A DNA stretch of 64,000 bases from Clostridia bacterium (GTDB taxonomy: Bacteria > Bacillota > TC1 > UBA5767). Positions 1 to 64,000 of the stretch are shown here, in pieces (the stretch's first letter is position 1; every line of letters begins with the position of its first letter). The position numbers and the translations under genes are program-made. The notes beneath the pieces are model-generated. The model ran no database searches. It was given only the letters and a program-made list of their open reading frames with translations, and had not been told where the DNA came from. Location of the stretch: assembly GCA_016887505.1 (NCBI GenBank), contig CP069393.1, positions 2,193,001 through 2,257,000 on the forward strand, read 5' to 3'.

Positions 1-2797
1 CCAGCTCGATGGAGGCCGTTTCGCTACATCTGACTTGAATGATTTGTACAGAAGGGTCATCAACCGGAACAATCGACTGAAACGTCTGATTGATCTGATG
101 GCGCCAGATATTATTGTGAGAAATGAAAAACGCATGCTCCAAGAAGCGGTGGATGCGTTGATAGACAATGGAAGACGAGGCAGGCCGGTAGCCGGACCAG
201 GAAACCGTCCATTAAAATCCTTGTCGGATATGCTTAAAGGTAAGCAAGGACGTTTCCGTCAAAACTTACTCGGTAAAAGGGTGGACTATTCAGGACGTTC
301 TGTTATCGTTGTGGGTCCAGATCTAAAAATGAACCAGTGTGGTTTGCCGAGAAAGATGGCCTTGGAACTATTTAAACCATTCGTTATGAAACGATTGGTA
401 GACGATGGTATAGCCTATAACATCAAGAGTGCCAAACGTATGGTAGAAAAAGGTCATGATGCTGTTTGGGATGTTTTGGAAGAAGTTGCCAAAAACCACC
501 CAGTACTATTGAACCGTGCACCTACCTTGCACAGATTGGGAATCCAAGCTTTTGATCCCGTTTTGGTGGACGGCAAAGCCATCCGCTTGCACCCGCTAGT
601 ATGTACTGCATACAATGCCGACTTTGATGGAGACCAAATGGCAGTTCACTTGCCTCTTTCTCTAGAAGCTCAGTCGGAAGCTAGGTTATTGATGCTGTCA
701 GTTAATAACATCTTGAACCCCAAGGATGGTAAGCCAGTGGCTACGCCAACCCAGGATATGGTTTTGGGTTCATACTACCTGACAGTTGAAAGAGATGGCG
801 CCAAGGGCGAAGGCATGATTTTCAAGGATTACACCGAAGCCATGTTGGCCTATGAGTTTGGCGAAGTAACCGTGCATAGCAAGGTGAGCGTTCGTGTCAA
901 TGGACATATGTTGAATACGACCATCGGCCGTTTGATCTTCAACTTTGAAATTCCCATTCCAGAAGAGCTAGGTTACTATAACGAGGAAATGGGCAAGAAA
1001 AAATTGGGTCAATTGGTAGCCAAGTGTTACGAAAAGCTAGGCGCCAATGCAACAGCAAACTTACTAGATGGTATCAAAGCCTTGGGTTACAAGTACTCAA
1101 CAAGGGCTGGACTAACTATTTCGGTAGCAGATATTACGGTACCGGAGAATAAGAAGGCCATTCTAGATGCAACTACAATAGAAGTTGACAAAATACAAAA
1201 GCAATTCAGAAGAGGTCTTTTGAGTGAGCAAGAGCGTTATGACAAAGTAATTCGTCTTTGGTCTACGGCGACGGAAGATGTAACCGATGCCATGATGAAA
1301 TCACTTGACCGATTCAACCCTGTGTACATGATGGCCAATTCTGGTGCACGTGGTAACGTACAGCAAATTCGTCAGCTGGCTGGTATGCGTGGCTTGATGG
1401 CAGACCCATCTGGTCGAATTATGGACATACCAATTAAAGCAAACTTCCGGGAAGGCCTAACGGTTTTGGAATACTTTATTTCAACACACGGTGCCAGAAA
1501 AGGTTTGGCGGATACGGCACTACGTACTGCTGACTCCGGATACCTAACCAGACGTTTGGTTGACGTTTCACAGGACGTCATCGTCCGTGAAATGGATTGT
1601 GGCAGCATAAAAGGCATCACCGTTTCCGAGATTAAAGAAGGAAACAACATGATTGAGCCGTTAGAGGAACGGATTGAAGGCCGCTATGCACTAGAAGATA
1701 TTTACGATAAGAGTTCTGGTAAAGTAATTGTCAAGGGCGGCGAGATGATTGATGCAACCACGGCGGCTGAAATAGTAGACGCGGGAATCAAGCAAGTTAC
1801 AATCCGCTCGGTTAGTACTTGTGAAACAGAGCATGGTGTATGTGCTAAATGCTACGGTAGAAACCTGGCAAACGGCATGAAGGTAGAACTTGGAGAAGCG
1901 GTTGGAACGATTGCAGCACAATCCATCGGTGAACCAGGAACCCAGTTGACCATGCGTACTTTCCATACTGGTGGTGTAGCCGGAGATGATATTACCCAGG
2001 GTCTTCCTAGGGTAGAAGAGCTTTTCGAAGCAAGGAAACCGAAGGGTAAAGCAATCCTATCTTCTACGACCGGTAAAGTAGCAATCAAGGAAATGGAAGA
2101 TGGAAAACGAGTTGTAGAAGTTATTGGCGGCGACTCTGGACTTGAAACCTATGCGATTCCGTTCAATTCTAGACTTAAAGTTAGAAATGGTGATGTTGTT
2201 TCCTCTGGAGATACATTGACCGAGGGCTCTATCGATCCTAAAGAACTGATGAAAATCAAGGGAATTCGAGGAGTGCAGGAATACATATTGAAAGAAGTAC
2301 AGAAGGTTTACCGGATGCAAGGTGTAGACATCAACGACAAGCATATTGAGATTATTGCTCGTCAGATGACACGGAAGGTAACCATCGAGGAACCAGGCGA
2401 TACGGAATTGAGTATTGGCATGCAAATCAATGAAAGTAAATTGAAAAAAGCCAATGAACAGGTCCTAAAGGAAGGCGGAGAACCAGCAATTGCAAAACCG
2501 ATGTTGTTGGGTATTACGAAAGCATCCTTGGCAACGGACTCATTCTTCTCAGCCGCTTCCTTCCAAGAAACTACGAGAGTCTTGACCGAGGCTGCCATTA
2601 AAGGCAAGGTTGACCCACTGATTGGTCTAAAAGAGAATGTGCTAATTGGTAAATTAATTCCTGCTGGTACAGGCCTTGAAGAATACCGTAATGTGGAAAT
2701 TGAAGTGGAAGAAGAAGAAGTGGCACCACCGTTGGTGGAGGATTTTGTCGGTTCGGATGAAATCTTGGAAACCCCAGAAGCCTCGCTTGACATCTAA
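1..2797 (+). CDS. rpoC: DNA-directed RNA polymerase subunit beta' (5'-truncated by window edge)
   Basis: This is the catalytic large subunit of RNA polymerase, open from the first bases of the window in frame 2 and therefore lacking its N-terminal zipper and first zinc site (roughly 250 residues). The catalytic Mg motif NADFDGDQM lies at 614-640. The second zinc cluster is visible as a Cys near 1596 and the [11 protein letters not shown] block near 1820-1852. The trigger-loop region ([16 protein letters not shown]) follows near 1930-1977. The compact Gram-positive form without large lineage insertions is seen. The acidic C-terminal tail (EVEEEEV) ends about 50 bases before the L7Ae-like gene, so str genes are probably co-transcribed with rpoBC. 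Confidence 0.98.
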
Positions 2798-2845
2798 GTG
2801 GCTTGGTGGTATCCTAATCAAGCTGCATAATAGGAGAGTGTGTAT

Positions 2846-3103
2846 ATGTCCTTACATGAATTAAATGATGCGACTACATACGTCGTTGGCACCAAGCAAA
2901 CGATAAGAGCAATCGCAGAGGGACAGGCTAAGAAAGTATTTTTAGCCAAAGACGCGGATCGATTTCTGCAGACGGAAATTGAGAAACTCTGCCAAGAGAA
3001 TCAGATTTCCATAGAGGGTGTATCCACCATGTTGGAATTAGGCAGGCATGTCGGCATTGAAGTGAAGGCAGCCGTTGCCACCATCATTGGTGATGAACAA
3101 TAG
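2846..3103 (+). CDS. L7Ae/L30e/S12e-family K-turn RNA-binding protein (YbxF-like)
   Basis: An 85-residue protein of the L7Ae fold lying between rpoC and rpsL, the usual place of B. subtilis ybxF (rplGB). Family members bind kink-turn RNA. The segments TKQTIRAIAEGQAKKVFLAKDAD and the LG..VGIEVKAAVA tail match the family core. I chose the ATG at 2846 because AGGAGAG at 2832-2838 is well spaced from it; an upstream in-frame GTG at 2840 would sit too near the ribosome-binding site. Its place in the operon suggests a ribosome-associated or RNA-chaperone role, but the precise target is not shown by the sequence. Confidence 0.9.
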   Translation: MSLHELNDATTYVVGTKQTIRAIAEGQAKKVFLAKDADRFLQTEIEKLCQENQISIEGVSTMLELGRHVGIEVKAAVATIIGDEQ

Positions 3104-3173
3104 AAGCTAAGAAAAAGGTGAGCAGAAAGCATATTTCTGCTTGCCATTTCATTGAATGAGAGGAGGGAAAAGA

Positions 3174-3548
3174 ATGCCTACGATTAACCAATTGGTAAAA
3201 CAAGGAAGAAAATCGGCAATCAAAAAGTCAGGCTCACCAGCCCTGAAAAACTGTCCGCAAAAAAGAGGTGTTTGTACCAGAGTCTATACTACGACTCCAA
3301 AGAAACCAAACTCAGCACTTCGTAAAGTGGCACGTGTGAGATTAACCAACGGAATTGAAGTAACATCCTATATTCCTGGTATTGGTCACGTTCTTCAAGA
3401 ACACTCGGTGGTACTGATTCGCGGTGGAAAAATTAAAGATCTTCCCGGTGTACGTTATCACATCGTAAGAGGAGCATTAGACTCATCTGGTGTTCAGGAT
3501 AGAAAGAAATCCCGTTCCAAGTATGGAACCAAAAGACCAAAGAAATAA
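3174..3548 (+). CDS. rpsL: 30S ribosomal protein S12
   Basis: S12 of the decoding centre, 124 residues, beginning [12 protein letters not shown]. The conserved loops [13 protein letters not shown] and [10 protein letters not shown], near the classical streptomycin-resistance positions, are intact. The start is the ATG at 3174, served by AGGAGG at 3161-3166; an in-frame ATG 18 bases upstream precedes that site and is not used. It is the first gene of the classical str order rpsL-rpsG-fusA-tuf. Confidence 0.98.
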
Positions 3549-3573
3549 ACTAGATTGTAGAAAAAAGAGGTGA

Positions 3574-4050
<477 letters not shown>

Positions 4051-4093
4051 TAGATAGAAGAGTAGAGCTATGCAATAGGTAGAGGAGAAAAAT

Positions 4094-6175
4094 ATGGCTA
4101 GAAAAGTTAGTTTGGAAAAAACTAGAAATATAGGAATTATGGCCCATATTGATGCCGGAAAAACGACGACTACCGAGAGAATTTTATTCTACACCGGACG
4201 GACCCACAAAATTGGTGAGGTTCATGACGGTGCAGCCACCATGGACTGGATGTCCCAAGAACAGGAACGTGGAATTACCATTACATCTGCGGCCACGACG
4301 TGTGAATGGAGAAAACATCGTATTAATATTATCGACACACCCGGACACGTTGACTTCACCATGGAGGTAGAACGCTCTCTGAGAGTCCTAGACGGCGCTG
4401 TAGCCGTTTTCTGCTCAGTCGGAGGGGTAGAACCCCAGTCGGAAACAGTTTGGCGTCAGGCGGACAAATACAACGTTCCGCGTTTGGCTTACATCAACAA
4501 AATGGACAGAATGGGCGCTAATTTCTTTAATGGCGTTAATATGATTAAAGAACGTTTGGGAGCCAATGCTGTTCCCTTGCAGATCCCCATCGGTTCAGAA
4601 GAAAATTTCCACGGACTTGTAGACTTGGTAACCAAGGAAGCAATCATTTATACAGATGACCTAGGAACGACCAACGAGAAGGTTGAAATTCCTGGAGAAC
4701 TCGTGGATACGGTAGAAGAATGGCATGAATTCATGCTGGAAGCAGTAGCTGAAAGCGATGATGTTCTAATGGAGAAATATCTCGAAGGAGAAGAACTGAG
4801 TGTTGAGGAAATCAAAAACGCCATACGTAAGGCTACCCTAGAGGTTAAGATTATCCCGGTACTTTGTGGTTCCTCCTTCAAAAATAAGGGTGTACAACCA
4901 TTATTGGACGCAGTAGTAGATTATCTACCTGCCCCAACGGATGTACCTTCTATTGTGGGACATGATGTAGATGATCTTGATGTAGAAGTCTTGCGTCATG
5001 CGTCAGATGAAGAACCATTTTCTTCATTGGCATTTAAAATTATGGCTGACCCCTTTGTAGGAAAACTTACATTCTTCCGGGTTTATTCCGGAGTAGCTGC
5101 CTCAGGTAGTTATGTGATGAATTCCAGCAAGGGTAAAAAAGAACGTTTCGGACGTCTGTTGAAGATGCACGCAAACAGTCGTGAGGAAATCGACGAAGTT
5201 AGAGCAGGCGACATTGCTGCTGCAGTTGGTCTGAAAAACACCAGTACTGGTGATACCCTTTGCGACATGCAAGACCAGGTAATTCTAGAATCAATGGAAT
5301 TCCCCGATCCAGTTATTGACGTTGCAATTGAACCAAAAACCAAGGCAGACCAAGAAAAGATGGGTGTAGCCCTTCAGAAACTCTCTGAAGAAGACCCCAC
5401 GTTCAGAATCCATACAGATGAAGACACAGGACAAACCATTATTTCTGGTATGGGAGAGTTGCACTTGGACATCATCGTAGACCGTATGATGCGCGAGTTT
5501 AAAGTAGATGCAACAGTTGGTAAACCTCAGGTTGCCTACAAAGAAACCTTGGGTAAAGCCATTCGTTCCGAAGCAAAATTTGCAAAACAATCTGGTGGAC
5601 GAGGCCAGTATGGTCACGTTATCATCGAATTGGAACCTCTTACGCGTGGAACAGGATACGAGTTCATCAGTGAAGTCGTTGGTGGATCCATTCCGAAAGA
5701 GTTTATTAAACCAGTTGACCAAGGTATCCAAGAAGCCATGCAAAGTGGTGTTTTAGCTGGATTCCCAACGGTAGACATCAAGGTTCGTCTTGTAGATGGT
5801 TCCTATCACGATGTTGACTCATCGGAGATGGCGTTTAAAGTGGCTGGTTCCATGGCTTTAAAAGAAGGTCTAAGAAAATCCGGCGCGAAAATACTTGAAC
5901 CCTATATGTCAATTGAAGTGGTTATGCCTGAAGAATACATGGGAGATGTTATCGGTGATATTAACTCCCGTCGTGGTAAGATTGAGGGCATGGAAGATAG
6001 AGCTGGTGCTAAGGTTGTACGTGGAGATGTGCCGCTGTCCGAAATGTTTGGATATGCAACAGACCTACGTTCTAAGACACAAGGTCGTGGAAACTACACG
6101 ATGCAGTTCTCACACTACGAAGAAGTGCCAAAGAATATTGCAGAAGAGATTATTGCAAAAAGACAAGGTAAGTAA
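4094..6175 (+). CDS. fusA: Elongation factor G
   Basis: Translocation GTPase, 693 residues with the five-domain bacterial EF-G layout. The G domain shows AHIDAGKT at residues 17-24, the DTPGHVDF switch II motif and NKMDR. The domain IV region ([10 protein letters not shown], then [14 protein letters not shown]) is intact, which separates it from RF3 and LepA. It ends 32 bases before tuf. Reading is unbroken with no sign of a paralogous or antibiotic-protection variant. Confidence 0.98.
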
Positions 6176-6207
6176 TACTAAGAGTATTTTTAAAGGAGGC
6201 TATTAAA

Positions 6208-7410
6208 ATGGCTAAAAAGAAATTTGAAAGAACGAAACCCCATATTAATATCGGTACCATCGGTCACGTTGACCACGGCAAAACTACTTTGACCGCGGCC
6301 ATCACGATGACCTTGGCAAAAGCTGGCCTGGCTGAAATTAAGGATTATGCATCCATTGATAATGCGCCAGAAGAAAGAGAACGTGGAATCACCATCAACA
6401 CTGCACACGTTGAGTATGAAACTGAGAACAGACACTACGCACACGTAGACTGCCCAGGACACGCCGACTATGTTAAGAACATGATCACCGGTGCTGCTCA
6501 AATGGACGGAGCTATCTTGGTAGTATCTGCAGCAGATGGCCCTATGCCTCAAACAAGAGAGCATATCTTGCTTTCTAAGCAAGTAGGCGTGCCTTACATC
6601 ATTGTATTTTTGAATAAATCCGACCAAGTAGACGACCCTGAGTTGTTGGAATTGGTTGAAATGGAAGTAAGAGAACTCTTGACCGAGTATGATTTTGATG
6701 GAGACAACACTCCAATCGTAACTGGCTCCGCTTTGATGGCCATCGAAAAAGGTGATGGAACCAGAGAAAACGAGTTCAGTGGTCCAATCTGGGAACTGAT
6801 GGATGCAGTAGATGCCTACATTCCAATTCCAGAGCGTGCTACCGACAAACCATTCCTGATGCCTGTAGAGGACGTATTCACCATTACCGGCCGTGGAACA
6901 GTAGCAACTGGTAGAGTTGAGCGTGGCGTGGTTAAAATCGGCGACAACGTAGAAATCGTTGGATTGCAAGAAGAAACCAGAAAAACGGTTGTAACTGGCG
7001 TAGAGATGTTCAGAAAGCTTCTAGATCAAGCAGAAGCAGGAGACAACATCGGCGTACTGTTGCGTGGTGTAGATAGAAAAGACATCGAAAGAGGACAAGT
7101 ACTTGCGGCTCCAGGAAGCATTCATCCGCATACGAAGTTCTCCGGCGAAGTATACATATTGACGAAAGAAGAAGGCGGAAGACATACACCGTTCTTCAAC
7201 GGTTACAGACCTCAGTTCTATTTCAGAACGACAGACGTAACTGGTATGGCAGATCTACCAGAAGGTATTGAGATGGTAATGCCTGGCGATAGAGTTGAGA
7301 TGAGCGTAGAACTGATTACGCCGATCGCAATTGAGCCCGGACTGCGTTTCGCAATTCGTGAAGGTGGAAGAACTGTTGGCGCAGGGGTTGTATCTTCTGT
7401 AGCTGAGTAG
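6208..7410 (+). CDS. tuf: Elongation factor Tu
   Basis: Aminoacyl-tRNA delivery GTPase, 400 residues. GHVDHGKT lies at residues 19-26, followed by [12 protein letters not shown] and NKSDQVDD. The residues normally NKCD read NKSD here, a common variant. The C-terminal domain ending ([12 protein letters not shown]) is complete. It is the last str gene and is preceded by AAAGGAGG. A hairpin follows shortly after the stop, then the S10 leader, so transcription is probably partly terminated or modulated here. Confidence 0.98.
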
Positions 7411-7427
7411 TATAATGGCAATGTTGC

Positions 7428-7470
7428 GGCAAAAAGTCAGGGGCAGTATGCCCCTGACTCTTGCCACGTT
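7428..7470 (+). terminator. Hairpin after tuf (weak intrinsic terminator or attenuator)
   Basis: An 11-bp perfect stem pairs 7435-7445 with 7449-7459 around a GTA loop, and an outer GGCAA/TTGCC pairing (7428-7432 with 7461-7465) extends it. The following tract is only ACGTTTTAG, so termination is likely incomplete. It separates the str and S10 groups. Confidence 0.6.
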
Positions 7471-7498
7471 TTAGAACTATGTTTTGATATGCGATGAT

Positions 7499-7547
7499 GT
7501 GGGAGGTTGCTAGTCCTTTTTTCCTAAAGGAACCTAGGTTTTTCCAC
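7499..7547 (+). promoter_or_regulatory. Candidate structured leader of the S10 operon
   Basis: Within the 178-base gap between tuf and rpsJ, three nested helices can be paired: 7499-7504 with 7542-7547, CTAG 7510-7513 with 7534-7537, and TCCTTT 7514-7519 with 7526-7531. The position directly before rpsJ suggests an autoregulatory leader; which ribosomal protein would bind is not visible. I do not match it to a named RNA family. Confidence 0.4.
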
Positions 7548-7588
7548 TGAGTATGTCCGCATGAAATACGGGCGAAGGAGGAAGTAAT

Positions 7589-7897
7589 ATGGCTAACGAG
7601 AAGATCAGAATCAGACTGAAGGCATTCGATCACAGACTTTTGGATCAAAGTGCAAATAACATCGTGGAAACAGCGAAGAATACTGGTGCAACAGTATCCG
7701 GTCCAGTACCATTGCCTACGGAGAAGAACATCTTCACCATTCTCAGATCACCTCATGTGAATAAAGATTCACGAGAGCAGTTTGAGATGAGAACACACAA
7801 AAGGTTGATCGATATTATCCAACCTACACCGAAGACGGTGGATTCTTTGATGAGAATCGACCTGCCGGCAGGTGTGGATATTGAAATCAAGCTGTAG
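7589..7897 (+). CDS. rpsJ: 30S ribosomal protein S10
   Basis: S10, 102 residues, also known elsewhere as NusE in antitermination. It starts [20 protein letters not shown] and contains the typical [28 protein letters not shown] stretch, spanning the loop that reaches the ribosome centre. It opens the S10 operon, has AAGGAGG upstream and is followed 36 bases later by rplC. Confidence 0.98.
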
Positions 7898-7933
7898 GCA
7901 AAAGTAAAGAAAAGGATATGGAGGTGCTTAAGT

Positions 7934-8560
7934 ATGTCTAAAGGAATTTTGGGCAAAAAACTTGGAATGACGCGAATCTTCCAAGACGGTAAGGTAATTC
8001 CTGTGACAGTAATCGAAGCAGGGCCTTGCGTAGTCACACAAATTAAAACCAAAGAAAATGACGGCTATGAGGCAATTCAAGTCGGTTTTTCTCCGGTCAA
8101 GGAAAAAAATGTCAACAAACCAGCCAAAGGCCATTTTGCTAAAGCAGGCGTAGCACCCACACGCTACCTGAGAGAATTCAGAGTGGACAATGTGGCGGAC
8201 TACACTGTAGGTCAGGAAATCAAACTGGACATCTTTGAAGATGGCGAGATTGTAGACGTGATTGGCAAGAGCAAGGGTAAAGGTTTCGCAGGTGTCATTA
8301 AGAAGAATCATTTCCACTGTGGACCAATGGCGCATGGTTCTAAGTATCATAGAGGACCAGGTTCTCTAGGAGCGATGGGCCCAGCTCGTGTATTCAAAGG
8401 TAGACCCCTACCAGGACGCATGGGTGGCAACAGAGTAACTGTTCAAAACTTGACAGTTGCAAAAGTGGATGTTGACAAAAACGTTATCTTAGTTAAGGGC
8501 GCGATTCCTGGATCAAAAAAAGGTCTAGTAACTGTACGTAGCGCTGTAAAAGCTAAGTAA
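7934..8560 (+). CDS. rplC: 50S ribosomal protein L3
   Basis: Primary 23S rRNA-binding protein near the peptidyl-transferase centre, 208 residues, beginning [16 protein letters not shown]. The conserved loop region [22 protein letters not shown] and the [10 protein letters not shown] segment are present. Second gene of the S10 operon, with GGAGGTG before the ATG. Confidence 0.98.
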
Positions 8561-8582
8561 TCTGAGAAAGGAGGAAAAAACC

Positions 8583-9209
8583 ATGGCTAAAACAGCCGTA
8601 ATGAATATTGAAGGAAAAAAAGTTAGCGATTTGGAACTTAACGATTCCGTATTCGCTGCTGAATTCAATGAAGCGACTGTACACAATGTCGTTGTGATGC
8701 AATTGGCCAACAAGCGACAAGGTACACAATCTACCAAAACCAGAGCAGAAGTAGCTGGCGGCGGAAGAAAGCCTTGGAGACAAAAAGGCACAGGTCGTGC
8801 CAGAGTGGGTAGTTCAAGAAACCCAGTTTGGAAGGGCGGCGGTATCGCATTTGGACCTAAACCTAGAGATTATTCATACACCATGCCTAAAAAGGCTAGA
8901 AGAGTGGCAATGAAATCTGTATTGTCTGACAAATTGGCTAGCGACAACTTGATTGTGCTGGATGCATTGAACGTAGAACCCAAGACCAAAGAAATGATTC
9001 GGGTTCTTGGAAACCTAAAAGTAGATAAAAAAGCGTTGGTCGTAACCAATGCAGTGGAATCTGCAGTAGTACGTTCAGCAAGTAATATCCAAGGCGTTAA
9101 GACTGCCATTGTGGATGAAATGAATGTATACGACGTAGTCAATGCAGATGTATTGATTATGACAGAAGAAGCTATTAAGAAAATTGAGGAGGTGCTGGCA
9201 AATGCGTAA
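8583..9209 (+). CDS. rplD: 50S ribosomal protein L4
   Basis: L4, 208 residues, lines the exit tunnel; its long loop is visible as [25 protein letters not shown]. It begins [14 protein letters not shown]. In enterobacteria L4 represses the S10 operon, but that mechanism cannot be assumed here. It overlaps rplW by 8 bases, indicating translational coupling. Confidence 0.97.
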
Positions 9210-9489
9210 CCCTCAAGATGTATTGATTCGTCCAGTAGTCACTGAGAAAGCATTGCGTATGATGGAAGAAAATAAATATACTTTCTTCGTTGATACGGAT
9301 GCCAACAAGATTGAAATTAAAAATGCTGTACATAAGCAATTTAATGTCGATGTTGAAAAAGTGACAACTGTAACAGTTAGAGGTAAAAAGAGAAGACAGG
9401 GGCGCTTCGTGGGCAAAACATCTGACCGCAAGAAAGCGATAGTTAAGCTAAAGGCCGGCAGCAAAATTGAGCTGTTCGATAACCTGTAG
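9202..9489 (+). CDS. rplW: 50S ribosomal protein L23
   Basis: L23, 95 residues, at the tunnel exit where SRP and trigger factor dock. The correct start is the ATG at 9202 ([17 protein letters not shown]), which uses GAGGAGG near 9187; the reading frame extends further upstream but without family similarity. The start lies inside the end of rplD, so the two are coupled. Confidence 0.97.
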
Positions 9490-9515
9490 ATATCAGTTTG
9501 AAGGAGGAATAAAAA

Positions 9516-10349
9516 ATGGCAGTTAAAAAGTTCAAACCTACTTCCCCTGGTATCAGAACAATGACCGTTTCCACGTTTGAGGAAATTACGAAAACGTCTC
9601 CGGAGAAATCTTTGATTGCTCCGCTGCCAAAGAAATCCGGTCGTAACAACCAGGGAAGAATGACCGTCCGACATAAGGGCGGCGGACAAAAAAGACAGTA
9701 TCGTATCATCGACTTCAAGAGAACCAAGGACGATATCCCGGCTAAGGTTGCGGCAATTGAATATGACCCCAACCGTTCCGCCAACATCGCTTTGCTGCAC
9801 TATGCAGATGGTGAAAAGAGATATATCTTGGCTCCGGTAGGCCTAAAAGTTGGCGCTACAATTTATTCTGGTGTCGATCAAGACATAAAAGCAGGTAATA
9901 GCTTGCCTTTGAGCAGCATTCCTGTAGGTACCCAAATTCACAACATCGAGCTTAAAGAAGGTAAAGGCGGTCAGCTTGTTAGAACAGCCGGCGCCGTGGC
10001 CCAACTAATGGCAAAAGAAGGCAATTACGCGCAAGTGAGATTACCGTCTGGCGAAGTAAGAATGATTCACATTCGTTGCAGAGCTACCATTGGTCAAGTC
10101 GGAAACCTGAGCCATGAGAATATTACTCTTGGTAAAGCAGGACGTTCTAGATGGTTGGGAATCAGACCTAGCGTACGTGGTGTTGTAATGAATCCAAACG
10201 ATCACCCACATGGTGGTGGTGAAGGACGTTCACCTGTTGGTAGAAAACACCCAGTTACACCTTGGGGTAAACCAGCACGTGGCGCAAGAACTAGGAAGAA
10301 AAAGAAAGCTTCTGACAAGTTTATTGTAAGAAGACGCTATTCTAAGTAA
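9516..10349 (+). CDS. rplB: 50S ribosomal protein L2
   Basis: L2, 277 residues, needed for subunit joining and peptidyl-transferase assembly. It begins [12 protein letters not shown] and carries the OB/SH3 core and the conserved [19 protein letters not shown] segment with the key His. The C-terminus is the usual basic [14 protein letters not shown] tail. Preceded by AAGGAGG. Confidence 0.98.
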
Positions 10350-10367
10350 GAGGGGAGGTAGCTGACA

Positions 10368-10640
10368 ATGTCAAGATCAGTTAAAAAAGGCCCTTACTGC
10401 GAACCGAAACTACTAGCAAAAGTAGAGGCTATGAACGAAGTAGACAACAAACAAGTCATCAAGACGTGGTCCAGACGTTCCACTATTTTTCCACAGATGG
10501 TAGGACATACTTTTGCAGTGCACAACGGGAAAAAGCATATTCCTGTGTATGTGAGTGAGGATATGGTTGGCCATAAGTTGGGCGAATTTTCACCGACTAG
10601 AACATACAAAGGACATGCTGGCTCCAAGACCAGCAGATAG
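10368..10640 (+). CDS. rpsS: 30S ribosomal protein S19
   Basis: S19 of the 30S head, 90 residues, starting [16 protein letters not shown]. The [19 protein letters not shown]-type core is clear (here MVGHKLGEF). It lies 18 bases after rplB and 19 before rplV. Confidence 0.98.
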
Positions 10641-10659
10641 TAGAGAGGGGGCTTATGTA

Positions 10660-10998
10660 ATGGAAACAAGAGCTGTAGCAAAATATATAAGAATTTCTCC
10701 GCTCAAAGCACGTTCGGTCGCAGACGCGATCCGAGGTAAGAATGTCGGAGAAGCCTATGGCATATTGAAGTTCACTCCAAGAAAAGCCGCATTCTTGATT
10801 GAGAAAGTCTTGAAAAGCGCGGTTTCGAATGCCGAGAATAACTTTGAATTGGATATTAATAACTTGTACGTTTCTCAGATCTTCATTGATGAAGGTCCGA
10901 CGATGAAACGTTTCAAGCCTAGAGCCATGGGAAGAGCGGACATGATCCGTAAGAGAACAAGCCACATTACTGTGGTAGTTAGCGAAAGGGAGGTATAA
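10660..10998 (+). CDS. rplV: 50S ribosomal protein L22
   Basis: L22, 112 residues, whose hairpin loop lines the exit tunnel opposite L4. The start is the ATG at 10660 ([19 protein letters not shown]); the frame stays open upstream through rpsS but that is an out-of-frame shadow. The loop residues [18 protein letters not shown] are conserved. It is followed within 4 bases by rpsC. Confidence 0.97.
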
Positions 10999-11002
10999 CA
11001 GC

Positions 11003-11662
11003 GTGGGTCAGAAAGTACATCCAAAAAGCATGAGACTTGGTGTGATCCAGGACTGGGATGCCAAGTGGTACGCAAACAAAGATTATGCAAAATTGCTTCA
11101 CGAAGATGTTAAAGTTCGTGAATATATCAAGAAAAAATTATATGAAGCGGGCATTTCCCGCATTGAGATTGAGCGTTTTGCCAATCGTCTAAAAGTGACT
11201 ATTCACACTGCAAAGCCAGGCGTTGTTATTGGTAAAGGCGGTACAGAAGTAGACGCATTAAGACAAGAATTGGTGAAAATGACCAATCGTCAAGTAAACT
11301 TGAACATCGTGGAAGTTAAGAAGGTTGACATTGATGCTCAATTGGTTGCTGAAAATATTGCATTCCAACTAGAGCGCAGAGTTTCCTTCAGAAGAGCTGT
11401 AAAACAAGCCCTACAAAGAGCTATGAGACAAGGTGCCGAAGGTATCAAGGTTCAAGTAGCAGGTAGACTTGGTGGTGCTGAAATTGCCAGAACCGAATGG
11501 GCAAGCGAGGGTAAAGTTCCTTTGCATACCATCCGTGCTGACGTTCAATATGGAACAGCTGTGTCTAACACAACATATGGCAAAATTGGTGTAAAAACTT
11601 GGATTTGCCACGGCGAAATACTTCCTGAGAGCAGTAAGGATGTTCAAAAGGGGGTTGAGTAA
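11003..11662 (+). CDS. rpsC: 30S ribosomal protein S3
   Basis: S3 at the mRNA entry channel, 219 residues. A KH domain is seen with the [15 protein letters not shown] turn, and the C-terminal domain contains [16 protein letters not shown]. The start is GTG at 11003 behind GGGAGG, since no ATG suits the conserved [13 protein letters not shown] beginning. Confidence 0.97.
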
Positions 11663-11664
11663 TC

Positions 11665-12090
11665 ATGTTGATGCCAAAAAGAGTAAAATATCGCAAACCA
11701 CATAGACCCAGAAAGATGACAGGTAAAGCCTTAAAGGGCAATACTGTTACTTATGGCGAATATGGCTTACAGGCCCAAGAACCTGCTTGGATTACTTCAA
11801 GACAGATCGAAGCGGCACGTATTGCGATGACTCGTTATACCAAAAGAGGTGGTAAAGTTTGGATTAAGATTTTCCCAGACAGACCCATTACGACAAAACC
11901 GGCTGAAACCCGTATGGGTAAAGGTAAAGGTACTCCTGAGTATTGGGTAGCACCTGTTAAACCTGGTCGTGTAATGTTTGAAATTGCGGGAGTTCCCGAA
12001 GAAGTAGCGCGTGAAGCACTGCGCCTTGCGGCTGCTAAATTACCAAATAAGTGCAAGTTTATAAGTTCTGAAGCGGGTGGTGAAGGTTAA
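11665..12090 (+). CDS. rplP: 50S ribosomal protein L16
   Basis: L16, 141 residues, near the A-site tRNA elbow. It begins [15 protein letters not shown] and contains [22 protein letters not shown]. It starts 2 bases after rpsC and its stop codon overlaps the rpmC start by one base (TAATG). Confidence 0.98.
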
Positions 12091-12296
12091 TGAAAGCAAA
12101 TGAAATCAAAGATATGACATCTGAAGAAATCGTTCAGAAGGTTGGCGCGCTCAAACAAGAGCTTTTCAATCTAAGATTCCAAGCAGCCACTGCTCAACTG
12201 GATAACCCGATGAGAATCAAAGAGGTCAGAAAAGATATTGCTCGTGCAAAGACCGTTCTCAGAGAAAGGGAAGTATCTCAAGCGAAAGCAATGTAG
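12090..12296 (+). CDS. rpmC: 50S ribosomal protein L29
   Basis: L29, 68 residues, a two-helix protein at the exit site. [18 protein letters not shown] and the LFNLRFQ core followed by [14 protein letters not shown] are typical. Stop-start overlap with rplP indicates coupling. Confidence 0.96.
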
Positions 12297-12332
12297 CTGA
12301 TAGATTGATAAGATGAAAAAGGAGGATTATCC

Positions 12333-12599
12333 ATGGCAGAAAGAAATACGAATCGTAAAACACGTGTTGGTTACGTCGTAAGCGATAAAATGGATAAAAC
12401 AGTGGTTGTAACCGTTGAAAGCTTCAAAAAACATCCATTGTACGGTCGTCGCGTAAAGACTTCTAAGAAGTTTAAAGCACATGACGAAGGCAATATTTGC
12501 GGTATTGGTGATAAGGTAAAAATGATGGAAACCAAACCCCTTAGCAAAGACAAACGATGGAGAGTTATAGAAATCATTGAAAAGGGCAAGGCCATATAG
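12333..12599 (+). CDS. rpsQ: 30S ribosomal protein S17
   Basis: S17, 88 residues, an OB-fold primary 16S binder. It begins [23 protein letters not shown] and contains [19 protein letters not shown]. Preceded by AAGGAGG; last gene of the S10 group. Confidence 0.97.
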
Positions 12600-12634
12600 T
12601 TGCCTAAAGAACTGCCAAAGAGGGGGTTAATGAG

Positions 12635-13003
12635 ATGATTCAACAGGAATCACGAGTAAAAATTGCAGATAATACAGGAGCGAAAGAGGTACTATGTATC
12701 CGAGCTCTAGGTGGATCGAAAAGAAGATATGCAAGAGTTGGTGACGTAATCGTCGCTGCCGTTAAAGTAGCAACACCCGGCGGCGTTGTTAAAAAAGGCG
12801 AAGTAGTCAAAGCGGTTATCGTCCGCACCAAACGTCCGCTCAGAAGAGCAGATGGATCGTATATCCGTTTTTACGAAAATGCAGCTGTTATCATTAAAGA
12901 CGATGGTACACCGGTTGGTACACGTATATTTGGCCCGGTGGCCAGAGAACTTCGTGAAAAGGACTACATGAAAATTGTATCCTTGGCGCCTGAAGTGCTT
13001 TAG
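12635..13003 (+). CDS. rplN: 50S ribosomal protein L14
   Basis: L14, 122 residues, starting [19 protein letters not shown], with the conserved GDVIVAAVK strand and [13 protein letters not shown]. It opens the spc group and follows rpsQ by 35 bases without an evident terminator, so the S10 and spc groups are probably one transcript. Confidence 0.98.
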
Positions 13004-13030
13004 AACAGCAGAAATGTGGAGGTGAATACA

Positions 13031-13357
13031 ATGGCTCCTAAAATGCAAGTCAAGACCGGTGATAAGGTAAAAGTAATTGCTGGTAAAGACAAAGGCAAAG
13101 AAGGAAAAATCCTATCAGTGATTACGAGCTCAAGCAGAGTAATCGTTGAAGGAGTTAGCGTTGCAAAGAGACACCAAAGACCAACCCAGCAAATGCCGCA
13201 AGGTGGCATCATCGAGAAAGAATCACCTATTTCTGTCTCGAATGTTATGCTGGTATGCCCAGCCTGTGGTGAGACCACAAGAGTGGGCCATGTCTTCTTG
13301 GACAATGGTTCCAAGGTTCGTGTTTGCAAGAAATGCAACGAAGTAGTAGATAAGTAG
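13031..13357 (+). CDS. rplX: 50S ribosomal protein L24, zinc-ribbon form
   Basis: L24, 108 residues, an assembly initiator with an N-terminal KOW motif ([19 protein letters not shown]). The C-terminal part carries CPAC and, 23 residues on, CKKC, a four-Cys zinc ribbon as in many Clostridia. I chose the ATG at 13031 after TGGAGGTG; an in-frame GTG at 13016 overlaps that site. Confidence 0.97.
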
Positions 13358-13382
13358 TAGGATTGAAAGGAGGCTAACAGCC

Positions 13383-13925
13383 TTGGCTAGAATGAAAGAT
13401 AGATGTCTTGGAGAGATTAAGGAGTCGATGACTGAAAAATTCGGCTACAAGAATCCAATGGAAGTACCTAGACTGGCTAAGATTACTGTGAATATGGGTC
13501 TTGGAGAAGCAACCCAGAATAGCAAAGTAATCGATGCAGCGGTAACTGATTTGGAGGCCATTACTGGTCAAAAACCAATCGTTACCAAGGCTAAAAAGTC
13601 CATCGCGACCTTCAAGTTGAGAGAAGGTATGCCGATTGGTGCAAAGGTCACTCTTAGAGGAGACCGCATGTACGAATTTGCAGATCGTCTAATCAATGCA
13701 GCCCTTCCTCGTGTACGTGACTTCCGTGGTGTATCCGCAAAAGGATTCGACGGTAGAGGAAACTACACGATGGGACTTAAAGAGCAGTTAATCTTCCCGG
13801 AAATTGATTATGATAAGATTGATAAAATCCGCGGAATGAATATAACGTTTGTCACTACGGCAAAATCGGACGAAGAAGCTTTTGGGCTTCTCGAGTTCAT
13901 GGGCATGCCGTTTTCTAAGAAATAG
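13383..13925 (+). CDS. rplE: 50S ribosomal protein L5
   Basis: L5, 180 residues, a 5S rRNA binder and intersubunit-bridge protein. The start is TTG at 13383 ([16 protein letters not shown]), preceded by AAAGGAGG; the downstream ATG would cut the conserved N-terminus. [19 protein letters not shown] and [18 protein letters not shown] are typical. Confidence 0.97.
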
Positions 13926-13940
13926 GGGAGGATACTATAG

Positions 13941-14126
13941 ATGGCAAAGAAATCAATGATCGCCAAACAACAGAGAACTCCTAAGTATAGCGTAAGGGCC
14001 TACAATCGTTGCGCTATTTGCGGCAGACCTCACGGCTATATTAGAAAATTCGGCATCTGCAGAATTTGTTTCCGTGAGCGTGCATACAAAGGAGAAATCC
14101 CTGGCGTTAAGAAGGCCAGTTGGTAG
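13941..14126 (+). CDS. rpsN: 30S ribosomal protein S14, zinc type (type Z)
   Basis: Short S14, 61 residues. The CAIC and CRIC pairs form a four-Cys zinc site, marking the zinc-dependent form rather than the long zinc-free paralogue. [22 protein letters not shown] precedes them in split form and [15 protein letters not shown] follows. Confidence 0.98.
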
Positions 14127-14147
14127 GTTCCAGAAGGAGGTAGAATC

Positions 14148-14546
14148 ATGGTAATGACAGATCCAATAGCGGATTTTCTAACCAGAATTCGTAATGCGAA
14201 TACAGCTATGAAAGCTACTGTAGAAATTCCTGCTTCAAAGATGAAGAAAGCATTGGCTGAAATTCTTAAAGAAGAAGGCTATATCAAGAATTGGGAATTC
14301 GTGGAAGACTCGTTGCAAGGTGTAATCAGAGTCTACATGAAATACGGTGAGAACAGAGAACATGTAATTTCCGGAATTAAGAGAATTTCAAAACCGGGAT
14401 TGAGAGTACACGTAGGTAAAGATGATGTGCCACAAGTCTTGAATGGCTTGGGTATCGCAATTCTTACTACTTCCAAAGGTGTTATGACCGATAAGCAGGC
14501 CAGAACCAATGGAGTAGGCGGAGAAATCATCTGCTACGTATGGTAG
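14148..14546 (+). CDS. rpsH: 30S ribosomal protein S8
   Basis: S8, 132 residues, central 16S domain organiser. [16 protein letters not shown] is the conserved start and follows two extra residues from the ATG at 14148; an ATG at 14154 is equally possible. The C-terminal [18 protein letters not shown] motif is complete. Preceded by AAGGAGG. Confidence 0.97.
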
Positions 14547-14562
14547 ACAGGAGGTGTAAACA

Positions 14563-15099
14563 TTGTCAAGGATAGGAAATGCTCCAATTGCTGTACCTGC
14601 AGGAGTTGAAGTGAAAATCGATGAAAACTACGTATCTGTCAAAGGTCCTAAGGGAACTTTGGAGGATACCTTCAATCAAGACATGAAGATTGACCTAACT
14701 GACGGTGTCATCACTGTTGCGCGTCCTAGCGATAAGAAAGAGCATAGAGCTCTTCACGGCTTGACCAGAGCATTAATCAACAACATGGTGATTGGTGTTA
14801 CCCAAGGTTTTGAAAAGAACCTTGAAATGGTCGGAGTTGGTTACAAGGCGCAGATGCAGGGCAAGAAACTAGTAATAAATGCTGGTTACTCGCATCCTGT
14901 TGAGATGGACCCGGGTGATGATCTGCAGGTGGAAGTACCTGCACCGACAAAAATCAGTATTAAAGGCATTAGCAAAGCTAAGGTGGGCGCATTTGCGGCC
15001 AACGTCAGAGCGGTAAGACCTCCTGAACCATACAAAGGCAAGGGAATCAAATACGCTGGCGAGTATGTCCGCAGAAAAGTTGGTAAGACCGGCGCTTAG
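14563..15099 (+). CDS. rplF: 50S ribosomal protein L6
   Basis: L6, 178 residues, with two related domains. The start is TTG at 14563 ([17 protein letters not shown]) behind AGGAGGTG. The C-terminal [21 protein letters not shown] motif is intact. Confidence 0.97.
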
Positions 15100-15138
15100 G
15101 CGTTCGGCACAAAACCGATTTAAAGGAGCTGTAAATAT

Positions 15139-15507
15139 ATGTTTAAGAAAGATGATAAGAAAGCTCTTCGAATCAAAAAAAGAAGAAGAGTTAGAAGAAA
15201 TATCAGTGGTACTCCTGAACGTCCCAGACTTGCGGTATACCGTAGCAACAAGCACATCTATGCACAGTTGATTGATGACGTAGCAGGTGTGACTTTGGTG
15301 GCTGCATCTAGCAAAGAGTTGAGTAATGCCGGCAAACTGGAAAAAAGCAGTACTATCGAGGCAGCAGCAGCTGTAGGTAAATTGGTTGCTGAAAAAGCTG
15401 TTGCAAAACAATTGAAATCCGTTGTATTCGACCGTGGTGGTTTCTTGTACCATGGAAGAGTCAAAGCTCTGGCTGATGGTGCTAGAGAAGGCGGATTGGA
15501 ATTTTAA
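15139..15507 (+). CDS. rplR: 50S ribosomal protein L18
   Basis: L18, 122 residues, 5S rRNA binder. The basic N-terminal region and [16 protein letters not shown], then the C-terminal [24 protein letters not shown], are characteristic. Confidence 0.98.
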
Positions 15508-15522
15508 AAGGAGGGCAACCGA

Positions 15523-16026
15523 GTGCAAAGAAGAGATAAGCGCGAAAAAAGTGAATTTGAAGAGAAGGTTGTTTCCATCAACCGTGTATCCAAAGTAGTT
15601 AAAGGTGGACGCCGTATGAGCTTCACCGCTTTGGTAGTAGTGGGCGATGGAAAAGGCCGTGTAGGTGTTGGCTACGGGAAAGCAAACGAAGTACCGTCAG
15701 CCATCAAGAAAGCCATTGAAAAGGCTAAGAAGGAACTGATCACTGTTCCTTTGAAAGGCACCAGTATTCCGCATGAAATCGTAGGCAAATTCGGTGCAGG
15801 AGCTGTGCTTCTGAAACCGGCATCTGAAGGTACTGGCGTTATTGCTGGTGGCCCTGCGAGAGCGGTATTGGAATTGGCTGGTATTAAGAACATCCTGTCT
15901 AAATCTTTGGGATCTTCAAACGTAAACAACATGGTATACGCTACCATGGAAGGTTTGAAATCTTTGAAGACTGCAGAGAGTGTTGCCAAGCTTCGCGGTA
16001 AATCCGTTGAAGAGTTGTTGGGTTAA
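15523..16026 (+). CDS. rpsE: 30S ribosomal protein S5
   Basis: S5, 167 residues, involved in decoding fidelity. Start is GTG at 15523 after AAGGAGGG. The N-terminal double-stranded RNA-binding domain ([21 protein letters not shown]) and the [16 protein letters not shown] segment are typical. Confidence 0.97.
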
Positions 16027-16038
16027 GGGGGTATTGTC

Positions 16039-16227
16039 ATGACGAATAAAGTTAAAATTACACTCGTGAACAGTACCATCGGACGTACTAAGAGACAAGG
16101 CGAAACTGTAAAAAGTCTTGGTCTCAAGAAATTGGGTAGCTCTGCTATTCAAACTACTACGCCCGACATCGTTGGCAAAATCAAAAAAGTAGCCCACTTG
16201 GTAAAAGTGGAAGAAATCGACGAATAG
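16039..16227 (+). CDS. rpmD: 50S ribosomal protein L30
   Basis: L30, 62 residues, the short bacterial form. KITLVNSTIGRTKRQGETVKSLGLKK matches the family through two strands and the first helix. It sits between rpsE and rplO as usual. Confidence 0.96.
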   Translation: MTNKVKITLVNSTIGRTKRQGETVKSLGLKKLGSSAIQTTTPDIVGKIKKVAHLVKVEEIDE

Positions 16228-16239
16228 GAGGTGGATGCT

Positions 16240-16680
16240 TTGAAACTTCATGAAATGAAACCTGCCAAAGGCTCTAGAACCGAAGCTACCCGTAAGGGAA
16301 GAGGCGTAGGATCTGGCTTAGGCAAAACTGCAGGCCGTGGACAAGATGGACAGAAGTCCCGTTCAGGCGGCGGAGTGAGACCTGGTTTTGAAGGTGGCCA
16401 AATGCCGTTGATCCGCCGTATACCTAAACGCGGATTTACGAATGTATTTGCCAAGAATATTGTTAGTATTAATGTTGATAAACTCAACAGATTTGAAGAC
16501 AACACAGAGATTACCCCGGAACTTCTAAAAGAATCCGGCGCCATAAAAAAATTGGGCGACGGTGTTAAGATTCTGGGTAGCGGAGAACTTGAAAGAAAGC
16601 TCATCGTCAAGGCTAACGCGTTTAGCAAATCAGCTGTGGCAAAAATTGAAGCAGCAGGTGGAAAAGCTGAGGTGATCTAA
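16240..16680 (+). CDS. rplO: 50S ribosomal protein L15
   Basis: L15, 146 residues. AGGAGGTGG at 16227-16235 points to the TTG at 16240, giving the conserved beginning [13 protein letters not shown]; the in-frame GTG at 16231 lies within the ribosome-binding site. The Gly-rich [22 protein letters not shown] arm is present in split form. Its stop overlaps the secY start by one base. Confidence 0.96.
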
Positions 16681-17933
16681 TGTTTGAAACGTTGCGGAAC
16701 GCGTTCAAGGTTGGAGAGATTAAGGATAAGCTGATTTTCACAGGATTGATGATTCTAGTCTATCGTGTGGGAGCAGCGATTCCTGTCCCAGGCATCGATA
16801 AAGCGGCACTGGCATCTATGTTCCAAAGTGACTTCTTTGGATTCTTAAACATTATGTCAGGTGGTTCTTTTAAGAACTTCACCGTGTTTGCTTTAGGAAT
16901 TATGCCTTACATCAATGCAAGCATTATTTTGAATCTGTTGACTGTAGTGATACCTTACTTGGAGAATCTTTCCAAGGAGGGACCGGAAGGCCGGAAAAAG
17001 CTGGTACAACTAACACGGTATGGAACTGTTGTGTTAGGCACCTTACAAGGAATCGGAATGACGATTTACTTGAAACCAGCGCTAAAATCGACAAGTATTT
17101 GGAGTTATTTGGTAGTAGTAGTGACCTTGACTGCAGGTACTGCTTTCCTAATGTGGCTTGGGGAAATGATTACCGAGCGTGGTATAGGTAATGGTATTTC
17201 CATCATTATCTTTGCTGGTATTGTTTCCAGACTACCGAGCGGCATGGTATCTACCGTGAAATACCTACAAACAGGTGAGTTATCTTGGGTATCCATGGTA
17301 GGATTCTTAGTGGTTGCAGCCGTGGTAATCATGGGTGTTATTGCAATTCACGAAGGTGAAAGAAGAATTCCCGTTCAATATGCAAAACGCGTTATTGGAA
17401 GAAAAATATATGGTGGACAAAGCACGCATATTCCTTTAAAAGTGAATCAAGCGGGTGTAATCCCAATCATCTTTGCGATGAGTATCCTAATGTTTCCGAC
17501 AACGATTGCATCTTGGTTCCCGAATAGTGGTTTTGCACAATGGGTTAGCCGAATATTCGATTTTACATCGATTTGGTATATGTTGGTATATGGTTTGCTG
17601 ATTCTATTCTTTACCTACTTCTATACGGCTATGACTTTCAATCCGGTAGATGTAGCAGACAATCTGAAGAAGCATGGTGGATTTATTCCAGGCTACAGAC
17701 CAGGTAAATATACGGCGGAACACATTGAGAAAGTGGTCAGCAGAGTAACCTTCTCTGGCGCTGTATTCTTGGCCTTAATTGCCTTGATGCCAAACGTACT
17801 TTGGGCAACAACGGGTGTAAATTTCCAATTTGGTGGTACGAGCCTGCTCATCATGGTTGGTGTAGCGCTTGATACCATGAAACAATTGGAAAGCCAATTA
17901 CTCATGAGGCACTATAAAGGATTCATGGGTTAG
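16680..17933 (+). CDS. secY: Protein translocase subunit SecY
   Basis: Pore subunit of the Sec translocon, 417 residues with about ten transmembrane helices. It begins [17 protein letters not shown]. The helix 2-plug region (GGSFKNFTVFALGIMPYINASI) and the cytosolic loops PEGRKK and RKIYGGQSTHIPLKVNQAGVIP are recognisable. It is coupled to rplO (TAATG overlap) and followed by adk. Confidence 0.98.
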   Translation: MFETLRNAFKVGEIKDKLIFTGLMILVYRVGAAIPVPGIDKAALASMFQSDFFGFLNIMSGGSFKNFTVFALGIMPYINASIILNLLTVVIPYLENLSKEGPEGRKKLVQLTRYGTVVLGTLQGIGMTIYLKPALKSTSIWSYLVVVVTLTAGTAFLMWLGEMITERGIGNGISIIIFAGIVSRLPSGMVSTVKYLQTGELSWVSMVGFLVVAAVVIMGVIAIHEGERRIPVQYAKRVIGRKIYGGQSTHIPLKVNQAGVIPIIFAMSILMFPTTIASWFPNSGFAQWVSRIFDFTSIWYMLVYGLLILFFTYFYTAMTFNPVDVADNLKKHGGFIPGYRPGKYTAEHIEKVVSRVTFSGAVFLALIALMPNVLWATTGVNFQFGGTSLLIMVGVALDTMKQLESQLLMRHYKGFMG

Positions 17934-17952
17934 ATGAAAGAAGGTAAGAGAT

Positions 17953-18594
17953 ATGAGATTGCTGGTGATGGGCCCACCCGGATCGGGTAAGGGTACTCAG
18001 GCGGCCATACTTTCAGATAGACTGAATATCCCTCATATATCTACTGGAGAAATGTTTAGAGATGCCATAAAAATGGACTCGGAACTTGGAAAACTAGCTG
18101 CCCGCTATATTAATAAAGGCGAACTGGTTCCCGATGAGATTACCGAGGCCATCGTGAAAGAGAGACTCAGTCAGGAAGATTGCCAAGAAGGCTATCTTCT
18201 TGACGGATTTCCTCGGACCCTTATACAGGGACGAGCTTTAGACAGCATTTTACACGACGTAGGCAACAACATTGATTGTGTGATTTATCTAGATGTACCC
18301 ACACAGGACATTGTCTCTAGATTAACAGCAAGAAGGATATGTGGAGTATGTGGCGCTGTCTATCATTTGCAGGAAAAACCACCTCGAGTAGAGGGCGTCT
18401 GCGATTCGTGCGGTGGAGAAATCGTACATCGAGAAGACGATACTGAAGAAACAGTCCGGAAACGGCTTTGCATCTACAATGATGCGACACGTCCGCTGGT
18501 GGATTTTTACCAGCAGAAGAACCTGCTGTGTACCATTGAGGGGAATCTATCGATTGATGAAACAACCGAACGCATCGTATCAGGATGTTTTTGA
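17953..18594 (+). CDS. adk: Adenylate kinase, zinc-LID type
   Basis: Interconverts ATP plus AMP with two ADP; 213 residues, long form. The P-loop GPPGSGKGT is at residues 7-15 and DGFPRT at 84-89. The LID carries Cys130, Cys133, Cys150 and Cys153, a four-Cys structural zinc site of Gram-positive enzymes. The gene lies between secY and map, the common Firmicutes order. Confidence 0.98.
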   Translation: MRLLVMGPPGSGKGTQAAILSDRLNIPHISTGEMFRDAIKMDSELGKLAARYINKGELVPDEITEAIVKERLSQEDCQEGYLLDGFPRTLIQGRALDSILHDVGNNIDCVIYLDVPTQDIVSRLTARRICGVCGAVYHLQEKPPRVEGVCDSCGGEIVHREDDTEETVRKRLCIYNDATRPLVDFYQQKNLLCTIEGNLSIDETTERIVSGCF

Positions 18595-18605
18595 GAGGTA
18601 GAAAA

Positions 18606-19352
18606 TTGATTACTATTAAGAACGATGAAGACATTAAGAAAATGAGAGAAGCTGGAAGAATCGTTGCCCAGGTCCACGACCTAATGCGGCAGATGGTTAG
18701 ACCGGGCATCAGTACCGCGGAACTTAACCAGGCTGCAGAGCAATTGATCTACCAAGCGGGAGCAGAACCTAGTTTTAAGGGCTATGGAGGATTTCCAGCA
18801 GGTTTGTGTATTTCCATTGATGATGAAGTGGTTCATGGTATTCCAGGAGAATTACTCCTGAAAGAAGGAACCATCGTATCCATCGATGCAGGCGCATATC
18901 TGAATGGCTTTCATGGGGATGCGGCAATTTCTTTACCAGTCGGAGAAATCGATGAAGATCGAAAAAGACTCCTCAAAGTAACAGAAGAATCATTGTACAA
19001 AGGCATCGAGCAGGCAAGGATTGGTAACCGCCTAGGAGATGTTTCACACGCAGTGCAATCGCATTGTGAAAAAAATGGATTCTCTGTTGTCCGGGATTAT
19101 GTGGGACATGGAATTGGAGAAAACTTGCATGAAGATCCACAGGTGCCAAATTACGGTCCACCGCATCGCGGCTTAAGACTCCAAGAGCATATGGCCATAG
19201 CGATTGAACCCATGGTCAACCTTGGAAAACATCATGTTAAGGTACTCTCTGATGGTTGGACTGTTAAAACTTTGGATGGAAAGCCATCGGCTCATTTCGA
19301 GCATACGATTGTAATTACAGCTGAAGGACCGCAAATTATGACAAAACTATAA
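18606..19352 (+). CDS. map: Methionine aminopeptidase type I
   Basis: Removes N-terminal Met from nascent proteins; 248 residues. The metal ligands are visible: Asp in SIDAGAY, Asp in GFHGDAA, His in YVGHGIGENLHEDP, Glu in AIEPMV and Glu in HFEHTIVI. I chose the TTG at 18606 (MITIKNDEDIKKMREAGR) with GAGAGG upstream, because the longer frame overlaps adk and its extra residues are not family-like. Confidence 0.96.
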   Translation: MITIKNDEDIKKMREAGRIVAQVHDLMRQMVRPGISTAELNQAAEQLIYQAGAEPSFKGYGGFPAGLCISIDDEVVHGIPGELLLKEGTIVSIDAGAYLNGFHGDAAISLPVGEIDEDRKRLLKVTEESLYKGIEQARIGNRLGDVSHAVQSHCEKNGFSVVRDYVGHGIGENLHEDPQVPNYGPPHRGLRLQEHMAIAIEPMVNLGKHHVKVLSDGWTVKTLDGKPSAHFEHTIVITAEGPQIMTKL

Positions 19353-19362
19353 GGATATTAAA

Positions 19363-19659
19363 ATGGAAGAAATGAAAGACCGTTTGGGTATGTTGGTTTT
19401 TTCTACCGCTGGCCGAGATTTCGGCAGGCCTTACTTGGTTATCCAAGACCTGGACCCGAATACGGTGCTTGTGTCTGATGGCAAGTTAAGGCATTTGCAT
19501 AACCCAAAACGGAAAAACATAAGACATTTGAGCCTTACAGGGTTGACAGAAAATGATATACGTGTAAAATTGCAAGGAGGGACTTTTCCGAGCAATACTG
19601 AACTCAGGAAGGTCATCGACGAACTGGTTACAGATCGTAATTTGGAACAAAGGAGTTGA
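19363..19659 (+). CDS. KOW-domain RNA-binding protein
   Basis: A 98-residue protein resembling the eukaryote/archaea-like L14e/KOW family that many Clostridia carry between map and infA. The N-terminal strand set [23 protein letters not shown] fits a KOW motif, followed by a basic [13 protein letters not shown] segment. Its function is not established; position suggests a ribosome-associated role. Starts at the ATG 11 bases after map. Confidence 0.85.
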
Positions 19660-19663
19660 ATAC

Positions 19664-19882
19664 ATGTCCAAAGCAGATGTAATTGAAATGGAGGGAAAGG
19701 TACTAGAATCCCTTCCTAGCGCAATGTTTAAGGTGGAATTAACCAATGGACATCAAATCTTGGCTCATGTTTCTGGGAAAATTAGGGTAAATTTTATCCG
19801 TATTCTGCCGGGAGACCGAGTTACGGTTGAGTTGTCGCCATATGACTTGACCAAAGGAAGAATCACCTATCGCTATAAATAG
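19664..19882 (+). CDS. infA: Translation initiation factor IF-1
   Basis: IF-1, 72 residues, a single OB fold that occupies the A site during initiation. It begins [18 protein letters not shown] and contains [22 protein letters not shown]. It follows the KOW gene by 4 bases and is served by AAAGGAG. Confidence 0.97.
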
Positions 19883-19886
19883 ATAA

Positions 19887-20024
<138 letters not shown>

Positions 20025-20031
20025 TCAGACC

Positions 20032-20150
20032 CGGGAGCGGCTATCACGAAAGTGAATTCCCGACTGTTCACGATTTTAACGAGAGCCCATAAGGGCTTAC
20101 TTGCGTTGGAATCATAGATATTTAATAGAAATTATTGGAGGTATAGCTTA
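20032..20150 (+). promoter_or_regulatory. Candidate alpha-operon leader (S4-binding type) before rpsM
   Basis: Two hairpins precede rpsM. The first pairs 20032-20036 with 20058-20062 and has an inner TCAC/GTGA stem closed by a GAAA tetraloop (20048-20051). The second pairs AGCCC 20084-20088 with GGGCT 20093-20097. The stretch from this second hairpin to the start codon (GGGCTT, then TTGGAATCATAGATATTTAATAG in pieces) resembles my recollection of the E. coli alpha-operon ribosome-binding-site pseudoknot, where S4 represses. The match is from memory, so the assignment is tentative. Confidence 0.5.
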
Positions 20151-20519
20151 ATGGCTCGTATTTCTGGAGTTGACTTACCAAGAGAAAAAAGAGTTGAAAT
20201 CGGACTCACCTATATCTATGGTATTGGTAGAACTACAGCTCAGAAGATTCTGGCAGAAACCGGCATAAATCCGGATACCAGAGTCAAAGATCTGACTGAA
20301 GATGAAGTCAGTAAACTGAGAGAGAGTATTTCAAAGAACTTTACAGTTGAAGGGGATCTGAGAAGAGAAGTTCAACTGAACATCAAACGCCTAATTGAGA
20401 TTGGATCTTACCGCGGAATGCGCCACAGAAGAGGTTTGCCTGTACGCGGACAAAATACCAAGAACAACGCTAGAACCAGAAAAGGTCCTAAGCGTGGCGC
20501 GGTTGCGAAGAAGAAGTAA
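20151..20519 (+). CDS. rpsM: 30S ribosomal protein S13
   Basis: S13, 122 residues, contacts the P-site tRNA and the B1 bridges. [24 protein letters not shown] is present in pieces, with the [18 protein letters not shown] segment and basic tail. It opens the alpha group after a 126-base leader. Confidence 0.98.
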
Positions 20520-20535
20520 AGGAGGGTAGACTGAT

Positions 20536-20925
20536 ATGGCAAAAAGACAAGCCCGTACGAGAAAAAGGGATAAGAAAAACATCGAATACGGTGTTGTGCA
20601 CATCAAGTCAACTTTCAACAACACACTGGTTACCATTACGGATAAAAGCGGTAACGCAATTTCCTGGGCCAGTGCTGGTGGAATGGGCTTTAGAGGCTCA
20701 AGAAAGAGTACTCCTTTTGCTGCACAACAAGCGGCTGAAAAAGCTGCTAAAGCTGCAATGGAACATGGCTTGAAACAAGTAGAGTGTTATGTAAAGGGAC
20801 CTGGATCCGGCAGAGAAGCTGCCATCAGAGCGATGCAGGTAGCTGGTCTCGAAGTAACGTTGATTAAAGACGTAACTCCCATCCCGCACAATGGATGTAG
20901 ACCACCCAAACGTAGAAGAGTATAG
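20536..20925 (+). CDS. rpsK: 30S ribosomal protein S11
   Basis: S11, 129 residues, platform protein near the E site. [15 protein letters not shown] and the C-terminal [18 protein letters not shown] are diagnostic. It follows rpsM by 16 bases with AAAGGAGG. Confidence 0.98.
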
Positions 20926-20939
20926 GAGGTATAGCGCGA

Positions 20940-21566
20940 ATGGCTAGATATACAGGAGCGGTGTGTCGTCAATGTAGAAGAGAAGGTATGAAACTCTATC
21001 TAAAAGGCGATCGTTGCTATTCAAACAAGTGCGCCATGGAACGTAGAGCCTATGCCCCAGGTATGCACGGACAAGGTAGAGTAAAAGTAACTGAATACGG
21101 TACTCAACTTAGGGCCAAACAGGCTGTAAGAAGAATCTATGGCATTTTGGAAAAACAATTTAGACTGTACTATAAAGAAGCAGAAAGACAAAGAGGCGTA
21201 ACCGGCTCCAACTTGTTGGTGCTTTTGGAAAGAAGACTGGATAATGTGGTATTCCGCATGGGATTTGCTTCTTCTAGAGCGGAGGCGCGTCAATTAATTA
21301 GACATGCTCACTTTGAGCTGAATGGCAAAAAGGTGGATATTTCCTCCATCCTGCTTAAAGCTGGAGATGAAATTCGCGTTCGTGAAAAGAGTGCGAAGTC
21401 TGAGAAGTTCGTTGCCCTATCTGAGTTGGCTGCTAGTAAAAAGGCGCCTGAGTGGATGGACGTTAACGCCCAAGACCTCTTTGGCAAAGTAGTAGCTCTG
21501 CCGACAAGAGAAGACATCGTGATTCCAGTCGACGAACAGCTGATTGTTGAATTGTATTCAAGATAA
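20940..21566 (+). CDS. rpsD: 30S ribosomal protein S4, zinc type
   Basis: S4, 208 residues, nucleates 30S assembly and in several bacteria represses its own operon. Cys9, Cys12, Cys26 and Cys31 form the N-terminal zinc site. The S4 RNA-binding domain is seen from [21 protein letters not shown] onward. Located inside the alpha group, unlike B. subtilis where rpsD is separate. Confidence 0.98.
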
Positions 21567-21614
21567 GTTGTTGCTTACTTATTTTGAGACCACTGGATCA
21601 AAAGGAGGGCATGT

Positions 21615-22565
21615 ATGCTTGAAATTGAAAAACCGGATGTGAGCTATGTCGAAGGAAACGATGAGAAGACCTACGGTAAATTTGTGGTAGAACCTCTTGA
21701 AAGAGGTTTCGGAATTACGCTAGGTAATGCTCTTCGTAGACTTCTTTTGTCTTCGCTACCGGGAATCGCTGTCAATTCTATTAAGATCGACGGAGTACTA
21801 CATGAGTTTTCTACCATCCCAGGGGTTGTCGAGGACACTACAGACATTATCTTGGAAATGAAGGCATTACGCCTTGCAAGCAGTAGTTCTGAGCCGAAAA
21901 CATTGAGAATTGAAGCAGAGGGTGAAGGCGAGGTTAAAGCAAGAGATATTATTGCGGATCCCGAGATAGAGATTCTCGACCCTGATATGCATATTGCTAC
22001 TTTAGAGGCTGACGGCAGACTCTTTATGGAAATCAATGTGCGCAGAGGTAGAGGCTACGTCGCCGGTACGAAAAATAAAAAAGAAGAAGATCCTATTGGA
22101 ACCATTTATGTGGATTCCATTTATTCTCCAGTCACGAAAGTCAACTATACAGTAGGTGACGTACGGGTAGGAGAAAAGACGGACTTTGATCGTTTGACTT
22201 TGGAAGTATGGACGGACGGAAGCATCAGTCCCGAAGAAGCTGTAAGCGCAAGCGCTAAGATCTTAGATGATCACCTGCAGTTATTTATGGGATTGTCACA
22301 GATAAACTCTGCTGAAGTACCTTTAGTAGAGAAGGAAGAAGAGCAGAAGGATAAGGTTCTCGAACTAACGATTGAAGAACTTGACTTCTCCGTACGTTCC
22401 TATAATTGTCTGAAAAGAGCTGGCATTAACACGGTAGAGGAACTGGTTACCAGAACCGAAGCCGATATGATGAAAGTCAGAAACCTTGGAAAGAAATCTC
22501 TGGACGAGGTTGGCAACAAATTGGCCGAACTAGGCCTTTCACTTAAGAAGTCAAGCGACGAGTAA
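21615..22565 (+). CDS. rpoA: DNA-directed RNA polymerase subunit alpha
   Basis: 316 residues. The N-terminal dimerisation domain contains [26 protein letters not shown] and the C-terminal domain (about 245-316) has the two helix-hairpin-helix segments for UP-element and activator contact ([20 protein letters not shown], then [12 protein letters not shown]). A short acidic linker separates them. Confidence 0.98.
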
Positions 22566-22596
22566 GAATTAAGTTCTAAAGAAGGAGGTTAAGGCC

Positions 22597-22938
22597 ATGG
22601 GATACCGTAAACTGGGAATGAATACCAGTCACCGTAGGGCTTGTTTGAGAAATCTTGTTACCTCTCTAATTAAAGAAGAGCGTATCGAGACCACTGAGCC
22701 TAAGGCCAAGGAAGCGAGAAAGATCGCGGAGAAAATGATTACTCTTGGTAAAAGAGGAGATCTGCACGCGAGAAGACAAGCTTTGGCATATATAACAGAA
22801 GAGGGTGTTGTCGCTAAATTATTCGACACAGTAGCCCCCAAATACGCTGAAAGAAATGGCGGATATACTAGGATTATAAAGAAAGGCCATAGACGTGGTG
22901 ATGCTACGCTGATGGTAATTCTTGAATTGGTAGATTAA
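22597..22938 (+). CDS. rplQ: 50S ribosomal protein L17
   Basis: L17, 113 residues, starting [20 protein letters not shown]. Conserved segments [29 protein letters not shown] and the C-terminal [16 protein letters not shown] are present. Last gene before the strong terminator at 22942. Confidence 0.98.
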
Positions 22939-22941
22939 TGT

Positions 22942-22969
22942 AAGACTCCCGTAAGGGAGTCTTTTTTTT
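22942..22969 (+). terminator. Intrinsic terminator of the ribosomal supercluster
   Basis: A 9-bp perfect stem pairs 22942-22950 with 22955-22963 around a GTAA loop and runs into eight consecutive T. Confidence 0.95.
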
Positions 22970-22983
22970 GCTTTGTTAGTGTA

Positions 22984-23108
22984 GGGGCAAGGTGAGTATT
23001 GCCCGGAGTATGGTCTAGTTGAGAAGCAGAAAGCAGATGACAAGCATGCTGGGCTTGTAAATTGTAACGATACAATTATCCTTCGTGAGAAACTAGGCCC
23101 ACTGCCCC
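22984..23108 (+). ncRNA. Unassigned structured RNA candidate upstream of ecfA1
   Basis: The 223-base gap before ecfA1 folds on paper into a closed multihelix structure. P1 pairs GGGGCA 22984-22989 with 23103-23108. P2 pairs nine bases 23012-23020 with 23091-23099 including one G-U. Inside are hairpins 23040-23045/23053-23058 (7-base loop) and 23060-23066/23071-23077 (ACGA loop). An alternative local hairpin, GGGCAA 22985-22990 with TTGCCC 22999-23004, competes with P1, as in switch-like RNAs. I recognise no known riboswitch core, and a degenerate mobile repeat is also possible. Confidence 0.45.
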
Positions 23109-23192
23109 GCCCTTAATTCTTGCCAGCGTAGAATCTTAGGGGTATTATTGTATAGTTAGAAATCTGCAAATATTTGACGGTTAGAGGATACT

Positions 23193-24014
23193 ATGATAAA
23201 AATCGAGAACGTGATACACACATATAAAAAACAAACTGATGATGAGGTCCAGGCACTAGCCGGGATATCTCTTACCATTCATGAGGGGGAGTTCCTTGTG
23301 ATTATAGGGCATAATGGATCTGGTAAATCAACCTTGGCCAAACATTTGAATAGCTTGCTGATTCCTAGCGAGGGACAGGTGTACATTGACGGACTCTCAA
23401 GCACAGAACCAGATAACATTTGGAATATTCGTTCTAAAGTGGGTATGGTTTTTCAAAATCCTGACAATCAGCTGATCGCAACTACGGTAGAAGATGATGT
23501 GGCTTTTGGTTGTGAAAACCTGGGTATTGAGTCGGGAGAAATCCGTAAGCGTGTGGATGATGCCTTGGAAACCGTAGGCATGGCTGGCTTTGGCACCAAA
23601 GAACCACATTACCTATCTGGTGGTCAGAAACAAAGGGTGGCTATCGCGGGCGTTATCGCTATGCGACCCAAATACCTAGTATTAGATGAGCCTACCGCTA
23701 TGCTTGACCCTAGAGGCCGTAAAGAGGTCATGGAGACCATTCAACGGTTAAACAAGGATGAGGGGTTGACGATTGTCCATATTACCCACTATATGGAAGA
23801 AGCGAGCCATGCTGACCGTGTGGTGGTAATGGAAAATGGTAGGATTGTGACCCAAGGAACACCAAGAGAAATATTCTCCCAGGTACAACTACTCAAATCG
23901 TTGCGCATGGACGTTCCCCCGATGACGGAACTAGCATCCAGGTTGAATGATGCAGGTGTGGAAGTGGATAGGACGATTCTCACGGTAGATGAAATGGTGG
24001 ATGCAATATGTTGA
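23193..24014 (+). CDS. ecfA1: ECF transporter energy-coupling ATPase EcfA1
   Basis: ATPase of the shared energising module for vitamin/metal ECF importers, 273 residues. Walker A GHNGSGKST at 39-47, Q-loop VFQNPDNQ, signature LSGGQKQRVAIAG and Walker B YLVLDEPT are all present. It is the first gene of ecfA1-ecfA2-ecfT, overlaps ecfA2 by 7 bases, and no S component is linked, so this is a group II module serving dispersed S components. Confidence 0.96.
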   Translation: MIKIENVIHTYKKQTDDEVQALAGISLTIHEGEFLVIIGHNGSGKSTLAKHLNSLLIPSEGQVYIDGLSSTEPDNIWNIRSKVGMVFQNPDNQLIATTVEDDVAFGCENLGIESGEIRKRVDDALETVGMAGFGTKEPHYLSGGQKQRVAIAGVIAMRPKYLVLDEPTAMLDPRGRKEVMETIQRLNKDEGLTIVHITHYMEEASHADRVVVMENGRIVTQGTPREIFSQVQLLKSLRMDVPPMTELASRLNDAGVEVDRTILTVDEMVDAIC

Positions 24015-24871
24015 TAGAAATGAAGAATATTAGCTATGTGTATAAACCAGGTACTCCCTACGAAACGAAGGCCATCCAAGACATCAGTTTTACGGTGAGT
24101 GAAGGAGAATTTATCGGGATTATTGGGCATACTGGTTGTGGTAAATCTACTTTAGTACAACATCTGAATGGTCTCTTGATTCCTAGTGCAGGTGAGATGG
24201 TGCTAGATGGAATACACTATTTCAGCAAAGAAAAACCAAATAAGGAACTAAGAAAAAAGGTGGGAATGGTTTTTCAGTATCCCGAAGATCAGCTATTCGA
24301 GGAGACCATATTTGAAGATGTGGCCTTTGCTCCTAAAAATTTCAATTTAGGCGATGGAAAGATTGAAGAACTAGTCCAGAATGCCTTGGAGGATGTAGGC
24401 CTTTCCTATGAAAAATATAAGGACCGCTCTCCCTTTTCCCTTTCGGGTGGGCAGATGCGTAAGGTGGCTATCGCGGGTGTGCTGGCGGCTCAGCCAAAGA
24501 TTCTTGTATTGGATGAACCGACAGCTGGATTAGACCCTAAGGGCAGAGAAGAAATATTATCTCGGATCGATATGTTGCGCCAAAAAAGGAATATTACCAT
24601 TATCTTGGTATCACATAGTATGGATGATATAGCAGCGCATGCCGATAGAGTTTTGGTTATGAATAAGGGTCAAATTGTCCTAGACGATGAACCTAGAAAA
24701 GTATTTAAGGAATATAAGATGCTTTATGATATGGGGTTAGATATTCCTTCTGTCACCAAACTCATGCTTAAACTGAAACAAAAAGGCTACGATGTCAATA
24801 CGGAAATCTTTAGTATAGAAGAAGCAACACAGGAGATTCTTGCAATCAAGGGGGGTGTTTCTCATGTTTAG
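24008..24871 (+). CDS. ecfA2: ECF transporter energy-coupling ATPase EcfA2
   Basis: Second, non-identical ATPase of the ECF module, 287 residues. Walker A GHTGCGKST at 40-48, VFQYPEDQLF Q-loop, signature LSGGQMRKVAIAG and LVLDEPTAGLDP are seen. The C-terminal extension couples to EcfT. It overlaps both neighbours, implying stoichiometric translation. Confidence 0.96.
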   Translation: MLIEMKNISYVYKPGTPYETKAIQDISFTVSEGEFIGIIGHTGCGKSTLVQHLNGLLIPSAGEMVLDGIHYFSKEKPNKELRKKVGMVFQYPEDQLFEETIFEDVAFAPKNFNLGDGKIEELVQNALEDVGLSYEKYKDRSPFSLSGGQMRKVAIAGVLAAQPKILVLDEPTAGLDPKGREEILSRIDMLRQKRNITIILVSHSMDDIAAHADRVLVMNKGQIVLDDEPRKVFKEYKMLYDMGLDIPSVTKLMLKLKQKGYDVNTEIFSIEEATQEILAIKGGVSHV

Positions 24872-25655
24872 AGATATCACCATCGGGCAGTATCTTCCAG
24901 GAGATAGTTTTATTCATCGCCTAGACCCTAGAACAAAGATCCTGTCGGTACTTTTCTTCATGATAGGCATCTTTGGAGTCAAACATTTATACTCCTACCT
25001 ATTCATATTGGGATTGACCTTGGCCGTTATTTTGATTGCTAAGATTCCCTTGATTTACCTTTTAAAAGGATTGAAGCCCATCTTTATTATTTTAATATTT
25101 ACTGTGGGTTTGCATATGTTTTTAACGCCTGGGCGAATTTTACTTGAACTGGGTCCGCTCACAATTACCTATGAAGGAATTATGAAGGCTTCCTTTATGG
25201 CCCTACGATTAATCTTTTTGGTGTTATTTGCTAGCTTGCTTACGCTAACCACGGCACCCATGAGTTTAACGGACGGGCTAGAGAAGCTGTTAACGCCCTT
25301 TGCAAAGCTAGGCTTACCGGCTCATGAACTGGCCATGATGATGAGTATTGCACTTAGATTCATACCAACCCTGATTGATGAGACGGATAAAATTATGAAG
25401 GCGCAAAAAGCAAGAGGTGCTGATTTTGAATCCGGTAATATTTGGCAGAGAGCCAAGGCCATGATTCCCTTGCTGGTACCCTTGTTTGTCAGTGCCTTTA
25501 GACGAGCGGATGAACTAGCAATGGCCATGGAAGCACGTTGCTACCGTGGTAGTGAAGGACGTACTCGCATGAAACAATTGGTTTACAGAAAGACAGACCT
25601 AATCGTAACGCTGGGGATGGGAACAGCTATGGTTGCGGCCTTTTTCTTTCTATAA
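24864..25655 (+). CDS. ecfT: ECF transporter transmembrane scaffold EcfT
   Basis: Membrane scaffold linking S components to the ATPases, 263 residues with about five to six helices. The coupling helices carry the typical Ala-Arg motifs, KARGADFES and MEARCYRGSEGRT. I chose the ATG at 24864 after AAGGGGGGTG, overlapping the ecfA2 end; the longer frame start has no ribosome-binding site. Confidence 0.95.
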   Translation: MFRDITIGQYLPGDSFIHRLDPRTKILSVLFFMIGIFGVKHLYSYLFILGLTLAVILIAKIPLIYLLKGLKPIFIILIFTVGLHMFLTPGRILLELGPLTITYEGIMKASFMALRLIFLVLFASLLTLTTAPMSLTDGLEKLLTPFAKLGLPAHELAMMMSIALRFIPTLIDETDKIMKAQKARGADFESGNIWQRAKAMIPLLVPLFVSAFRRADELAMAMEARCYRGSEGRTRMKQLVYRKTDLIVTLGMGTAMVAAFFFL

Positions 25656-25666
25656 TAGGGGTGCAC

Positions 25667-26416
25667 ATGAGAAAGATTCTTTTGCGTCTGGCGTATGACG
25701 GCAGCAATTACTGTGGTTGGCAGATTCAGACAAATGGAAGTCCAAAACCTACCTTACAACAGGTGTTAGAACAAGCCCTAGAGGTGCTATGTAAAGAAAA
25801 CATACGAGTCATTGCCTCTGGGCGGACGGATAGTGGTGTACATGCAGAAGACCAGCCTGTGATGTTTCGCACGGCGTCTAGTGTACCGACGGATCGCTTT
25901 AAGCGAGCCTTAAATGGTTTGCTTCCCAACGATATTTGGGTTTTAGATGCGCGAGAAGTTGACGAGGACTTTCATACAATTGCCAATGCCAAGAAAAAAA
26001 CCTATCGCTATATGATTCATAATGCGCCTGACCGCGATGTATTTTTAAATGGAAGATGTTTAGAGTATTCTAGGAAGTTGGATTTAGAGGCGATGAAACA
26101 AGCTGCGAACTTGTTGGTTGGAAAGCATGATTTTAGGGCTTTTTGTTCCTCCGGTAGTTCCGCCACGACCTTTACTAGGACTATCTATAGGATGGAAATC
26201 AGCAAGGTGGGCGACATGGTATATGTTGAAGTGGAAGGAAATGGCTTTCTTTATAACATGGTCCGGATTATTGTTGGTACGCTATTGGCAGTATCGGAAG
26301 GACGAGTTAGGAAAGAGCAAATTCAAGAGGCACTAATTTCTGGAGACCGTTCTCTACTGGGTGAAACAGCACCTCCGCAAGGCTTGTACCTGCATAAGGT
26401 GGATTATAGGGAATAA
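25667..26416 (+). CDS. truA: tRNA pseudouridine(38-40) synthase TruA
   Basis: Converts U38-U40 of the anticodon stem to pseudouridine; 249 residues. The catalytic Asp55 lies in SGRTDSGVHA. LRLAYDGSNYCGWQIQ at the N-terminus and GNGFLYNMVRIIVGTLL near the C-terminus are family hallmarks. The ATG at 25667 fits AGGGG spacing; a GTG six bases earlier is the alternative. Usual location between ecfT and rplM. Confidence 0.96.
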   Translation: MRKILLRLAYDGSNYCGWQIQTNGSPKPTLQQVLEQALEVLCKENIRVIASGRTDSGVHAEDQPVMFRTASSVPTDRFKRALNGLLPNDIWVLDAREVDEDFHTIANAKKKTYRYMIHNAPDRDVFLNGRCLEYSRKLDLEAMKQAANLLVGKHDFRAFCSSGSSATTFTRTIYRMEISKVGDMVYVEVEGNGFLYNMVRIIVGTLLAVSEGRVRKEQIQEALISGDRSLLGETAPPQGLYLHKVDYRE

Positions 26417-26429
26417 TCAACGGGTGCGG

Positions 26430-26458
26430 TTGACAAGTAAGTGCTTATTCAATATAAT
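26430..26458 (+). promoter_or_regulatory. Sigma-A promoter of rplM-rpsI
   Basis: TTGACA (26430-26435) and TATAAT (26453-26458), both perfect consensus, with a 17-base spacer. Confidence 0.92.
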
Positions 26459-26461
26459 TAA

Positions 26462-26558
26462 GTTCGCTGTTTGTAGCGGTTGTATAAACAAGAGCCCCGT
26501 TTGTACGATTTCTATAGAAGGTAATTGAAATAAAAGAAATATTATTGGAGGTCAAATC
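26462..26558 (+). promoter_or_regulatory. rplM 5' leader, candidate L13 autoregulatory leader
   Basis: About 95 transcribed bases precede rplM. A CGCT/AGCG hairpin and TTGT/AACAA pairing are visible just after the start of transcription. An L13 leader RNA is known upstream of rplM in Firmicutes; I cannot confirm the consensus match by eye. Confidence 0.35.
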
Positions 26559-26990
26559 ATGAGTACCTTTATGGCAAAGGCACAAGATGTGCAAAGAAAA
26601 TGGTATATCGTGGACGCTGAAGGCAAAACTTTGGGCCGGTTGGCTACAGAGATTGCTAGCGTACTAAAAGGCAAACACAAGCCTATATATACTCCTCACG
26701 TAGACACGGGGGATTTCGTAATTGTAATCAATGCAGAGAAAGTTGTTGTTACTGGTAATAAAGCAAGTCAGAAACTCTATAGAAGACACTCAGGTTATAC
26801 GGGCGGCTTAAAAGAGATTCCTTACGCAGAGATGCTAACAAAGCATCCTGAGCGTATTATCTCGATTGCAGTTCGTGGTATGATTCCTCACAACAAGCTA
26901 GGCAGTGATATGATTAAGAAACTGAAAGTCTATGCCGGCAGTGAGCATCCACATGAAGCTCAGCAACCTGAAGTTTTGGAAATAGGCTAG
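26559..26990 (+). CDS. rplM: 50S ribosomal protein L13
   Basis: L13, 143 residues. [20 protein letters not shown], the [16 protein letters not shown] strand and [10 protein letters not shown] are conserved. The first in-frame ATG gives [25 protein letters not shown] precedes it. Paired with rpsI under the promoter at 26430. Confidence 0.97.
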
Positions 26991-27006
26991 GAAAGGGGGA
27001 GTCAAA

Positions 27007-27402
27007 ATGGCAAACGTAGTTTATTACAGAGGCACGGGACGTCGTAAGGACGCCGTTGCAAGAGTAAGATTGGTACCAGGCGAAGGAAATGTAGTTATCA
27101 ATAATCGTCCTATGGCTGAGTACTTGGGCAAAAAAACACTGGAAATGATTGTTAAGCAACCTCTCGAACTAACAGAGAATGCATCAAGATTTGATGTAAT
27201 CGCACAAGTTCACGGCGGTGGCGTAAGAGGACAAGCCGGTGCAGTTAGACTGGGCATCTCCAGGGCTCTTCTAGTAGCAGATGATAAGTTGAGAAAACCT
27301 TTGAAAAAAGCTGGTTTCTTGACTAGAGATTCAAGAATGAAAGAAAGAAGAAAGTATGGTTTGAAAAAAGCCAGAAAAGCTTCACAGTTCTCAAAACGTT
27401 AA
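27007..27402 (+). CDS. rpsI: 30S ribosomal protein S9
   Basis: S9, 131 residues, reaching the P site with its C-terminal Lys-Arg tail (FSKR). [17 protein letters not shown] and the [21 protein letters not shown] core are typical. Co-transcribed with rplM and followed by a terminator. Confidence 0.98.
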
Positions 27403-27408
27403 AAATCT

Positions 27409-27435
27409 ACCCGGGATATATTCCCGGGTTTTTTT
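27409..27435 (+). terminator. Intrinsic terminator after rpsI
   Basis: Stem 27409-27416 pairs with 27422-27429 (ACCCGGGA/TCCCGGGT) around TATAT and runs into seven T. Confidence 0.95.
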
Positions 27436-27799
27436 ATGCAAAGATATGACGCAAGGCTCCATTTGTCCTAGTCAGACTTAAATAGGCCAATATACTGGAT
27501 TCTGATTTGCAGTGGCAGGTTTTGTGTAGAAGCATGTGAAAATTCTAGGAAAAGCCGGTTAAAAGTGAACAAATGCACAAACGGAATTGCATTGACAGTT
27601 AAAATGAACTATTTTGCAAGGCGGGGAGTTGGAAAATGGGTCAGACCGTTGCAGGCATTGTGAATGTCATTAATATCTAGGCAAACAATACCAAGTTCTT
27701 TAGGGGCTTAGCTATTGAATTTAATGGTCAATGTGATATTATTTTGCATAAGGGCTTTAAATATGCCTATTATTTTGATAGGAAAAGAGGTGATTCCGA
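27436..27799 (+). other. Intergenic region before the V-ATPase operon
   Basis: No open reading frame of note. A TTGACA at 27592 has no matching -10. The likely V-ATPase promoter lies near its 3' end (27715-27742). The rest shows nothing I can name. Confidence 0.6.
27715..27742 (+). promoter_or_regulatory. Probable promoter of the V-ATPase operon
   Basis: TTGAAT (27715-27720), a 16-base spacer and TATTAT (27737-27742) preceded by TGA (27734-27736), an extended -10 element. The first gene starts 57 bases downstream. Confidence 0.65.
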
Positions 27800-28112
27800 T
27801 TGGCTCTTGAAATGATGAAATCAATCCATCAGGCGGAAGCGGAAGCGGAAGAAATTATCAATCAGGCTGGTGAAGAAACCAGAGAATTGATGAGAAAAGC
27901 AGACGAGATAATCGCTGAGATGACGCTGGATTTCACACAACAGGGACAACTCGACGCCAAACAGAAAGATTCGCTAGCCGAAAAGGAAGCATTCGCGGCA
28001 ATTGAATTATCAAAGGCGGAAAACGAGAAAGTATGCATGGATATCAAAAAGAATGGAGAAAAAAATCTGGATCAGGCCACAAACCTGATTATGGAAAGGA
28101 TTGTGAATTCAC

Positions 28113-28126
<14 letters not shown>
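27800..28126 (+). CDS. ntpF: V-type ATPase peripheral stalk subunit G/H
   Basis: A 108-residue, almost wholly alpha-helical and Ala/Glu-rich protein with heptad character (HQAEAEAEEIINQAGEET). It corresponds to NtpF/AhaH, which forms a coiled-coil heterodimer with subunit E in the outer stalk. The start is a TTG at 27800 following GAGGTG at 27787-27792. Its end overlaps the subunit I gene by 14 bases. Family assignment rests on composition and position, since the sequence is poorly conserved. Confidence 0.85.
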
Positions 28127-30510
<2,384 letters not shown>

Positions 30511-30521
30511 GGGTAAATATA

Positions 30522-31124
30522 ATGAGTAATAGCCTGAAAGCAATAGAAAGTGAAATTTTACGGGATGCTAGGGCTGAAGCCGATAAACAAATCCAACTGG
30601 CCAATGCGCGCGCAGAAGAGAAGATAGCGGCCAAAAGAAAAGAGCTTGAAAAGGAGCTTGCACTTCGCAAGGAGTATAATTCGGAAGAAGCTGCCAAAAA
30701 GAAGGCACGTATGCTTACGGGCGCTGCCTTGGAAGAACGCAAAATGCGCTTGGCTGCCAAACAAGAAACCATTGATTTGGCCTTCTCTAATGTGATTGAA
30801 GCGTTTGAGGAAATGGATAAAGATAGATATGGTAAGTGGCTATCCGACCTCATATTGGCTTATGCGGAAACAGGAGAAGAAAGAGTCCTAGTATCTGAAG
30901 GAGATAAGGATTTAGTGGATGAAGCCTTTTTGAAAAAGGTTAATCAGAAACTCGAAGAACAAGGCAAGGTTGGAAAGCTTAGATTGGTTGAAGAAGCCGG
31001 AGAGTTCGCTAAGGGTTTTGTACTTCAGGGAGAACTTTCTGAGATTAACTGCAATCTAGATGCTTTGGTTAAGGCAGTGCGCAAATCATTGGAAGCAGAA
31101 GTCGCTAGTGTCTTATTCAGTTAG
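30522..31124 (+). CDS. ntpE: V-type ATPase peripheral stalk subunit E
   Basis: Outer stalk subunit, 200 residues. The N-terminal half is a long charged helix (ARAEADKQIQLANARAEEKIA) that pairs with the G/H subunit; the C-terminal globular part caps subunit B (GFVLQGELSEINCNLDALVKAVR). Lies 11 bases after ntpK. Confidence 0.92.
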   Translation: MSNSLKAIESEILRDARAEADKQIQLANARAEEKIAAKRKELEKELALRKEYNSEEAAKKKARMLTGAALEERKMRLAAKQETIDLAFSNVIEAFEEMDKDRYGKWLSDLILAYAETGEERVLVSEGDKDLVDEAFLKKVNQKLEEQGKVGKLRLVEEAGEFAKGFVLQGELSEINCNLDALVKAVRKSLEAEVASVLFS

Positions 31125-31142
31125 ATTGGTAGAAAGAGAGGT

Positions 31143-32156
31143 ATGCCCATGGCTCAACCTAGCAACACCTATAGCGTGGCGAGAATTCATGCGCTAGAGT
31201 CACAATTGATGGACAAAATGAAAATTGAGCGAATGGTAGAGGCTGCTTCTGCCGAGGATGCACTGAAAATACTGGGAGAAAGCGGAGAATATGGAGCCGC
31301 AATGTCAGATTTACAGGGCCCTTGGGAATATGAAAAGGTTCTGGAAGCTGAGTTGAAATCTCTGAAGGAACTGCTTGAGAAGATTTCCCCAAACCTGGCA
31401 GTCAGCAACTTATTTTTCATGCACCATGATGTTAACAATGTCAAGGTGATGATTAAAGCAAAAACGCTTGGTCGTGAATTTCCGGAGTTTATTTCTCCCT
31501 TTGGTGCCATAGATTTGGTGGTATTCAACCAAGCATTCAAGGATGATGATTTTGCCGCTTTGCCGGCATATCTACAAGAGGCCATTTACGATGTTCGTTC
31601 GGAAATGGATGAAAAAGTTGATCCCCAAAAAATGGATGTGATTTTAGACCGGGCTATGTATGCGGAGATTCTACGAATTGCCAAGAAAGAAAAGATGCCT
31701 GCAATTATGAATTATTTTCGCAAAGAGATTGATTGGATTAATATCTTATCTTTTTTTAGAACCAATAGGGCTGGCTTCGGTTCTCATTACTTTTCCGGAG
31801 TATATATACCGGGAGGTACTATCAATGAACGTTCCTTTTGGAAGGGAATTGATGAAAATATGGATTTAGAGCTAGATGTCTTATCCGGCACAGAATACCG
31901 CGACATGTTTGCGGAGTCATTAGCCCTCTATAGGGATAGCGGTAATCTCAGTATTTTGGAACGAAACATTCAAAATAGGATGCTGGAGGAAATCAAGCGC
32001 TTGTCCCAAAATAACTATTCGGGTATAGAACCAGTTCTTGGCTATTTACTTGCGAAAGAATACGAAGCCAAGGCTGTCCGACTCATCATGGTAGGCAAAT
32101 TAAACGGACTGCCAAAAGAGGTTATCAAGGAAAGGTTGCGTGAGTGCTATGCATAA
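31143..32156 (+). CDS. ntpC: V-type ATPase subunit C (d-type, rotor cap)
   Basis: Links the central shaft to the membrane ring, 337 residues, matching the AC39/NtpC family. SNTYSVARIHALESQLMD at the start and LGYLLAKEYEAKAVRLIMVGKLNG near the end are typical. Its stop overlaps the following subunit F gene. Confidence 0.93.
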   Translation: MPMAQPSNTYSVARIHALESQLMDKMKIERMVEAASAEDALKILGESGEYGAAMSDLQGPWEYEKVLEAELKSLKELLEKISPNLAVSNLFFMHHDVNNVKVMIKAKTLGREFPEFISPFGAIDLVVFNQAFKDDDFAALPAYLQEAIYDVRSEMDEKVDPQKMDVILDRAMYAEILRIAKKEKMPAIMNYFRKEIDWINILSFFRTNRAGFGSHYFSGVYIPGGTINERSFWKGIDENMDLELDVLSGTEYRDMFAESLALYRDSGNLSILERNIQNRMLEEIKRLSQNNYSGIEPVLGYLLAKEYEAKAVRLIMVGKLNGLPKEVIKERLRECYA

Positions 32157-32469
32157 AATCGGAGTAGTAGGTGAAAGAGATGCCATCTTGGGATTTAAGT
32201 CCCTAGGATTAGATGTGTTTGCCGCATACGAAGAAGAAGAAATTTCGAATACACTCAACACCTTGGCCAGAAATGACTATGCGGTAATATTTATTACTGA
32301 GGAAACGGCCATGAAAGCCAAAGAGACGATTGACAAATATACAAGCAGGCCTTTTCCAGCCATTATTTTGATTCCGGGAGCCAAAGGTTCAACCGGCATA
32401 GGTATGATGGCAATCAAGGAAAGCGTAGAGAAGGCCATCGGAACAGATATTCTGTTCAAGGAAGACTAA
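32140..32469 (+). CDS. ntpG: V-type ATPase subunit F
   Basis: Central-shaft subunit (NtpG of E. hirae, F elsewhere), about 106-109 residues. The fold signature [22 protein letters not shown] and the IFITEE segment are clear. Start is either GTG 32140, with AAGG nine bases before it, or ATG 32149, which gives MHKIGVVG as in homologues but is 13 bases from the nearest purine-rich site. Overlap with ntpC indicates coupling. Confidence 0.92.
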
Positions 32470-32495
32470 ATCTGTCAGAAAGAGAGGAGAGTCCC

Positions 32496-34268
32496 TTGCA
32501 AGGTAGGATTGAAAAAGTATCCGGACCGTTGGTAGTAGCCAGCGGAATGGCCGATGCAAAAATGTACGACGTAGTTCGAGTAAGCGATAAACGTTTGATT
32601 GGTGAAATTATCGAAATGCGTGGTGACAAAGCATCGATTCAGGTATATGAAGAAACAGCTGGGCTTGGACCTGGGGAAATGGTGGAATCAACGGGAGAAC
32701 CGCTCAGTGTTGAGTTGGGCCCAGGATTGATTGAAGCCATCTACGACGGCATTCAAAGACCCTTGACTGAAATTAGAGAAAAAGTTGGTGACCGCATCAC
32801 ACGTGGTGTGGAAGTAAGTCCTTTGAACACTGAAAAGAAATGGGCGTTTAAACCCGTTAAAAAAGAAGGCGACGTGGTTATTCCAGGTGATATTATCGGA
32901 ACCGTCCAAGAAACACTCAGTGTAGAGCATCGTATCATGGTACCCGTGGGTACGGAAGGTACGATTGAGGCAATTTTTGAAGGAGACTTTACCATTGTTG
33001 AGCCGGTTTGCCGGGTAAGAACGGAAAGCGGCGAAGTGAAAGACGTAATTATGCGTCAAAAAACGCCTGTACGGATTGGAAGACAATACAAGAAAAAACT
33101 TTCTCCGGAAGTTCCGATGGTTACTGGACAACGGGTTATCGATACATTTTTCCCCGTATCCAAAGGTGGTACCGCTGCTGTTCCTGGACCGTTTGGATCC
33201 GGAAAGACGGTGGTACAGCATCAGTTGGCAAAATGGGCTGATGCCGATATTATCGTATACGTTGGCTGTGGCGAGCGTGGCAATGAGATGACCGATGTTT
33301 TGATGGAATTCCCAGAGTTGAAAGACCCCAAAACTGGCGAGGCCTTGATGAAACGTACAGTTTTGATTGCCAATACCTCGGACATGCCTGTGGCTGCTCG
33401 TGAAGCTTCGATCTACACAGGGATTACCATTGCTGAATATTTCCGTGATATGGGATACTCTGTAGCGATTATGGCGGATTCTACTTCACGTTGGGCAGAA
33501 GCATTGCGTGAGATGTCTGGCCGTCTTGAAGAAATGCCTGGTGAGGAAGGCTACCCAGCCTATTTATCCTCCCGTTTGGCGGAGTTCTATGAGCGTGCAG
33601 GACGTGTTCTATGCTTAGGCTCAGACGAGCGTGAGGCAGCTATTACGGCCATTGGAGCCGTATCTCCTCCAGGTGGTGATATTTCGGAGCCGGTATCGCA
33701 AGGAACACTGCGAATCGTAAAAGTGTTCTGGGGCTTGGATTCAGCGCTTGCGTACAGAAGACACTTTCCAGCCATTAACTGGTTGAACAGCTACTCTTTG
33801 TATACCAATCGCCTAGCTAAGGCGATGGGGGATGCAACGCATGAAGATTGGAATGACAAACGACGCGAAGCAATGAGCCTTTTGCAAAAAGAAGCTGAGT
33901 TGGAAGAAATTGTCCGTTTGGTTGGTGTTGATGCCCTGTCGTTAACTGACCGCTTGGTAATGGAAACGGCACGTTCGATTCGTGAAGACTATTTGCACCA
34001 AAATGCATTCCATGAGGTAGATACCTTTACTAGTTTAGAAAAACAATACAAGATGATGAGTCTAATCTTAAGCTTCCACAATGAGGCTACCAATGCTTTT
34101 AGGGAAGGTGCTGAGTTTGAGGATCTACTCAAGTTGCCAGTTCGTGAAAAAATTGGCCGTGCCAAGTATGTACACGAGGAGCGGATTGAAGAGCTAGATG
34201 ATTTGATTCAGGAAATCAAGAATGAAGTAGCAGAACTAATTCCGAAAGGGGATCTGCCGTATGCTTAA
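32496..34268 (+). CDS. ntpA: V-type ATPase catalytic subunit A
   Basis: Catalytic nucleotide-binding subunit, 590 residues, with the long non-homologous insertion that distinguishes A from F-type beta. The P-loop GPFGSGKT is at residues 231-238, followed by [13 protein letters not shown] and [27 protein letters not shown] in pieces. The start is TTG at 32496 ([17 protein letters not shown]) after GAGGAGAG. Its last 8 bases overlap ntpB. Confidence 0.97.
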
Positions 34269-35652
34269 AGAATATAAGTCAATTAGAGAAGTAGTAGGCC
34301 CCTTGATGCTAGTTGATGGTGTCGACGGTGTTAAATATTATGAGCTAGTGGAAATTGAACAGAAAAATGGTGAAATTCGTCAGGGACGAGTATTGGAAGT
34401 AAATGGCGATAAAGCGATGATTCAGTTGTTTGAGGGATCGCAAGGATTGCAAATTTCTAGTTCCAAATGTCGTTTTCTTGGACATGGTATCGAGTTAGCC
34501 GTATCAGAAGATATGTTGGGTAGAGTATTCTCAGGACTGGGTGTGCCGATTGATGGTGGCCCGGACATTATTGCGGAGGAAAGACTAGATATTAATGGAG
34601 AACCATTGAATCCAGCTTCTAGAGACTATCCATCTGAGTTTATTCAGACTGGTATTTCAGCCATTGATGGATTGAATACCTTGGTGCGCGGACAAAAACT
34701 TCCCGTATTTTCAGGAAGTGGTTTGCCTCACGCTCAATTGGCTGCGCAGATTGCGCGTCAAGCGAAGGTTTTGGGCTCAGACAGTAAGTTCGCTGTAGTA
34801 TTTGGCGCCATCGGAATTACGTATGAAGAAGCAGAATTTTTTATTTCTGATTTTCGTAAGACCGGTGCCATCGAGCGTACAGTGCTATTTATGAACCTGG
34901 CAAATGACCCAGCTATTGAACGTATCGCGACTCCCCGTATGGCTCTAACCGCAGCTGAATATCTGGCGTATGAAAAGGGTATGCATGTCTTGGTAATCCT
35001 AACAGATATCACCAACTATGCTGAAGCTCTGCGTGAAGTATCGGCAGCGAGAAAAGAAGTACCAGGTCGTCGTGGCTATCCAGGTTATCTATATACTGAC
35101 TTGGCAACCATGTACGAGCGTGCAGGTAGAATTAAAGGCAAGGAAGGTTCTATTACCCAGATTCCTATTTTGACCATGCCGGAGGATGACAAGACTCATC
35201 CCATTCCTGATTTGACTGGTTACATCACAGAAGGACAGATTATTCTATCTAGAGAATTGCACCGTTCTGGTATTGAACCGCCTATCAACGTGTTACCTTC
35301 CTTGTCTCGTTTGAAGGATAAAGGAATTGGTAAAGATAAGACCAGAGAAGACCATGCAGATACCATGAACCAGTTGTTTGCGGCGTATGCACGTGGTAAG
35401 GAAGCCAAGGAATTGGCTGTTATTCTGGGGGAAGGCGCCCTGTCTGATACCGACAAGCTGTTTGCAAAGTTTGCGGATGAATTCGAGAAACAATATGTGT
35501 CCCAGGGCTATGAAACCAATCGTAGCATTGAAGACACCTTATCTTTGGGATGGAAGTTGCTAGATATCTTGCCTAAAAATGAACTTAAGAGGATTCGCGA
35601 GGAATACATCGAGAAATATCTGCCGTCTTTGAACGGCAAAGGAGATGAATAA
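34261..35652 (+). CDS. ntpB: V-type ATPase regulatory subunit B
   Basis: Non-catalytic nucleotide-site subunit, 463 residues. It begins [20 protein letters not shown] and lacks a canonical Walker A (the equivalent reads [20 protein letters not shown] in pieces), as in all V-type B subunits. [27 protein letters not shown] and the Arg-finger region [17 protein letters not shown] are seen. Confidence 0.97.
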
Positions 35653-35655
35653 CCT

Positions 35656-36342
35656 ATGGCTCAATTGTTGAATGTAAGTCCAACAAGAATGGAGCTATCG
35701 CGCATCAAGGGCCGTGTTAAGGTTGCCCGCAGAGGTCATAAACTCTTGAAGGATAAGAGAGATGAGATGGTACGTCAGTTTCTAGAGCTGGTTAAGGAAA
35801 ATCGGGCTCTTCGGGAACAGGTCGAAGTGAAGATTGCGGCTGCTTTACAGAGCTTTGTGCTCACACGGGCGGTTACTCCGGAACAAGAACTGGAGGAAGC
35901 CATTATGGTCCCGACTAGAAGTGTGGAATTGGAAGTAGGGAAAAAGAACATTATGAGCGTGTACTGTCCGGTTATTCACTACCGGGAAGTGTTCGACAAG
36001 GATGTTTCACCCTACCCCTACAGTTTTTCTAGCACTTCAGAACAGTTAGATGGCGCGATTCAGAATCTGTCGGGTATTTTACCGGCTATGTTGGATTTGG
36101 CTGAAAAAGAGAAGTCTTGTCAATTGCTTGCTGATGAGATTGAGAAAACAAGAAGGCGTGTTAATGCGCTGGAATACGTTATGATTCCGCAAATGGAAGA
36201 AACCATTCGCTATATCACGATGAAGCTGGATGAGGATGAAAGAGGCTCAAGAATTCGTCTGATGAAGGTGAAGGACATGATTGCTGAGCGGGAACGTAAG
36301 GAAATACTAGCTAAACGTGCATTAGAAGAATTAGAAGTATAA
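35656..36342 (+). CDS. ntpD: V-type ATPase central shaft subunit D
   Basis: Rotating shaft subunit, 228 residues, with long N- and C-terminal helices forming a coiled coil. LNVSPTRMELSRIKGRVKVARRGHKLLKDKRDEM and RRRVNALEYVMIPQMEETIRYI are diagnostic segments. Last gene of the operon, 3 bases after ntpB and followed by a terminator. Confidence 0.96.
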   Translation: MAQLLNVSPTRMELSRIKGRVKVARRGHKLLKDKRDEMVRQFLELVKENRALREQVEVKIAAALQSFVLTRAVTPEQELEEAIMVPTRSVELEVGKKNIMSVYCPVIHYREVFDKDVSPYPYSFSSTSEQLDGAIQNLSGILPAMLDLAEKEKSCQLLADEIEKTRRRVNALEYVMIPQMEETIRYITMKLDEDERGSRIRLMKVKDMIAERERKEILAKRALEELEV

Positions 36343-36352
36343 GTAAATATTT

Positions 36353-36385
36353 AAGGAACTCTGAGATTCAGGGTTCCTTTTTTTT
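36353..36385 (+). terminator. Intrinsic terminator of the V-ATPase operon
   Basis: A 12-bp stem with one G-U (36353-36364 with 36368-36379) closed by GAT, followed by an eight-T tract. Confidence 0.93.
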
Positions 36386-36425
36386 AGAAAAAAAGCGGAT
36401 CTTCTTTTATCTATGGCAAAGGTCT

Positions 36426-36433
36426 GATACAAT
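36426..36433 (+). promoter_or_regulatory. Extended -10 promoter element for the RpiR gene
   Basis: TGA followed by TACAAT (36428-36433). Transcription from it would begin near 36440, after the first in-frame ATG, which decides the start of the next gene. Confidence 0.55.
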
Positions 36434-36472
36434 GATATGGAAAAAGTTTTCACGAGAGAAGAGGTGCTGGAA

Positions 36473-37309
36473 ATGAATTACAAAGATGATTTGGGATTGC
36501 AACCAAGGATCCGGAGCAGTTATATGCGCTTGCACCCTGCTGAAAAAAAGATAGCAGACTATATCTTGGAAAATGAGACCACTTCTACGATAGATATTGA
36601 TACCTTGGCCAACAAAACGCAGACAAGTAAGGCCAGTGTAAGCCGATTCTGTCGGCGCTTAGGCTATGGCGGATTCAAGGAGTTCAGCCTCCATCTAGCC
36701 CAAGAAAATATTGCGAAATCCAAAACGGATGAAGCGGTCGGTCTAATACGAAAGACCATGTACGCCAACGCCCAAGCCTGCCTCGATACCCAGTATCTTT
36801 TGGATGAACAGCAAATTGAGAAAATTGCTGGAAGCATTGCGCAGGCCAGCCGGATTTTTCTAGTTGGTTCCTCTGCGGTTGCGCCCATAATCCTTGATTT
36901 CTCTCAGAAGATGCTTCGTTTGGGTATTGTATGCCACTATGACCAAGCAAGACGCATTCAGAAGATGCAGGCGGCCGTCTCCGGGCCTTTAGATTTGGTC
37001 ATAGCCTTTGACCTTTCCGGAGAAGCAAAGGGCACCATAGAGGCTGTTAGCATAGCTAAAAAGATGGGAGCGCAGATTATTACGATTTGCTGCGGCATTG
37101 GATCTTCACTTAGTGAGCTATCTAGTATTCACATATATGGTGTGGGCCAAAAAATGGGCAATTATGTTACCGGCACTGGGGAAACAAGGATTTCCCTATT
37201 GAATATTGTCGATGTCATATTCTATAGACTTATGGAGATCATGCCAGCTGATAAAAGAGATGAAATGCTGAACAAGACCAAGGATATAATCCTTGAAGAT
37301 TGGAACTGA
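36473..37309 (+). CDS. MurR/RpiR-family transcriptional regulator
   Basis: A 278-residue repressor/activator with an N-terminal RpiR helix-turn-helix (ADYILENETTSTIDIDTLA, then KASVSRFCRRLGYGGFKEF) and a C-terminal SIS sugar-phosphate-binding domain (IFLVGSSAVAPIILDFSQKML, VIAFDLSGEAKGTIEAV). I set the start at ATG 36473, behind GAAGAGG, because an ATG at 36437 would lie upstream of the predicted transcript start. No sugar-metabolism gene is adjacent; the next gene, 27 bases on, is a redox flavoprotein, so the effector is unclear. Confidence 0.88.
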   Translation: MNYKDDLGLQPRIRSSYMRLHPAEKKIADYILENETTSTIDIDTLANKTQTSKASVSRFCRRLGYGGFKEFSLHLAQENIAKSKTDEAVGLIRKTMYANAQACLDTQYLLDEQQIEKIAGSIAQASRIFLVGSSAVAPIILDFSQKMLRLGIVCHYDQARRIQKMQAAVSGPLDLVIAFDLSGEAKGTIEAVSIAKKMGAQIITICCGIGSSLSELSSIHIYGVGQKMGNYVTGTGETRISLLNIVDVIFYRLMEIMPADKRDEMLNKTKDIILEDWN

Positions 37310-37336
37310 TGCACGTTTAGAAAAAAGGAGGAAGTT

Positions 37337-37945
37337 ATGAAAATTATTGCAATATCTGGAAGCCCCCGAAACAAGGCAACGCAACATGTAGCAGAAGTGG
37401 CGCTTGCGAGCATCAAAGAAAAATACCCCGACATGGAGACGGAACTGATCTCTTTGAAAGGGAAAAAGGTAGAACCATGTACTGCCTGCGATTATTGTAA
37501 ACGCAAAAAAGATTGGTGTATCATAAAGGATGATGCCAATGATATGATTAAGGAGATTGTTACAGCAGATGGTATACTCATGCTTAGTCCAGTGTATGTG
37601 ATGGAACCCACCCCCCAGCTGATGGCTCTTTTTTCACGCATGCGTCCACTCCATCACGTATATCAAGATATAACCAGGCATAAGCTCGGTGCTAGTATTG
37701 CTGTTGGAGGAACTCGAAATGGTGGACAAGAGATTGCAGTCAATACGATGAATAACCTGCTTTTAGCCCGTGGAATCAATGTGGTTTCAAATGAAGCTTT
37801 CGGCTACCATGGTGGTAAAGTTTGGTCTAAAGACCAAGGTGCAGCAGGTGTAGACGCCGATGAAATTGGTATGAAGACGGCGATACAAGTGGCACAAAAA
37901 TTGGCTGAAATGGTGTCTTTAGTATGCAAGGGAAAAGAAGAATAA
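37337..37945 (+). CDS. Iron-sulfur flavoprotein, NADPH-dependent FMN reductase fold (Isf family)
   Basis: A 202-residue flavodoxin-like protein. The FMN phosphate loop SGSPRNKATQ follows the first strand. A compact Cys cluster, CTACDYCKRKKDWC (spacing 2, 2, 6), matches the 4Fe-4S ligand block of archaeal/clostridial iron-sulfur flavoproteins, known as electron carriers or oxygen/peroxide-detoxifying reductases. SPVYVMEPTPQLMALFSRMRP and GGTRNGGQE complete the FMN site. It probably forms an operon with the RpiR gene. A close relative lies at 48239. Confidence 0.88.
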   Translation: MKIIAISGSPRNKATQHVAEVALASIKEKYPDMETELISLKGKKVEPCTACDYCKRKKDWCIIKDDANDMIKEIVTADGILMLSPVYVMEPTPQLMALFSRMRPLHHVYQDITRHKLGASIAVGGTRNGGQEIAVNTMNNLLLARGINVVSNEAFGYHGGKVWSKDQGAAGVDADEIGMKTAIQVAQKLAEMVSLVCKGKEE

Positions 37946-38015
37946 GCTTTTTTAAACAGGACCGTTTTTCTAAAGGCTGTTAAAGGAGACATATAAGCCC
38001 AAAGCGGCAGATTCC

Positions 38016-38024
38016 TGGTATAAT
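38016..38024 (+). promoter_or_regulatory. Extended -10 element upstream of xdhC
   Basis: TGG followed by a perfect TATAAT (38019-38024), without a good -35. It would give a leader of about 120 bases before the XdhC start. Confidence 0.5.
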
Positions 38025-38150
38025 GGAGATGGTTTTTTTGTTCATAGCCGGAGATATTCTATCTGCTGATATTTTTTATAGTAGACGAAGTAAGAATAAG
38101 CAAGGTGCAAGCTAGTAGGTTTAGAACTGAAAATCGGTAAGGAGTTTGAT

Positions 38151-38912
38151 ATGGAATCGAAAAGCCTAATGGTGATGCAAGAAGAATTGAAGAAAGGTCA
38201 TGCAATCTGTCAGGTAACTGTGGCGAAGACGGAAGGCACGACGCCTAGGATGGCTGGGACCATGATGGTGGTCAAAAAAGACGGGACTATTTCTGGTACG
38301 GTAGGAGGTGGTTCTGTTGAATATGAAGCCATCAAGCATGCTCAGGAGCTGATCGCACAAAACAGGTGTGAGCTGAAAGAATATGAGATTAAGACGGACA
38401 AGGGCATGGTTTCCGGTAAGGTTTGCCTTTTCTTCAAAATCTTTAAACCACGGGAGCAGTTGCTGATTTTTGGTGCAGGTCACGTAGGTTACCAACTTTA
38501 CCTGCTTGCGGAAATGCTGCACTTTACGATTGTGATGCTAGATGACAGAGACGGCTTTCTAAGTGAAGAACGCTACCCTCATGCAAAAATCATGGCGGGT
38601 GCTTTTACAGAAAGTATGGAGAAAATTTCCTTCCATGAAGATACCTATGTAGTGGTTGCTAGTTCTTCACATAAATCGGACGAGGAATTATTATATGCTT
38701 TGGTAAATAAACCGCATGCTTATCTGGGTATGCTGGGTAGCCAAAAAAAGGCGGAGCGGATTAAGTCCAATCTGCTAAAGAGAGGCATAAAAGCCTCCCA
38801 GTTGGATGCCCTATATGCGCCGATTGGTATTCCACTGGGAGGACGTCAACCCGAAGAAGTGGGCCTGAGTATCTTGGCACAGATTGTAAAAGTTCGAAAT
38901 GAAAAATTGTAA
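38151..38912 (+). CDS. XdhC/CoxI-family molybdenum-hydroxylase maturation protein
   Basis: 253 residues. The N-terminal XdhC domain shows KTEGTTPRMAGTMMVV and GTVGGGSVEYEAIKHA; the C-terminal Rossmann domain carries LLIFGAGHVGYQL. Family members bind and sulfurate the Mo-pterin cofactor for xanthine dehydrogenase-type enzymes; related copies occur in selenium-dependent hydroxylase clusters. No hydroxylase subunit lies in this window, so the partner must be elsewhere. It is single-gene between a promoter at 38019 and a terminator at 38939. Confidence 0.88.
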   Translation: MESKSLMVMQEELKKGHAICQVTVAKTEGTTPRMAGTMMVVKKDGTISGTVGGGSVEYEAIKHAQELIAQNRCELKEYEIKTDKGMVSGKVCLFFKIFKPREQLLIFGAGHVGYQLYLLAEMLHFTIVMLDDRDGFLSEERYPHAKIMAGAFTESMEKISFHEDTYVVVASSSHKSDEELLYALVNKPHAYLGMLGSQKKAERIKSNLLKRGIKASQLDALYAPIGIPLGGRQPEEVGLSILAQIVKVRNEKL

Positions 38913-38938
38913 AATGGATTGTTTATGTATGATATGAG

Positions 38939-38965
38939 GAAGGGGAATCCCCCTTCTTCTTTTTT
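38939..38965 (+). terminator. Intrinsic terminator after xdhC
   Basis: GAAGGGG (38939-38945) pairs with CCCCTTC (38950-38956) around AATC, followed by a T-rich tract. Confidence 0.88.
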
Positions 38966-39001
38966 GTTTTTTTCGTAGGTTGCTGAAAGATTATGGATTT
39001 A

Positions 39002-39031
39002 TTGCATCATTAGGTAGAATGGGATTATAAA
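39002..39031 (+). promoter_or_regulatory. Probable promoter of the APH-DUF362-CcdA-TlpA cluster
   Basis: TTGCAT (39002-39007) and TATAAA (39026-39031) with an 18-base spacer, ending about 20 bases before the first gene. Confidence 0.55.
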
Positions 39032-39051
39032 AAGAATTAGAGGTGGACGTA

Positions 39052-39999
39052 TTGTATTACCAAGATAACGCGGAGAATGTATATAACGATTTGCAAAGCA
39101 GTCAAGTGGTTTATTTATTTGAATCGTTGGCCCCCAAGGAACGATTAATAGATTATTACCGACTTCCAAAAGGGCATAGAAACCAGAACTATCTTTTAAG
39201 TACAGACCATGGTAAGTTTCTTATGCGTGTCCGGAAAGATATCCTTGAGTTTGGAGACGTAGAAGTAGAAAAAGCAGTGTTTAAGAATCTGGATAAGGGG
39301 ATCAGGCATCCGGAGCGTTTGTGTAGTTATAAGGATAAGGGATTGGAATATTCCCTGTATGACTTTGTGGAAGGTAAAGAACTTAGTGAAATATTGCCGA
39401 ATATGCCACGAAGAAATGCAGAGGAAATATTTTTCAACTTAGGTAAGAAGCTGGCTGCCATTCATAGCACCAAAACATTTAATGTGTGTGGGTTTTTGGA
39501 TGAAAAGTTGGAAGTGAAAGAAGCGCTTCCCCCGGTTTTGGATTGGCTTTCCGAGTTTGATACGTCGAAACTATCTGAGTGGTTGGGGGAAGAATTACTG
39601 AACCGTGTAAATTATCTAGTAAGAAGAAGACACAAAGAATTGGAAAAAATGGATAGTGACATTTGTTTGGTGCATGGAGACTGTAACGGAGACAACATAC
39701 TAATCGGCCAAGGGAAGTTGATTTTCCTAGATTGGGAGTTTGTGTCTGCGGGACATCGGTATGCAGATATTGGACAGCTTTTTCGGGGCGTTAGTGGTAA
39801 TGAGGAAATTCAGACTGCCTTTTATAACGGATATAAAGAAGTATTGCCCCAGGCCTTGGATGTGGACTGGTGGTTGATGAGCAAGTTGCGTGACCTGCTT
39901 TCCATTGTGCAATTAATCTCTGAGGAAGAGACCAATGGCGCTTATTTGGCTATGTTGGAAAGTTACTTTATTCATACATTGAATCTGATTGACAGATAG
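39052..39999 (+). CDS. Aminoglycoside/choline phosphotransferase-fold kinase
   Basis: A 315-residue small-molecule kinase of the APH/choline-kinase fold. The catalytic loop reads VHGDCNGDNIL and the metal-binding motif FLDWEFVSAGHRYADIGQ, closer to choline/LicA-type kinases than to antibiotic kinases. The TTG at 39052 is preferred because AGAGGTGG at 39039-39046 then has proper spacing; GTG 39043 is inside that site. Substrate unknown. It begins a tightly spaced set with the DUF362 and CcdA genes. Confidence 0.85.
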   Translation: MYYQDNAENVYNDLQSSQVVYLFESLAPKERLIDYYRLPKGHRNQNYLLSTDHGKFLMRVRKDILEFGDVEVEKAVFKNLDKGIRHPERLCSYKDKGLEYSLYDFVEGKELSEILPNMPRRNAEEIFFNLGKKLAAIHSTKTFNVCGFLDEKLEVKEALPPVLDWLSEFDTSKLSEWLGEELLNRVNYLVRRRHKELEKMDSDICLVHGDCNGDNILIGQGKLIFLDWEFVSAGHRYADIGQLFRGVSGNEEIQTAFYNGYKEVLPQALDVDWWLMSKLRDLLSIVQLISEEETNGAYLAMLESYFIHTLNLIDR

Positions 40000-40010
40000 A
40001 AAGGAACAGT

Positions 40011-41165
40011 ATGCAAAAGGTAGCATTATTACGATGTAAAGAATACGATGTAGATCTTGTGGAACAAACCTTGCGTAAGGGGTTTGATTTGCTGGGGGGC
40101 GAAGAATATATTCGAAAACTAATCCCCTATGGCGCAAAGGTACTTTTAAAGCCGAACCTGCTTTCTAGTGAGCCGCCGGGATCACCGGTAGTGACAGATT
40201 ATCGCACGTTTGAAGCAATAATTCGAATTTTCAAAGATTACGCTGGTTCCATTAGCTTCGGCGATTCCCCTGGTTTTGGTCATGCTTTTAAGGCGGCTGA
40301 ATCCTGTGGATTAATTGAAGTAGCGAAACGATACGGGGTAGACTTTGATCCGTTTGAATCTTTTGAGCAGGTTACCCTAGAAGACTATCTTTTGGTGCCA
40401 CGCTTCGACATTGCGAGTGCAGTGCTAGAGACCGATGTTTTGGTATCCCTCCCCAGGTTAAAAACGCATGGCATGACTTCCTATACCGGAGCCATTAAAA
40501 ACCAGTTTGGTTGTATTCCAGGACTCAAGAAGGCTTCTTTGCATGGCAGGATGCCGAAAATTCGGGATTTTTCTCGTATGCTTCTCGATCTCAACCGCTT
40601 GGTTGACGCTAAGTTTGCTGTGTTAGATGGTATCGTGGCCATGGAAGGAAACGGTCCTAAGAATGGACATCCGAATCCGATGGAAACATTGATACTGGGA
40701 GATAGTTTAAGTGCAGTAGATACGGTGGCTGCTACCTTGATTGGCTATGACCCGAACGATATTCCCTACCTGAGGGAAGCAGAAGCGAGTGGTTTCGGAC
40801 CTACAAAAATTTCACAGATTCAGATTTTGGGTGAAAGCATTGAGGATATGGAACCGGAGCATTTTGTCCGAGTTCGAGGACGTAGCAATGTGCGTTTCAA
40901 TGAAGGATTTGCGGGACAAATCGTGCAGAAGCTAACGGCCCCTAAACCTGTATTAAAGCCTGAACTTTGTATCAGTTGCAAAAGATGTGGAGATATTTGC
41001 CCTGAAAAACCCAAGGTAATAGATTTTGTGGATGAAAACGGACTAAAGCCCCATTGGAATTATGATGCGTGCATCCGTTGTTTCTGCTGTCAAGAAATAT
41101 GCCCTGTGGGTGCCATCGAAATTGAATATCCCCTTATCGCAAAACTGCTAAAAATGGACAGGTAG
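40011..41165 (+). CDS. DUF362 protein with C-terminal 2x[4Fe-4S] ferredoxin domain
   Basis: 384 residues. Residues about 1-290 are the DUF362 domain (VLLKPNLLSSEPPGSPVVTD, VSLPRLKTHGMTSYTGAIKNQFG in pieces). The last 70 residues hold two cluster motifs, CISCKRCGDICPEK and CIRCFCCQEICPVG. No membrane helix or signal is evident, so it is probably cytoplasmic. DUF362 proteins have no settled biochemical role; a redox function is inferred from the clusters and the downstream CcdA-thioredoxin pair. Starts 11 bases after the kinase gene. Confidence 0.88.
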   Translation: MQKVALLRCKEYDVDLVEQTLRKGFDLLGGEEYIRKLIPYGAKVLLKPNLLSSEPPGSPVVTDYRTFEAIIRIFKDYAGSISFGDSPGFGHAFKAAESCGLIEVAKRYGVDFDPFESFEQVTLEDYLLVPRFDIASAVLETDVLVSLPRLKTHGMTSYTGAIKNQFGCIPGLKKASLHGRMPKIRDFSRMLLDLNRLVDAKFAVLDGIVAMEGNGPKNGHPNPMETLILGDSLSAVDTVAATLIGYDPNDIPYLREAEASGFGPTKISQIQILGESIEDMEPEHFVRVRGRSNVRFNEGFAGQIVQKLTAPKPVLKPELCISCKRCGDICPEKPKVIDFVDENGLKPHWNYDACIRCFCCQEICPVGAIEIEYPLIAKLLKMDR

Positions 41166-41173
41166 GTGTGACT

Positions 41174-41866
41174 ATGTTTGCAGAAAATGTATCATTGCTA
41201 GTAGCCTTTGGAGCCGGCCTGGTGTCTTTTTTTAGTCCTTGTATTTTGCCTTTGATCCCAGTATATATTTTTTATATCTCTGGTACGACCATGGCAGAAG
41301 CGAAAACGAATCGCAGTAGGACCATGGTAAGGACTTTGGGCTTTGTCATTGGCTTTAGCCTTATCTTTATCTTAATGGGTTCCACGGCCAGTGCCATAGG
41401 GCGATTCTTGTTAACGGAAAGAGTTTGGTTTACTAGAATCAGTGGCGCTTTGCTACTCGTGTTGGGTTTACAGATGCTGGGTGTTATCCATTTGCCTTTT
41501 TTGGAAATGGAAAAGAGATTGGAAGGACCGAAAAAAAAGGGAGGCTGGCCAACGTCTATCCTGATTGGTATGGCCTTTGCGGCAGGTTGGACTCCTTGTT
41601 TTGGACCTATTTTGGCTTCCATATTAATGCTCGCCGGACAGTCTGACACGATGGGACACGGCATGTTGTTGCTTTTAATCTATTCTTTGGGTATGGGTAT
41701 TCCCTTTCTACTTACCGCCTTTTTTATTGACCGATTTAAGGGATTTATTGCCAGGAATGAACGCTTGATTCGGCTATTGCCCAAGCTGGGTGGAATAATG
41801 ATGGTGCTATTTGCATTGTTGTTGCTGTTTGAACAGATGGGCAGAGTAGCCTCGCTGTTTGGTTAG
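41174..41866 (+). CDS. ccdA: CcdA-type thiol:disulfide transmembrane electron carrier
   Basis: 230 residues with six predicted membrane helices. The redox Cys pair is present: Cys23 in SFFSPCILPLIPVY and Cys142 in AAGWTPCFGPILAS. CcdA moves reducing equivalents from cytoplasmic thioredoxin to extracytoplasmic thioredoxin-like proteins. The ATG at 41174 fits the preceding GTAGG; a GTG at 41168 is the alternative. The gene is 8 bases upstream of the thioredoxin-like selenoprotein, its obvious partner. Confidence 0.94.
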   Translation: MFAENVSLLVAFGAGLVSFFSPCILPLIPVYIFYISGTTMAEAKTNRSRTMVRTLGFVIGFSLIFILMGSTASAIGRFLLTERVWFTRISGALLLVLGLQMLGVIHLPFLEMEKRLEGPKKKGGWPTSILIGMAFAAGWTPCFGPILASILMLAGQSDTMGHGMLLLLIYSLGMGIPFLLTAFFIDRFKGFIARNERLIRLLPKLGGIMMVLFALLLLFEQMGRVASLFG

Positions 41867-41874
41867 GAGGATAA

Positions 41875-42417
41875 ATGCGTAGAAAATTTTGGAGACGTGG
41901 TGGATTGCTATTGCTGACGTTTCTTTTGGTAACCGGTTGTTCAAAGCCGGTATCCGAGGTAGAGCTTCTGAGTTATGTAGACGACGGTACGGAACTCGCG
42001 ATTGAAGAGACGGTTCCTAGTTTTACACTCACTAGTCTAGATGGTGAAGAGGTCTCAATAGAGGATTACCGAGGTCAAATGGTACTGTTAACCTTCTTTT
42101 CCACGGGCTGACACTTTTGTAAAGAGGAGTTGCCTCTTTTAGAAGAAGTGGATGCAGCAAATGAGGATACTAAAGTAATCGTTGTCAACGTGGGTGAAGA
42201 CCTGCAAAGTGTGCAGGATTATGCTGAAGAAGGTGGCTATGATTTGACCATCTTGTTGGATCCGGATGCGCTATTGAGCAGAAAGTACTTAATCAGTGGT
42301 GTGCCGACAACTTATTTTATTGCTACGGATGGAGCCAATTTGGGTGCCTACCAAGGTATGTTGCCTAAGGAGCGTGCTGAAATGTTTTTAGAAGCCATTC
42401 GGGAGAACAAGCAGTGA
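41875..42417 (+). CDS. TlpA/ResA-like thioredoxin lipoprotein with selenocysteine at an in-frame TGA (U79)
   Basis: A 180-residue lipoprotein read through TGA at 42109-42111. A signal peptide ends in the lipobox LVTGC (Cys22). The TlpA-like domain follows: PSFTLTSLDGEEVSIEDYRG, the strand VLLTFFSTG, then U79-H-F-C82, KEELPLLEEV, and the cis-Pro loop GVPTTYF. The frame resumes without shift, and the TGA sits where homologues have the first Cys of CxxC, giving UxxC. A SECIS-like hairpin follows. It probably receives electrons from CcdA on the outer membrane face. A pseudogene is the alternative, but the exact site and flanking conservation argue against it. Selenocysteine machinery is not in this window. 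Confidence 0.88.
42112..42150 (+). promoter_or_regulatory. SECIS-like element directly after the TGA codon
   Basis: An apical stem of 7 perfect pairs joins 42121-42127 to 42133-42139 around the loop AGTTG, with G in the second loop position; the loop starts 17 bases after the TGA. A lower stem pairs 42112-42118 with 42144-42150 with one G-U, separated by a small internal loop. This fits the bacterial SECIS arrangement recognised by SelB. Confidence 0.8.
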
Positions 42418-42442
42418 GGAGTTCAGTAAAGAAAGCATATAA

Positions 42443-42470
42443 AAAGACTGTGGCATATGCCACAGTCTTT
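42443..42470. terminator. Bidirectional terminator between selenoprotein and csp genes
   Basis: A perfect 28-base palindrome (AAAGACTGTGGCAT and its complement), T-rich on both exits, between convergent genes. Confidence 0.85.
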
Positions 42471-42490
42471 GCTTTTCGTAGTTGCTATAA

Positions 42491-42691
42491 TTAGATGGAT
42501 ACTACGTTTTCTGCTTGAGGTCCTTTAGCACCTTGAGTTACATCAAAAGTCACTTCTTCGCCTTCGTCCAAGGATTTGAAACCTTCTTTTTGAATTTGTG
42601 AAAAATGTACGAATACATCAGTACCATCTTCAGATTCAATAAAACCAAAACCCTTTTCGCTGTTAAACCATTTTACTTTACCGTTTGCCAT
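42491..42691 (-). CDS. csp: Cold-shock protein (CspA family)
   Basis: A 66-residue single cold-shock domain beginning [21 protein letters not shown]1 (KGFGFIE) and RNP2 (VFVHF) RNA-binding motifs are intact. The start is the ATG at 42691 with TGGAGG just upstream; the frame continues upstream from a TTG that overlaps that site. A -10-like TATACT on the minus strand (plus 42832-42837) would leave a 5' leader of about 135 bases, as in cold-regulated csp mRNAs. Confidence 0.95.
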
Positions 42692-42831
42692 GTTTTCCTC
42701 CAAAATTTTTAATCCTTAAACTTGGTAAATGTCATCATTAAGACCTGAAATATTTTGCGCCTAAACAGCTCCCAATAATTCCGCTTCTACATAACAATAC
42801 TTACTACAACCTCAAGGTACAAATTAAGAAT

Positions 42832-42837
42832 AGTATA
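42832..42837 (-). promoter_or_regulatory. Candidate -10 element of csp
   Basis: TATACT on the minus strand; no convincing -35 at normal spacing. Implies a long 5' leader. Confidence 0.35.
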
Positions 42838-42906
42838 AAAGTGCAGAAAAAGCAAATTATTTTTCGAAATTTGCAAAAAAAGAATGGCAAAATGAGTAGT
42901 GAAAAG

Positions 42907-42934
42907 TTACACGAAATCAAAATAATTGTATACT
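42907..42934 (+). promoter_or_regulatory. Promoter adjoining the YgjP-type gene start
   Basis: TTACAC (42907-42912) and TATACT (42929-42934) with a 16-base spacer. The expected transcript start, about 7 bases after the -10, coincides with the A of the ATG at 42941. Confidence 0.5.
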
Positions 42935-42940
42935 ATTGTT

Positions 42941-43633
42941 ATGGATAAAATAAAGAAGATTACGATAAAGAAAAGCAAGCGAAAATCCGTAACACTTCAG
43001 TGCTTGGAGGATGGCAAATTAATAGTCCGTGCACCGATTGGTATGAGCAAACGAGAGATTATGGGTATTGTTGAGGAGAAGAGTGCTTGGATAGAACGTA
43101 CAAGACAGCAACTGGAGAAGCGACGCCTGCAAGAAGAGGCTCTTACCTTAGCCGATAGTAGCTATTTCCCCTTTTTGGGAAGGGATTTAGAAGTAAGACG
43201 AACGAGGAGCAAGGATCCCGTTGTAACTGTGGATTCTGAAAAGGGGCATTTGGAAATTGCTGCTCTAGATGAGGAAAATGCCAAAACAGCCTTGCTATCA
43301 TTTATTAGGCAAAAGGCCAAGTCTTATTTGGACGAGCGAACAGAAAAGTGGGCTCAAAAAATGGACTTGACCTACAATACGCTTAGAATCAAGGACCAAA
43401 AAACACGGTGGGGAAGTTGCAGCGGCCGGCGTAACCTTAATTTAAATGCGAGAATCATGCTAGCGCCGCCTCAGGTCATCGATTACCTAATTGTGCATGA
43501 ACTAGCCCACTTGGTTCATATGAATCATTCAAGGGCATTCTATGGGCTGGTTGCTAGCTATGTGCCGGACTACCTAGAACACCAGGGTTGGCTTAAAAAC
43601 CATGGCTATCTTCTGAGTTGGGGGAGGAATTAG
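42941..43633 (+). CDS. YgjP-family (DUF45/WLM-like) zinc metallopeptidase
   Basis: 230 residues. The zinc site is VHELAH at residues 185-190 with the third ligand in MNHSRAF (His196); KTRWGSCSGRRNLNLNARI precedes it, the typical family block. Homologues lie near restriction or housekeeping genes and have no settled substrate. No ribosome-binding site precedes ATG 42941 and a -10 ends seven bases before it, so a leaderless mRNA is likely. An in-frame TTG at 42926 overlaps the promoter and is rejected. Confidence 0.9.
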   Translation: MDKIKKITIKKSKRKSVTLQCLEDGKLIVRAPIGMSKREIMGIVEEKSAWIERTRQQLEKRRLQEEALTLADSSYFPFLGRDLEVRRTRSKDPVVTVDSEKGHLEIAALDEENAKTALLSFIRQKAKSYLDERTEKWAQKMDLTYNTLRIKDQKTRWGSCSGRRNLNLNARIMLAPPQVIDYLIVHELAHLVHMNHSRAFYGLVASYVPDYLEHQGWLKNHGYLLSWGRN

Positions 43634-43653
43634 AGGCATTTGGAACATTTCTT

Positions 43654-43662
43654 TGATATAAT
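43654..43662 (+). promoter_or_regulatory. Extended -10 promoter of the PspC gene
   Basis: TGA plus perfect TATAAT (43657-43662), 30 bases before the start codon; no clear -35. Confidence 0.5.
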
Positions 43663-43692
43663 GTAACGTAGTATAACGAAGGAGGTATTATT

Positions 43693-43965
43693 ATGGCGGA
43701 AAAGAAATTAGCCAAGTCAAAGGATAAGAAAATATTCGGTGTATGTGGTGGTGTAGCGGAGTATTTTAATATTGATCCCACCGTTATCCGGCTTATTTGG
43801 GCGTTGGCGATTTTGGTTTATGGAACTGGCTTCTTGCTGTATATCATTATGGCAATTATTATGCCGGATCCCCAAAAAGTGGAAGAAGAGAAGAGTCAAG
43901 CGAAAGAAGATGTTGAGGAAATCATCGTGGAAGTCGACGATGTTGCAGAAGAAGATAAGAACTAA
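43693..43965 (+). CDS. PspC-domain membrane protein
   Basis: A 90-residue protein with the PspC pattern KKIFGVCGGVAEYFNIDPTVIRLIW, followed by one long membrane segment (ALAILVYGTGFLLYIIMAIIM) and an acidic tail (EDVEEIIVEVDDVAEEDK). PspC-like proteins sense envelope stress in other bacteria; here no other psp gene is linked. Preceded by AAGGAGGT and followed by a terminator. Confidence 0.9.
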   Translation: MAEKKLAKSKDKKIFGVCGGVAEYFNIDPTVIRLIWALAILVYGTGFLLYIIMAIIMPDPQKVEEEKSQAKEDVEEIIVEVDDVAEEDKN

Positions 43966-44025
43966 GCTCTACCGTATTGCTAACAGGATATAGTAGCTAC
44001 CTGCGCTGGGTGACTATGGAATAAG

Positions 44026-44057
44026 AAAACCGGCATCGATTACGATGCCGGTTTTTT
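44026..44057. terminator. Bidirectional terminator between pspC-like and gntR genes
   Basis: 13-bp perfect stem (44026-44038 with 44043-44055), ATTA loop, six T on the plus side and TTTT on the minus side. Confidence 0.92.
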
Positions 44058-44799
44058 AGCGAAAAATCTGTTCATGGGTACTGACCATGCTCATTTGTAG
44101 GATATTGGGATTGAAAAAGATATCGCAGACTCCAATGGGCTGGTCCAAGTAATTGTAGAAAGTTTCATCCCAGAACATGAGGATGGTACGAGGGTCTAGG
44201 CCGAAGGCCTGGGAAGTCACTGAGTTAATGGTAGCACTAACCTTGATGATATTGTGGCTGACATCTTGGCTGCAATGATTGGTATACAGGCTATCGATTT
44301 GGACATTCTCTTTGCCATAGACCATGTCATCTTCAGGAATCTTAGCAAAGAGCTTTTTGGGAATGGAAACATAACCCTGGATTGCCAGTTGACCGTCTGC
44401 GTAATAGTCCCAACGAAAGTCTAACAATGGTTCATTGGGATCCAAGTCCAGTCGTTTTGCTAATTCTTCGTTTCCGGAACGTTCTTGGATAAAGGTCCTT
44501 TTTTGCGAAGGCTCTAGGCCCAGGCTATCGATGATGGTAGCAAAATCCTGTGACAAGTCTACCCGCATCTTCGTTTTAAGAACACTTTTTAGGATGTAGT
44601 TTCCCTTTCCTTTTCTTTTGGCAATATAGCCTTTTTGGGTTAGATTTGCCAACGCTTCTCTGATGGTCTGCCGGCTAACACCCAATTGCGTAGCCAATTG
44701 TTCTTCCGTTGGAAGTTTATTGTCTTCTGTACGTTCTATATATGATTTTAATTCTTTTTCTACCTTGTCCTTTAGGCTTTCCACTATGACTCTTTTCAT
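44056..44799 (-). CDS. GntR/HutC-family regulator with UTRA domain
   Basis: 247 residues. The N-terminal winged helix contains KLPTEEQLATQLGVSRQTIREAL and ends in KGKGNYIL; the remainder is a UTRA ligand-binding domain. It resembles the regulator at 53767 (shared KGKGN, then KMR-DL--DF and a Leu-rich turn), so the two are paralogues. Nothing lies downstream in its own direction, so it may act on the divergent flavin-reductase region. A 10-bp inverted repeat lies 57-84 bases upstream of its start. Confidence 0.88.
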   Translation of the reverse strand: MKRVIVESLKDKVEKELKSYIERTEDNKLPTEEQLATQLGVSRQTIREALANLTQKGYIAKRKGKGNYILKSVLKTKMRVDLSQDFATIIDSLGLEPSQKRTFIQERSGNEELAKRLDLDPNEPLLDFRWDYYADGQLAIQGYVSIPKKLFAKIPEDDMVYGKENVQIDSLYTNHCSQDVSHNIIKVSATINSVTSQAFGLDPRTILMFWDETFYNYLDQPIGVCDIFFNPNILQMSMVSTHEQIFR

Positions 44800-44855
44800 T
44801 TATTACTCCTTGTTGAACAATCCAATATAACAAAATGCTTATTTATAAAGATAAC

Positions 44856-44883
44856 ATCAATATTTCTCTATGTAAATATTGAT
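44856..44883. promoter_or_regulatory. 10-bp inverted repeat, possible GntR operator
   Basis: ATCAATATTT and its exact complement separated by 8 bases, upstream of the gntR gene. Palindromic sites of this kind are typical operators of dimeric GntR regulators; binding is inferred. Confidence 0.4.
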
Positions 44884-45010
44884 TTGTCTTTGACTGTTCT
44901 TGGACCAACCGGCTTTCTTGTCCCACAAGGTGTTAGGATATTGTCTATTGTAATAGTATTGGTGGTGGCCAAAGTTTTTGACATTAATACTGAAAATAGC
45001 CATAGGGCTA

Positions 45011-45039
45011 TTGAATGTCCTGGGTCCGAGCAGTATGAT
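45011..45039 (+). promoter_or_regulatory. Probable promoter of the flavin reductase gene
   Basis: TTGAAT (45011-45016), 17-base spacer, TATGAT (45034-45039). It implies a leader of about 185 bases containing the CCTTTCATT inverted repeat at 45145-45176. Confidence 0.5.
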
Positions 45040-45231
45040 ATAAGATATTATGAGCATAAGCCCATATAGCTCATGTAGTTATGTACTACTAGCTAGTTGC
45101 GTTTGAGGTCAAGCTTTCGCAAGTCTGTTGGGATAGGGATTTGCCCTTTCATTTCATTGTATAAGTGAATGAAAGGTGATTAAGCAAAGCAAGAATAATA
45201 ACAAAAAAATATGCATACGAGGAGAAATAAG

Positions 45232-45732
45232 ATGAAAAAAGATGTACTGAATTGGAAAACCTGCATTCAACCGGAAGTGGATTTACTAGTTTCCTGCAAA
45301 GGAAAAGATGGAACCCCCAATGCCCTAGTTGTGGCCTATGCCTGCAACTGTAGCTTTGATCCCCCCATGGTTATGGTGGGGGTTGTACCGAGTCGCCATT
45401 CCCATAAGTTGATTACGGAAACGAAAGAATTTGTAGTCAATATTCCGTCGGAAGAACAACGTGAAATGTTTACCTTTATGGGCACTAAGTCGGGTAGCGA
45501 TATGGATAAGTTTAAGGAGTTCGGCGCAGCTTGGGAACAAGGCAAAAAAGTAGGTGCCCCTGTTCTTCTTGATTGTCCAGTCAATATTGAGTGCAAGGTT
45601 GTTGATTCCATCGTGACAGGATCGCATGAAATGTTTGTAGGAGAAATTGTGGCGATTCAAGCAAATCAAGATATTGTGAATGATAAAGGAGAGATAATCA
45701 AGAAAGCCTTTACGCCGATGGATTTTAGATAG
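45232..45732 (+). CDS. Flavin reductase-like / flavoredoxin-family FMN-binding protein
   Basis: 166 residues, single split-barrel flavin-binding domain. VVAYACNCSFDPPMVMVGV and the following HKLITETKEFVVNIPS are typical of the flavoredoxin subgroup. It probably passes electrons between NAD(P)H or ferredoxin and FMN. The start at ATG 45232 follows GAGGAG; an upstream in-frame ATG at 45211 lacks a site. Bounded by its own promoter and terminator. Confidence 0.88.
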   Translation: MKKDVLNWKTCIQPEVDLLVSCKGKDGTPNALVVAYACNCSFDPPMVMVGVVPSRHSHKLITETKEFVVNIPSEEQREMFTFMGTKSGSDMDKFKEFGAAWEQGKKVGAPVLLDCPVNIECKVVDSIVTGSHEMFVGEIVAIQANQDIVNDKGEIIKKAFTPMDFR

Positions 45733-45769
45733 ACATTTGATTGAATAAATTAGATAATGGTTGAAAAGG

Positions 45770-45806
45770 ACACATTCTACAGTATGTTTCGTAGAGTGTG
45801 TTTTTT
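45770..45806 (+). terminator. Intrinsic terminator after the flavin reductase
   Basis: 11-bp stem with one G-U (45770-45780 with 45791-45801), 10-base loop, then T tract. Confidence 0.88.
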
Positions 45807-45831
45807 CTTGGAAGAGTAGTTCCTAGCTGGA

Positions 45832-45860
45832 TTGCATTTTATTGCCCAAATTTGTACAAT
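45832..45860 (+). promoter_or_regulatory. Promoter of the MATE-CPBP pair
   Basis: TTGCAT (45832-45837), 17-base spacer, TACAAT (45855-45860). It overlaps the upstream part of the MATE open frame and so excludes starts before about 45867. Confidence 0.72.
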
Positions 45861-45891
45861 GAGAAAAAGAAAACATAGAAATGAGAACCAT

Positions 45892-47259
45892 ATGAGACGT
45901 GCGACACTTATAGATGGAAACATTAAGAAACAATTATTTCAGATGACCTGGCCCATGATTTTCGGGATGCTTGGCTTGGTCATTTTCAATTTGGTGGATA
46001 CCTATTTTATTGGGCGACTTGGCGTGATTCAATTGGGGGCCATGGGATTCACGTTCCCCGTGGTTATGTTGATCAATAGTTTTGCTTTGGGATTGGGGAT
46101 TGGAACTTCTGCACTAGTATCCAGGGCCATCGGTCAGGGCAATCATGAGCAAGCGGCTAGAATCACTACGGATAGTTTGGTTCTGGCGGTAATACTAGCA
46201 GCTGTCATTAGCATCATAGGGCTTTTAACCATTGAACCAGTTTTTCAACTTTTAGGGGCAAAAGAAGATGTTTTACCCTATATAAAAGAGTATATGAGTA
46301 TTTGGTACCTTGGCTCGGTCTTTGTTGTGATTCCCATGGTGGGAAACAATGCCATCCGGGCTACGGGAGATACCAGAACCCCCGCTGTGGTTATGATGCT
46401 ATCTGGACTTAGCAATGCAGTGCTTGACTATTTATTGATATTTGGTATAGGCATATTTCCTGAAATGGGTATGGCTGGTGCCGCCTTGGCTACGGTATGT
46501 GGGCGAATTATTACCTTTGTCGTTGCTAGTTATGTTCTGGGAAAACGGGAAAAACTATTGGTATTTCGTGGCATTTCCGCTAAAGTTCTTAAAAAGAATT
46601 GGGGAGAACTGCTAGAAGTAGGGCTTCCGGTAGCCCTGACACGGACCATGCAGCCGGTCAGTATTGGAGTTTTGACAGCGCTTCTTGCTACCTATGGAAC
46701 GGTAACGGTAGCTGGATTTGGTGTGGCTAGCAAGATGGAAATGTTTCTACTGATGGTCGGCAACGCGTTTGTTTCTGTACTAGCACCGTTCGTAGGTCAG
46801 AACTTTGGTGCAGGACGGATGGACCGCATCAAAAAGACAAGGGAGTATGCGGTGAAATTTGCCATTATGAACGGTCTAATATTGCTCATGCTAGCGTTCG
46901 TATTTGGTGAAAGAATTGCAGCTGTGTTTAGCGACGAGGTGAAAGTTATAAACCAAGCAGTACTGTATCTAAGAACGGTTTCAGCTGGATATATTTTCTA
47001 CGTTGTTTTACAAGCGACAGCCAATATTTTCAATGTGACAGGGCAACCTAGAATTTCTGCACTCATGATGCTTACACAAATGTTCGTGATATGTATCCCC
47101 TTGGCTCTAGTACTTCGCGTTTTCTTCTACTCACAGGGGATTTATATGGCCCTAGCCATCTCGTGGGTAATCATGGCTTTGGTAGGAACGAAAGCGCTAG
47201 ATGCTCATATGAAAAAGATAATAGGCAAGAAGATTGAGGCAGGGAATGAATGCTCTTAA
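45892..47259 (+). CDS. MATE-family multidrug/cation antiporter
   Basis: 455 residues with twelve predicted membrane helices. The N-terminal QLFQMTWPMIFGMLGLVIFNLVDTYFIGRLG in pieces and AMGFTFPVVMLINSFALGLGIGTSALVSRAIGQG are MATE hallmarks, repeated in weaker form after the middle (FVSVLAPFVGQNFGAG). Couples Na+ or H+ entry to export. The start is ATG 45892, as the promoter overlaps longer versions. It overlaps the CPBP gene by 14 bases. Confidence 0.92.
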   Translation: MRRATLIDGNIKKQLFQMTWPMIFGMLGLVIFNLVDTYFIGRLGVIQLGAMGFTFPVVMLINSFALGLGIGTSALVSRAIGQGNHEQAARITTDSLVLAVILAAVISIIGLLTIEPVFQLLGAKEDVLPYIKEYMSIWYLGSVFVVIPMVGNNAIRATGDTRTPAVVMMLSGLSNAVLDYLLIFGIGIFPEMGMAGAALATVCGRIITFVVASYVLGKREKLLVFRGISAKVLKKNWGELLEVGLPVALTRTMQPVSIGVLTALLATYGTVTVAGFGVASKMEMFLLMVGNAFVSVLAPFVGQNFGAGRMDRIKKTREYAVKFAIMNGLILLMLAFVFGERIAAVFSDEVKVINQAVLYLRTVSAGYIFYVVLQATANIFNVTGQPRISALMMLTQMFVICIPLALVLRVFFYSQGIYMALAISWVIMALVGTKALDAHMKKIIGKKIEAGNECS

Positions 47260-47977
47260 AAAAATGGACACGAGGAAGGTAGAGATGGATCGAAAAAAAA
47301 TATTTATCCTATATAGCTCCATTATCATGGTTGCACTTCTATATTATGTTGATGCTGTGATGCAGATACCATATTTTTGGAAGTCAGTAGTCAAGATTCT
47401 AGCTTTGGCTATGGTGTTCGGCCTGTATAGTTACAGATTTAAGGATAATTTCATCAAAGAATCGATTGCCAATTATCGCCTAAGGCAAGGGAACAAATTG
47501 GTAGATAAGAAGAGACGGTTACACTTGCTTCTAGGTGTGCTGGCCTTTTTCGCCATACTCCTAGTTTACTGGCTCACAGCGCCATATATGAATCTAGGAA
47601 ATATCGTGGCGAGTCTACAAGAAAAGTATGGTATTGCTAGAGAACAACTACTCTACTATGGGCTATACTTAGCTTTCGGGAATGCGCTTCTCGAGGAAAT
47701 GCTATTTCGAGGCTATGTTTTCCTGGGTCTCTTGAAAAGAATGAATCGGTGGTATGCCTATTTGTTTAGCTCCATCTTGTTTAGCATCTATCATATTTCG
47801 GTTATAAATACCTGGTTCAACCCCCTACTATTTTTGGTTGCCTTGTTAGGCCTCATGCTATCTGGTTTTCTATTTTGTTATCTAGATGAGAAGAACCAGA
47901 CTTTTTTGAACAGCTATTTTGTTCATGTTTGTGCAGATCTGGCAATCGTATTGATTGGTTACCACATCATGTCCTAG
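47246..47977 (+). CDS. CPBP-family intramembrane glutamic protease (Abi/CAAX type)
   Basis: About 243 residues with six to eight membrane helices. The three active-site motifs are visible: LLEEMLFRG, FSIYHISV and HVCADLAIV. Bacterial members include bacteriocin-immunity and membrane-processing proteins; substrate unknown. ATG 47246 lies in the end of the MATE gene; ATG 47285, with AGGAAGG five bases upstream, is an alternative start. Coupling to MATE suggests linked function. Confidence 0.88.
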   Translation: MNALKKMDTRKVEMDRKKIFILYSSIIMVALLYYVDAVMQIPYFWKSVVKILALAMVFGLYSYRFKDNFIKESIANYRLRQGNKLVDKKRRLHLLLGVLAFFAILLVYWLTAPYMNLGNIVASLQEKYGIAREQLLYYGLYLAFGNALLEEMLFRGYVFLGLLKRMNRWYAYLFSSILFSIYHISVINTWFNPLLFLVALLGLMLSGFLFCYLDEKNQTFLNSYFVHVCADLAIVLIGYHIMS

Positions 47978-47987
47978 CAATATAATT

Positions 47988-48029
47988 GAACATAGAACAT
48001 AGAACATAGAACATTGAATATAGAATATA
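47988..48029 (+). repeat. Six tandem heptamer repeats (GAACATA family)
   Basis: Three exact GAACATA units, one GAACATT and two GAATATA units stand in series just before the terminator hairpin. Probably a slippage-type tandem repeat. Confidence 0.9.
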
Positions 48030-48030
48030 G

Positions 48031-48071
48031 AAGAGCACTGCTTTAGGCTATTAGCCCAAAGCAGTGCTCTT
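48031..48071. terminator. Large terminator hairpin after the CPBP gene
   Basis: A 14-bp perfect outer stem (48031-48044 with 48058-48071) with an inner GGCT/AGCC stem. The plus-side T tract is short and interrupted (TTGGTTGTTTTG). Confidence 0.75.
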
Positions 48072-48143
48072 TGGTTGTTTTGGGATTGCGGTTTCTACTT
48101 CGGGCAAATGGTGTTGTCTAACACATATGGTTACGATAAGCGC

Positions 48144-48172
48144 TTGACAAAAACAATGTACAGAAATAAAAT
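48144..48172 (+). promoter_or_regulatory. Promoter of the flavoprotein-nucleoside importer operon
   Basis: Perfect TTGACA (48144-48149), 17-base spacer, TAAAAT (48167-48172). Confidence 0.85.
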
Positions 48173-48238
48173 ATATTCTATAAACTAGATTTAATAAATA
48201 TATGAATGAGTATAGTTTGAAGGAGAGGGGTAACAATA

Positions 48239-48940
48239 ATGGGAGTGAAGATTCTGGCAATAAACGGGAGTCCTAGAAAAAGCGGGACCCAGTATGCACT
48301 GGAATATGCTTTAAAGTCTGCAGAAGAAACGGGAAACGTGGAAACGGAACTGATTAACCTGAGGGGTAAGGAGCTCAATTTTTGCATTCATTGCAACCGG
48401 TGTATTAAGGAAAACGTACTTTTTTGTCCGACCTTCGATGATGCGATGACAAAAATCTATCCCAAAATTTTGGAAGCAGATGGAATCATCATCGGATCCC
48501 CGGTTTATCAGATGTCACCCAATGCGCAAATTACAACCTTCTTCAATCGTTTGCGACCACTCGGAAAACTGATTTCCCAAGGGAAATTTGGTCTCAAGGT
48601 AGCCGGTGGTATAGCCGTCGGGGGTGCTCGAAATGGTGGACAGGATACTACCCTGGAAGGAATTACCAATATGCTTTTAGCCAGTGGATACATCGTAGCA
48701 TCGGGTAGCGTTTTTGCCTACAACGGTGGATCCTTGTGGTCCCAGGGTGCTAATTTAGAAGGTGCCAAAAATGACGAGGTAGGCCTAGCAACGGTGAGTA
48801 TGATTGGGCGTAGGATCGCGGTTTTAGCCAAAGTGCTTCAAGAGGGGGCAAAACATACAGATTATAAGGAATACCAATATGCAGGTTTTATTAGTGAAGA
48901 AGAGATCTTAGCACGAAGGAGTGCATTCAAGAAAGGATAG
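48239..48940 (+). CDS. Iron-sulfur flavoprotein, NADPH-dependent FMN reductase fold (Isf family)
   Basis: 233 residues, paralogous to the protein at 37337. It has the FMN loop NGSPRKSGTQ, the Cys block CIHCNRCIKENVLFC (spacing 2, 2, 7), SPVYQMSPNAQITTFFNRLRP in pieces, and GGARNGGQD. The C-terminus is longer by about 30 residues. It stands first in the operon, 4 bases before the importer ATPase, which is an unexpected partner for a redox protein. Confidence 0.88.
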   Translation: MGVKILAINGSPRKSGTQYALEYALKSAEETGNVETELINLRGKELNFCIHCNRCIKENVLFCPTFDDAMTKIYPKILEADGIIIGSPVYQMSPNAQITTFFNRLRPLGKLISQGKFGLKVAGGIAVGGARNGGQDTTLEGITNMLLASGYIVASGSVFAYNGGSLWSQGANLEGAKNDEVGLATVSMIGRRIAVLAKVLQEGAKHTDYKEYQYAGFISEEEILARRSAFKKG

Positions 48941-48944
48941 GAAA

Positions 48945-50474
48945 ATGGGCGATCAAAGAAATGTAATCCTGAAGATCCGGAACTTGACAAAGACTTTCCC
49001 TGGTGTTGTGGCGAATAAGGATGTTGATTTAGATATTGAATATGGGGAAGTCCATACACTTTTAGGGGAAAATGGGGCTGGAAAATCCACCTTGATGAAA
49101 GTCATCTATGGCATCTACGGTAAAGATTCAGGCACAGTTGAATATGAGGGAAAGCCACTAGAGGTTAAAAGTCCGAAAGACGCTATTGCAGCGGGAATTG
49201 GGATGATTCACCAACATTTTCTATTGGTGCAGGAATTCACGGTGTTGGAAAATATTATCATGGGCTTAAAGGCCGATAAGGGAATCCAACTCGACCGGGA
49301 AAAGCATCGCTCGCGGGTGGAAAAAATTGTGGAACGCTTTGATATCCGCTTAGATTTAGACGAAAAGGTTCGAGATTTATCTGTTGGCATGCAGCAAAAG
49401 GTGGAAATCGTAAAGGTGCTTTACCGGAATGCTCAATTCTTGATTCTCGATGAACCGACTTCTGTCCTAACTCCCCAGGAATCACAAGGATTATTTAATA
49501 TCATTGGTAAACTAAAGCAGCAAGGTGCAACAGTCATCTTCATTTCACATAAACTGGATGAAGTAATTCAAATTTCAGACCGGATAACAGTGCTCCGGGA
49601 TGGTGAAGTAATTGAAACAGTAGTGAATAAAGAGATTAGCAAAGATGACCTATCAGCTATGATGGTGGGTAGAGAAGTGAATTTAGGTGTCGATATTCCC
49701 CAAATACAATTTGGGCCGGTCGGACTAGAAGTGGATAAGATCTCACTAATGAATCGCAACGGGAGAAAGGTACTAAAGGACGTGTCTTTCCAAATCCATG
49801 AAGGCGAGATTCTGGGTATTGCTGGCATTGACGGGAATGGTCAAGAGGAGTTGGCGCAAGTACTATGGGGAACGCTGAGTCCGGATAGTGGCAATATTTT
49901 GATTCGCGGCTCCAATATAAATGGCTTAAATACCCGCCGCCGGATGGGCTTGGGTATGGCCTATATTCCAGCCGACCGGAAAAAGGAAGGATTAATCGGA
50001 ACGTTTCAAGTATCGGAAAATGTCATCTTGGACAGCTACTATAAGCCTAGCTTTATCAAAGGACTAGGACAAGATTTCAATGCAATCCGAAATTATTCCA
50101 AGCGCTTGGTTGAGGAATATAAGATTAAAACCCCAGCCCTGAATGTATGGGCTAAGAATTTGTCTGGTGGTAACCAGCAAAAGCTCATTCTTTCCAGAGC
50201 CATAGAAGGGAACAACGATGTATTCATCATTGCTCAACCTACTTGGGGATTAGATATTGGTGCTATTGAATTTGTCTATAAGAAAATTTGTGAGTTGAAG
50301 GATGCCGGAAAAACGATACTACTAATATCTACAGATCTAGAAGAAGTACGACTATTGTCAGATCGAATGTGTGTAATCTTTGAAGGGGAGGTGTCTGAAA
50401 CTTTCAGGGTGCAGGATAAACAAGTTGCTGAAATTGGTTTGCTGATGGCGGGCGGAAAAAGGAAGGAAGAATAA
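48945..50474 (+). CDS. Nucleoside ABC importer ATP-binding protein (BMP-type, NupO/YufO-like)
   Basis: 509 residues with two ABC domains, as in RbsA/NupO. The first has Walker A GENGAGKST (41-49) and signature LSVGMQQKVEI; the second has a degenerate Walker A (GIAGIDGNGQEEL) and signature LSGGNQQKLIL, with WGLDIGAIE in place of a normal D-loop region. The start is ATG 48945 after AAAGGATAGG. It precedes the binding protein, whereas Bacillus nup order starts with the binding protein. Confidence 0.94.
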   Translation: MGDQRNVILKIRNLTKTFPGVVANKDVDLDIEYGEVHTLLGENGAGKSTLMKVIYGIYGKDSGTVEYEGKPLEVKSPKDAIAAGIGMIHQHFLLVQEFTVLENIIMGLKADKGIQLDREKHRSRVEKIVERFDIRLDLDEKVRDLSVGMQQKVEIVKVLYRNAQFLILDEPTSVLTPQESQGLFNIIGKLKQQGATVIFISHKLDEVIQISDRITVLRDGEVIETVVNKEISKDDLSAMMVGREVNLGVDIPQIQFGPVGLEVDKISLMNRNGRKVLKDVSFQIHEGEILGIAGIDGNGQEELAQVLWGTLSPDSGNILIRGSNINGLNTRRRMGLGMAYIPADRKKEGLIGTFQVSENVILDSYYKPSFIKGLGQDFNAIRNYSKRLVEEYKIKTPALNVWAKNLSGGNQQKLILSRAIEGNNDVFIIAQPTWGLDIGAIEFVYKKICELKDAGKTILLISTDLEEVRLLSDRMCVIFEGEVSETFRVQDKQVAEIGLLMAGGKRKEE

Positions 50475-51488
50475 ATGAAAAAGAAAATAATTTCCTTATT
50501 GATTGCGGCTATGTTCATGGTGTCGATTGTAGGTTGTGCTGGAGGGGAAGAACCTGCTTCTGAAAATCCAGTTGATGAACCAGGGATGGAAACATTTAAA
50601 GTAGGAGTTTTGTTCCCGGGCTCTATCGGAGATAGTGCTTGGAACGAAGCTGGATACGATGCTTTGGTTCAAGCAAAAGAAGATTTGGGTATTGAGTTTA
50701 GTTTTCAAGAAAGTGTTCCAGTAGCAGAATCTGCAGAGGTAATGCGTAGTTTTGCGTATGAGGGATACGACCTAATCATTGCACATGATTTTAATTACAA
50801 TGATATTGTTGCAGAAGTAGCACCGGAATTTCCTGATGTCATGTTTAGTGTTTCCTATGGCTATCAATCCTCTGGAGACAATGTGGTAGCCATTACTAGT
50901 TCAGGCTGGCAATTTAGTTATATGGCTGGCGTTCTAGCTGGTTCTGTATCTGAAAGCGGAAGTGTAGGCGTTCTGACTGCGACGGACTCCTTTATGGGCA
51001 AAAGGATGAGAGCCGGCTACGTTGCTGGAGCAAAATCTGTAAATCCGGATGTTGAGGTTCTTGAAGCATTTACCGGTAGCTGGGATGATGTTGTTAAGGG
51101 CAAAGAATTGGTAAACGGAATGATCCAACAAGGCATCGATGTTATTTTTGCCAGTTCTGGAAATGTAAATGTAGGCGTGATTGAAACTGCTAGAGAGGCA
51201 GGAATCATGGCGATTGGATCTCCTTCCGATATGACAGCGGTTGCACCGGATACGGTAATTGCGAGTGCAGTGACCCCCTCCGGAATCTATGTGGATTATG
51301 CAATACGTGAAATGGCAGCCGGTACCTTACGTGCAGGCGTCTACGTTCTAGGCATCAAAGAAGGCGCAGAAGCCCTAATTTGGAATCCAGCATTTGAAGC
51401 AGAGTTCCCTGCTGAAGTTATTGAGGCTGTACAGATGGCAGAACAGAAACTGAGTAATGGAGAAGTAGAAGAACCTGTGGTGGAATAG
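50475..51488 (+). CDS. BMP-family nucleoside-binding lipoprotein (NupN/PnrA-like)
   Basis: 337 residues. A lipoprotein signal ends at VSIVGC (Cys21), then an acidic linker and the BMP domain: VGVLFPGSIGDSAWNEAGYDAL and AITSSGWQFSYMAGVLAG in pieces, with GIDVIFASSGNVNVGVIETA. Captures purine nucleosides outside the membrane in characterised relatives. The ATG directly adjoins the ATPase stop codon. A hairpin follows, likely raising its transcript abundance relative to the permeases. Confidence 0.93.
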   Translation: MKKKIISLLIAAMFMVSIVGCAGGEEPASENPVDEPGMETFKVGVLFPGSIGDSAWNEAGYDALVQAKEDLGIEFSFQESVPVAESAEVMRSFAYEGYDLIIAHDFNYNDIVAEVAPEFPDVMFSVSYGYQSSGDNVVAITSSGWQFSYMAGVLAGSVSESGSVGVLTATDSFMGKRMRAGYVAGAKSVNPDVEVLEAFTGSWDDVVKGKELVNGMIQQGIDVIFASSGNVNVGVIETAREAGIMAIGSPSDMTAVAPDTVIASAVTPSGIYVDYAIREMAAGTLRAGVYVLGIKEGAEALIWNPAFEAEFPAEVIEAVQMAEQKLSNGEVEEPVVE

Positions 51489-51499
51489 ACAGAACCATA

Positions 51500-51527
51500 G
51501 TCACCGGGCAGTTTACTGTCCGGTGAC
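51500..51527 (+). promoter_or_regulatory. Intercistronic hairpin between binding protein and permease genes
   Basis: A 12-bp stem with one G-U (51500-51511 with 51516-51527) and TTTA loop, without a T tract. Probably an RNA 3'-end stabiliser rather than a terminator. Confidence 0.65.
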
Positions 51528-51550
51528 CTTACAGGTTAAAGGAGGTTTAC

Positions 51551-52618
51551 ATGTCTAGTATTGATTCGCAATTGGCGAGAAAAATCCTGCGAATGAGAAT
51601 TTTGGTTACATGTATTGCAGTCTTTGTGGCCTTTATTCTGGGATCCATTTTGGTGCTGTTGGCAGGAATTAATCCATTAATGGCGCTTAGATACTTATTT
51701 TCAGGAGCACTAGGCACAAAGCATGGAATAGGCGAAACCTTGACCCGATTCGTACCTCTGTTTCTGGCGACTATGTCATTTGCCATTGGGATGAAAGTAC
51801 ATTTTTATAATGTGGGTATCGAAGGGCAGATTGCGTTAGGCTCATTGGGCGCCTTGCTGGTTGGTATTTATGCGGTTGGCTTACCCGCACCGATTCATAT
51901 ATTTTTGTCGCTACTGGCTGCAGTGATATTTGGGATTCTATGGTTGGGAATTGCAGGTTTCCTCAAGTTTCGTTTCGGTGCTAATGAACTCTTAACGACG
52001 GTGATGCTCAACTACATTGCGGTTTACCTGATGGATATCATTATTGAAACCGTATTGAAGGATCCGAATAGTTTAATTGATCAATCTCAAAAGATTGCTG
52101 CCACGGCTGCGCTTCCCAGAATTATAGCCGGCACAACGGTTCATTTAGGCTTATTTATTGCAATTGCTGTGGCGGTAGTCGTTTACTACTACGTTTGGAG
52201 AACTCCAGGTGGTTATGAATTAAGAGCCGTTGGGGCCAATAGCAAGGCAGCTATGTATGCAGGCATCAACCCGAAAAAAATGATTATTATTGGTATGATT
52301 ATTAGTGGAGGACTGGCTGGATTAGGCGGAGGCTTGAACTTGCTGGGATACCAGTCGCGTTGGGTATCCGGAACATTTCTCGGCTATGGATTCGATGGTA
52401 TTGGAGCTGCTGTGATGGGGCAGTACCATCCGGTAGGTATGGCTTTGAGTGCCTTGCTGTTTGCGATTATCCGAGTAGGTGGCGGGGCGATGCAACGAAG
52501 TGTTGGCGTGCCGTATCCATTGGTACATGCTTTACAGGGAATCGTCATCATTGCTGTCATTATTAGTGCTTATTTTATCGAGAAACGGTCTGAAAAGATG
52601 ATGAAGGAGGGACAGTAA
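51551..52618 (+). CDS. Nucleoside ABC importer permease 1 (NupP/YufP-like)
   Basis: 355 residues with about ten membrane helices, BPD_transp_2 family. FYNVGIEGQIALGSLGALLVG and the GFDGIGAAVMGQYHPVGMALSALLFA segment are characteristic of BMP-linked permeases. Starts behind AAAGGAGGT and is spaced one base from permease 2. Confidence 0.93.
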   Translation: MSSIDSQLARKILRMRILVTCIAVFVAFILGSILVLLAGINPLMALRYLFSGALGTKHGIGETLTRFVPLFLATMSFAIGMKVHFYNVGIEGQIALGSLGALLVGIYAVGLPAPIHIFLSLLAAVIFGILWLGIAGFLKFRFGANELLTTVMLNYIAVYLMDIIIETVLKDPNSLIDQSQKIAATAALPRIIAGTTVHLGLFIAIAVAVVVYYYVWRTPGGYELRAVGANSKAAMYAGINPKKMIIIGMIISGGLAGLGGGLNLLGYQSRWVSGTFLGYGFDGIGAAVMGQYHPVGMALSALLFAIIRVGGGAMQRSVGVPYPLVHALQGIVIIAVIISAYFIEKRSEKMMKEGQ

Positions 52619-52619
52619 T

Positions 52620-53549
52620 ATGGATTCTCAATTTGCGATAGTACTCGGTATACTGTTGGGGTCTACCATACGCTATTCCGTTCCGATTCTTTATGCTGCA
52701 TTGGGTGGACTAATCACCGAAAAAGCTGGTGTGCTGAACTTTGCTTTGGAGGGACTGATGCTAGCCGGTGCCTTTTTTGCCTATTATGGGAATTTAGTGA
52801 CAGGCTCAATCCTAGTTGGCGTTTTATGTGCCTTGGCTATTGGCGCCTTGACGGGTCTGGCTCTTAGTATCAGCATTCTGAAATATAAAGCAAGCCAATT
52901 GGTTATGGGTATTGGAATTAATATTTTTTACTTGGGCTTGACGGGATATTTTTTCAGAATCATAGGCTCTTCTGGAGCCAATACCATGGTAGATAACATG
53001 TTGGGAGATATTCCAATACCCATATTGTCGAGCATTCCTTTTCTGGGCATTCTCTTTCAACAGAACATCTTAGTCTACTTGTTGGTGGCGCTCGTTCTTG
53101 TCATGGCCTATTTTCTGAATAGGACTACGACAGGCTTGAATGTAAAGGCTGTCGGGGAAAATCCATATGCAGCAGCAGCGGTAGGCATAGATGTCATCAA
53201 GAACAGAACCTTTGCCATTGTAGGTGGTAGCATGCTGGCCGCTCTTGGTGGTGGTGTTATGACCTTGACCATGGCCCGGGTATTTTTGGAAAATATGGTG
53301 AATGGCCGAGGCTGGATTGCGTTTTCAGCAATTATATTAGGTCGGTATTCTTCGGTAGGCGTTTTAGTAGGATGTCTGGTATTTGGTGCAGCAACTGCCG
53401 TATCTGATATTGTCCAGATTGTGGGTATCGATATTCCATACCAGGCAGCACTGATGGTTCCCTATATTATTACGATTATAGCTTTGGTAATTACCGTAGG
53501 TGGTGGAAATGCTCCTGCTGCTTTAGGTGGTAGATACGATAAGGAATAG
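52620..53549 (+). CDS. Nucleoside ABC importer permease 2 (NupQ/YufQ-like)
   Basis: 309 residues, BPD_transp_2 family, eight to ten helices. SVPILYAALGGLITEKAGVLNFALEGLM in pieces and NGRGWIAFSAIILGRYSSVGVLVG are typical. Completes the four-part importer. No terminator hairpin is apparent after it, so transcription may continue into the GntR gene. Confidence 0.93.
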   Translation: MDSQFAIVLGILLGSTIRYSVPILYAALGGLITEKAGVLNFALEGLMLAGAFFAYYGNLVTGSILVGVLCALAIGALTGLALSISILKYKASQLVMGIGINIFYLGLTGYFFRIIGSSGANTMVDNMLGDIPIPILSSIPFLGILFQQNILVYLLVALVLVMAYFLNRTTTGLNVKAVGENPYAAAAVGIDVIKNRTFAIVGGSMLAALGGGVMTLTMARVFLENMVNGRGWIAFSAIILGRYSSVGVLVGCLVFGAATAVSDIVQIVGIDIPYQAALMVPYIITIIALVITVGGGNAPAALGGRYDKE

Positions 53550-53766
53550 TTTGGATTCTAAGCCTACATTTGAATTCAGGTGCGACTTTGGTATAAGATT
53601 GGAAAAAGAGCTACGGTAATATCTTACTGGTCACAACCTAGTTGACAAGATTGGTTTTTGTTTACTTTTCTTGGTATTGATTGTGTGTTATTATTTATAG
53701 GCGTTTTTTAGATTTGAGATAGAGAATCTGAAACTTGTATGGTATTAGAAAGTATAGGAGAATGAG

Positions 53767-54495
53767 ATGGTCCAACCAAGAAAGATATTCCAAAGCAGTT
53801 ATAAATTGAAACGAAAAAAGTTTTTAGAATATATCGACAGTAGGTCATTTCCAGGGCGTAAGTTGCCCAATGAAAGTGATTTGGCAAAGATTTTAGAAAT
53901 GAGTTTGGGAACCGTGCGGGAAATCCTGCGAGAAATGGAAATGAACGGAACGGTGACCAAGATGAAAGGGAAGGGCAATTTTCTGAATCTTAGTACGCGT
54001 AATATCAAGATGCGGATAGATTTAATCAAGGACTTTACCGACCTGATTGAAGAAAAAGGCTATCAAGTAAACCTAGATACTTTTCTCATGAAGGACGAGA
54101 AGGATGAGCGCTTGATGCATCTTGGGGAGAAGTACTTTCCCAAACGGATAAGGTCTGGGCAATACCGGCTTATTGCCAATGTATATTACGCAGATTCGAC
54201 TCCTGCTGTTGTTGGATTGTTTTTGGTTCCCGACTATCCCGACTTTAAAGAGCTTACAGATGAAGAGTTTGTATCAAAATTCTGGGATGGCTATATTGTT
54301 GAATTCGACCATGCCGTCATTCATTGGGAAGTGGGTGCCCTGCCCCAAACAGTGTCCAAGTATTTGAAACAGCCTGAGGGACTATGTGTTCAGATGTGGA
54401 GCGAGGTTCACTACAATAAGTATGATGAATTGCTTTGTTGTTCCTATAGCTATTTTAATCCCGAAATAATGGAAATGGCTATGATAAGAAAGTAG
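53767..54495 (+). CDS. GntR/HutC-family regulator with UTRA domain
   Basis: 242 residues. The winged helix shows RKLPNESDLAKILEMSLGTVREIL and the KGKGNFL turn; the rest is a UTRA ligand domain. Paralogous to the regulator at 44056. Its place 217 bases after the nucleoside importer makes it the likely regulator of that operon, with a nucleoside or derivative as effector (inference). The preceding gap is AT-rich; a TTGACA at 53642 has no -10 partner. Confidence 0.88.
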   Translation: MVQPRKIFQSSYKLKRKKFLEYIDSRSFPGRKLPNESDLAKILEMSLGTVREILREMEMNGTVTKMKGKGNFLNLSTRNIKMRIDLIKDFTDLIEEKGYQVNLDTFLMKDEKDERLMHLGEKYFPKRIRSGQYRLIANVYYADSTPAVVGLFLVPDYPDFKELTDEEFVSKFWDGYIVEFDHAVIHWEVGALPQTVSKYLKQPEGLCVQMWSEVHYNKYDELLCCSYSYFNPEIMEMAMIRK

Positions 54496-54502
54496 TGTAA
54501 CG

Positions 54503-54540
54503 TGGATTGTATTCTAAACAGGATGCAATCCATATTTTTT
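54503..54540 (+). terminator. Intrinsic terminator after the second gntR gene
   Basis: 12-bp stem with two G-U (54503-54514 with 54521-54532), TAAACA loop, then TATTTTTT. Confidence 0.88.
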
Positions 54541-54823
54541 CTACCCTCGAGACAGAAAAGGACACATCTTTTGCGTAATACCTACCACCGCTCCCCCCTT
54601 TTTGTGAAATCCAAAATAGCACCAAAGATGCCTTTTTTATATCTGAAATGAGAATATTCAGTGAGAAAAATAGAAAAAATTATCTAAGGCTTTGTTAACC
54701 AAGGCCCTATTTTATCCCGTTTTTAGGGTTAGACTGTGACTCAGAATAATTTGTCTAGGATACAGATATTTTTAGTTCTATATTTTCCGTGGCCTTTTGG
54801 TATAATGGGTAAAGAGGTGTACG
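54541..54823 (+). other. AT-rich intergenic region before the HAD-NERD-DUF2779 cluster
   Basis: No reading frame or repeat was recognised. An extended -10 (TGG plus perfect TATAAT, 54798-54806) near its end is the probable promoter of the cluster; no good -35 is present. Confidence 0.55.
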
Positions 54824-55450
54824 ATGTATAAATGCGTAATATTTGATTTTGACGGTACAATTGGCGATACCGAGGACCTAGCTCTTCAAATAGCCATAAA
54901 ACTATCTGAAAAATATAATTTTAGAAAATTAACCAAAAATGAGATCCCGATGATAAAGCATATGACGGTACGGGAAGGGATGACATATATGGGCATATCT
55001 CGTTTTCGTTTGCCCTTTATTGTCAAAGAAGCGCATGGTATTTTGCGTCAAGAGGTTTCTAGTGCGGAATTGTGTCGGCCGGAACTAGAAGACTTGTTTC
55101 ACTCTTTGTCGGACAGCTTAATCATGACTGGAATCATTACGTCTAATTCTGCAGACAACGTAGAAGCTTTTTTTGAATTGCATAATATCCAGATGTTCGA
55201 TTTTTTGCGATCTAGTTCTGTGTTTGGAAAATCGAAGCATTTGAAGAAGGTGCTACATCAGTATAATTTTAAAAAAAGAGATGTACTATATGTAGGTGAT
55301 GAGGCGAGAGACATTGTGGCAGCCAAAAAAGTGGGCATCGATGTTGCTGCAGTAACCTGGGGCTTTAATTCCATAGACCGCTTGAAGGCTGAGAAACCAA
55401 ATTATCTGATAGAAGAAGTGAGTGAACTCAAAAGGATACTGGGCTTCTGA
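54824..55450 (+). CDS. HAD-superfamily hydrolase (phosphoglycolate phosphatase-like)
   Basis: 208 residues. Motif I is DFDGTIGDTE with nucleophile and acid Asp, motif II is the TSNSADN block, the motif III Lys is in FGKSKHLKKVL, and motif IV is YVGDEARDIVAA. A helical cap follows motif I. Substrate cannot be told from sequence. Its TGA stop shares bases with the ATG of the NERD gene, implying coupled translation. Confidence 0.88.
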   Translation: MYKCVIFDFDGTIGDTEDLALQIAIKLSEKYNFRKLTKNEIPMIKHMTVREGMTYMGISRFRLPFIVKEAHGILRQEVSSAELCRPELEDLFHSLSDSLIMTGIITSNSADNVEAFFELHNIQMFDFLRSSSVFGKSKHLKKVLHQYNFKKRDVLYVGDEARDIVAAKKVGIDVAAVTWGFNSIDRLKAEKPNYLIEEVSELKRILGF

Positions 55451-56169
55451 TGGCTAAGTGGATTGCTAGGAGAAGTAGGCTGAGCCAGGAGTATGCGAGA
55501 ATACTCCGTAAGACTTATGTTGCCTATTTCTTTTTTGTTGCCTTATTTCTCAGCTTTTTTGTCTTATCGATTCGACAATTTGCCTGGTGGCAGTTGTCGC
55601 TTCTTGTATTATCTGCAGTATCTTTTGGATTGGCTAAGTCTACCCAAAAAGACCGAGGCATTTACGGCCAAGGTTTGCGGGGCGAAAAACAGGTATTTCG
55701 CATTCTTAAAAAGCTTAGTAGTGAATGCATTGTGGCCCCCAACCTACGTATTGGAAAGGGACGCCGATATGAAGTGGATGCCCTAGTATGTACCCGGGGC
55801 GCAGTAAGTATTATTGAGGTTAAACATTACAAGGGAAAGATAGAAAAAGTGGACGGCCGATGGCTAGTTAGCAAGACGAACTACAAAAAGGCGATTGCCA
55901 ATCCTATAGAGCAGTTGGAAGACAGAATGTATTGTGCAAGACAGTTGTTGGATCATAATGGTGCAAAAAAGGCTCTGGTTAGGGGCGTCTTGGTGTTTGC
56001 AGGAGACACCCTGGTGGATACGGCCCAACAGGAGCAATTAAAGACAGAAAAAGTAGAAATTGTTTTTCTATCTAGGGGCGAAACCAAAACGCTATTAAAG
56101 TATCTCGGTACACATGGCCCTGCGGCCATTCCCGCTGAAAAACTGTACGAGGCACTAGTAGGGAAGTGA
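55450..56169 (+). CDS. NERD-domain (nuclease-related) membrane protein
   Basis: 239 residues. Two membrane segments (about 22-42 and 48-64) anchor a cytoplasmic NERD domain: G-LRGEK near 75-80, RRYEVDALVCTRGAVSIIEVKHYKG with Asp110 and the Glu123-x-Lys125 pair, and NPIEQ at 151-155. These match the PD-(D/E)xK-like active site pattern of NERD proteins, which are found in DNA-processing and defence settings. Overlaps the HAD gene and lies 4 bases before the DUF2779 gene. Confidence 0.87.
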   Translation: MAKWIARRSRLSQEYARILRKTYVAYFFFVALFLSFFVLSIRQFAWWQLSLLVLSAVSFGLAKSTQKDRGIYGQGLRGEKQVFRILKKLSSECIVAPNLRIGKGRRYEVDALVCTRGAVSIIEVKHYKGKIEKVDGRWLVSKTNYKKAIANPIEQLEDRMYCARQLLDHNGAKKALVRGVLVFAGDTLVDTAQQEQLKTEKVEIVFLSRGETKTLLKYLGTHGPAAIPAEKLYEALVGK

Positions 56170-56173
56170 TTGT

Positions 56174-57595
56174 ATGATTGATGAAAAACTGTTCGGCAAG
56201 GGACTTTTTTGTCCTCGCTGCTTTTATAAGGAAGCTAAGACGAGACAGGCGGCAGATGGTTTTCATTCTGCAGATATTGAAGCCTTGCTGAACGCCTACT
56301 ATGAGGGGCTTCATAAGCTTGATCGTGCGCAGATAGAAGACTGGATTTCTGTATCTGTAAAGCAGTTTCAAAATGCAAAGACCTTCCGTCATGGGCTCTT
56401 TCGTTGGCAGGATTGCTACGTTCATATGGATGTATGTTTTTCCCAAACCAAAAACAAGAGAAGCAGCATATGTTTGGTTGAAAGCAAACGAGTAAAAAAG
56501 CAGGTATTTTGGGAATTGGCATACCAAAAATTTGTGCTAGCCAAATTAGGTCTCACCTTGGACCGCTCGTATGTGCTCTATTTTAACAAGCACTACCGCT
56601 TACAGGGGAAGATCAATCCACATGAGCTGTTGATTTTAGCGGATGTTACTGAAGAACTAGAGGAATATCTGCCCCAGATTGAGGACCAGATACATCGTAT
56701 GAAACGTATTCTTTCCGGCCCTGAACCAGTCCTTTCTTTGGAACCCTATCAGGAAAAAGATGTTGCCTGTTCCCTTCAATCGGATTGCTATCATTTCAGC
56801 AAAGACCATGCTGCTACCGTTCATGGTATTTCACCAGGCAAACTAGTGAAATTTGAGAAGGCTGGTTACCACAAGGTTGAAGATATACCAGACCATCTTT
56901 TAAGTGCGAAGGCGAGAATACAGAAACAGTCCTTACTTAAGAACCGGGTATATTTGGAAAAAAAGGGGATCCTAAGGAGACTTAGAGAAATCCAAGCTCC
57001 GATCAGTGCCTTGGATTTTGAAGCTTTTTCGCCAATGATTCCCCAATTTGAAGGTGACGGGGTACACCTGCCTATTGTTTACCAATGTTCGGTTGCCTAC
57101 GAGAAACAAGGGGCCGTTTTATCCGAAAGCTATGTTTATGAAGAAAAGGGAGACCCTCGGGATGGAGTCATGGATGCTTTGTTGCGGCTCATACCCAAAG
57201 AAGGATCTATTCTAGTCTACAACCAGAGCTTTGAACGAGCTAGACTCAAGGAGTTGGAATTACGCTATCCAGAACACAAAATATTTCTCAAGTCCATGCA
57301 GATGAGACTAGTCGATTTATTGCCTCTTTTTTCCTCTTTTTTGGTCTATCACCCAGAGCAACAAGGTAGTACGAAACTAAAAAGTGTAGCAAGGGCCTTT
57401 CTTCCGGGAAGCTATGAAGACTCTTCTGTACGAGATGGTAAGATGGCGCAAGACCTGTATGATAAATATAGGAAAGAGCCGACAAAGGAGCTGCAAAAAG
57501 AGATTGTTCGGGATTTAATCGTATATGGAAAGTGGGACGCCAGGGTTCTGGTTGAACTGTATCAGATATTGAAAACCCTTGTAGAAATGGACTAA
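56174..57595 (+). CDS. DUF2779-type protein: RecB/Cas4-like nuclease plus RNase H-fold exonuclease
   Basis: 473 residues in three parts. The N-terminal part has LFCPRC (Cys13, Cys16), Asp86, ESK (Glu103-Lys105) and a Gln118 helix, a Cas4/RecB-like PD-(D/E)xK pattern; CSLQSDC (Cys199, Cys205) would complete an iron-sulfur site. Residues about 215-245 resemble a helix-hairpin-helix. The C-terminal DUF2779 domain has DFE (281-283), YNQSFERARL (349-358), a Leu-Asp at 380-381 and KWDARV with Asp455, matching a DEDD exonuclease. Probably a DNA-processing enzyme; role unproven. Confidence 0.8.
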   Translation: MIDEKLFGKGLFCPRCFYKEAKTRQAADGFHSADIEALLNAYYEGLHKLDRAQIEDWISVSVKQFQNAKTFRHGLFRWQDCYVHMDVCFSQTKNKRSSICLVESKRVKKQVFWELAYQKFVLAKLGLTLDRSYVLYFNKHYRLQGKINPHELLILADVTEELEEYLPQIEDQIHRMKRILSGPEPVLSLEPYQEKDVACSLQSDCYHFSKDHAATVHGISPGKLVKFEKAGYHKVEDIPDHLLSAKARIQKQSLLKNRVYLEKKGILRRLREIQAPISALDFEAFSPMIPQFEGDGVHLPIVYQCSVAYEKQGAVLSESYVYEEKGDPRDGVMDALLRLIPKEGSILVYNQSFERARLKELELRYPEHKIFLKSMQMRLVDLLPLFSSFLVYHPEQQGSTKLKSVARAFLPGSYEDSSVRDGKMAQDLYDKYRKEPTKELQKEIVRDLIVYGKWDARVLVELYQILKTLVEMD

Positions 57596-57707
57596 GAGTC
57601 CCCGTATCTTGCAGGTGCAACGGATGGTTGCATAGATTCAAACGCGGTTTGCTAGAATGCAACTGGGATATTGGTTATGCTGAAAACATCAAACAGGAGG
57701 TAGTGAT

Positions 57708-58250
57708 ATGACTTTTGGAGAAAAATTACAGATGTTGCGTAAGCAAAAAGGGATGTCCCAAGAACAACTCGCAGTGCAGGTTGAGGTATCTAGACAATCC
57801 ATATCCAAGTGGGAGTTGGGAGAATCTTCTCCGGATATAGACCGCATATTGATACTGAGTCGTTATTTTGGTGTAAGCACCGACTACTTGCTAGACGATA
57901 CTTGGGAAGAGAAAGAGGAAGAGAAGGAAGCGGTTGCCCCAGCTTCTAGTTCTTATGAACCTAGTCTACATTTTGTGAAAAGGCTCATCAAAACAAAAGG
58001 CTATCTAGCAGGCTATATAATTGCTGGATATGCAGCACTAGCCTTTCTACTGACTAGATTTGCTCACTATGCATTTCGTACGATGCTACAACCACCGGAG
58101 GGATTTGGTATAGCGCTTTCTGATTTACCGGCTGCGATGAAGATGCCCTTGGTATTTGTGAATGTATTAAGCGTGGTAACAGCTGCGATTGCGCTGGCAG
58201 GTCTTGTCGGGGCGCTCTATCTAAAAGGAAGAAGAGCAGACAATGAATGA
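57708..58250 (+). CDS. Membrane-anchored XRE-family regulator
   Basis: 180 residues. An N-terminal XRE helix-turn-helix (residues 1-62, [20 protein letters not shown]) is followed by an acidic linker and two membrane helices (about 98-120 and 147-172). Such proteins are common in Clostridia and may sense the membrane. It follows the DUF2779 gene by 112 bases, with AGGAGGT before the ATG, and could regulate that cluster or itself. Confidence 0.87.
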
Positions 58251-58265
58251 AAAAATTAGAGATTC

Positions 58266-58294
58266 TCGACAAACATTGTCACTTCATATATAAT
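58266..58294 (+). promoter_or_regulatory. Promoter of the double FolB-domain gene
   Basis: TCGACA (58266-58271), 17-base spacer, perfect TATAAT (58289-58294). Confidence 0.75.
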
Positions 58295-58347
58295 ATTTTG
58301 GGTGATATTGGTTTTACCCGAACGATAAAAAATAGCGAGGAGGCGTA

Positions 58348-59070
58348 ATGATGAATTACAAAATGTACAAGAACATTACCATCTTTGCCACACACGGACA
58401 CGCCATTCAAGAAAAAGAATTGGGACAGAAGTTTGTGCTAGAGATAACTTTGTTTGGAGAAGATTTATCCAAAGTGGATACATCCGTATCTGAGGCGGAG
58501 GTGGAGCGTTTTATCCAAGAAGAGGCGATAGACGTACACCGCGACATGATTCAGGCGGTAGCCGGCCGCGTGGGAGACCTGATTTTAGAAGCCAGCTCAG
58601 ATGCCTTAATGGAAGTACGGGTAGAGGTTAAAAAGCCGTCTACACCCATCCGTATCGGTATGCCAGGAGGCTTGGTCAAGTATGTAAGTACTACAGTGAG
58701 CCGTCGTAAGAAGGGTTACACACCGGTATATGAACATCTTGAAGACTATAACTTTACCAAGATCCGCAGTGCTAGAGTATTCGACAAGGATGTCAAATAC
58801 GAAGCAGATCTAGAGGTAGCCTTCAATATGGGTCCATCCATCGAAAATGATGATATTGCCTATAGCTACAGCTATACTACGGTTTATGATGTGGCGGTAG
58901 ATACCATCAAAGCCAACAAGGGTGATGCACCCTATGAATTGGCTCGTAAGATGGTTGAAAAGGTCTATGAGGATAAACCGGATGCCAAGATGGTTCGTGC
59001 TAAGGTTCGAAACTTTTTGCCAGAAAACAATCTGTCTGTAGATTATATGGAGTATATGGTTGTTAAATAG
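58348..59070 (+). CDS. Tandem double FolB (dihydroneopterin aldolase-like) domain protein
   Basis: 240 residues, about twice the length of FolB. Domain 1 (about 5-120) aligns with FolB: ATHG at 14-17, Glu22 six residues after His16, LGQKF, and KKP at 95-97. Domain 2 (about 133-240) aligns with the latter part of FolB: DDIAYSYSYTTVYDV carries the Tyr equivalent (Tyr176) that domain 1 lacks, but has no HG/Glu and no KP. No other folate gene is nearby. The product could be an aldolase/epimerase or a repurposed tunnelling fold. ATG 58351 is an alternative start. Confidence 0.75.
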   Translation: MMNYKMYKNITIFATHGHAIQEKELGQKFVLEITLFGEDLSKVDTSVSEAEVERFIQEEAIDVHRDMIQAVAGRVGDLILEASSDALMEVRVEVKKPSTPIRIGMPGGLVKYVSTTVSRRKKGYTPVYEHLEDYNFTKIRSARVFDKDVKYEADLEVAFNMGPSIENDDIAYSYSYTTVYDVAVDTIKANKGDAPYELARKMVEKVYEDKPDAKMVRAKVRNFLPENNLSVDYMEYMVVK

Positions 59071-59101
59071 TTAATTGAAGTAAAAGGTATAGAAATTATC
59101 T

Positions 59102-59138
59102 AGGCTATTCTGTCTTCAGACAGGATAGCCTTTTTTTT
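59102..59138 (+). terminator. Intrinsic terminator after the FolB-like gene
   Basis: 13-pair stem with one mismatch-like bulge pair (59102-59114 with 59119-59131), TTCA loop, eight T. Confidence 0.93.
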
Positions 59139-59185
59139 GCTTGGAAGGATGGTTAGGACTCAGCTTACGGGGATGAAAGGGAAAC

Positions 59186-59216
59186 AAAAAGGCTGCCGGC
59201 AAATCGCCGGCAGCCT
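59186..59216 (-). terminator. Terminator of the antiporter/PII-like operon
   Basis: 11-bp perfect stem (59190-59200 with 59206-59216), five-base loop; on the minus strand it runs into TTTTTG. Confidence 0.88.
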
Positions 59217-59234
59217 GATACTTCTGTTAGAATA

Positions 59235-59615
59235 CTATTTATCGCATTCTGGATTATATTCATTTTGGTCTAGTGCGTAACCGATACATTCGTCTACAGG
59301 TACGACAAACATAAATCCTCGACCGGTGTTGTTACAGTGGTTTAAGCCTAAGACTTCTCGGATGGCTGAACTAACTCGTTTCAGCTTTTCTTCAGAACGG
59401 ATTACGCTGATGATGGTCTTGTTGTAGGGCTTATCCTTCTCAATCATATTTCGAATGCCAGCAAACACAGGAACCTCAATGTCTTTGGTCATGAGTGTCT
59501 TGCCAAGGCCCACACTATCAATCGTGGTGGCACCACATTCGTTTTCATAGAAAATATCGTAGATAGAATTCAACTTACGTGTATCATTTAAAATTAGAAA
59601 AAGAGCTTTGCTCAT
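59235..59615 (-). CDS. PII-like (GlnB-fold) small regulatory protein
   Basis: 126 residues. The ferredoxin-like PII pattern is visible: an N-terminal strand and helix (KALFLILNDTRKLNSIYDIF), GATTIDSVGLGKT at the T-loop position, and the C-terminal NTGRGFMFVVPVDECIGY block that matches the PII end. The T-loop is short and no canonical uridylylated Tyr block exists. It lies 13 bases downstream of the antiporter gene with GGAGG before its ATG, so it probably binds and controls that transporter. The ligand is unknown. Confidence 0.78.
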   Translation of the reverse strand: MSKALFLILNDTRKLNSIYDIFYENECGATTIDSVGLGKTLMTKDIEVPVFAGIRNMIEKDKPYNKTIISVIRSEEKLKRVSSAIREVLGLNHCNNTGRGFMFVVPVDECIGYALDQNEYNPECDK

Positions 59616-59628
59616 AAGTACCTCCAGT

Positions 59629-60801
59629 TTACAGGTTGGTTTCTCCTGCTTTCATTATCGCATATTTTGTAGTATATGGGCCAATAATTTCTGTCAGTAT
59701 GGTGGTTGAAAGCAAGATGGTCACCACAATAGTTCCTAATGCAGTACCAGGAAACTCATTGCTGACGGTAATGGCTAGACCTACGGCAACACCAACCTGC
59801 GACAGAAGGCCGAAACCGATATATTTTTTAACAACTTTGGGGGCTTGGGCAATTGAAGCACCGACTGTTGCACCCAAAATTTTGCCTATGATTCGGAAAA
59901 CCAGATACATAAGTCCGATTAATCCGATTTGCGGCAAGAGAAAAATATCTAGTCTTGCACCGGCCAATACGAAGAAGGCCGCAATTAGAGGCGGTGAGAA
60001 GTTGTCAATATTCTCAAAGGCCTGATGTTTATGCTTAGATAGATTGGCAATGGTTGCACCCAGCGCCATAGCAGATAGCAGGGTAGACAGATGGAAATGG
60101 TTTGCGACTCCTACCAATACCAAAAGTGAACCGACTACAAATAGTAGTGTATCGGAGTCTCTGTTGGCATTTTTAAGCAATAAGGCTAGGACAACACCGA
60201 GTACGATGCCGAGTAGAAGCGAAAAGAAAATCTCGCCCAAGGGCAACATGACAACCTTATAGACACTAAGCGTAGTATGTGCAATCAACACTTTCGCGAT
60301 GGCCGAGGCCACGGAGTAAATCATTAGGCAGATTACATCGTCCACGGCTACGATACCCAGTAGGGTAGAAGTCAAAGGACCTTTTGCATTGAATTCCTTC
60401 AATACCATGACTGTAGCAGCAGGGGCTGTTGCCGAAGATACGGCACCCAAGATTAGGGCTAAAGCCAAATTCCGACTCACCAAATAGGTGATTCCTGTTA
60501 CTAGGATAAAGGCCATCAGTGCTTCGAATGTTGCAATGATAAAGATGGAACGCCCCATTTTTTTTAGGATGTTTACCTCTAATTCGCTACCAATATTAAA
60601 AGCGATGATACATAGGGCGAAGTCGCTGATGAAAGACAATTTGTCCAACGATCCAACATCCAGAACACGGAAACCGGAAACTCCAATTAACAGTCCTGCA
60701 ATGATATAGCCAGCGACGGCCGGCATTTTGATTTTATTCATAATTTTGCCGCATAGGGCGCCCAATATAAGGGCGGTTCCCAGAGCTAAAAAGGCATTCA
60801 C
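59629..60801 (-). CDS. CPA2-type monovalent cation:proton antiporter
   Basis: 390 residues with twelve to thirteen membrane helices (Na_H_Exchanger domain). The segments AVAGYIIAGLLIGVSGF, FNIGSELEVN and GAVSSATAPAATVMVLKE are typical, including the GAVSSAT switch. It ends right after the membrane domain, without the TrkA-N/RCK domain that Kef-type members carry. Start is GTG at 60801. The following PII-like gene may supply the missing regulatory domain. Confidence 0.9.
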   Translation of the reverse strand: MNAFLALGTALILGALCGKIMNKIKMPAVAGYIIAGLLIGVSGFRVLDVGSLDKLSFISDFALCIIAFNIGSELEVNILKKMGRSIFIIATFEALMAFILVTGITYLVSRNLALALILGAVSSATAPAATVMVLKEFNAKGPLTSTLLGIVAVDDVICLMIYSVASAIAKVLIAHTTLSVYKVVMLPLGEIFFSLLLGIVLGVVLALLLKNANRDSDTLLFVVGSLLVLVGVANHFHLSTLLSAMALGATIANLSKHKHQAFENIDNFSPPLIAAFFVLAGARLDIFLLPQIGLIGLMYLVFRIIGKILGATVGASIAQAPKVVKKYIGFGLLSQVGVAVGLAITVSNEFPGTALGTIVVTILLSTTILTEIIGPYTTKYAIMKAGETNL

Positions 60802-60853
60802 ACGATCACTTCTTTCTATTTCTTTTATTTCTCAAAATTTTCGGACAGCTTCT

Positions 60854-60881
60854 ATTTTATGCTTCTTATTTTAAAATGCAA
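60854..60881 (-). promoter_or_regulatory. Promoter of the antiporter/PII-like operon
   Basis: On the minus strand TTGCAT (60876-60881), 16-base spacer, TAAAAT (60854-60859), about 50 bases before the GTG start. Confidence 0.6.
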
Positions 60882-61076
60882 GCGAGAAAGGTCGAAATAT
60901 ATATTTTTTTGAAATGCCTGATTAGCCTAGTAGATATAGAAGAAATATATAATACTTCTGTATTGGCAAATAGGAGATTTTTTGAAGGAGAAAGTAGCGT
61001 AGAATCTAGCTTAATTTGGTGACGTGTAGGAGATAGATGTTTTTCGATAGACCGGCAATATATATGCTGATTAAAA

Positions 61077-61129
61077 TAGTTCTGGGAAGACACCTTGCAG
61101 CATTCGGTCCCAGAACTAGATTTTTTTAG
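61077..61129. terminator. Hairpin terminator, mainly for the unknown minus-strand gene
   Basis: 10-bp perfect stem (61077-61086 with 61109-61118) with a 22-base loop. The plus-side run is ATTTTTTT and the minus-side run ATTTTAAT. Confidence 0.65.
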
Positions 61130-61154
61130 CGAGATATGAGCCAGGCCATGCAGA

Positions 61155-61625
61155 CTAGGCGAGTGCAGCCAAAAGCTTGCGTAGATGGTTGATTAACTTG
61201 TCTTTGACATTGTAATCTACGGGAGAAATAATCCAGTCAAGGAGATGGGATTGGAGCGCATCGACCACAATCTGCCAAATAAAGCCACCTGAAAATTCCT
61301 CTCTTAGTTCACCCGTCGTACGAGCCATATAGCAGCATTCAATCAGGATGGTGTGAAGAGGATAGCGGTTTACATCGAAGCTATCTCCCTTGTGGTGGAT
61401 GGACAGCAGGTAAATCCGTGCCACCTTTTCCTGTCCGAGCTTACTCAGGTAGTTTAACTCGTAGTCTAGTACAGAGAAGAGTCTTTCCAAATGCGAGTCC
61501 TGAATCATTTGCTGGTCTTCGTAGAATGCAGTAAGTTCCTTCGCATGCTTTTTGATTTTTTTAAAATAATCATCCTGCTCCTTTTTGGTTACGGGAAGTA
61601 GCTGGATGGTATTCAAATTTTCCAT
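61155..61625 (-). CDS. Conserved-looking protein of unknown function
   Basis: 156 residues, soluble, largely helical, pI near neutral. It begins MENLNTIQLLPVTKKEQDDYF and has a Cys pair in LIECCYMARTTGEL and an aromatic segment GGFIWQIVVDALQSHLLDWI. I recognise no family. GGAGG lies seven bases before its ATG, and it has its own promoter and terminator, so it is a genuine single-gene unit. Divergent from the permease gene. Confidence 0.72.
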   Translation of the reverse strand: MENLNTIQLLPVTKKEQDDYFKKIKKHAKELTAFYEDQQMIQDSHLERLFSVLDYELNYLSKLGQEKVARIYLLSIHHKGDSFDVNRYPLHTILIECCYMARTTGELREEFSGGFIWQIVVDALQSHLLDWIISPVDYNVKDKLINHLRKLLAALA

Positions 61626-61656
61626 AGTTGGCCTCCTTCGAATAGATCTTCCTATA

Positions 61657-61686
61657 AGTATATATCATGATAGAAAAAAGTAGCAA
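61657..61686 (-). promoter_or_regulatory. Probable promoter of the unknown 156-residue gene
   Basis: On the minus strand TTGCTA (61681-61686), 18-base spacer, TATACT (61657-61662). Confidence 0.5.
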
Positions 61687-61715
61687 GATAAAGCAGAACA
61701 AGGACGATTGAGCAT

Positions 61716-61744
61716 TGCAGTTTGAGTTTGGTTTCGGTATGCTT
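61716..61744 (+). promoter_or_regulatory. Possible promoter of the UraA-type permease gene
   Basis: TTGCAG (61716-61721), 17-base spacer, TATGCT (61739-61744). The leader of about 35 bases is too short for a purine riboswitch. Confidence 0.4.
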
Positions 61745-61784
61745 AATAAGACTGTTTTTAGGACTATTACAAGGGAGGAACAAT

Positions 61785-63086
61785 ATGGAACAACAAAATC
61801 AACTGTCCAACGCCAAACTCATCTTGCTTGGACTACAGCATGCCTTCACCATGTTTGGTGCAACCATACTGGTGCCTATTTTGACGGGACTGGATATTTC
61901 GGTTTGTTTGGTAATGGCTGGTGTAGGAACGCTACTATTTCATTTGGTCACGAAAGGAAAGGTACCAGCATTCTTGGGATCTAGTTTTGCCTTCATTCCA
62001 CCAATGCTTACAGCAGCTGCACTAGCTGCAGAACGCTTGGCTCCGTTACAACTGGGTGAGGAGGCACTACGCTACCAAGTAATTTCGTACGTTACAGGTG
62101 GAATCGTGGTAGCCGGATTGGTGTATTTGCTTCTGGCTGCTCTGGTCGCTTTCTTTGGCGTTCAAAAAGTACTTGAATTTTTTCCTCCGGTAGTGACTGG
62201 TCCTATCATCATCGTGATCGGATTAAGACTTGCACCGACGGCATTAAGCATGGCTGGTGTCATGCCGGATTCGACGGATTTACGTTGGTGGCTGGCTCTG
62301 ATTAGCTTTACCCTGGTTGCCGCAGTATCGGTTTATGCCAAGGGCTTTTTGCGCATGATCCCTGTAATGATTGGCCTAAGTCTAACCTACCTAGTAGCCT
62401 TGGTAAGCGGCAATATAGACCTTTCTGCTTTCCATGCGGCTGAACTGATTGGTATGCCACATTTTACCTTGGCAAAGTTTGATTTAAGTATTGTTTTAAT
62501 GGTAGCGCCAGTCGCCCTAGCGACCATGGTGGAACATATTGGAGATATTATGGCCATCGGTGAAACGGCGGGACAAGATTTTGCCAAGGACCCAGGCTTA
62601 CATCGCACACTATTGGGCGATGGTTTGGCAACTGCCATTTCTGCCATGCTAGGTGGACCTGCGAATACCACCTATTCGGAGAACACGGGTGTGCTTGCCT
62701 TAACCAAAGTGTACGACCCACGTGTTATGAGAATTGCAGCCGTAGTGGCGATTCTATTGGGATTTATTCCCAAACTAAATGCACTCATCTCTAGTATTCC
62801 CTTACCCGTCATCGGGGGGATATCGATCATCTTATTCGGTATGATTGCTTCGGTCGGTGCAAGGAGTCTGGTGGAGCATAGAGTCGACTTTACGCAATCC
62901 CGCAACTTGATTATCGCGGCAGTTATCATGGTGCTGGGAATCGGTTTGGAAGTGATGCCAGTAACGATTGGGGAAACCCAATACCAGATTGGTGGCATGG
63001 CTTTGGCCGCTGTTGCAGGTATTCTATTGAACCTGGTTTTACCCCAAGAAGACTCGCAAGATGAAGAAGAGTCTATGGCTAGCTAA
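61785..63086 (+). CDS. uraA: Uracil/xanthine permease, NCS2 (UraA) family
   Basis: 433 residues, fourteen predicted membrane segments. QHAFTMFGATILVPILTGL, the GSSFAFIPPM motif, the substrate-binding Glu in ATMVEHIGDI and GGPANTTYSENTGVLALTKVYDP in pieces place it in the UraA/uracil branch, though xanthine transport cannot be excluded. The start is ATG 61785 after GGGAGGA; the longer frame begins within the promoter. Ends at a large palindromic terminator. Confidence 0.92.
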   Translation: MEQQNQLSNAKLILLGLQHAFTMFGATILVPILTGLDISVCLVMAGVGTLLFHLVTKGKVPAFLGSSFAFIPPMLTAAALAAERLAPLQLGEEALRYQVISYVTGGIVVAGLVYLLLAALVAFFGVQKVLEFFPPVVTGPIIIVIGLRLAPTALSMAGVMPDSTDLRWWLALISFTLVAAVSVYAKGFLRMIPVMIGLSLTYLVALVSGNIDLSAFHAAELIGMPHFTLAKFDLSIVLMVAPVALATMVEHIGDIMAIGETAGQDFAKDPGLHRTLLGDGLATAISAMLGGPANTTYSENTGVLALTKVYDPRVMRIAAVVAILLGFIPKLNALISSIPLPVIGGISIILFGMIASVGARSLVEHRVDFTQSRNLIIAAVIMVLGIGLEVMPVTIGETQYQIGGMALAAVAGILLNLVLPQEDSQDEEESMAS

Positions 63087-63100
63087 AAGATTTGAATCTA

Positions 63101-63142
63101 ATAAACATCGAGGGCGTGGATATCCACGCCCTCGATGTTTAT
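63101..63142. terminator. Perfect 42-base palindromic bidirectional terminator
   Basis: 21 bases (63101-63121) are followed directly by their exact complement (63122-63142), A/T-rich at both ends, between convergent uraA and patatin-like genes. Confidence 0.88.
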
Positions 63143-63218
63143 CTAAATATGTTCAGTTTCTATAGTAATACACCTAGGACTTCATTCTTAATACAAGGCC
63201 TAGGTTGGCCGAGTATGG

Positions 63219-64000
63219 TTAGAGAGCCTTCCTCTTTTTCATAAGTAACAAGAAGAGGGCTGTGATGGTATAGCGTGGAAGAGGCATAGATAAGAGGGGA
63301 AAGAGTTTTTTCTTATCCTCTTTCGAATACTTTTCCACGATATCTGGCAGATAATTGTTGGCCAGCAATTTTGGCACATTCTTTTTCTTAAGGGTTTGCC
63401 ATAGCCAATCCTTGTTTTGCGATTCCTGCTCTCGATTGGTCTTTTCGAGTTGTTCGTAGGCGGACAAGGTTTTATCCAGCAACTGGTCTAGGGTATACTC
63501 CTGTAAACGTTTTACACTTAACTGTTCAGCTGTAATCTCCAGTGCAGCAGAAATAAAGTTTACGTTTTCCAGTTTTGTATTAAGCCCTAAGTCCTGCTTA
63601 TATTTTTTGACCTGTTTTAGTAGCATATTTCGAACTAGGTCGTTTTTAATCATTTTAGATTGAGGTAAAACTAGTAGGTCATCCAACCATGCCCGTTCAT
63701 TTTCAGTAAGTGGCCCCAGCAGGGGATTCTTGGACGCTTCATTTTTCAAATAATAGACATGTCCCGATAGACCACCGAAGGCCTTCTTGGCATCTAGATA
63801 GCCAAGGCGGATGTTTTTTTTCACTTGAGCCTGGTCAAACTGGAAGGTTGCCCCCAAATCAGCACTGTTTTTGATGTGGATTAGCTTGACACCCTTGGTC
63901 TTAAGACTGCGGTTGATGCCAATACCACTTAAATCCACAGCGATGACATGCTTGTAGCCCAACTCATGGAGTGGACCCACTGGAATATTATCATGAAAAC
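63219..64000 (-). CDS. Patatin-like phospholipase, C-terminal part (5' end outside window)
   Basis: About 260 residues of a minus-strand gene that stays open to the window edge. The segment FHDNIPVGPLHELGYKHVIAVDL at the edge, read in pieces, matches the region after the catalytic DG(G) Asp of patatin phospholipases; the GxSxG serine would lie beyond 64000. The C-terminal part is basic and helical and ends in a hydrophobic stretch YTITALFLLLMKKRK, suggesting membrane association. A GTG at 63980 is not the true start. Confidence 0.82.
   Translation of the reverse strand, partial: FHDNIPVGPLHELGYKHVIAVDLSGIGINRSLKTKGVKLIHIKNSADLGATFQFDQAQVKKNIRLGYLDAKKAFGGLSGHVYYLKNEASKNPLLGPLTENERAWLDDLLVLPQSKMIKNDLVRNMLLKQVKKYKQDLGLNTKLENVNFISAALEITAEQLSVKRLQEYTLDQLLDKTLSAYEQLEKTNREQESQNKDWLWQTLKKKNVPKLLANNYLPDIVEKYSKEDKKKLFPLLSMPLPRYTITALFLLLMKKRKAL

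Follow-up and report, generated by a model that had tools for sequence, protein, structure and literature searches.

An apparently stop-broken gene beside ccdA in a Clostridia bacterium is almost certainly an intact gene for a TlpA-like lipoprotein with an active-site selenocysteine

An open reading frame that the standard genetic code would break at an internal stop is almost certainly an intact gene for a membrane-anchored redox protein with selenocysteine (Sec) in its active site. The gene, here called Sec-TlpA, lies at 41875-42417 of the window, by which we mean the whole 64,000-nucleotide stretch of DNA that was analysed. Very probably it is one gene whose UGA is read as Sec under the direction of a SECIS element and whose product is an exported, CcdA-reduced extracytoplasmic selenothiol reductase lipoprotein, a reading in which we infer the Sec insertion, the lipidation, and the electron flow. 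The features on which this scenario is built are as follows.

41168-41866, + strand: ccdA (DsbD_TM; PF02683, 75.6 bits), a membrane electron carrier and the probable reductant of Sec-TlpA.
41865-41870, + strand: Shine-Dalgarno sequence for Sec-TlpA, AGGAGG, which overlaps the stop codon of ccdA (from sequence).
41875-42417, + strand: Sec-TlpA gene, encoding a signal peptide, a lipobox, a TlpA/ResA domain, the active site U79-H-F-C82, and a cis-Pro-type loop GVPTT (P144) (from translation with TGA as U, PF00578, a structural model, and Foldseek).
41938-41940, + strand: lipobox Cys22 (LVTGC), the predicted lipidation site; G21-C22-S23 is kept in the three-species alignment.
42109-42111, + strand: UGA codon, very probably read as Sec (residue 79), at the nucleophilic Cys position of the CxxC motif (TGA in both congeners, Cys in TGA-free homologues).
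42112-42150, + strand: putative bSECIS hairpin, with lower stem 42112-42118/42144-42150, upper stem 42121-42127/42133-42139, and apical loop AGUUG at 42128-42132 (from folding and conservation).
42443-42470, + strand: terminator-like 14-bp palindrome (28 bases) 3' of the gene, closing the ccdA-tlpA pair (from sequence and folding); a similar palindrome lies downstream in genome G002.

When TGA is read as a residue, the frame runs for 180 codons, with its coding part at 41875-42414, its closing TGA at 42415-42417, and a single internal TGA as residue 79 (U79). This lone in-frame TGA falls exactly on the first Cys of the TlpA/ResA CxxC motif and turns it into U-H-F-C, as an earlier note made from the sequence had claimed. 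That note also held that the sequence on both flanks is family-like, a view borne out by PF00578 (AhpC/TSA), which together with Redoxin gives the best Pfam matches of the protein and which covers residues 44-153, running over the TGA, and scores 67.7 bits (cut-off 26). The splitting that it anticipated from standard gene calling is equally apparent, since the standard code yields a 78-residue piece and a 95-residue piece, the latter starting from TTG at 42130. Its description of a 180-residue lipoprotein needs one amendment: the frame does encode 180 residues, and the mature form, counted from Cys22 of the predicted lipobox LVTGC, would have 159.

The window contains 52 ORFs of at least 60 amino acids that end in TGA, and in 7 of them the frame stays open beyond the TGA for 60 codons or more. 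Of these seven, the Sec-TlpA ORF alone shows a CxxC-like context at its TGA, a comparison that for the remaining six covered the context at the TGA, family scores being obtained for Sec-TlpA. At 36437-37945 of the window, an ORF that by eye resembles an RpiR-like regulator ends in TGA, and its frame stays open for 211 codons into the next ORF, which starts at 37337; most likely, two neighbouring genes share one reading frame here.

Two other species of the genus carry orthologues, with identities of 74% and 63% in the local match and of 74% and 60% when aligned in full, and each has one TGA, at the same codon as 42109-42111, with the rest of the frame kept. The residues on either side of the TGA are conserved in the alignment of all three species, whose active-site motifs read TFFSTG-U-HFCKEELPL, TFFAST-U-HFCKEELPL, and TFFSST-U-FYCKEELPL. 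Homologues free of TGA have Cys at the residue-79 position, the outcome that the earlier note had proposed looking for. A 69-row tree, whose homologues come from within the phylum and outside it, has Cys here in 59 rows and TGA in the other 10; the three genus members form one group with 98% SH-aLRT support. A single search of the genome contigs returned distant Cys homologues only, no relatives were found among viral contigs, and all homologues from a plasmid search were below 60% identity, none being closer.

A SECIS element is also expected of a bacterial selenoprotein, and prediction places a bSECIS-type hairpin where one should be. Directly after the UGA, a two-part hairpin at 42112-42150 folds with a minimum free energy of -15.1 kcal/mol (z of -4.0; 0 of 200 shuffled sequences were as stable), and the orthologous hairpins of the two congeners fold alike, with z of -2.7 and -2.6. 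A bSECIS is constrained to an apical loop of 3-9 nt with a G in its first two positions, an upper stem of 4-16 bp, and a spacing of 16-37 nt between UGA and loop (PMC13188914, a review). The hairpin agrees on each count, with a 5-nt loop, AGUUG, in which G stands second and is followed by U, an upper stem of 7 bp, and a spacing of 16 nt. Upper stem and loop are identical in the three species and lie within the longest run of identical DNA in the three genes, 20 nt. Synonymous codons are identical in 19 of 21 comparisons at the upper hairpin versus 124 of 303 outside the hairpin region, and for the 13 codons that follow the UGA a Fisher test yields p = 0.0001, the pairwise comparisons being non-independent. 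The same DNA also encodes the conserved residues KEELPLL, so part of its conservation is due to conservation of the protein. The upper stem, being invariant in the three sequences, is uninformative for covariation; the lower stem pairs imperfectly in the most divergent congener and shows a single two-sided change besides three broken cells, too slight a record to prove or disprove the stem. Rfam, at gathering thresholds, finds no SECIS in the window, where its sole match at those thresholds is an S10-Clostridia ribosomal protein leader at 7485-7575 (37.9 bits).

The genome that carries the window, a single contig of 2.56 Mb, holds all the machinery that the reading calls for and that the earlier note had listed as selA, selB, selC, and selD. 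We found a tRNA-Sec with anticodon UCA (64.8 bits), selA (576.3 bits) followed directly by selB (366.8 bits), and selD (374.7 bits); selA, selB, and selD are above cut-offs in this genome and in both congeners. GrdA, the glycine reductase selenoprotein A, is an established selenoprotein, and the grdA and selD genes of the window's genome have one in-frame TGA each, which suggests that other genes of this genome also use UGA for Sec. In one congener a third grdA copy (G001:C15:18122-18465), near an intact one, is apparently broken by one TGA and two TAA codons. Across 35 relatives surveyed for selA matches over the cut-off, the gene is present in all 8 with a Sec-type homologue, in G251, which has a TGA at a Trp position, and in 18 of the 26 others, an association that is weak by itself.

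Against this record we weighed other accounts of the internal TGA. The codon might really be TGT or TGC, each one base away, or the gene might be a fresh pseudogene, and isolated TGAs do occur, as the G251 homologue, with its CxxC kept, illustrates. However, because two congeneric genomes, whose proteins are 74% and 60% identical to this one, have TGA at the same codon in frames that are otherwise intact, sequencing error or gene decay is very unlikely, and it is mainly this conservation that excludes a chance TGA; the ribosome-binding site is moreover intact and a terminator-like palindrome is present. Taken together, we give an error or a recent nonsense mutation almost no credence. If UGA were instead a true stop, the product would be a 78-residue secreted lipopeptide, with the second part made from TTG 42130 or left untranslated, and the standard code does yield exactly these two ORFs. 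The thioredoxin fold, however, is a single unit across the TGA, the second half would lack both a signal peptide and the active-site motif in its entirety, all three species conserve residues to either side of the codon, and in-frame UGA appears to be used in selD and grdA of the same genome, all of which makes termination at this codon very improbable. Readthrough with Trp or some other amino acid, which would leave a protein lacking its nucleophile, would likewise need an open downstream frame; yet homologues have Cys rather than Trp at the position, and both the Sec machinery and the bSECIS-type hairpin are in place. We regard such Sec-free readthrough as extremely unlikely, and retain the decoding of UGA as Sec.

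The genomic setting and the predicted fold indicate what kind of protein this Sec would serve. The stop codon of ccdA lies 8 bases before the Sec-TlpA start codon, ccdA is the only PF02683 match in the window's genome, and it stands directly upstream of Sec-TlpA in all three species; a ccdA also adjoins the Sec-type homologue of G011, lying upstream of it, in a genome that has a Cys paralogue (L024) besides this Sec form (L070). G002 carries a further ccdA, fused with or next to a TlpA domain of the Cys type with the motif ATGCPPC (L078, G002:C8); the window's genome yielded no comparable second pair. On sequence grounds, the conserved ccdA gene pair and the lipobox LVTGC would mark Sec-TlpA as a lipoprotein of the Etrx type. 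An AlphaFold2 model has a mean pLDDT of 81.6, exceeding 90 over most of the domain; in it U79 immediately precedes helix 80-95, as P144 does strand 145-149. The prediction is thus a thioredoxin fold in which UxxC opens the first helix with a cis-Pro-type P144 opposite, as expected of a TlpA/ResA-like oxidoreductase. Foldseek ranked ResA first, with an rmsd of 1.3-1.6 Å and pneumococcal Etrx2 close behind, and Etrx2 is the top PDB match by sequence.

From these data we can outline a mechanism. The hairpin at 42112-42150 would direct SelB and Sec-tRNA-Sec to decode UGA 42109-42111 as Sec. After export, the protein would receive its lipid at Cys22 and stay anchored to the membrane on the outside. 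CcdA would carry electrons from cytoplasmic thioredoxin across the membrane and, by analogy with CcdA2-Etrx2, may reduce the Se-S bond between U79 and C82, after which the reduced selenolate could reduce disulfides or oxidised thiols of extracytoplasmic partner proteins. That Sec in place of the attacking Cys would make a very reactive extracytoplasmic reductase, as the earlier note proposed, is something that we can reasonably infer. As to clients, a role in System II cytochrome c maturation is unlikely, ResB (PF05140) having no match in the window's genome (G000), G001, or G002. A secreted Msr is also a doubtful client: on inspection by eye, MsrA and MsrB of G000 show no signal peptide, and a search of G002 yielded no MsrB, so the substrate known for Etrx probably does not apply here.

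Sec might be inserted into a protein whose partner is other than CcdA, or whose role is peroxidase-like instead of disulfide reduction. The best Pfam matches, to AhpC/TSA and Redoxin, point that way, and Sec is common in peroxiredoxin-like proteins (PMC13188914); the CxxC-type active site, the cis-Pro-type loop, the ResA/Etrx-like fold, the pairing with ccdA in three species, and the ccdA beside the Sec homologue of G011 all speak against it, and we judge it unlikely. Within the preferred reading, that of a CcdA-reduced disulfide reductase, we lean slightly toward a broader scenario: a Sec version of the CcdA-Etrx pathway, in which the genus's CcdA-served reductase has become selenium-dependent and is without a role in cytochrome c maturation, and in which several Cys-to-Sec changes occurred among the TlpA-like proteins of the phylum.

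To fit the 69-row tree, Cys and Sec must have been exchanged at least five times, and several independent gains of Sec among TlpA-like homologues are likely, on a topology whose deep branches are weakly supported. Another Sec-type TlpA-like group occurs in different families of the phylum (G052, L071 2984-3661; G023, L072 2878-3483; G029, L074 2602-3417), with the motif FFS[LMP]G-U-xx-C-V-x-E-x-LQLQP and no obvious ccdA adjoining. Further TlpA-like genes have TGA at the first CxxC position, namely L070 (G011; WASW-U-PNC), L111 and L112 (G285; WYTG-U-PTC), and L114 (G127; WATT-U-PYC). In L113, the homologue from G251, the TGA occupies a Trp position and precedes the first Cys by four residues (NF-U-SLNCSYC, where G045 has NFWSLNCSYC); Sec is a less plausible reading here than an error or gene decay. 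Two genomes of the same order carry a Prx-like gene whose motif, F[IM]-U-PFC, includes a TGA (L073 in G009 and L075 in G006).

The consequences for annotation are direct. Gene-finding software would probably annotate Sec-TlpA as two fragments, and NCBIfam models would probably not rescue it, because no model with a known cut-off was reached. With the TGA read as Sec, what seemed a damaged gene becomes a working one. TlpA-like homologues that contain TGA also occur in several further families of the phylum, which suggests that genes are misannotated in this way more widely. The ccdA/Sec-TlpA pair also offers a clean, testable case for what selenium buys an extracytoplasmic reductase.

In CDD, cd02966 is the TlpA-like family. 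A 2026 review of the prokaryotic selenoproteome lists among predicted selenoproteins a thiol-disulfide isomerase-like protein (cd02966, UxxC), a UGC-containing TlpA disulfide reductase, and a redoxin family protein (PF08534, UxxC) (PMC13188914), and the GOS survey reported Trx-like and Prx-like UxxC forms (PMC2398784). Sec-TlpA resembles the TlpA-like entries of the review in its Sec-containing active-site motif, a UxxC in the cd02966 form, and differs in having a motif of its own, TFF[SA][ST][TG]-U-[HF][FY]-C-K, a comparison made by description. Within the literature searched, the only paper to bring CcdA, TlpA, and selenoprotein together appears to be a transcriptome study. Several NCBIfam models share with Sec-TlpA a Sec or Cys in a thioredoxin fold: NF041054 (WAxxUGC_long, ResA-like) and NF040769 (SelL-related) give weak but significant matches, at 29.7 bits against a cut-off of 300 and 33.3 bits against 120, and NF053656 (TUGYCR redoxin) matches weakly, in only two of the three genus members.

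ResA of Bacillus subtilis (NF002854; PDB 1ST9, 2F9S) provides both the best fold match and the best NCBIfam model; unlike ResA, however, Sec-TlpA scores 84.2 bits against the NF002854 cut-off of 170, has no ResB found with it, and carries Sec in place of Cys. Pneumococcal Etrx2 is a surface lipoprotein encoded in a two-gene operon with ccdA2, in a model in which cytoplasmic thioredoxin feeds electrons to CcdA, CcdA to Etrx, and Etrx in turn to surface MsrAB2 (PMC3914529). The CcdA2-Etrx2 system of Streptococcus pneumoniae (PDB 2YP6, 4HQZ; PMC3914529) shares with ours the pairing of ccdA with a lipoprotein gene and the thioredoxin fold of the lipoprotein, whereas Etrx2 has Cys rather than Sec and serves MsrAB2, a secreted Msr of a kind not seen here. 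A TlpA-like UxxC selenoprotein is thus already catalogued as a kind, and it is well supported that the gene at 41875-42417 is a new, lineage-specific example of it.
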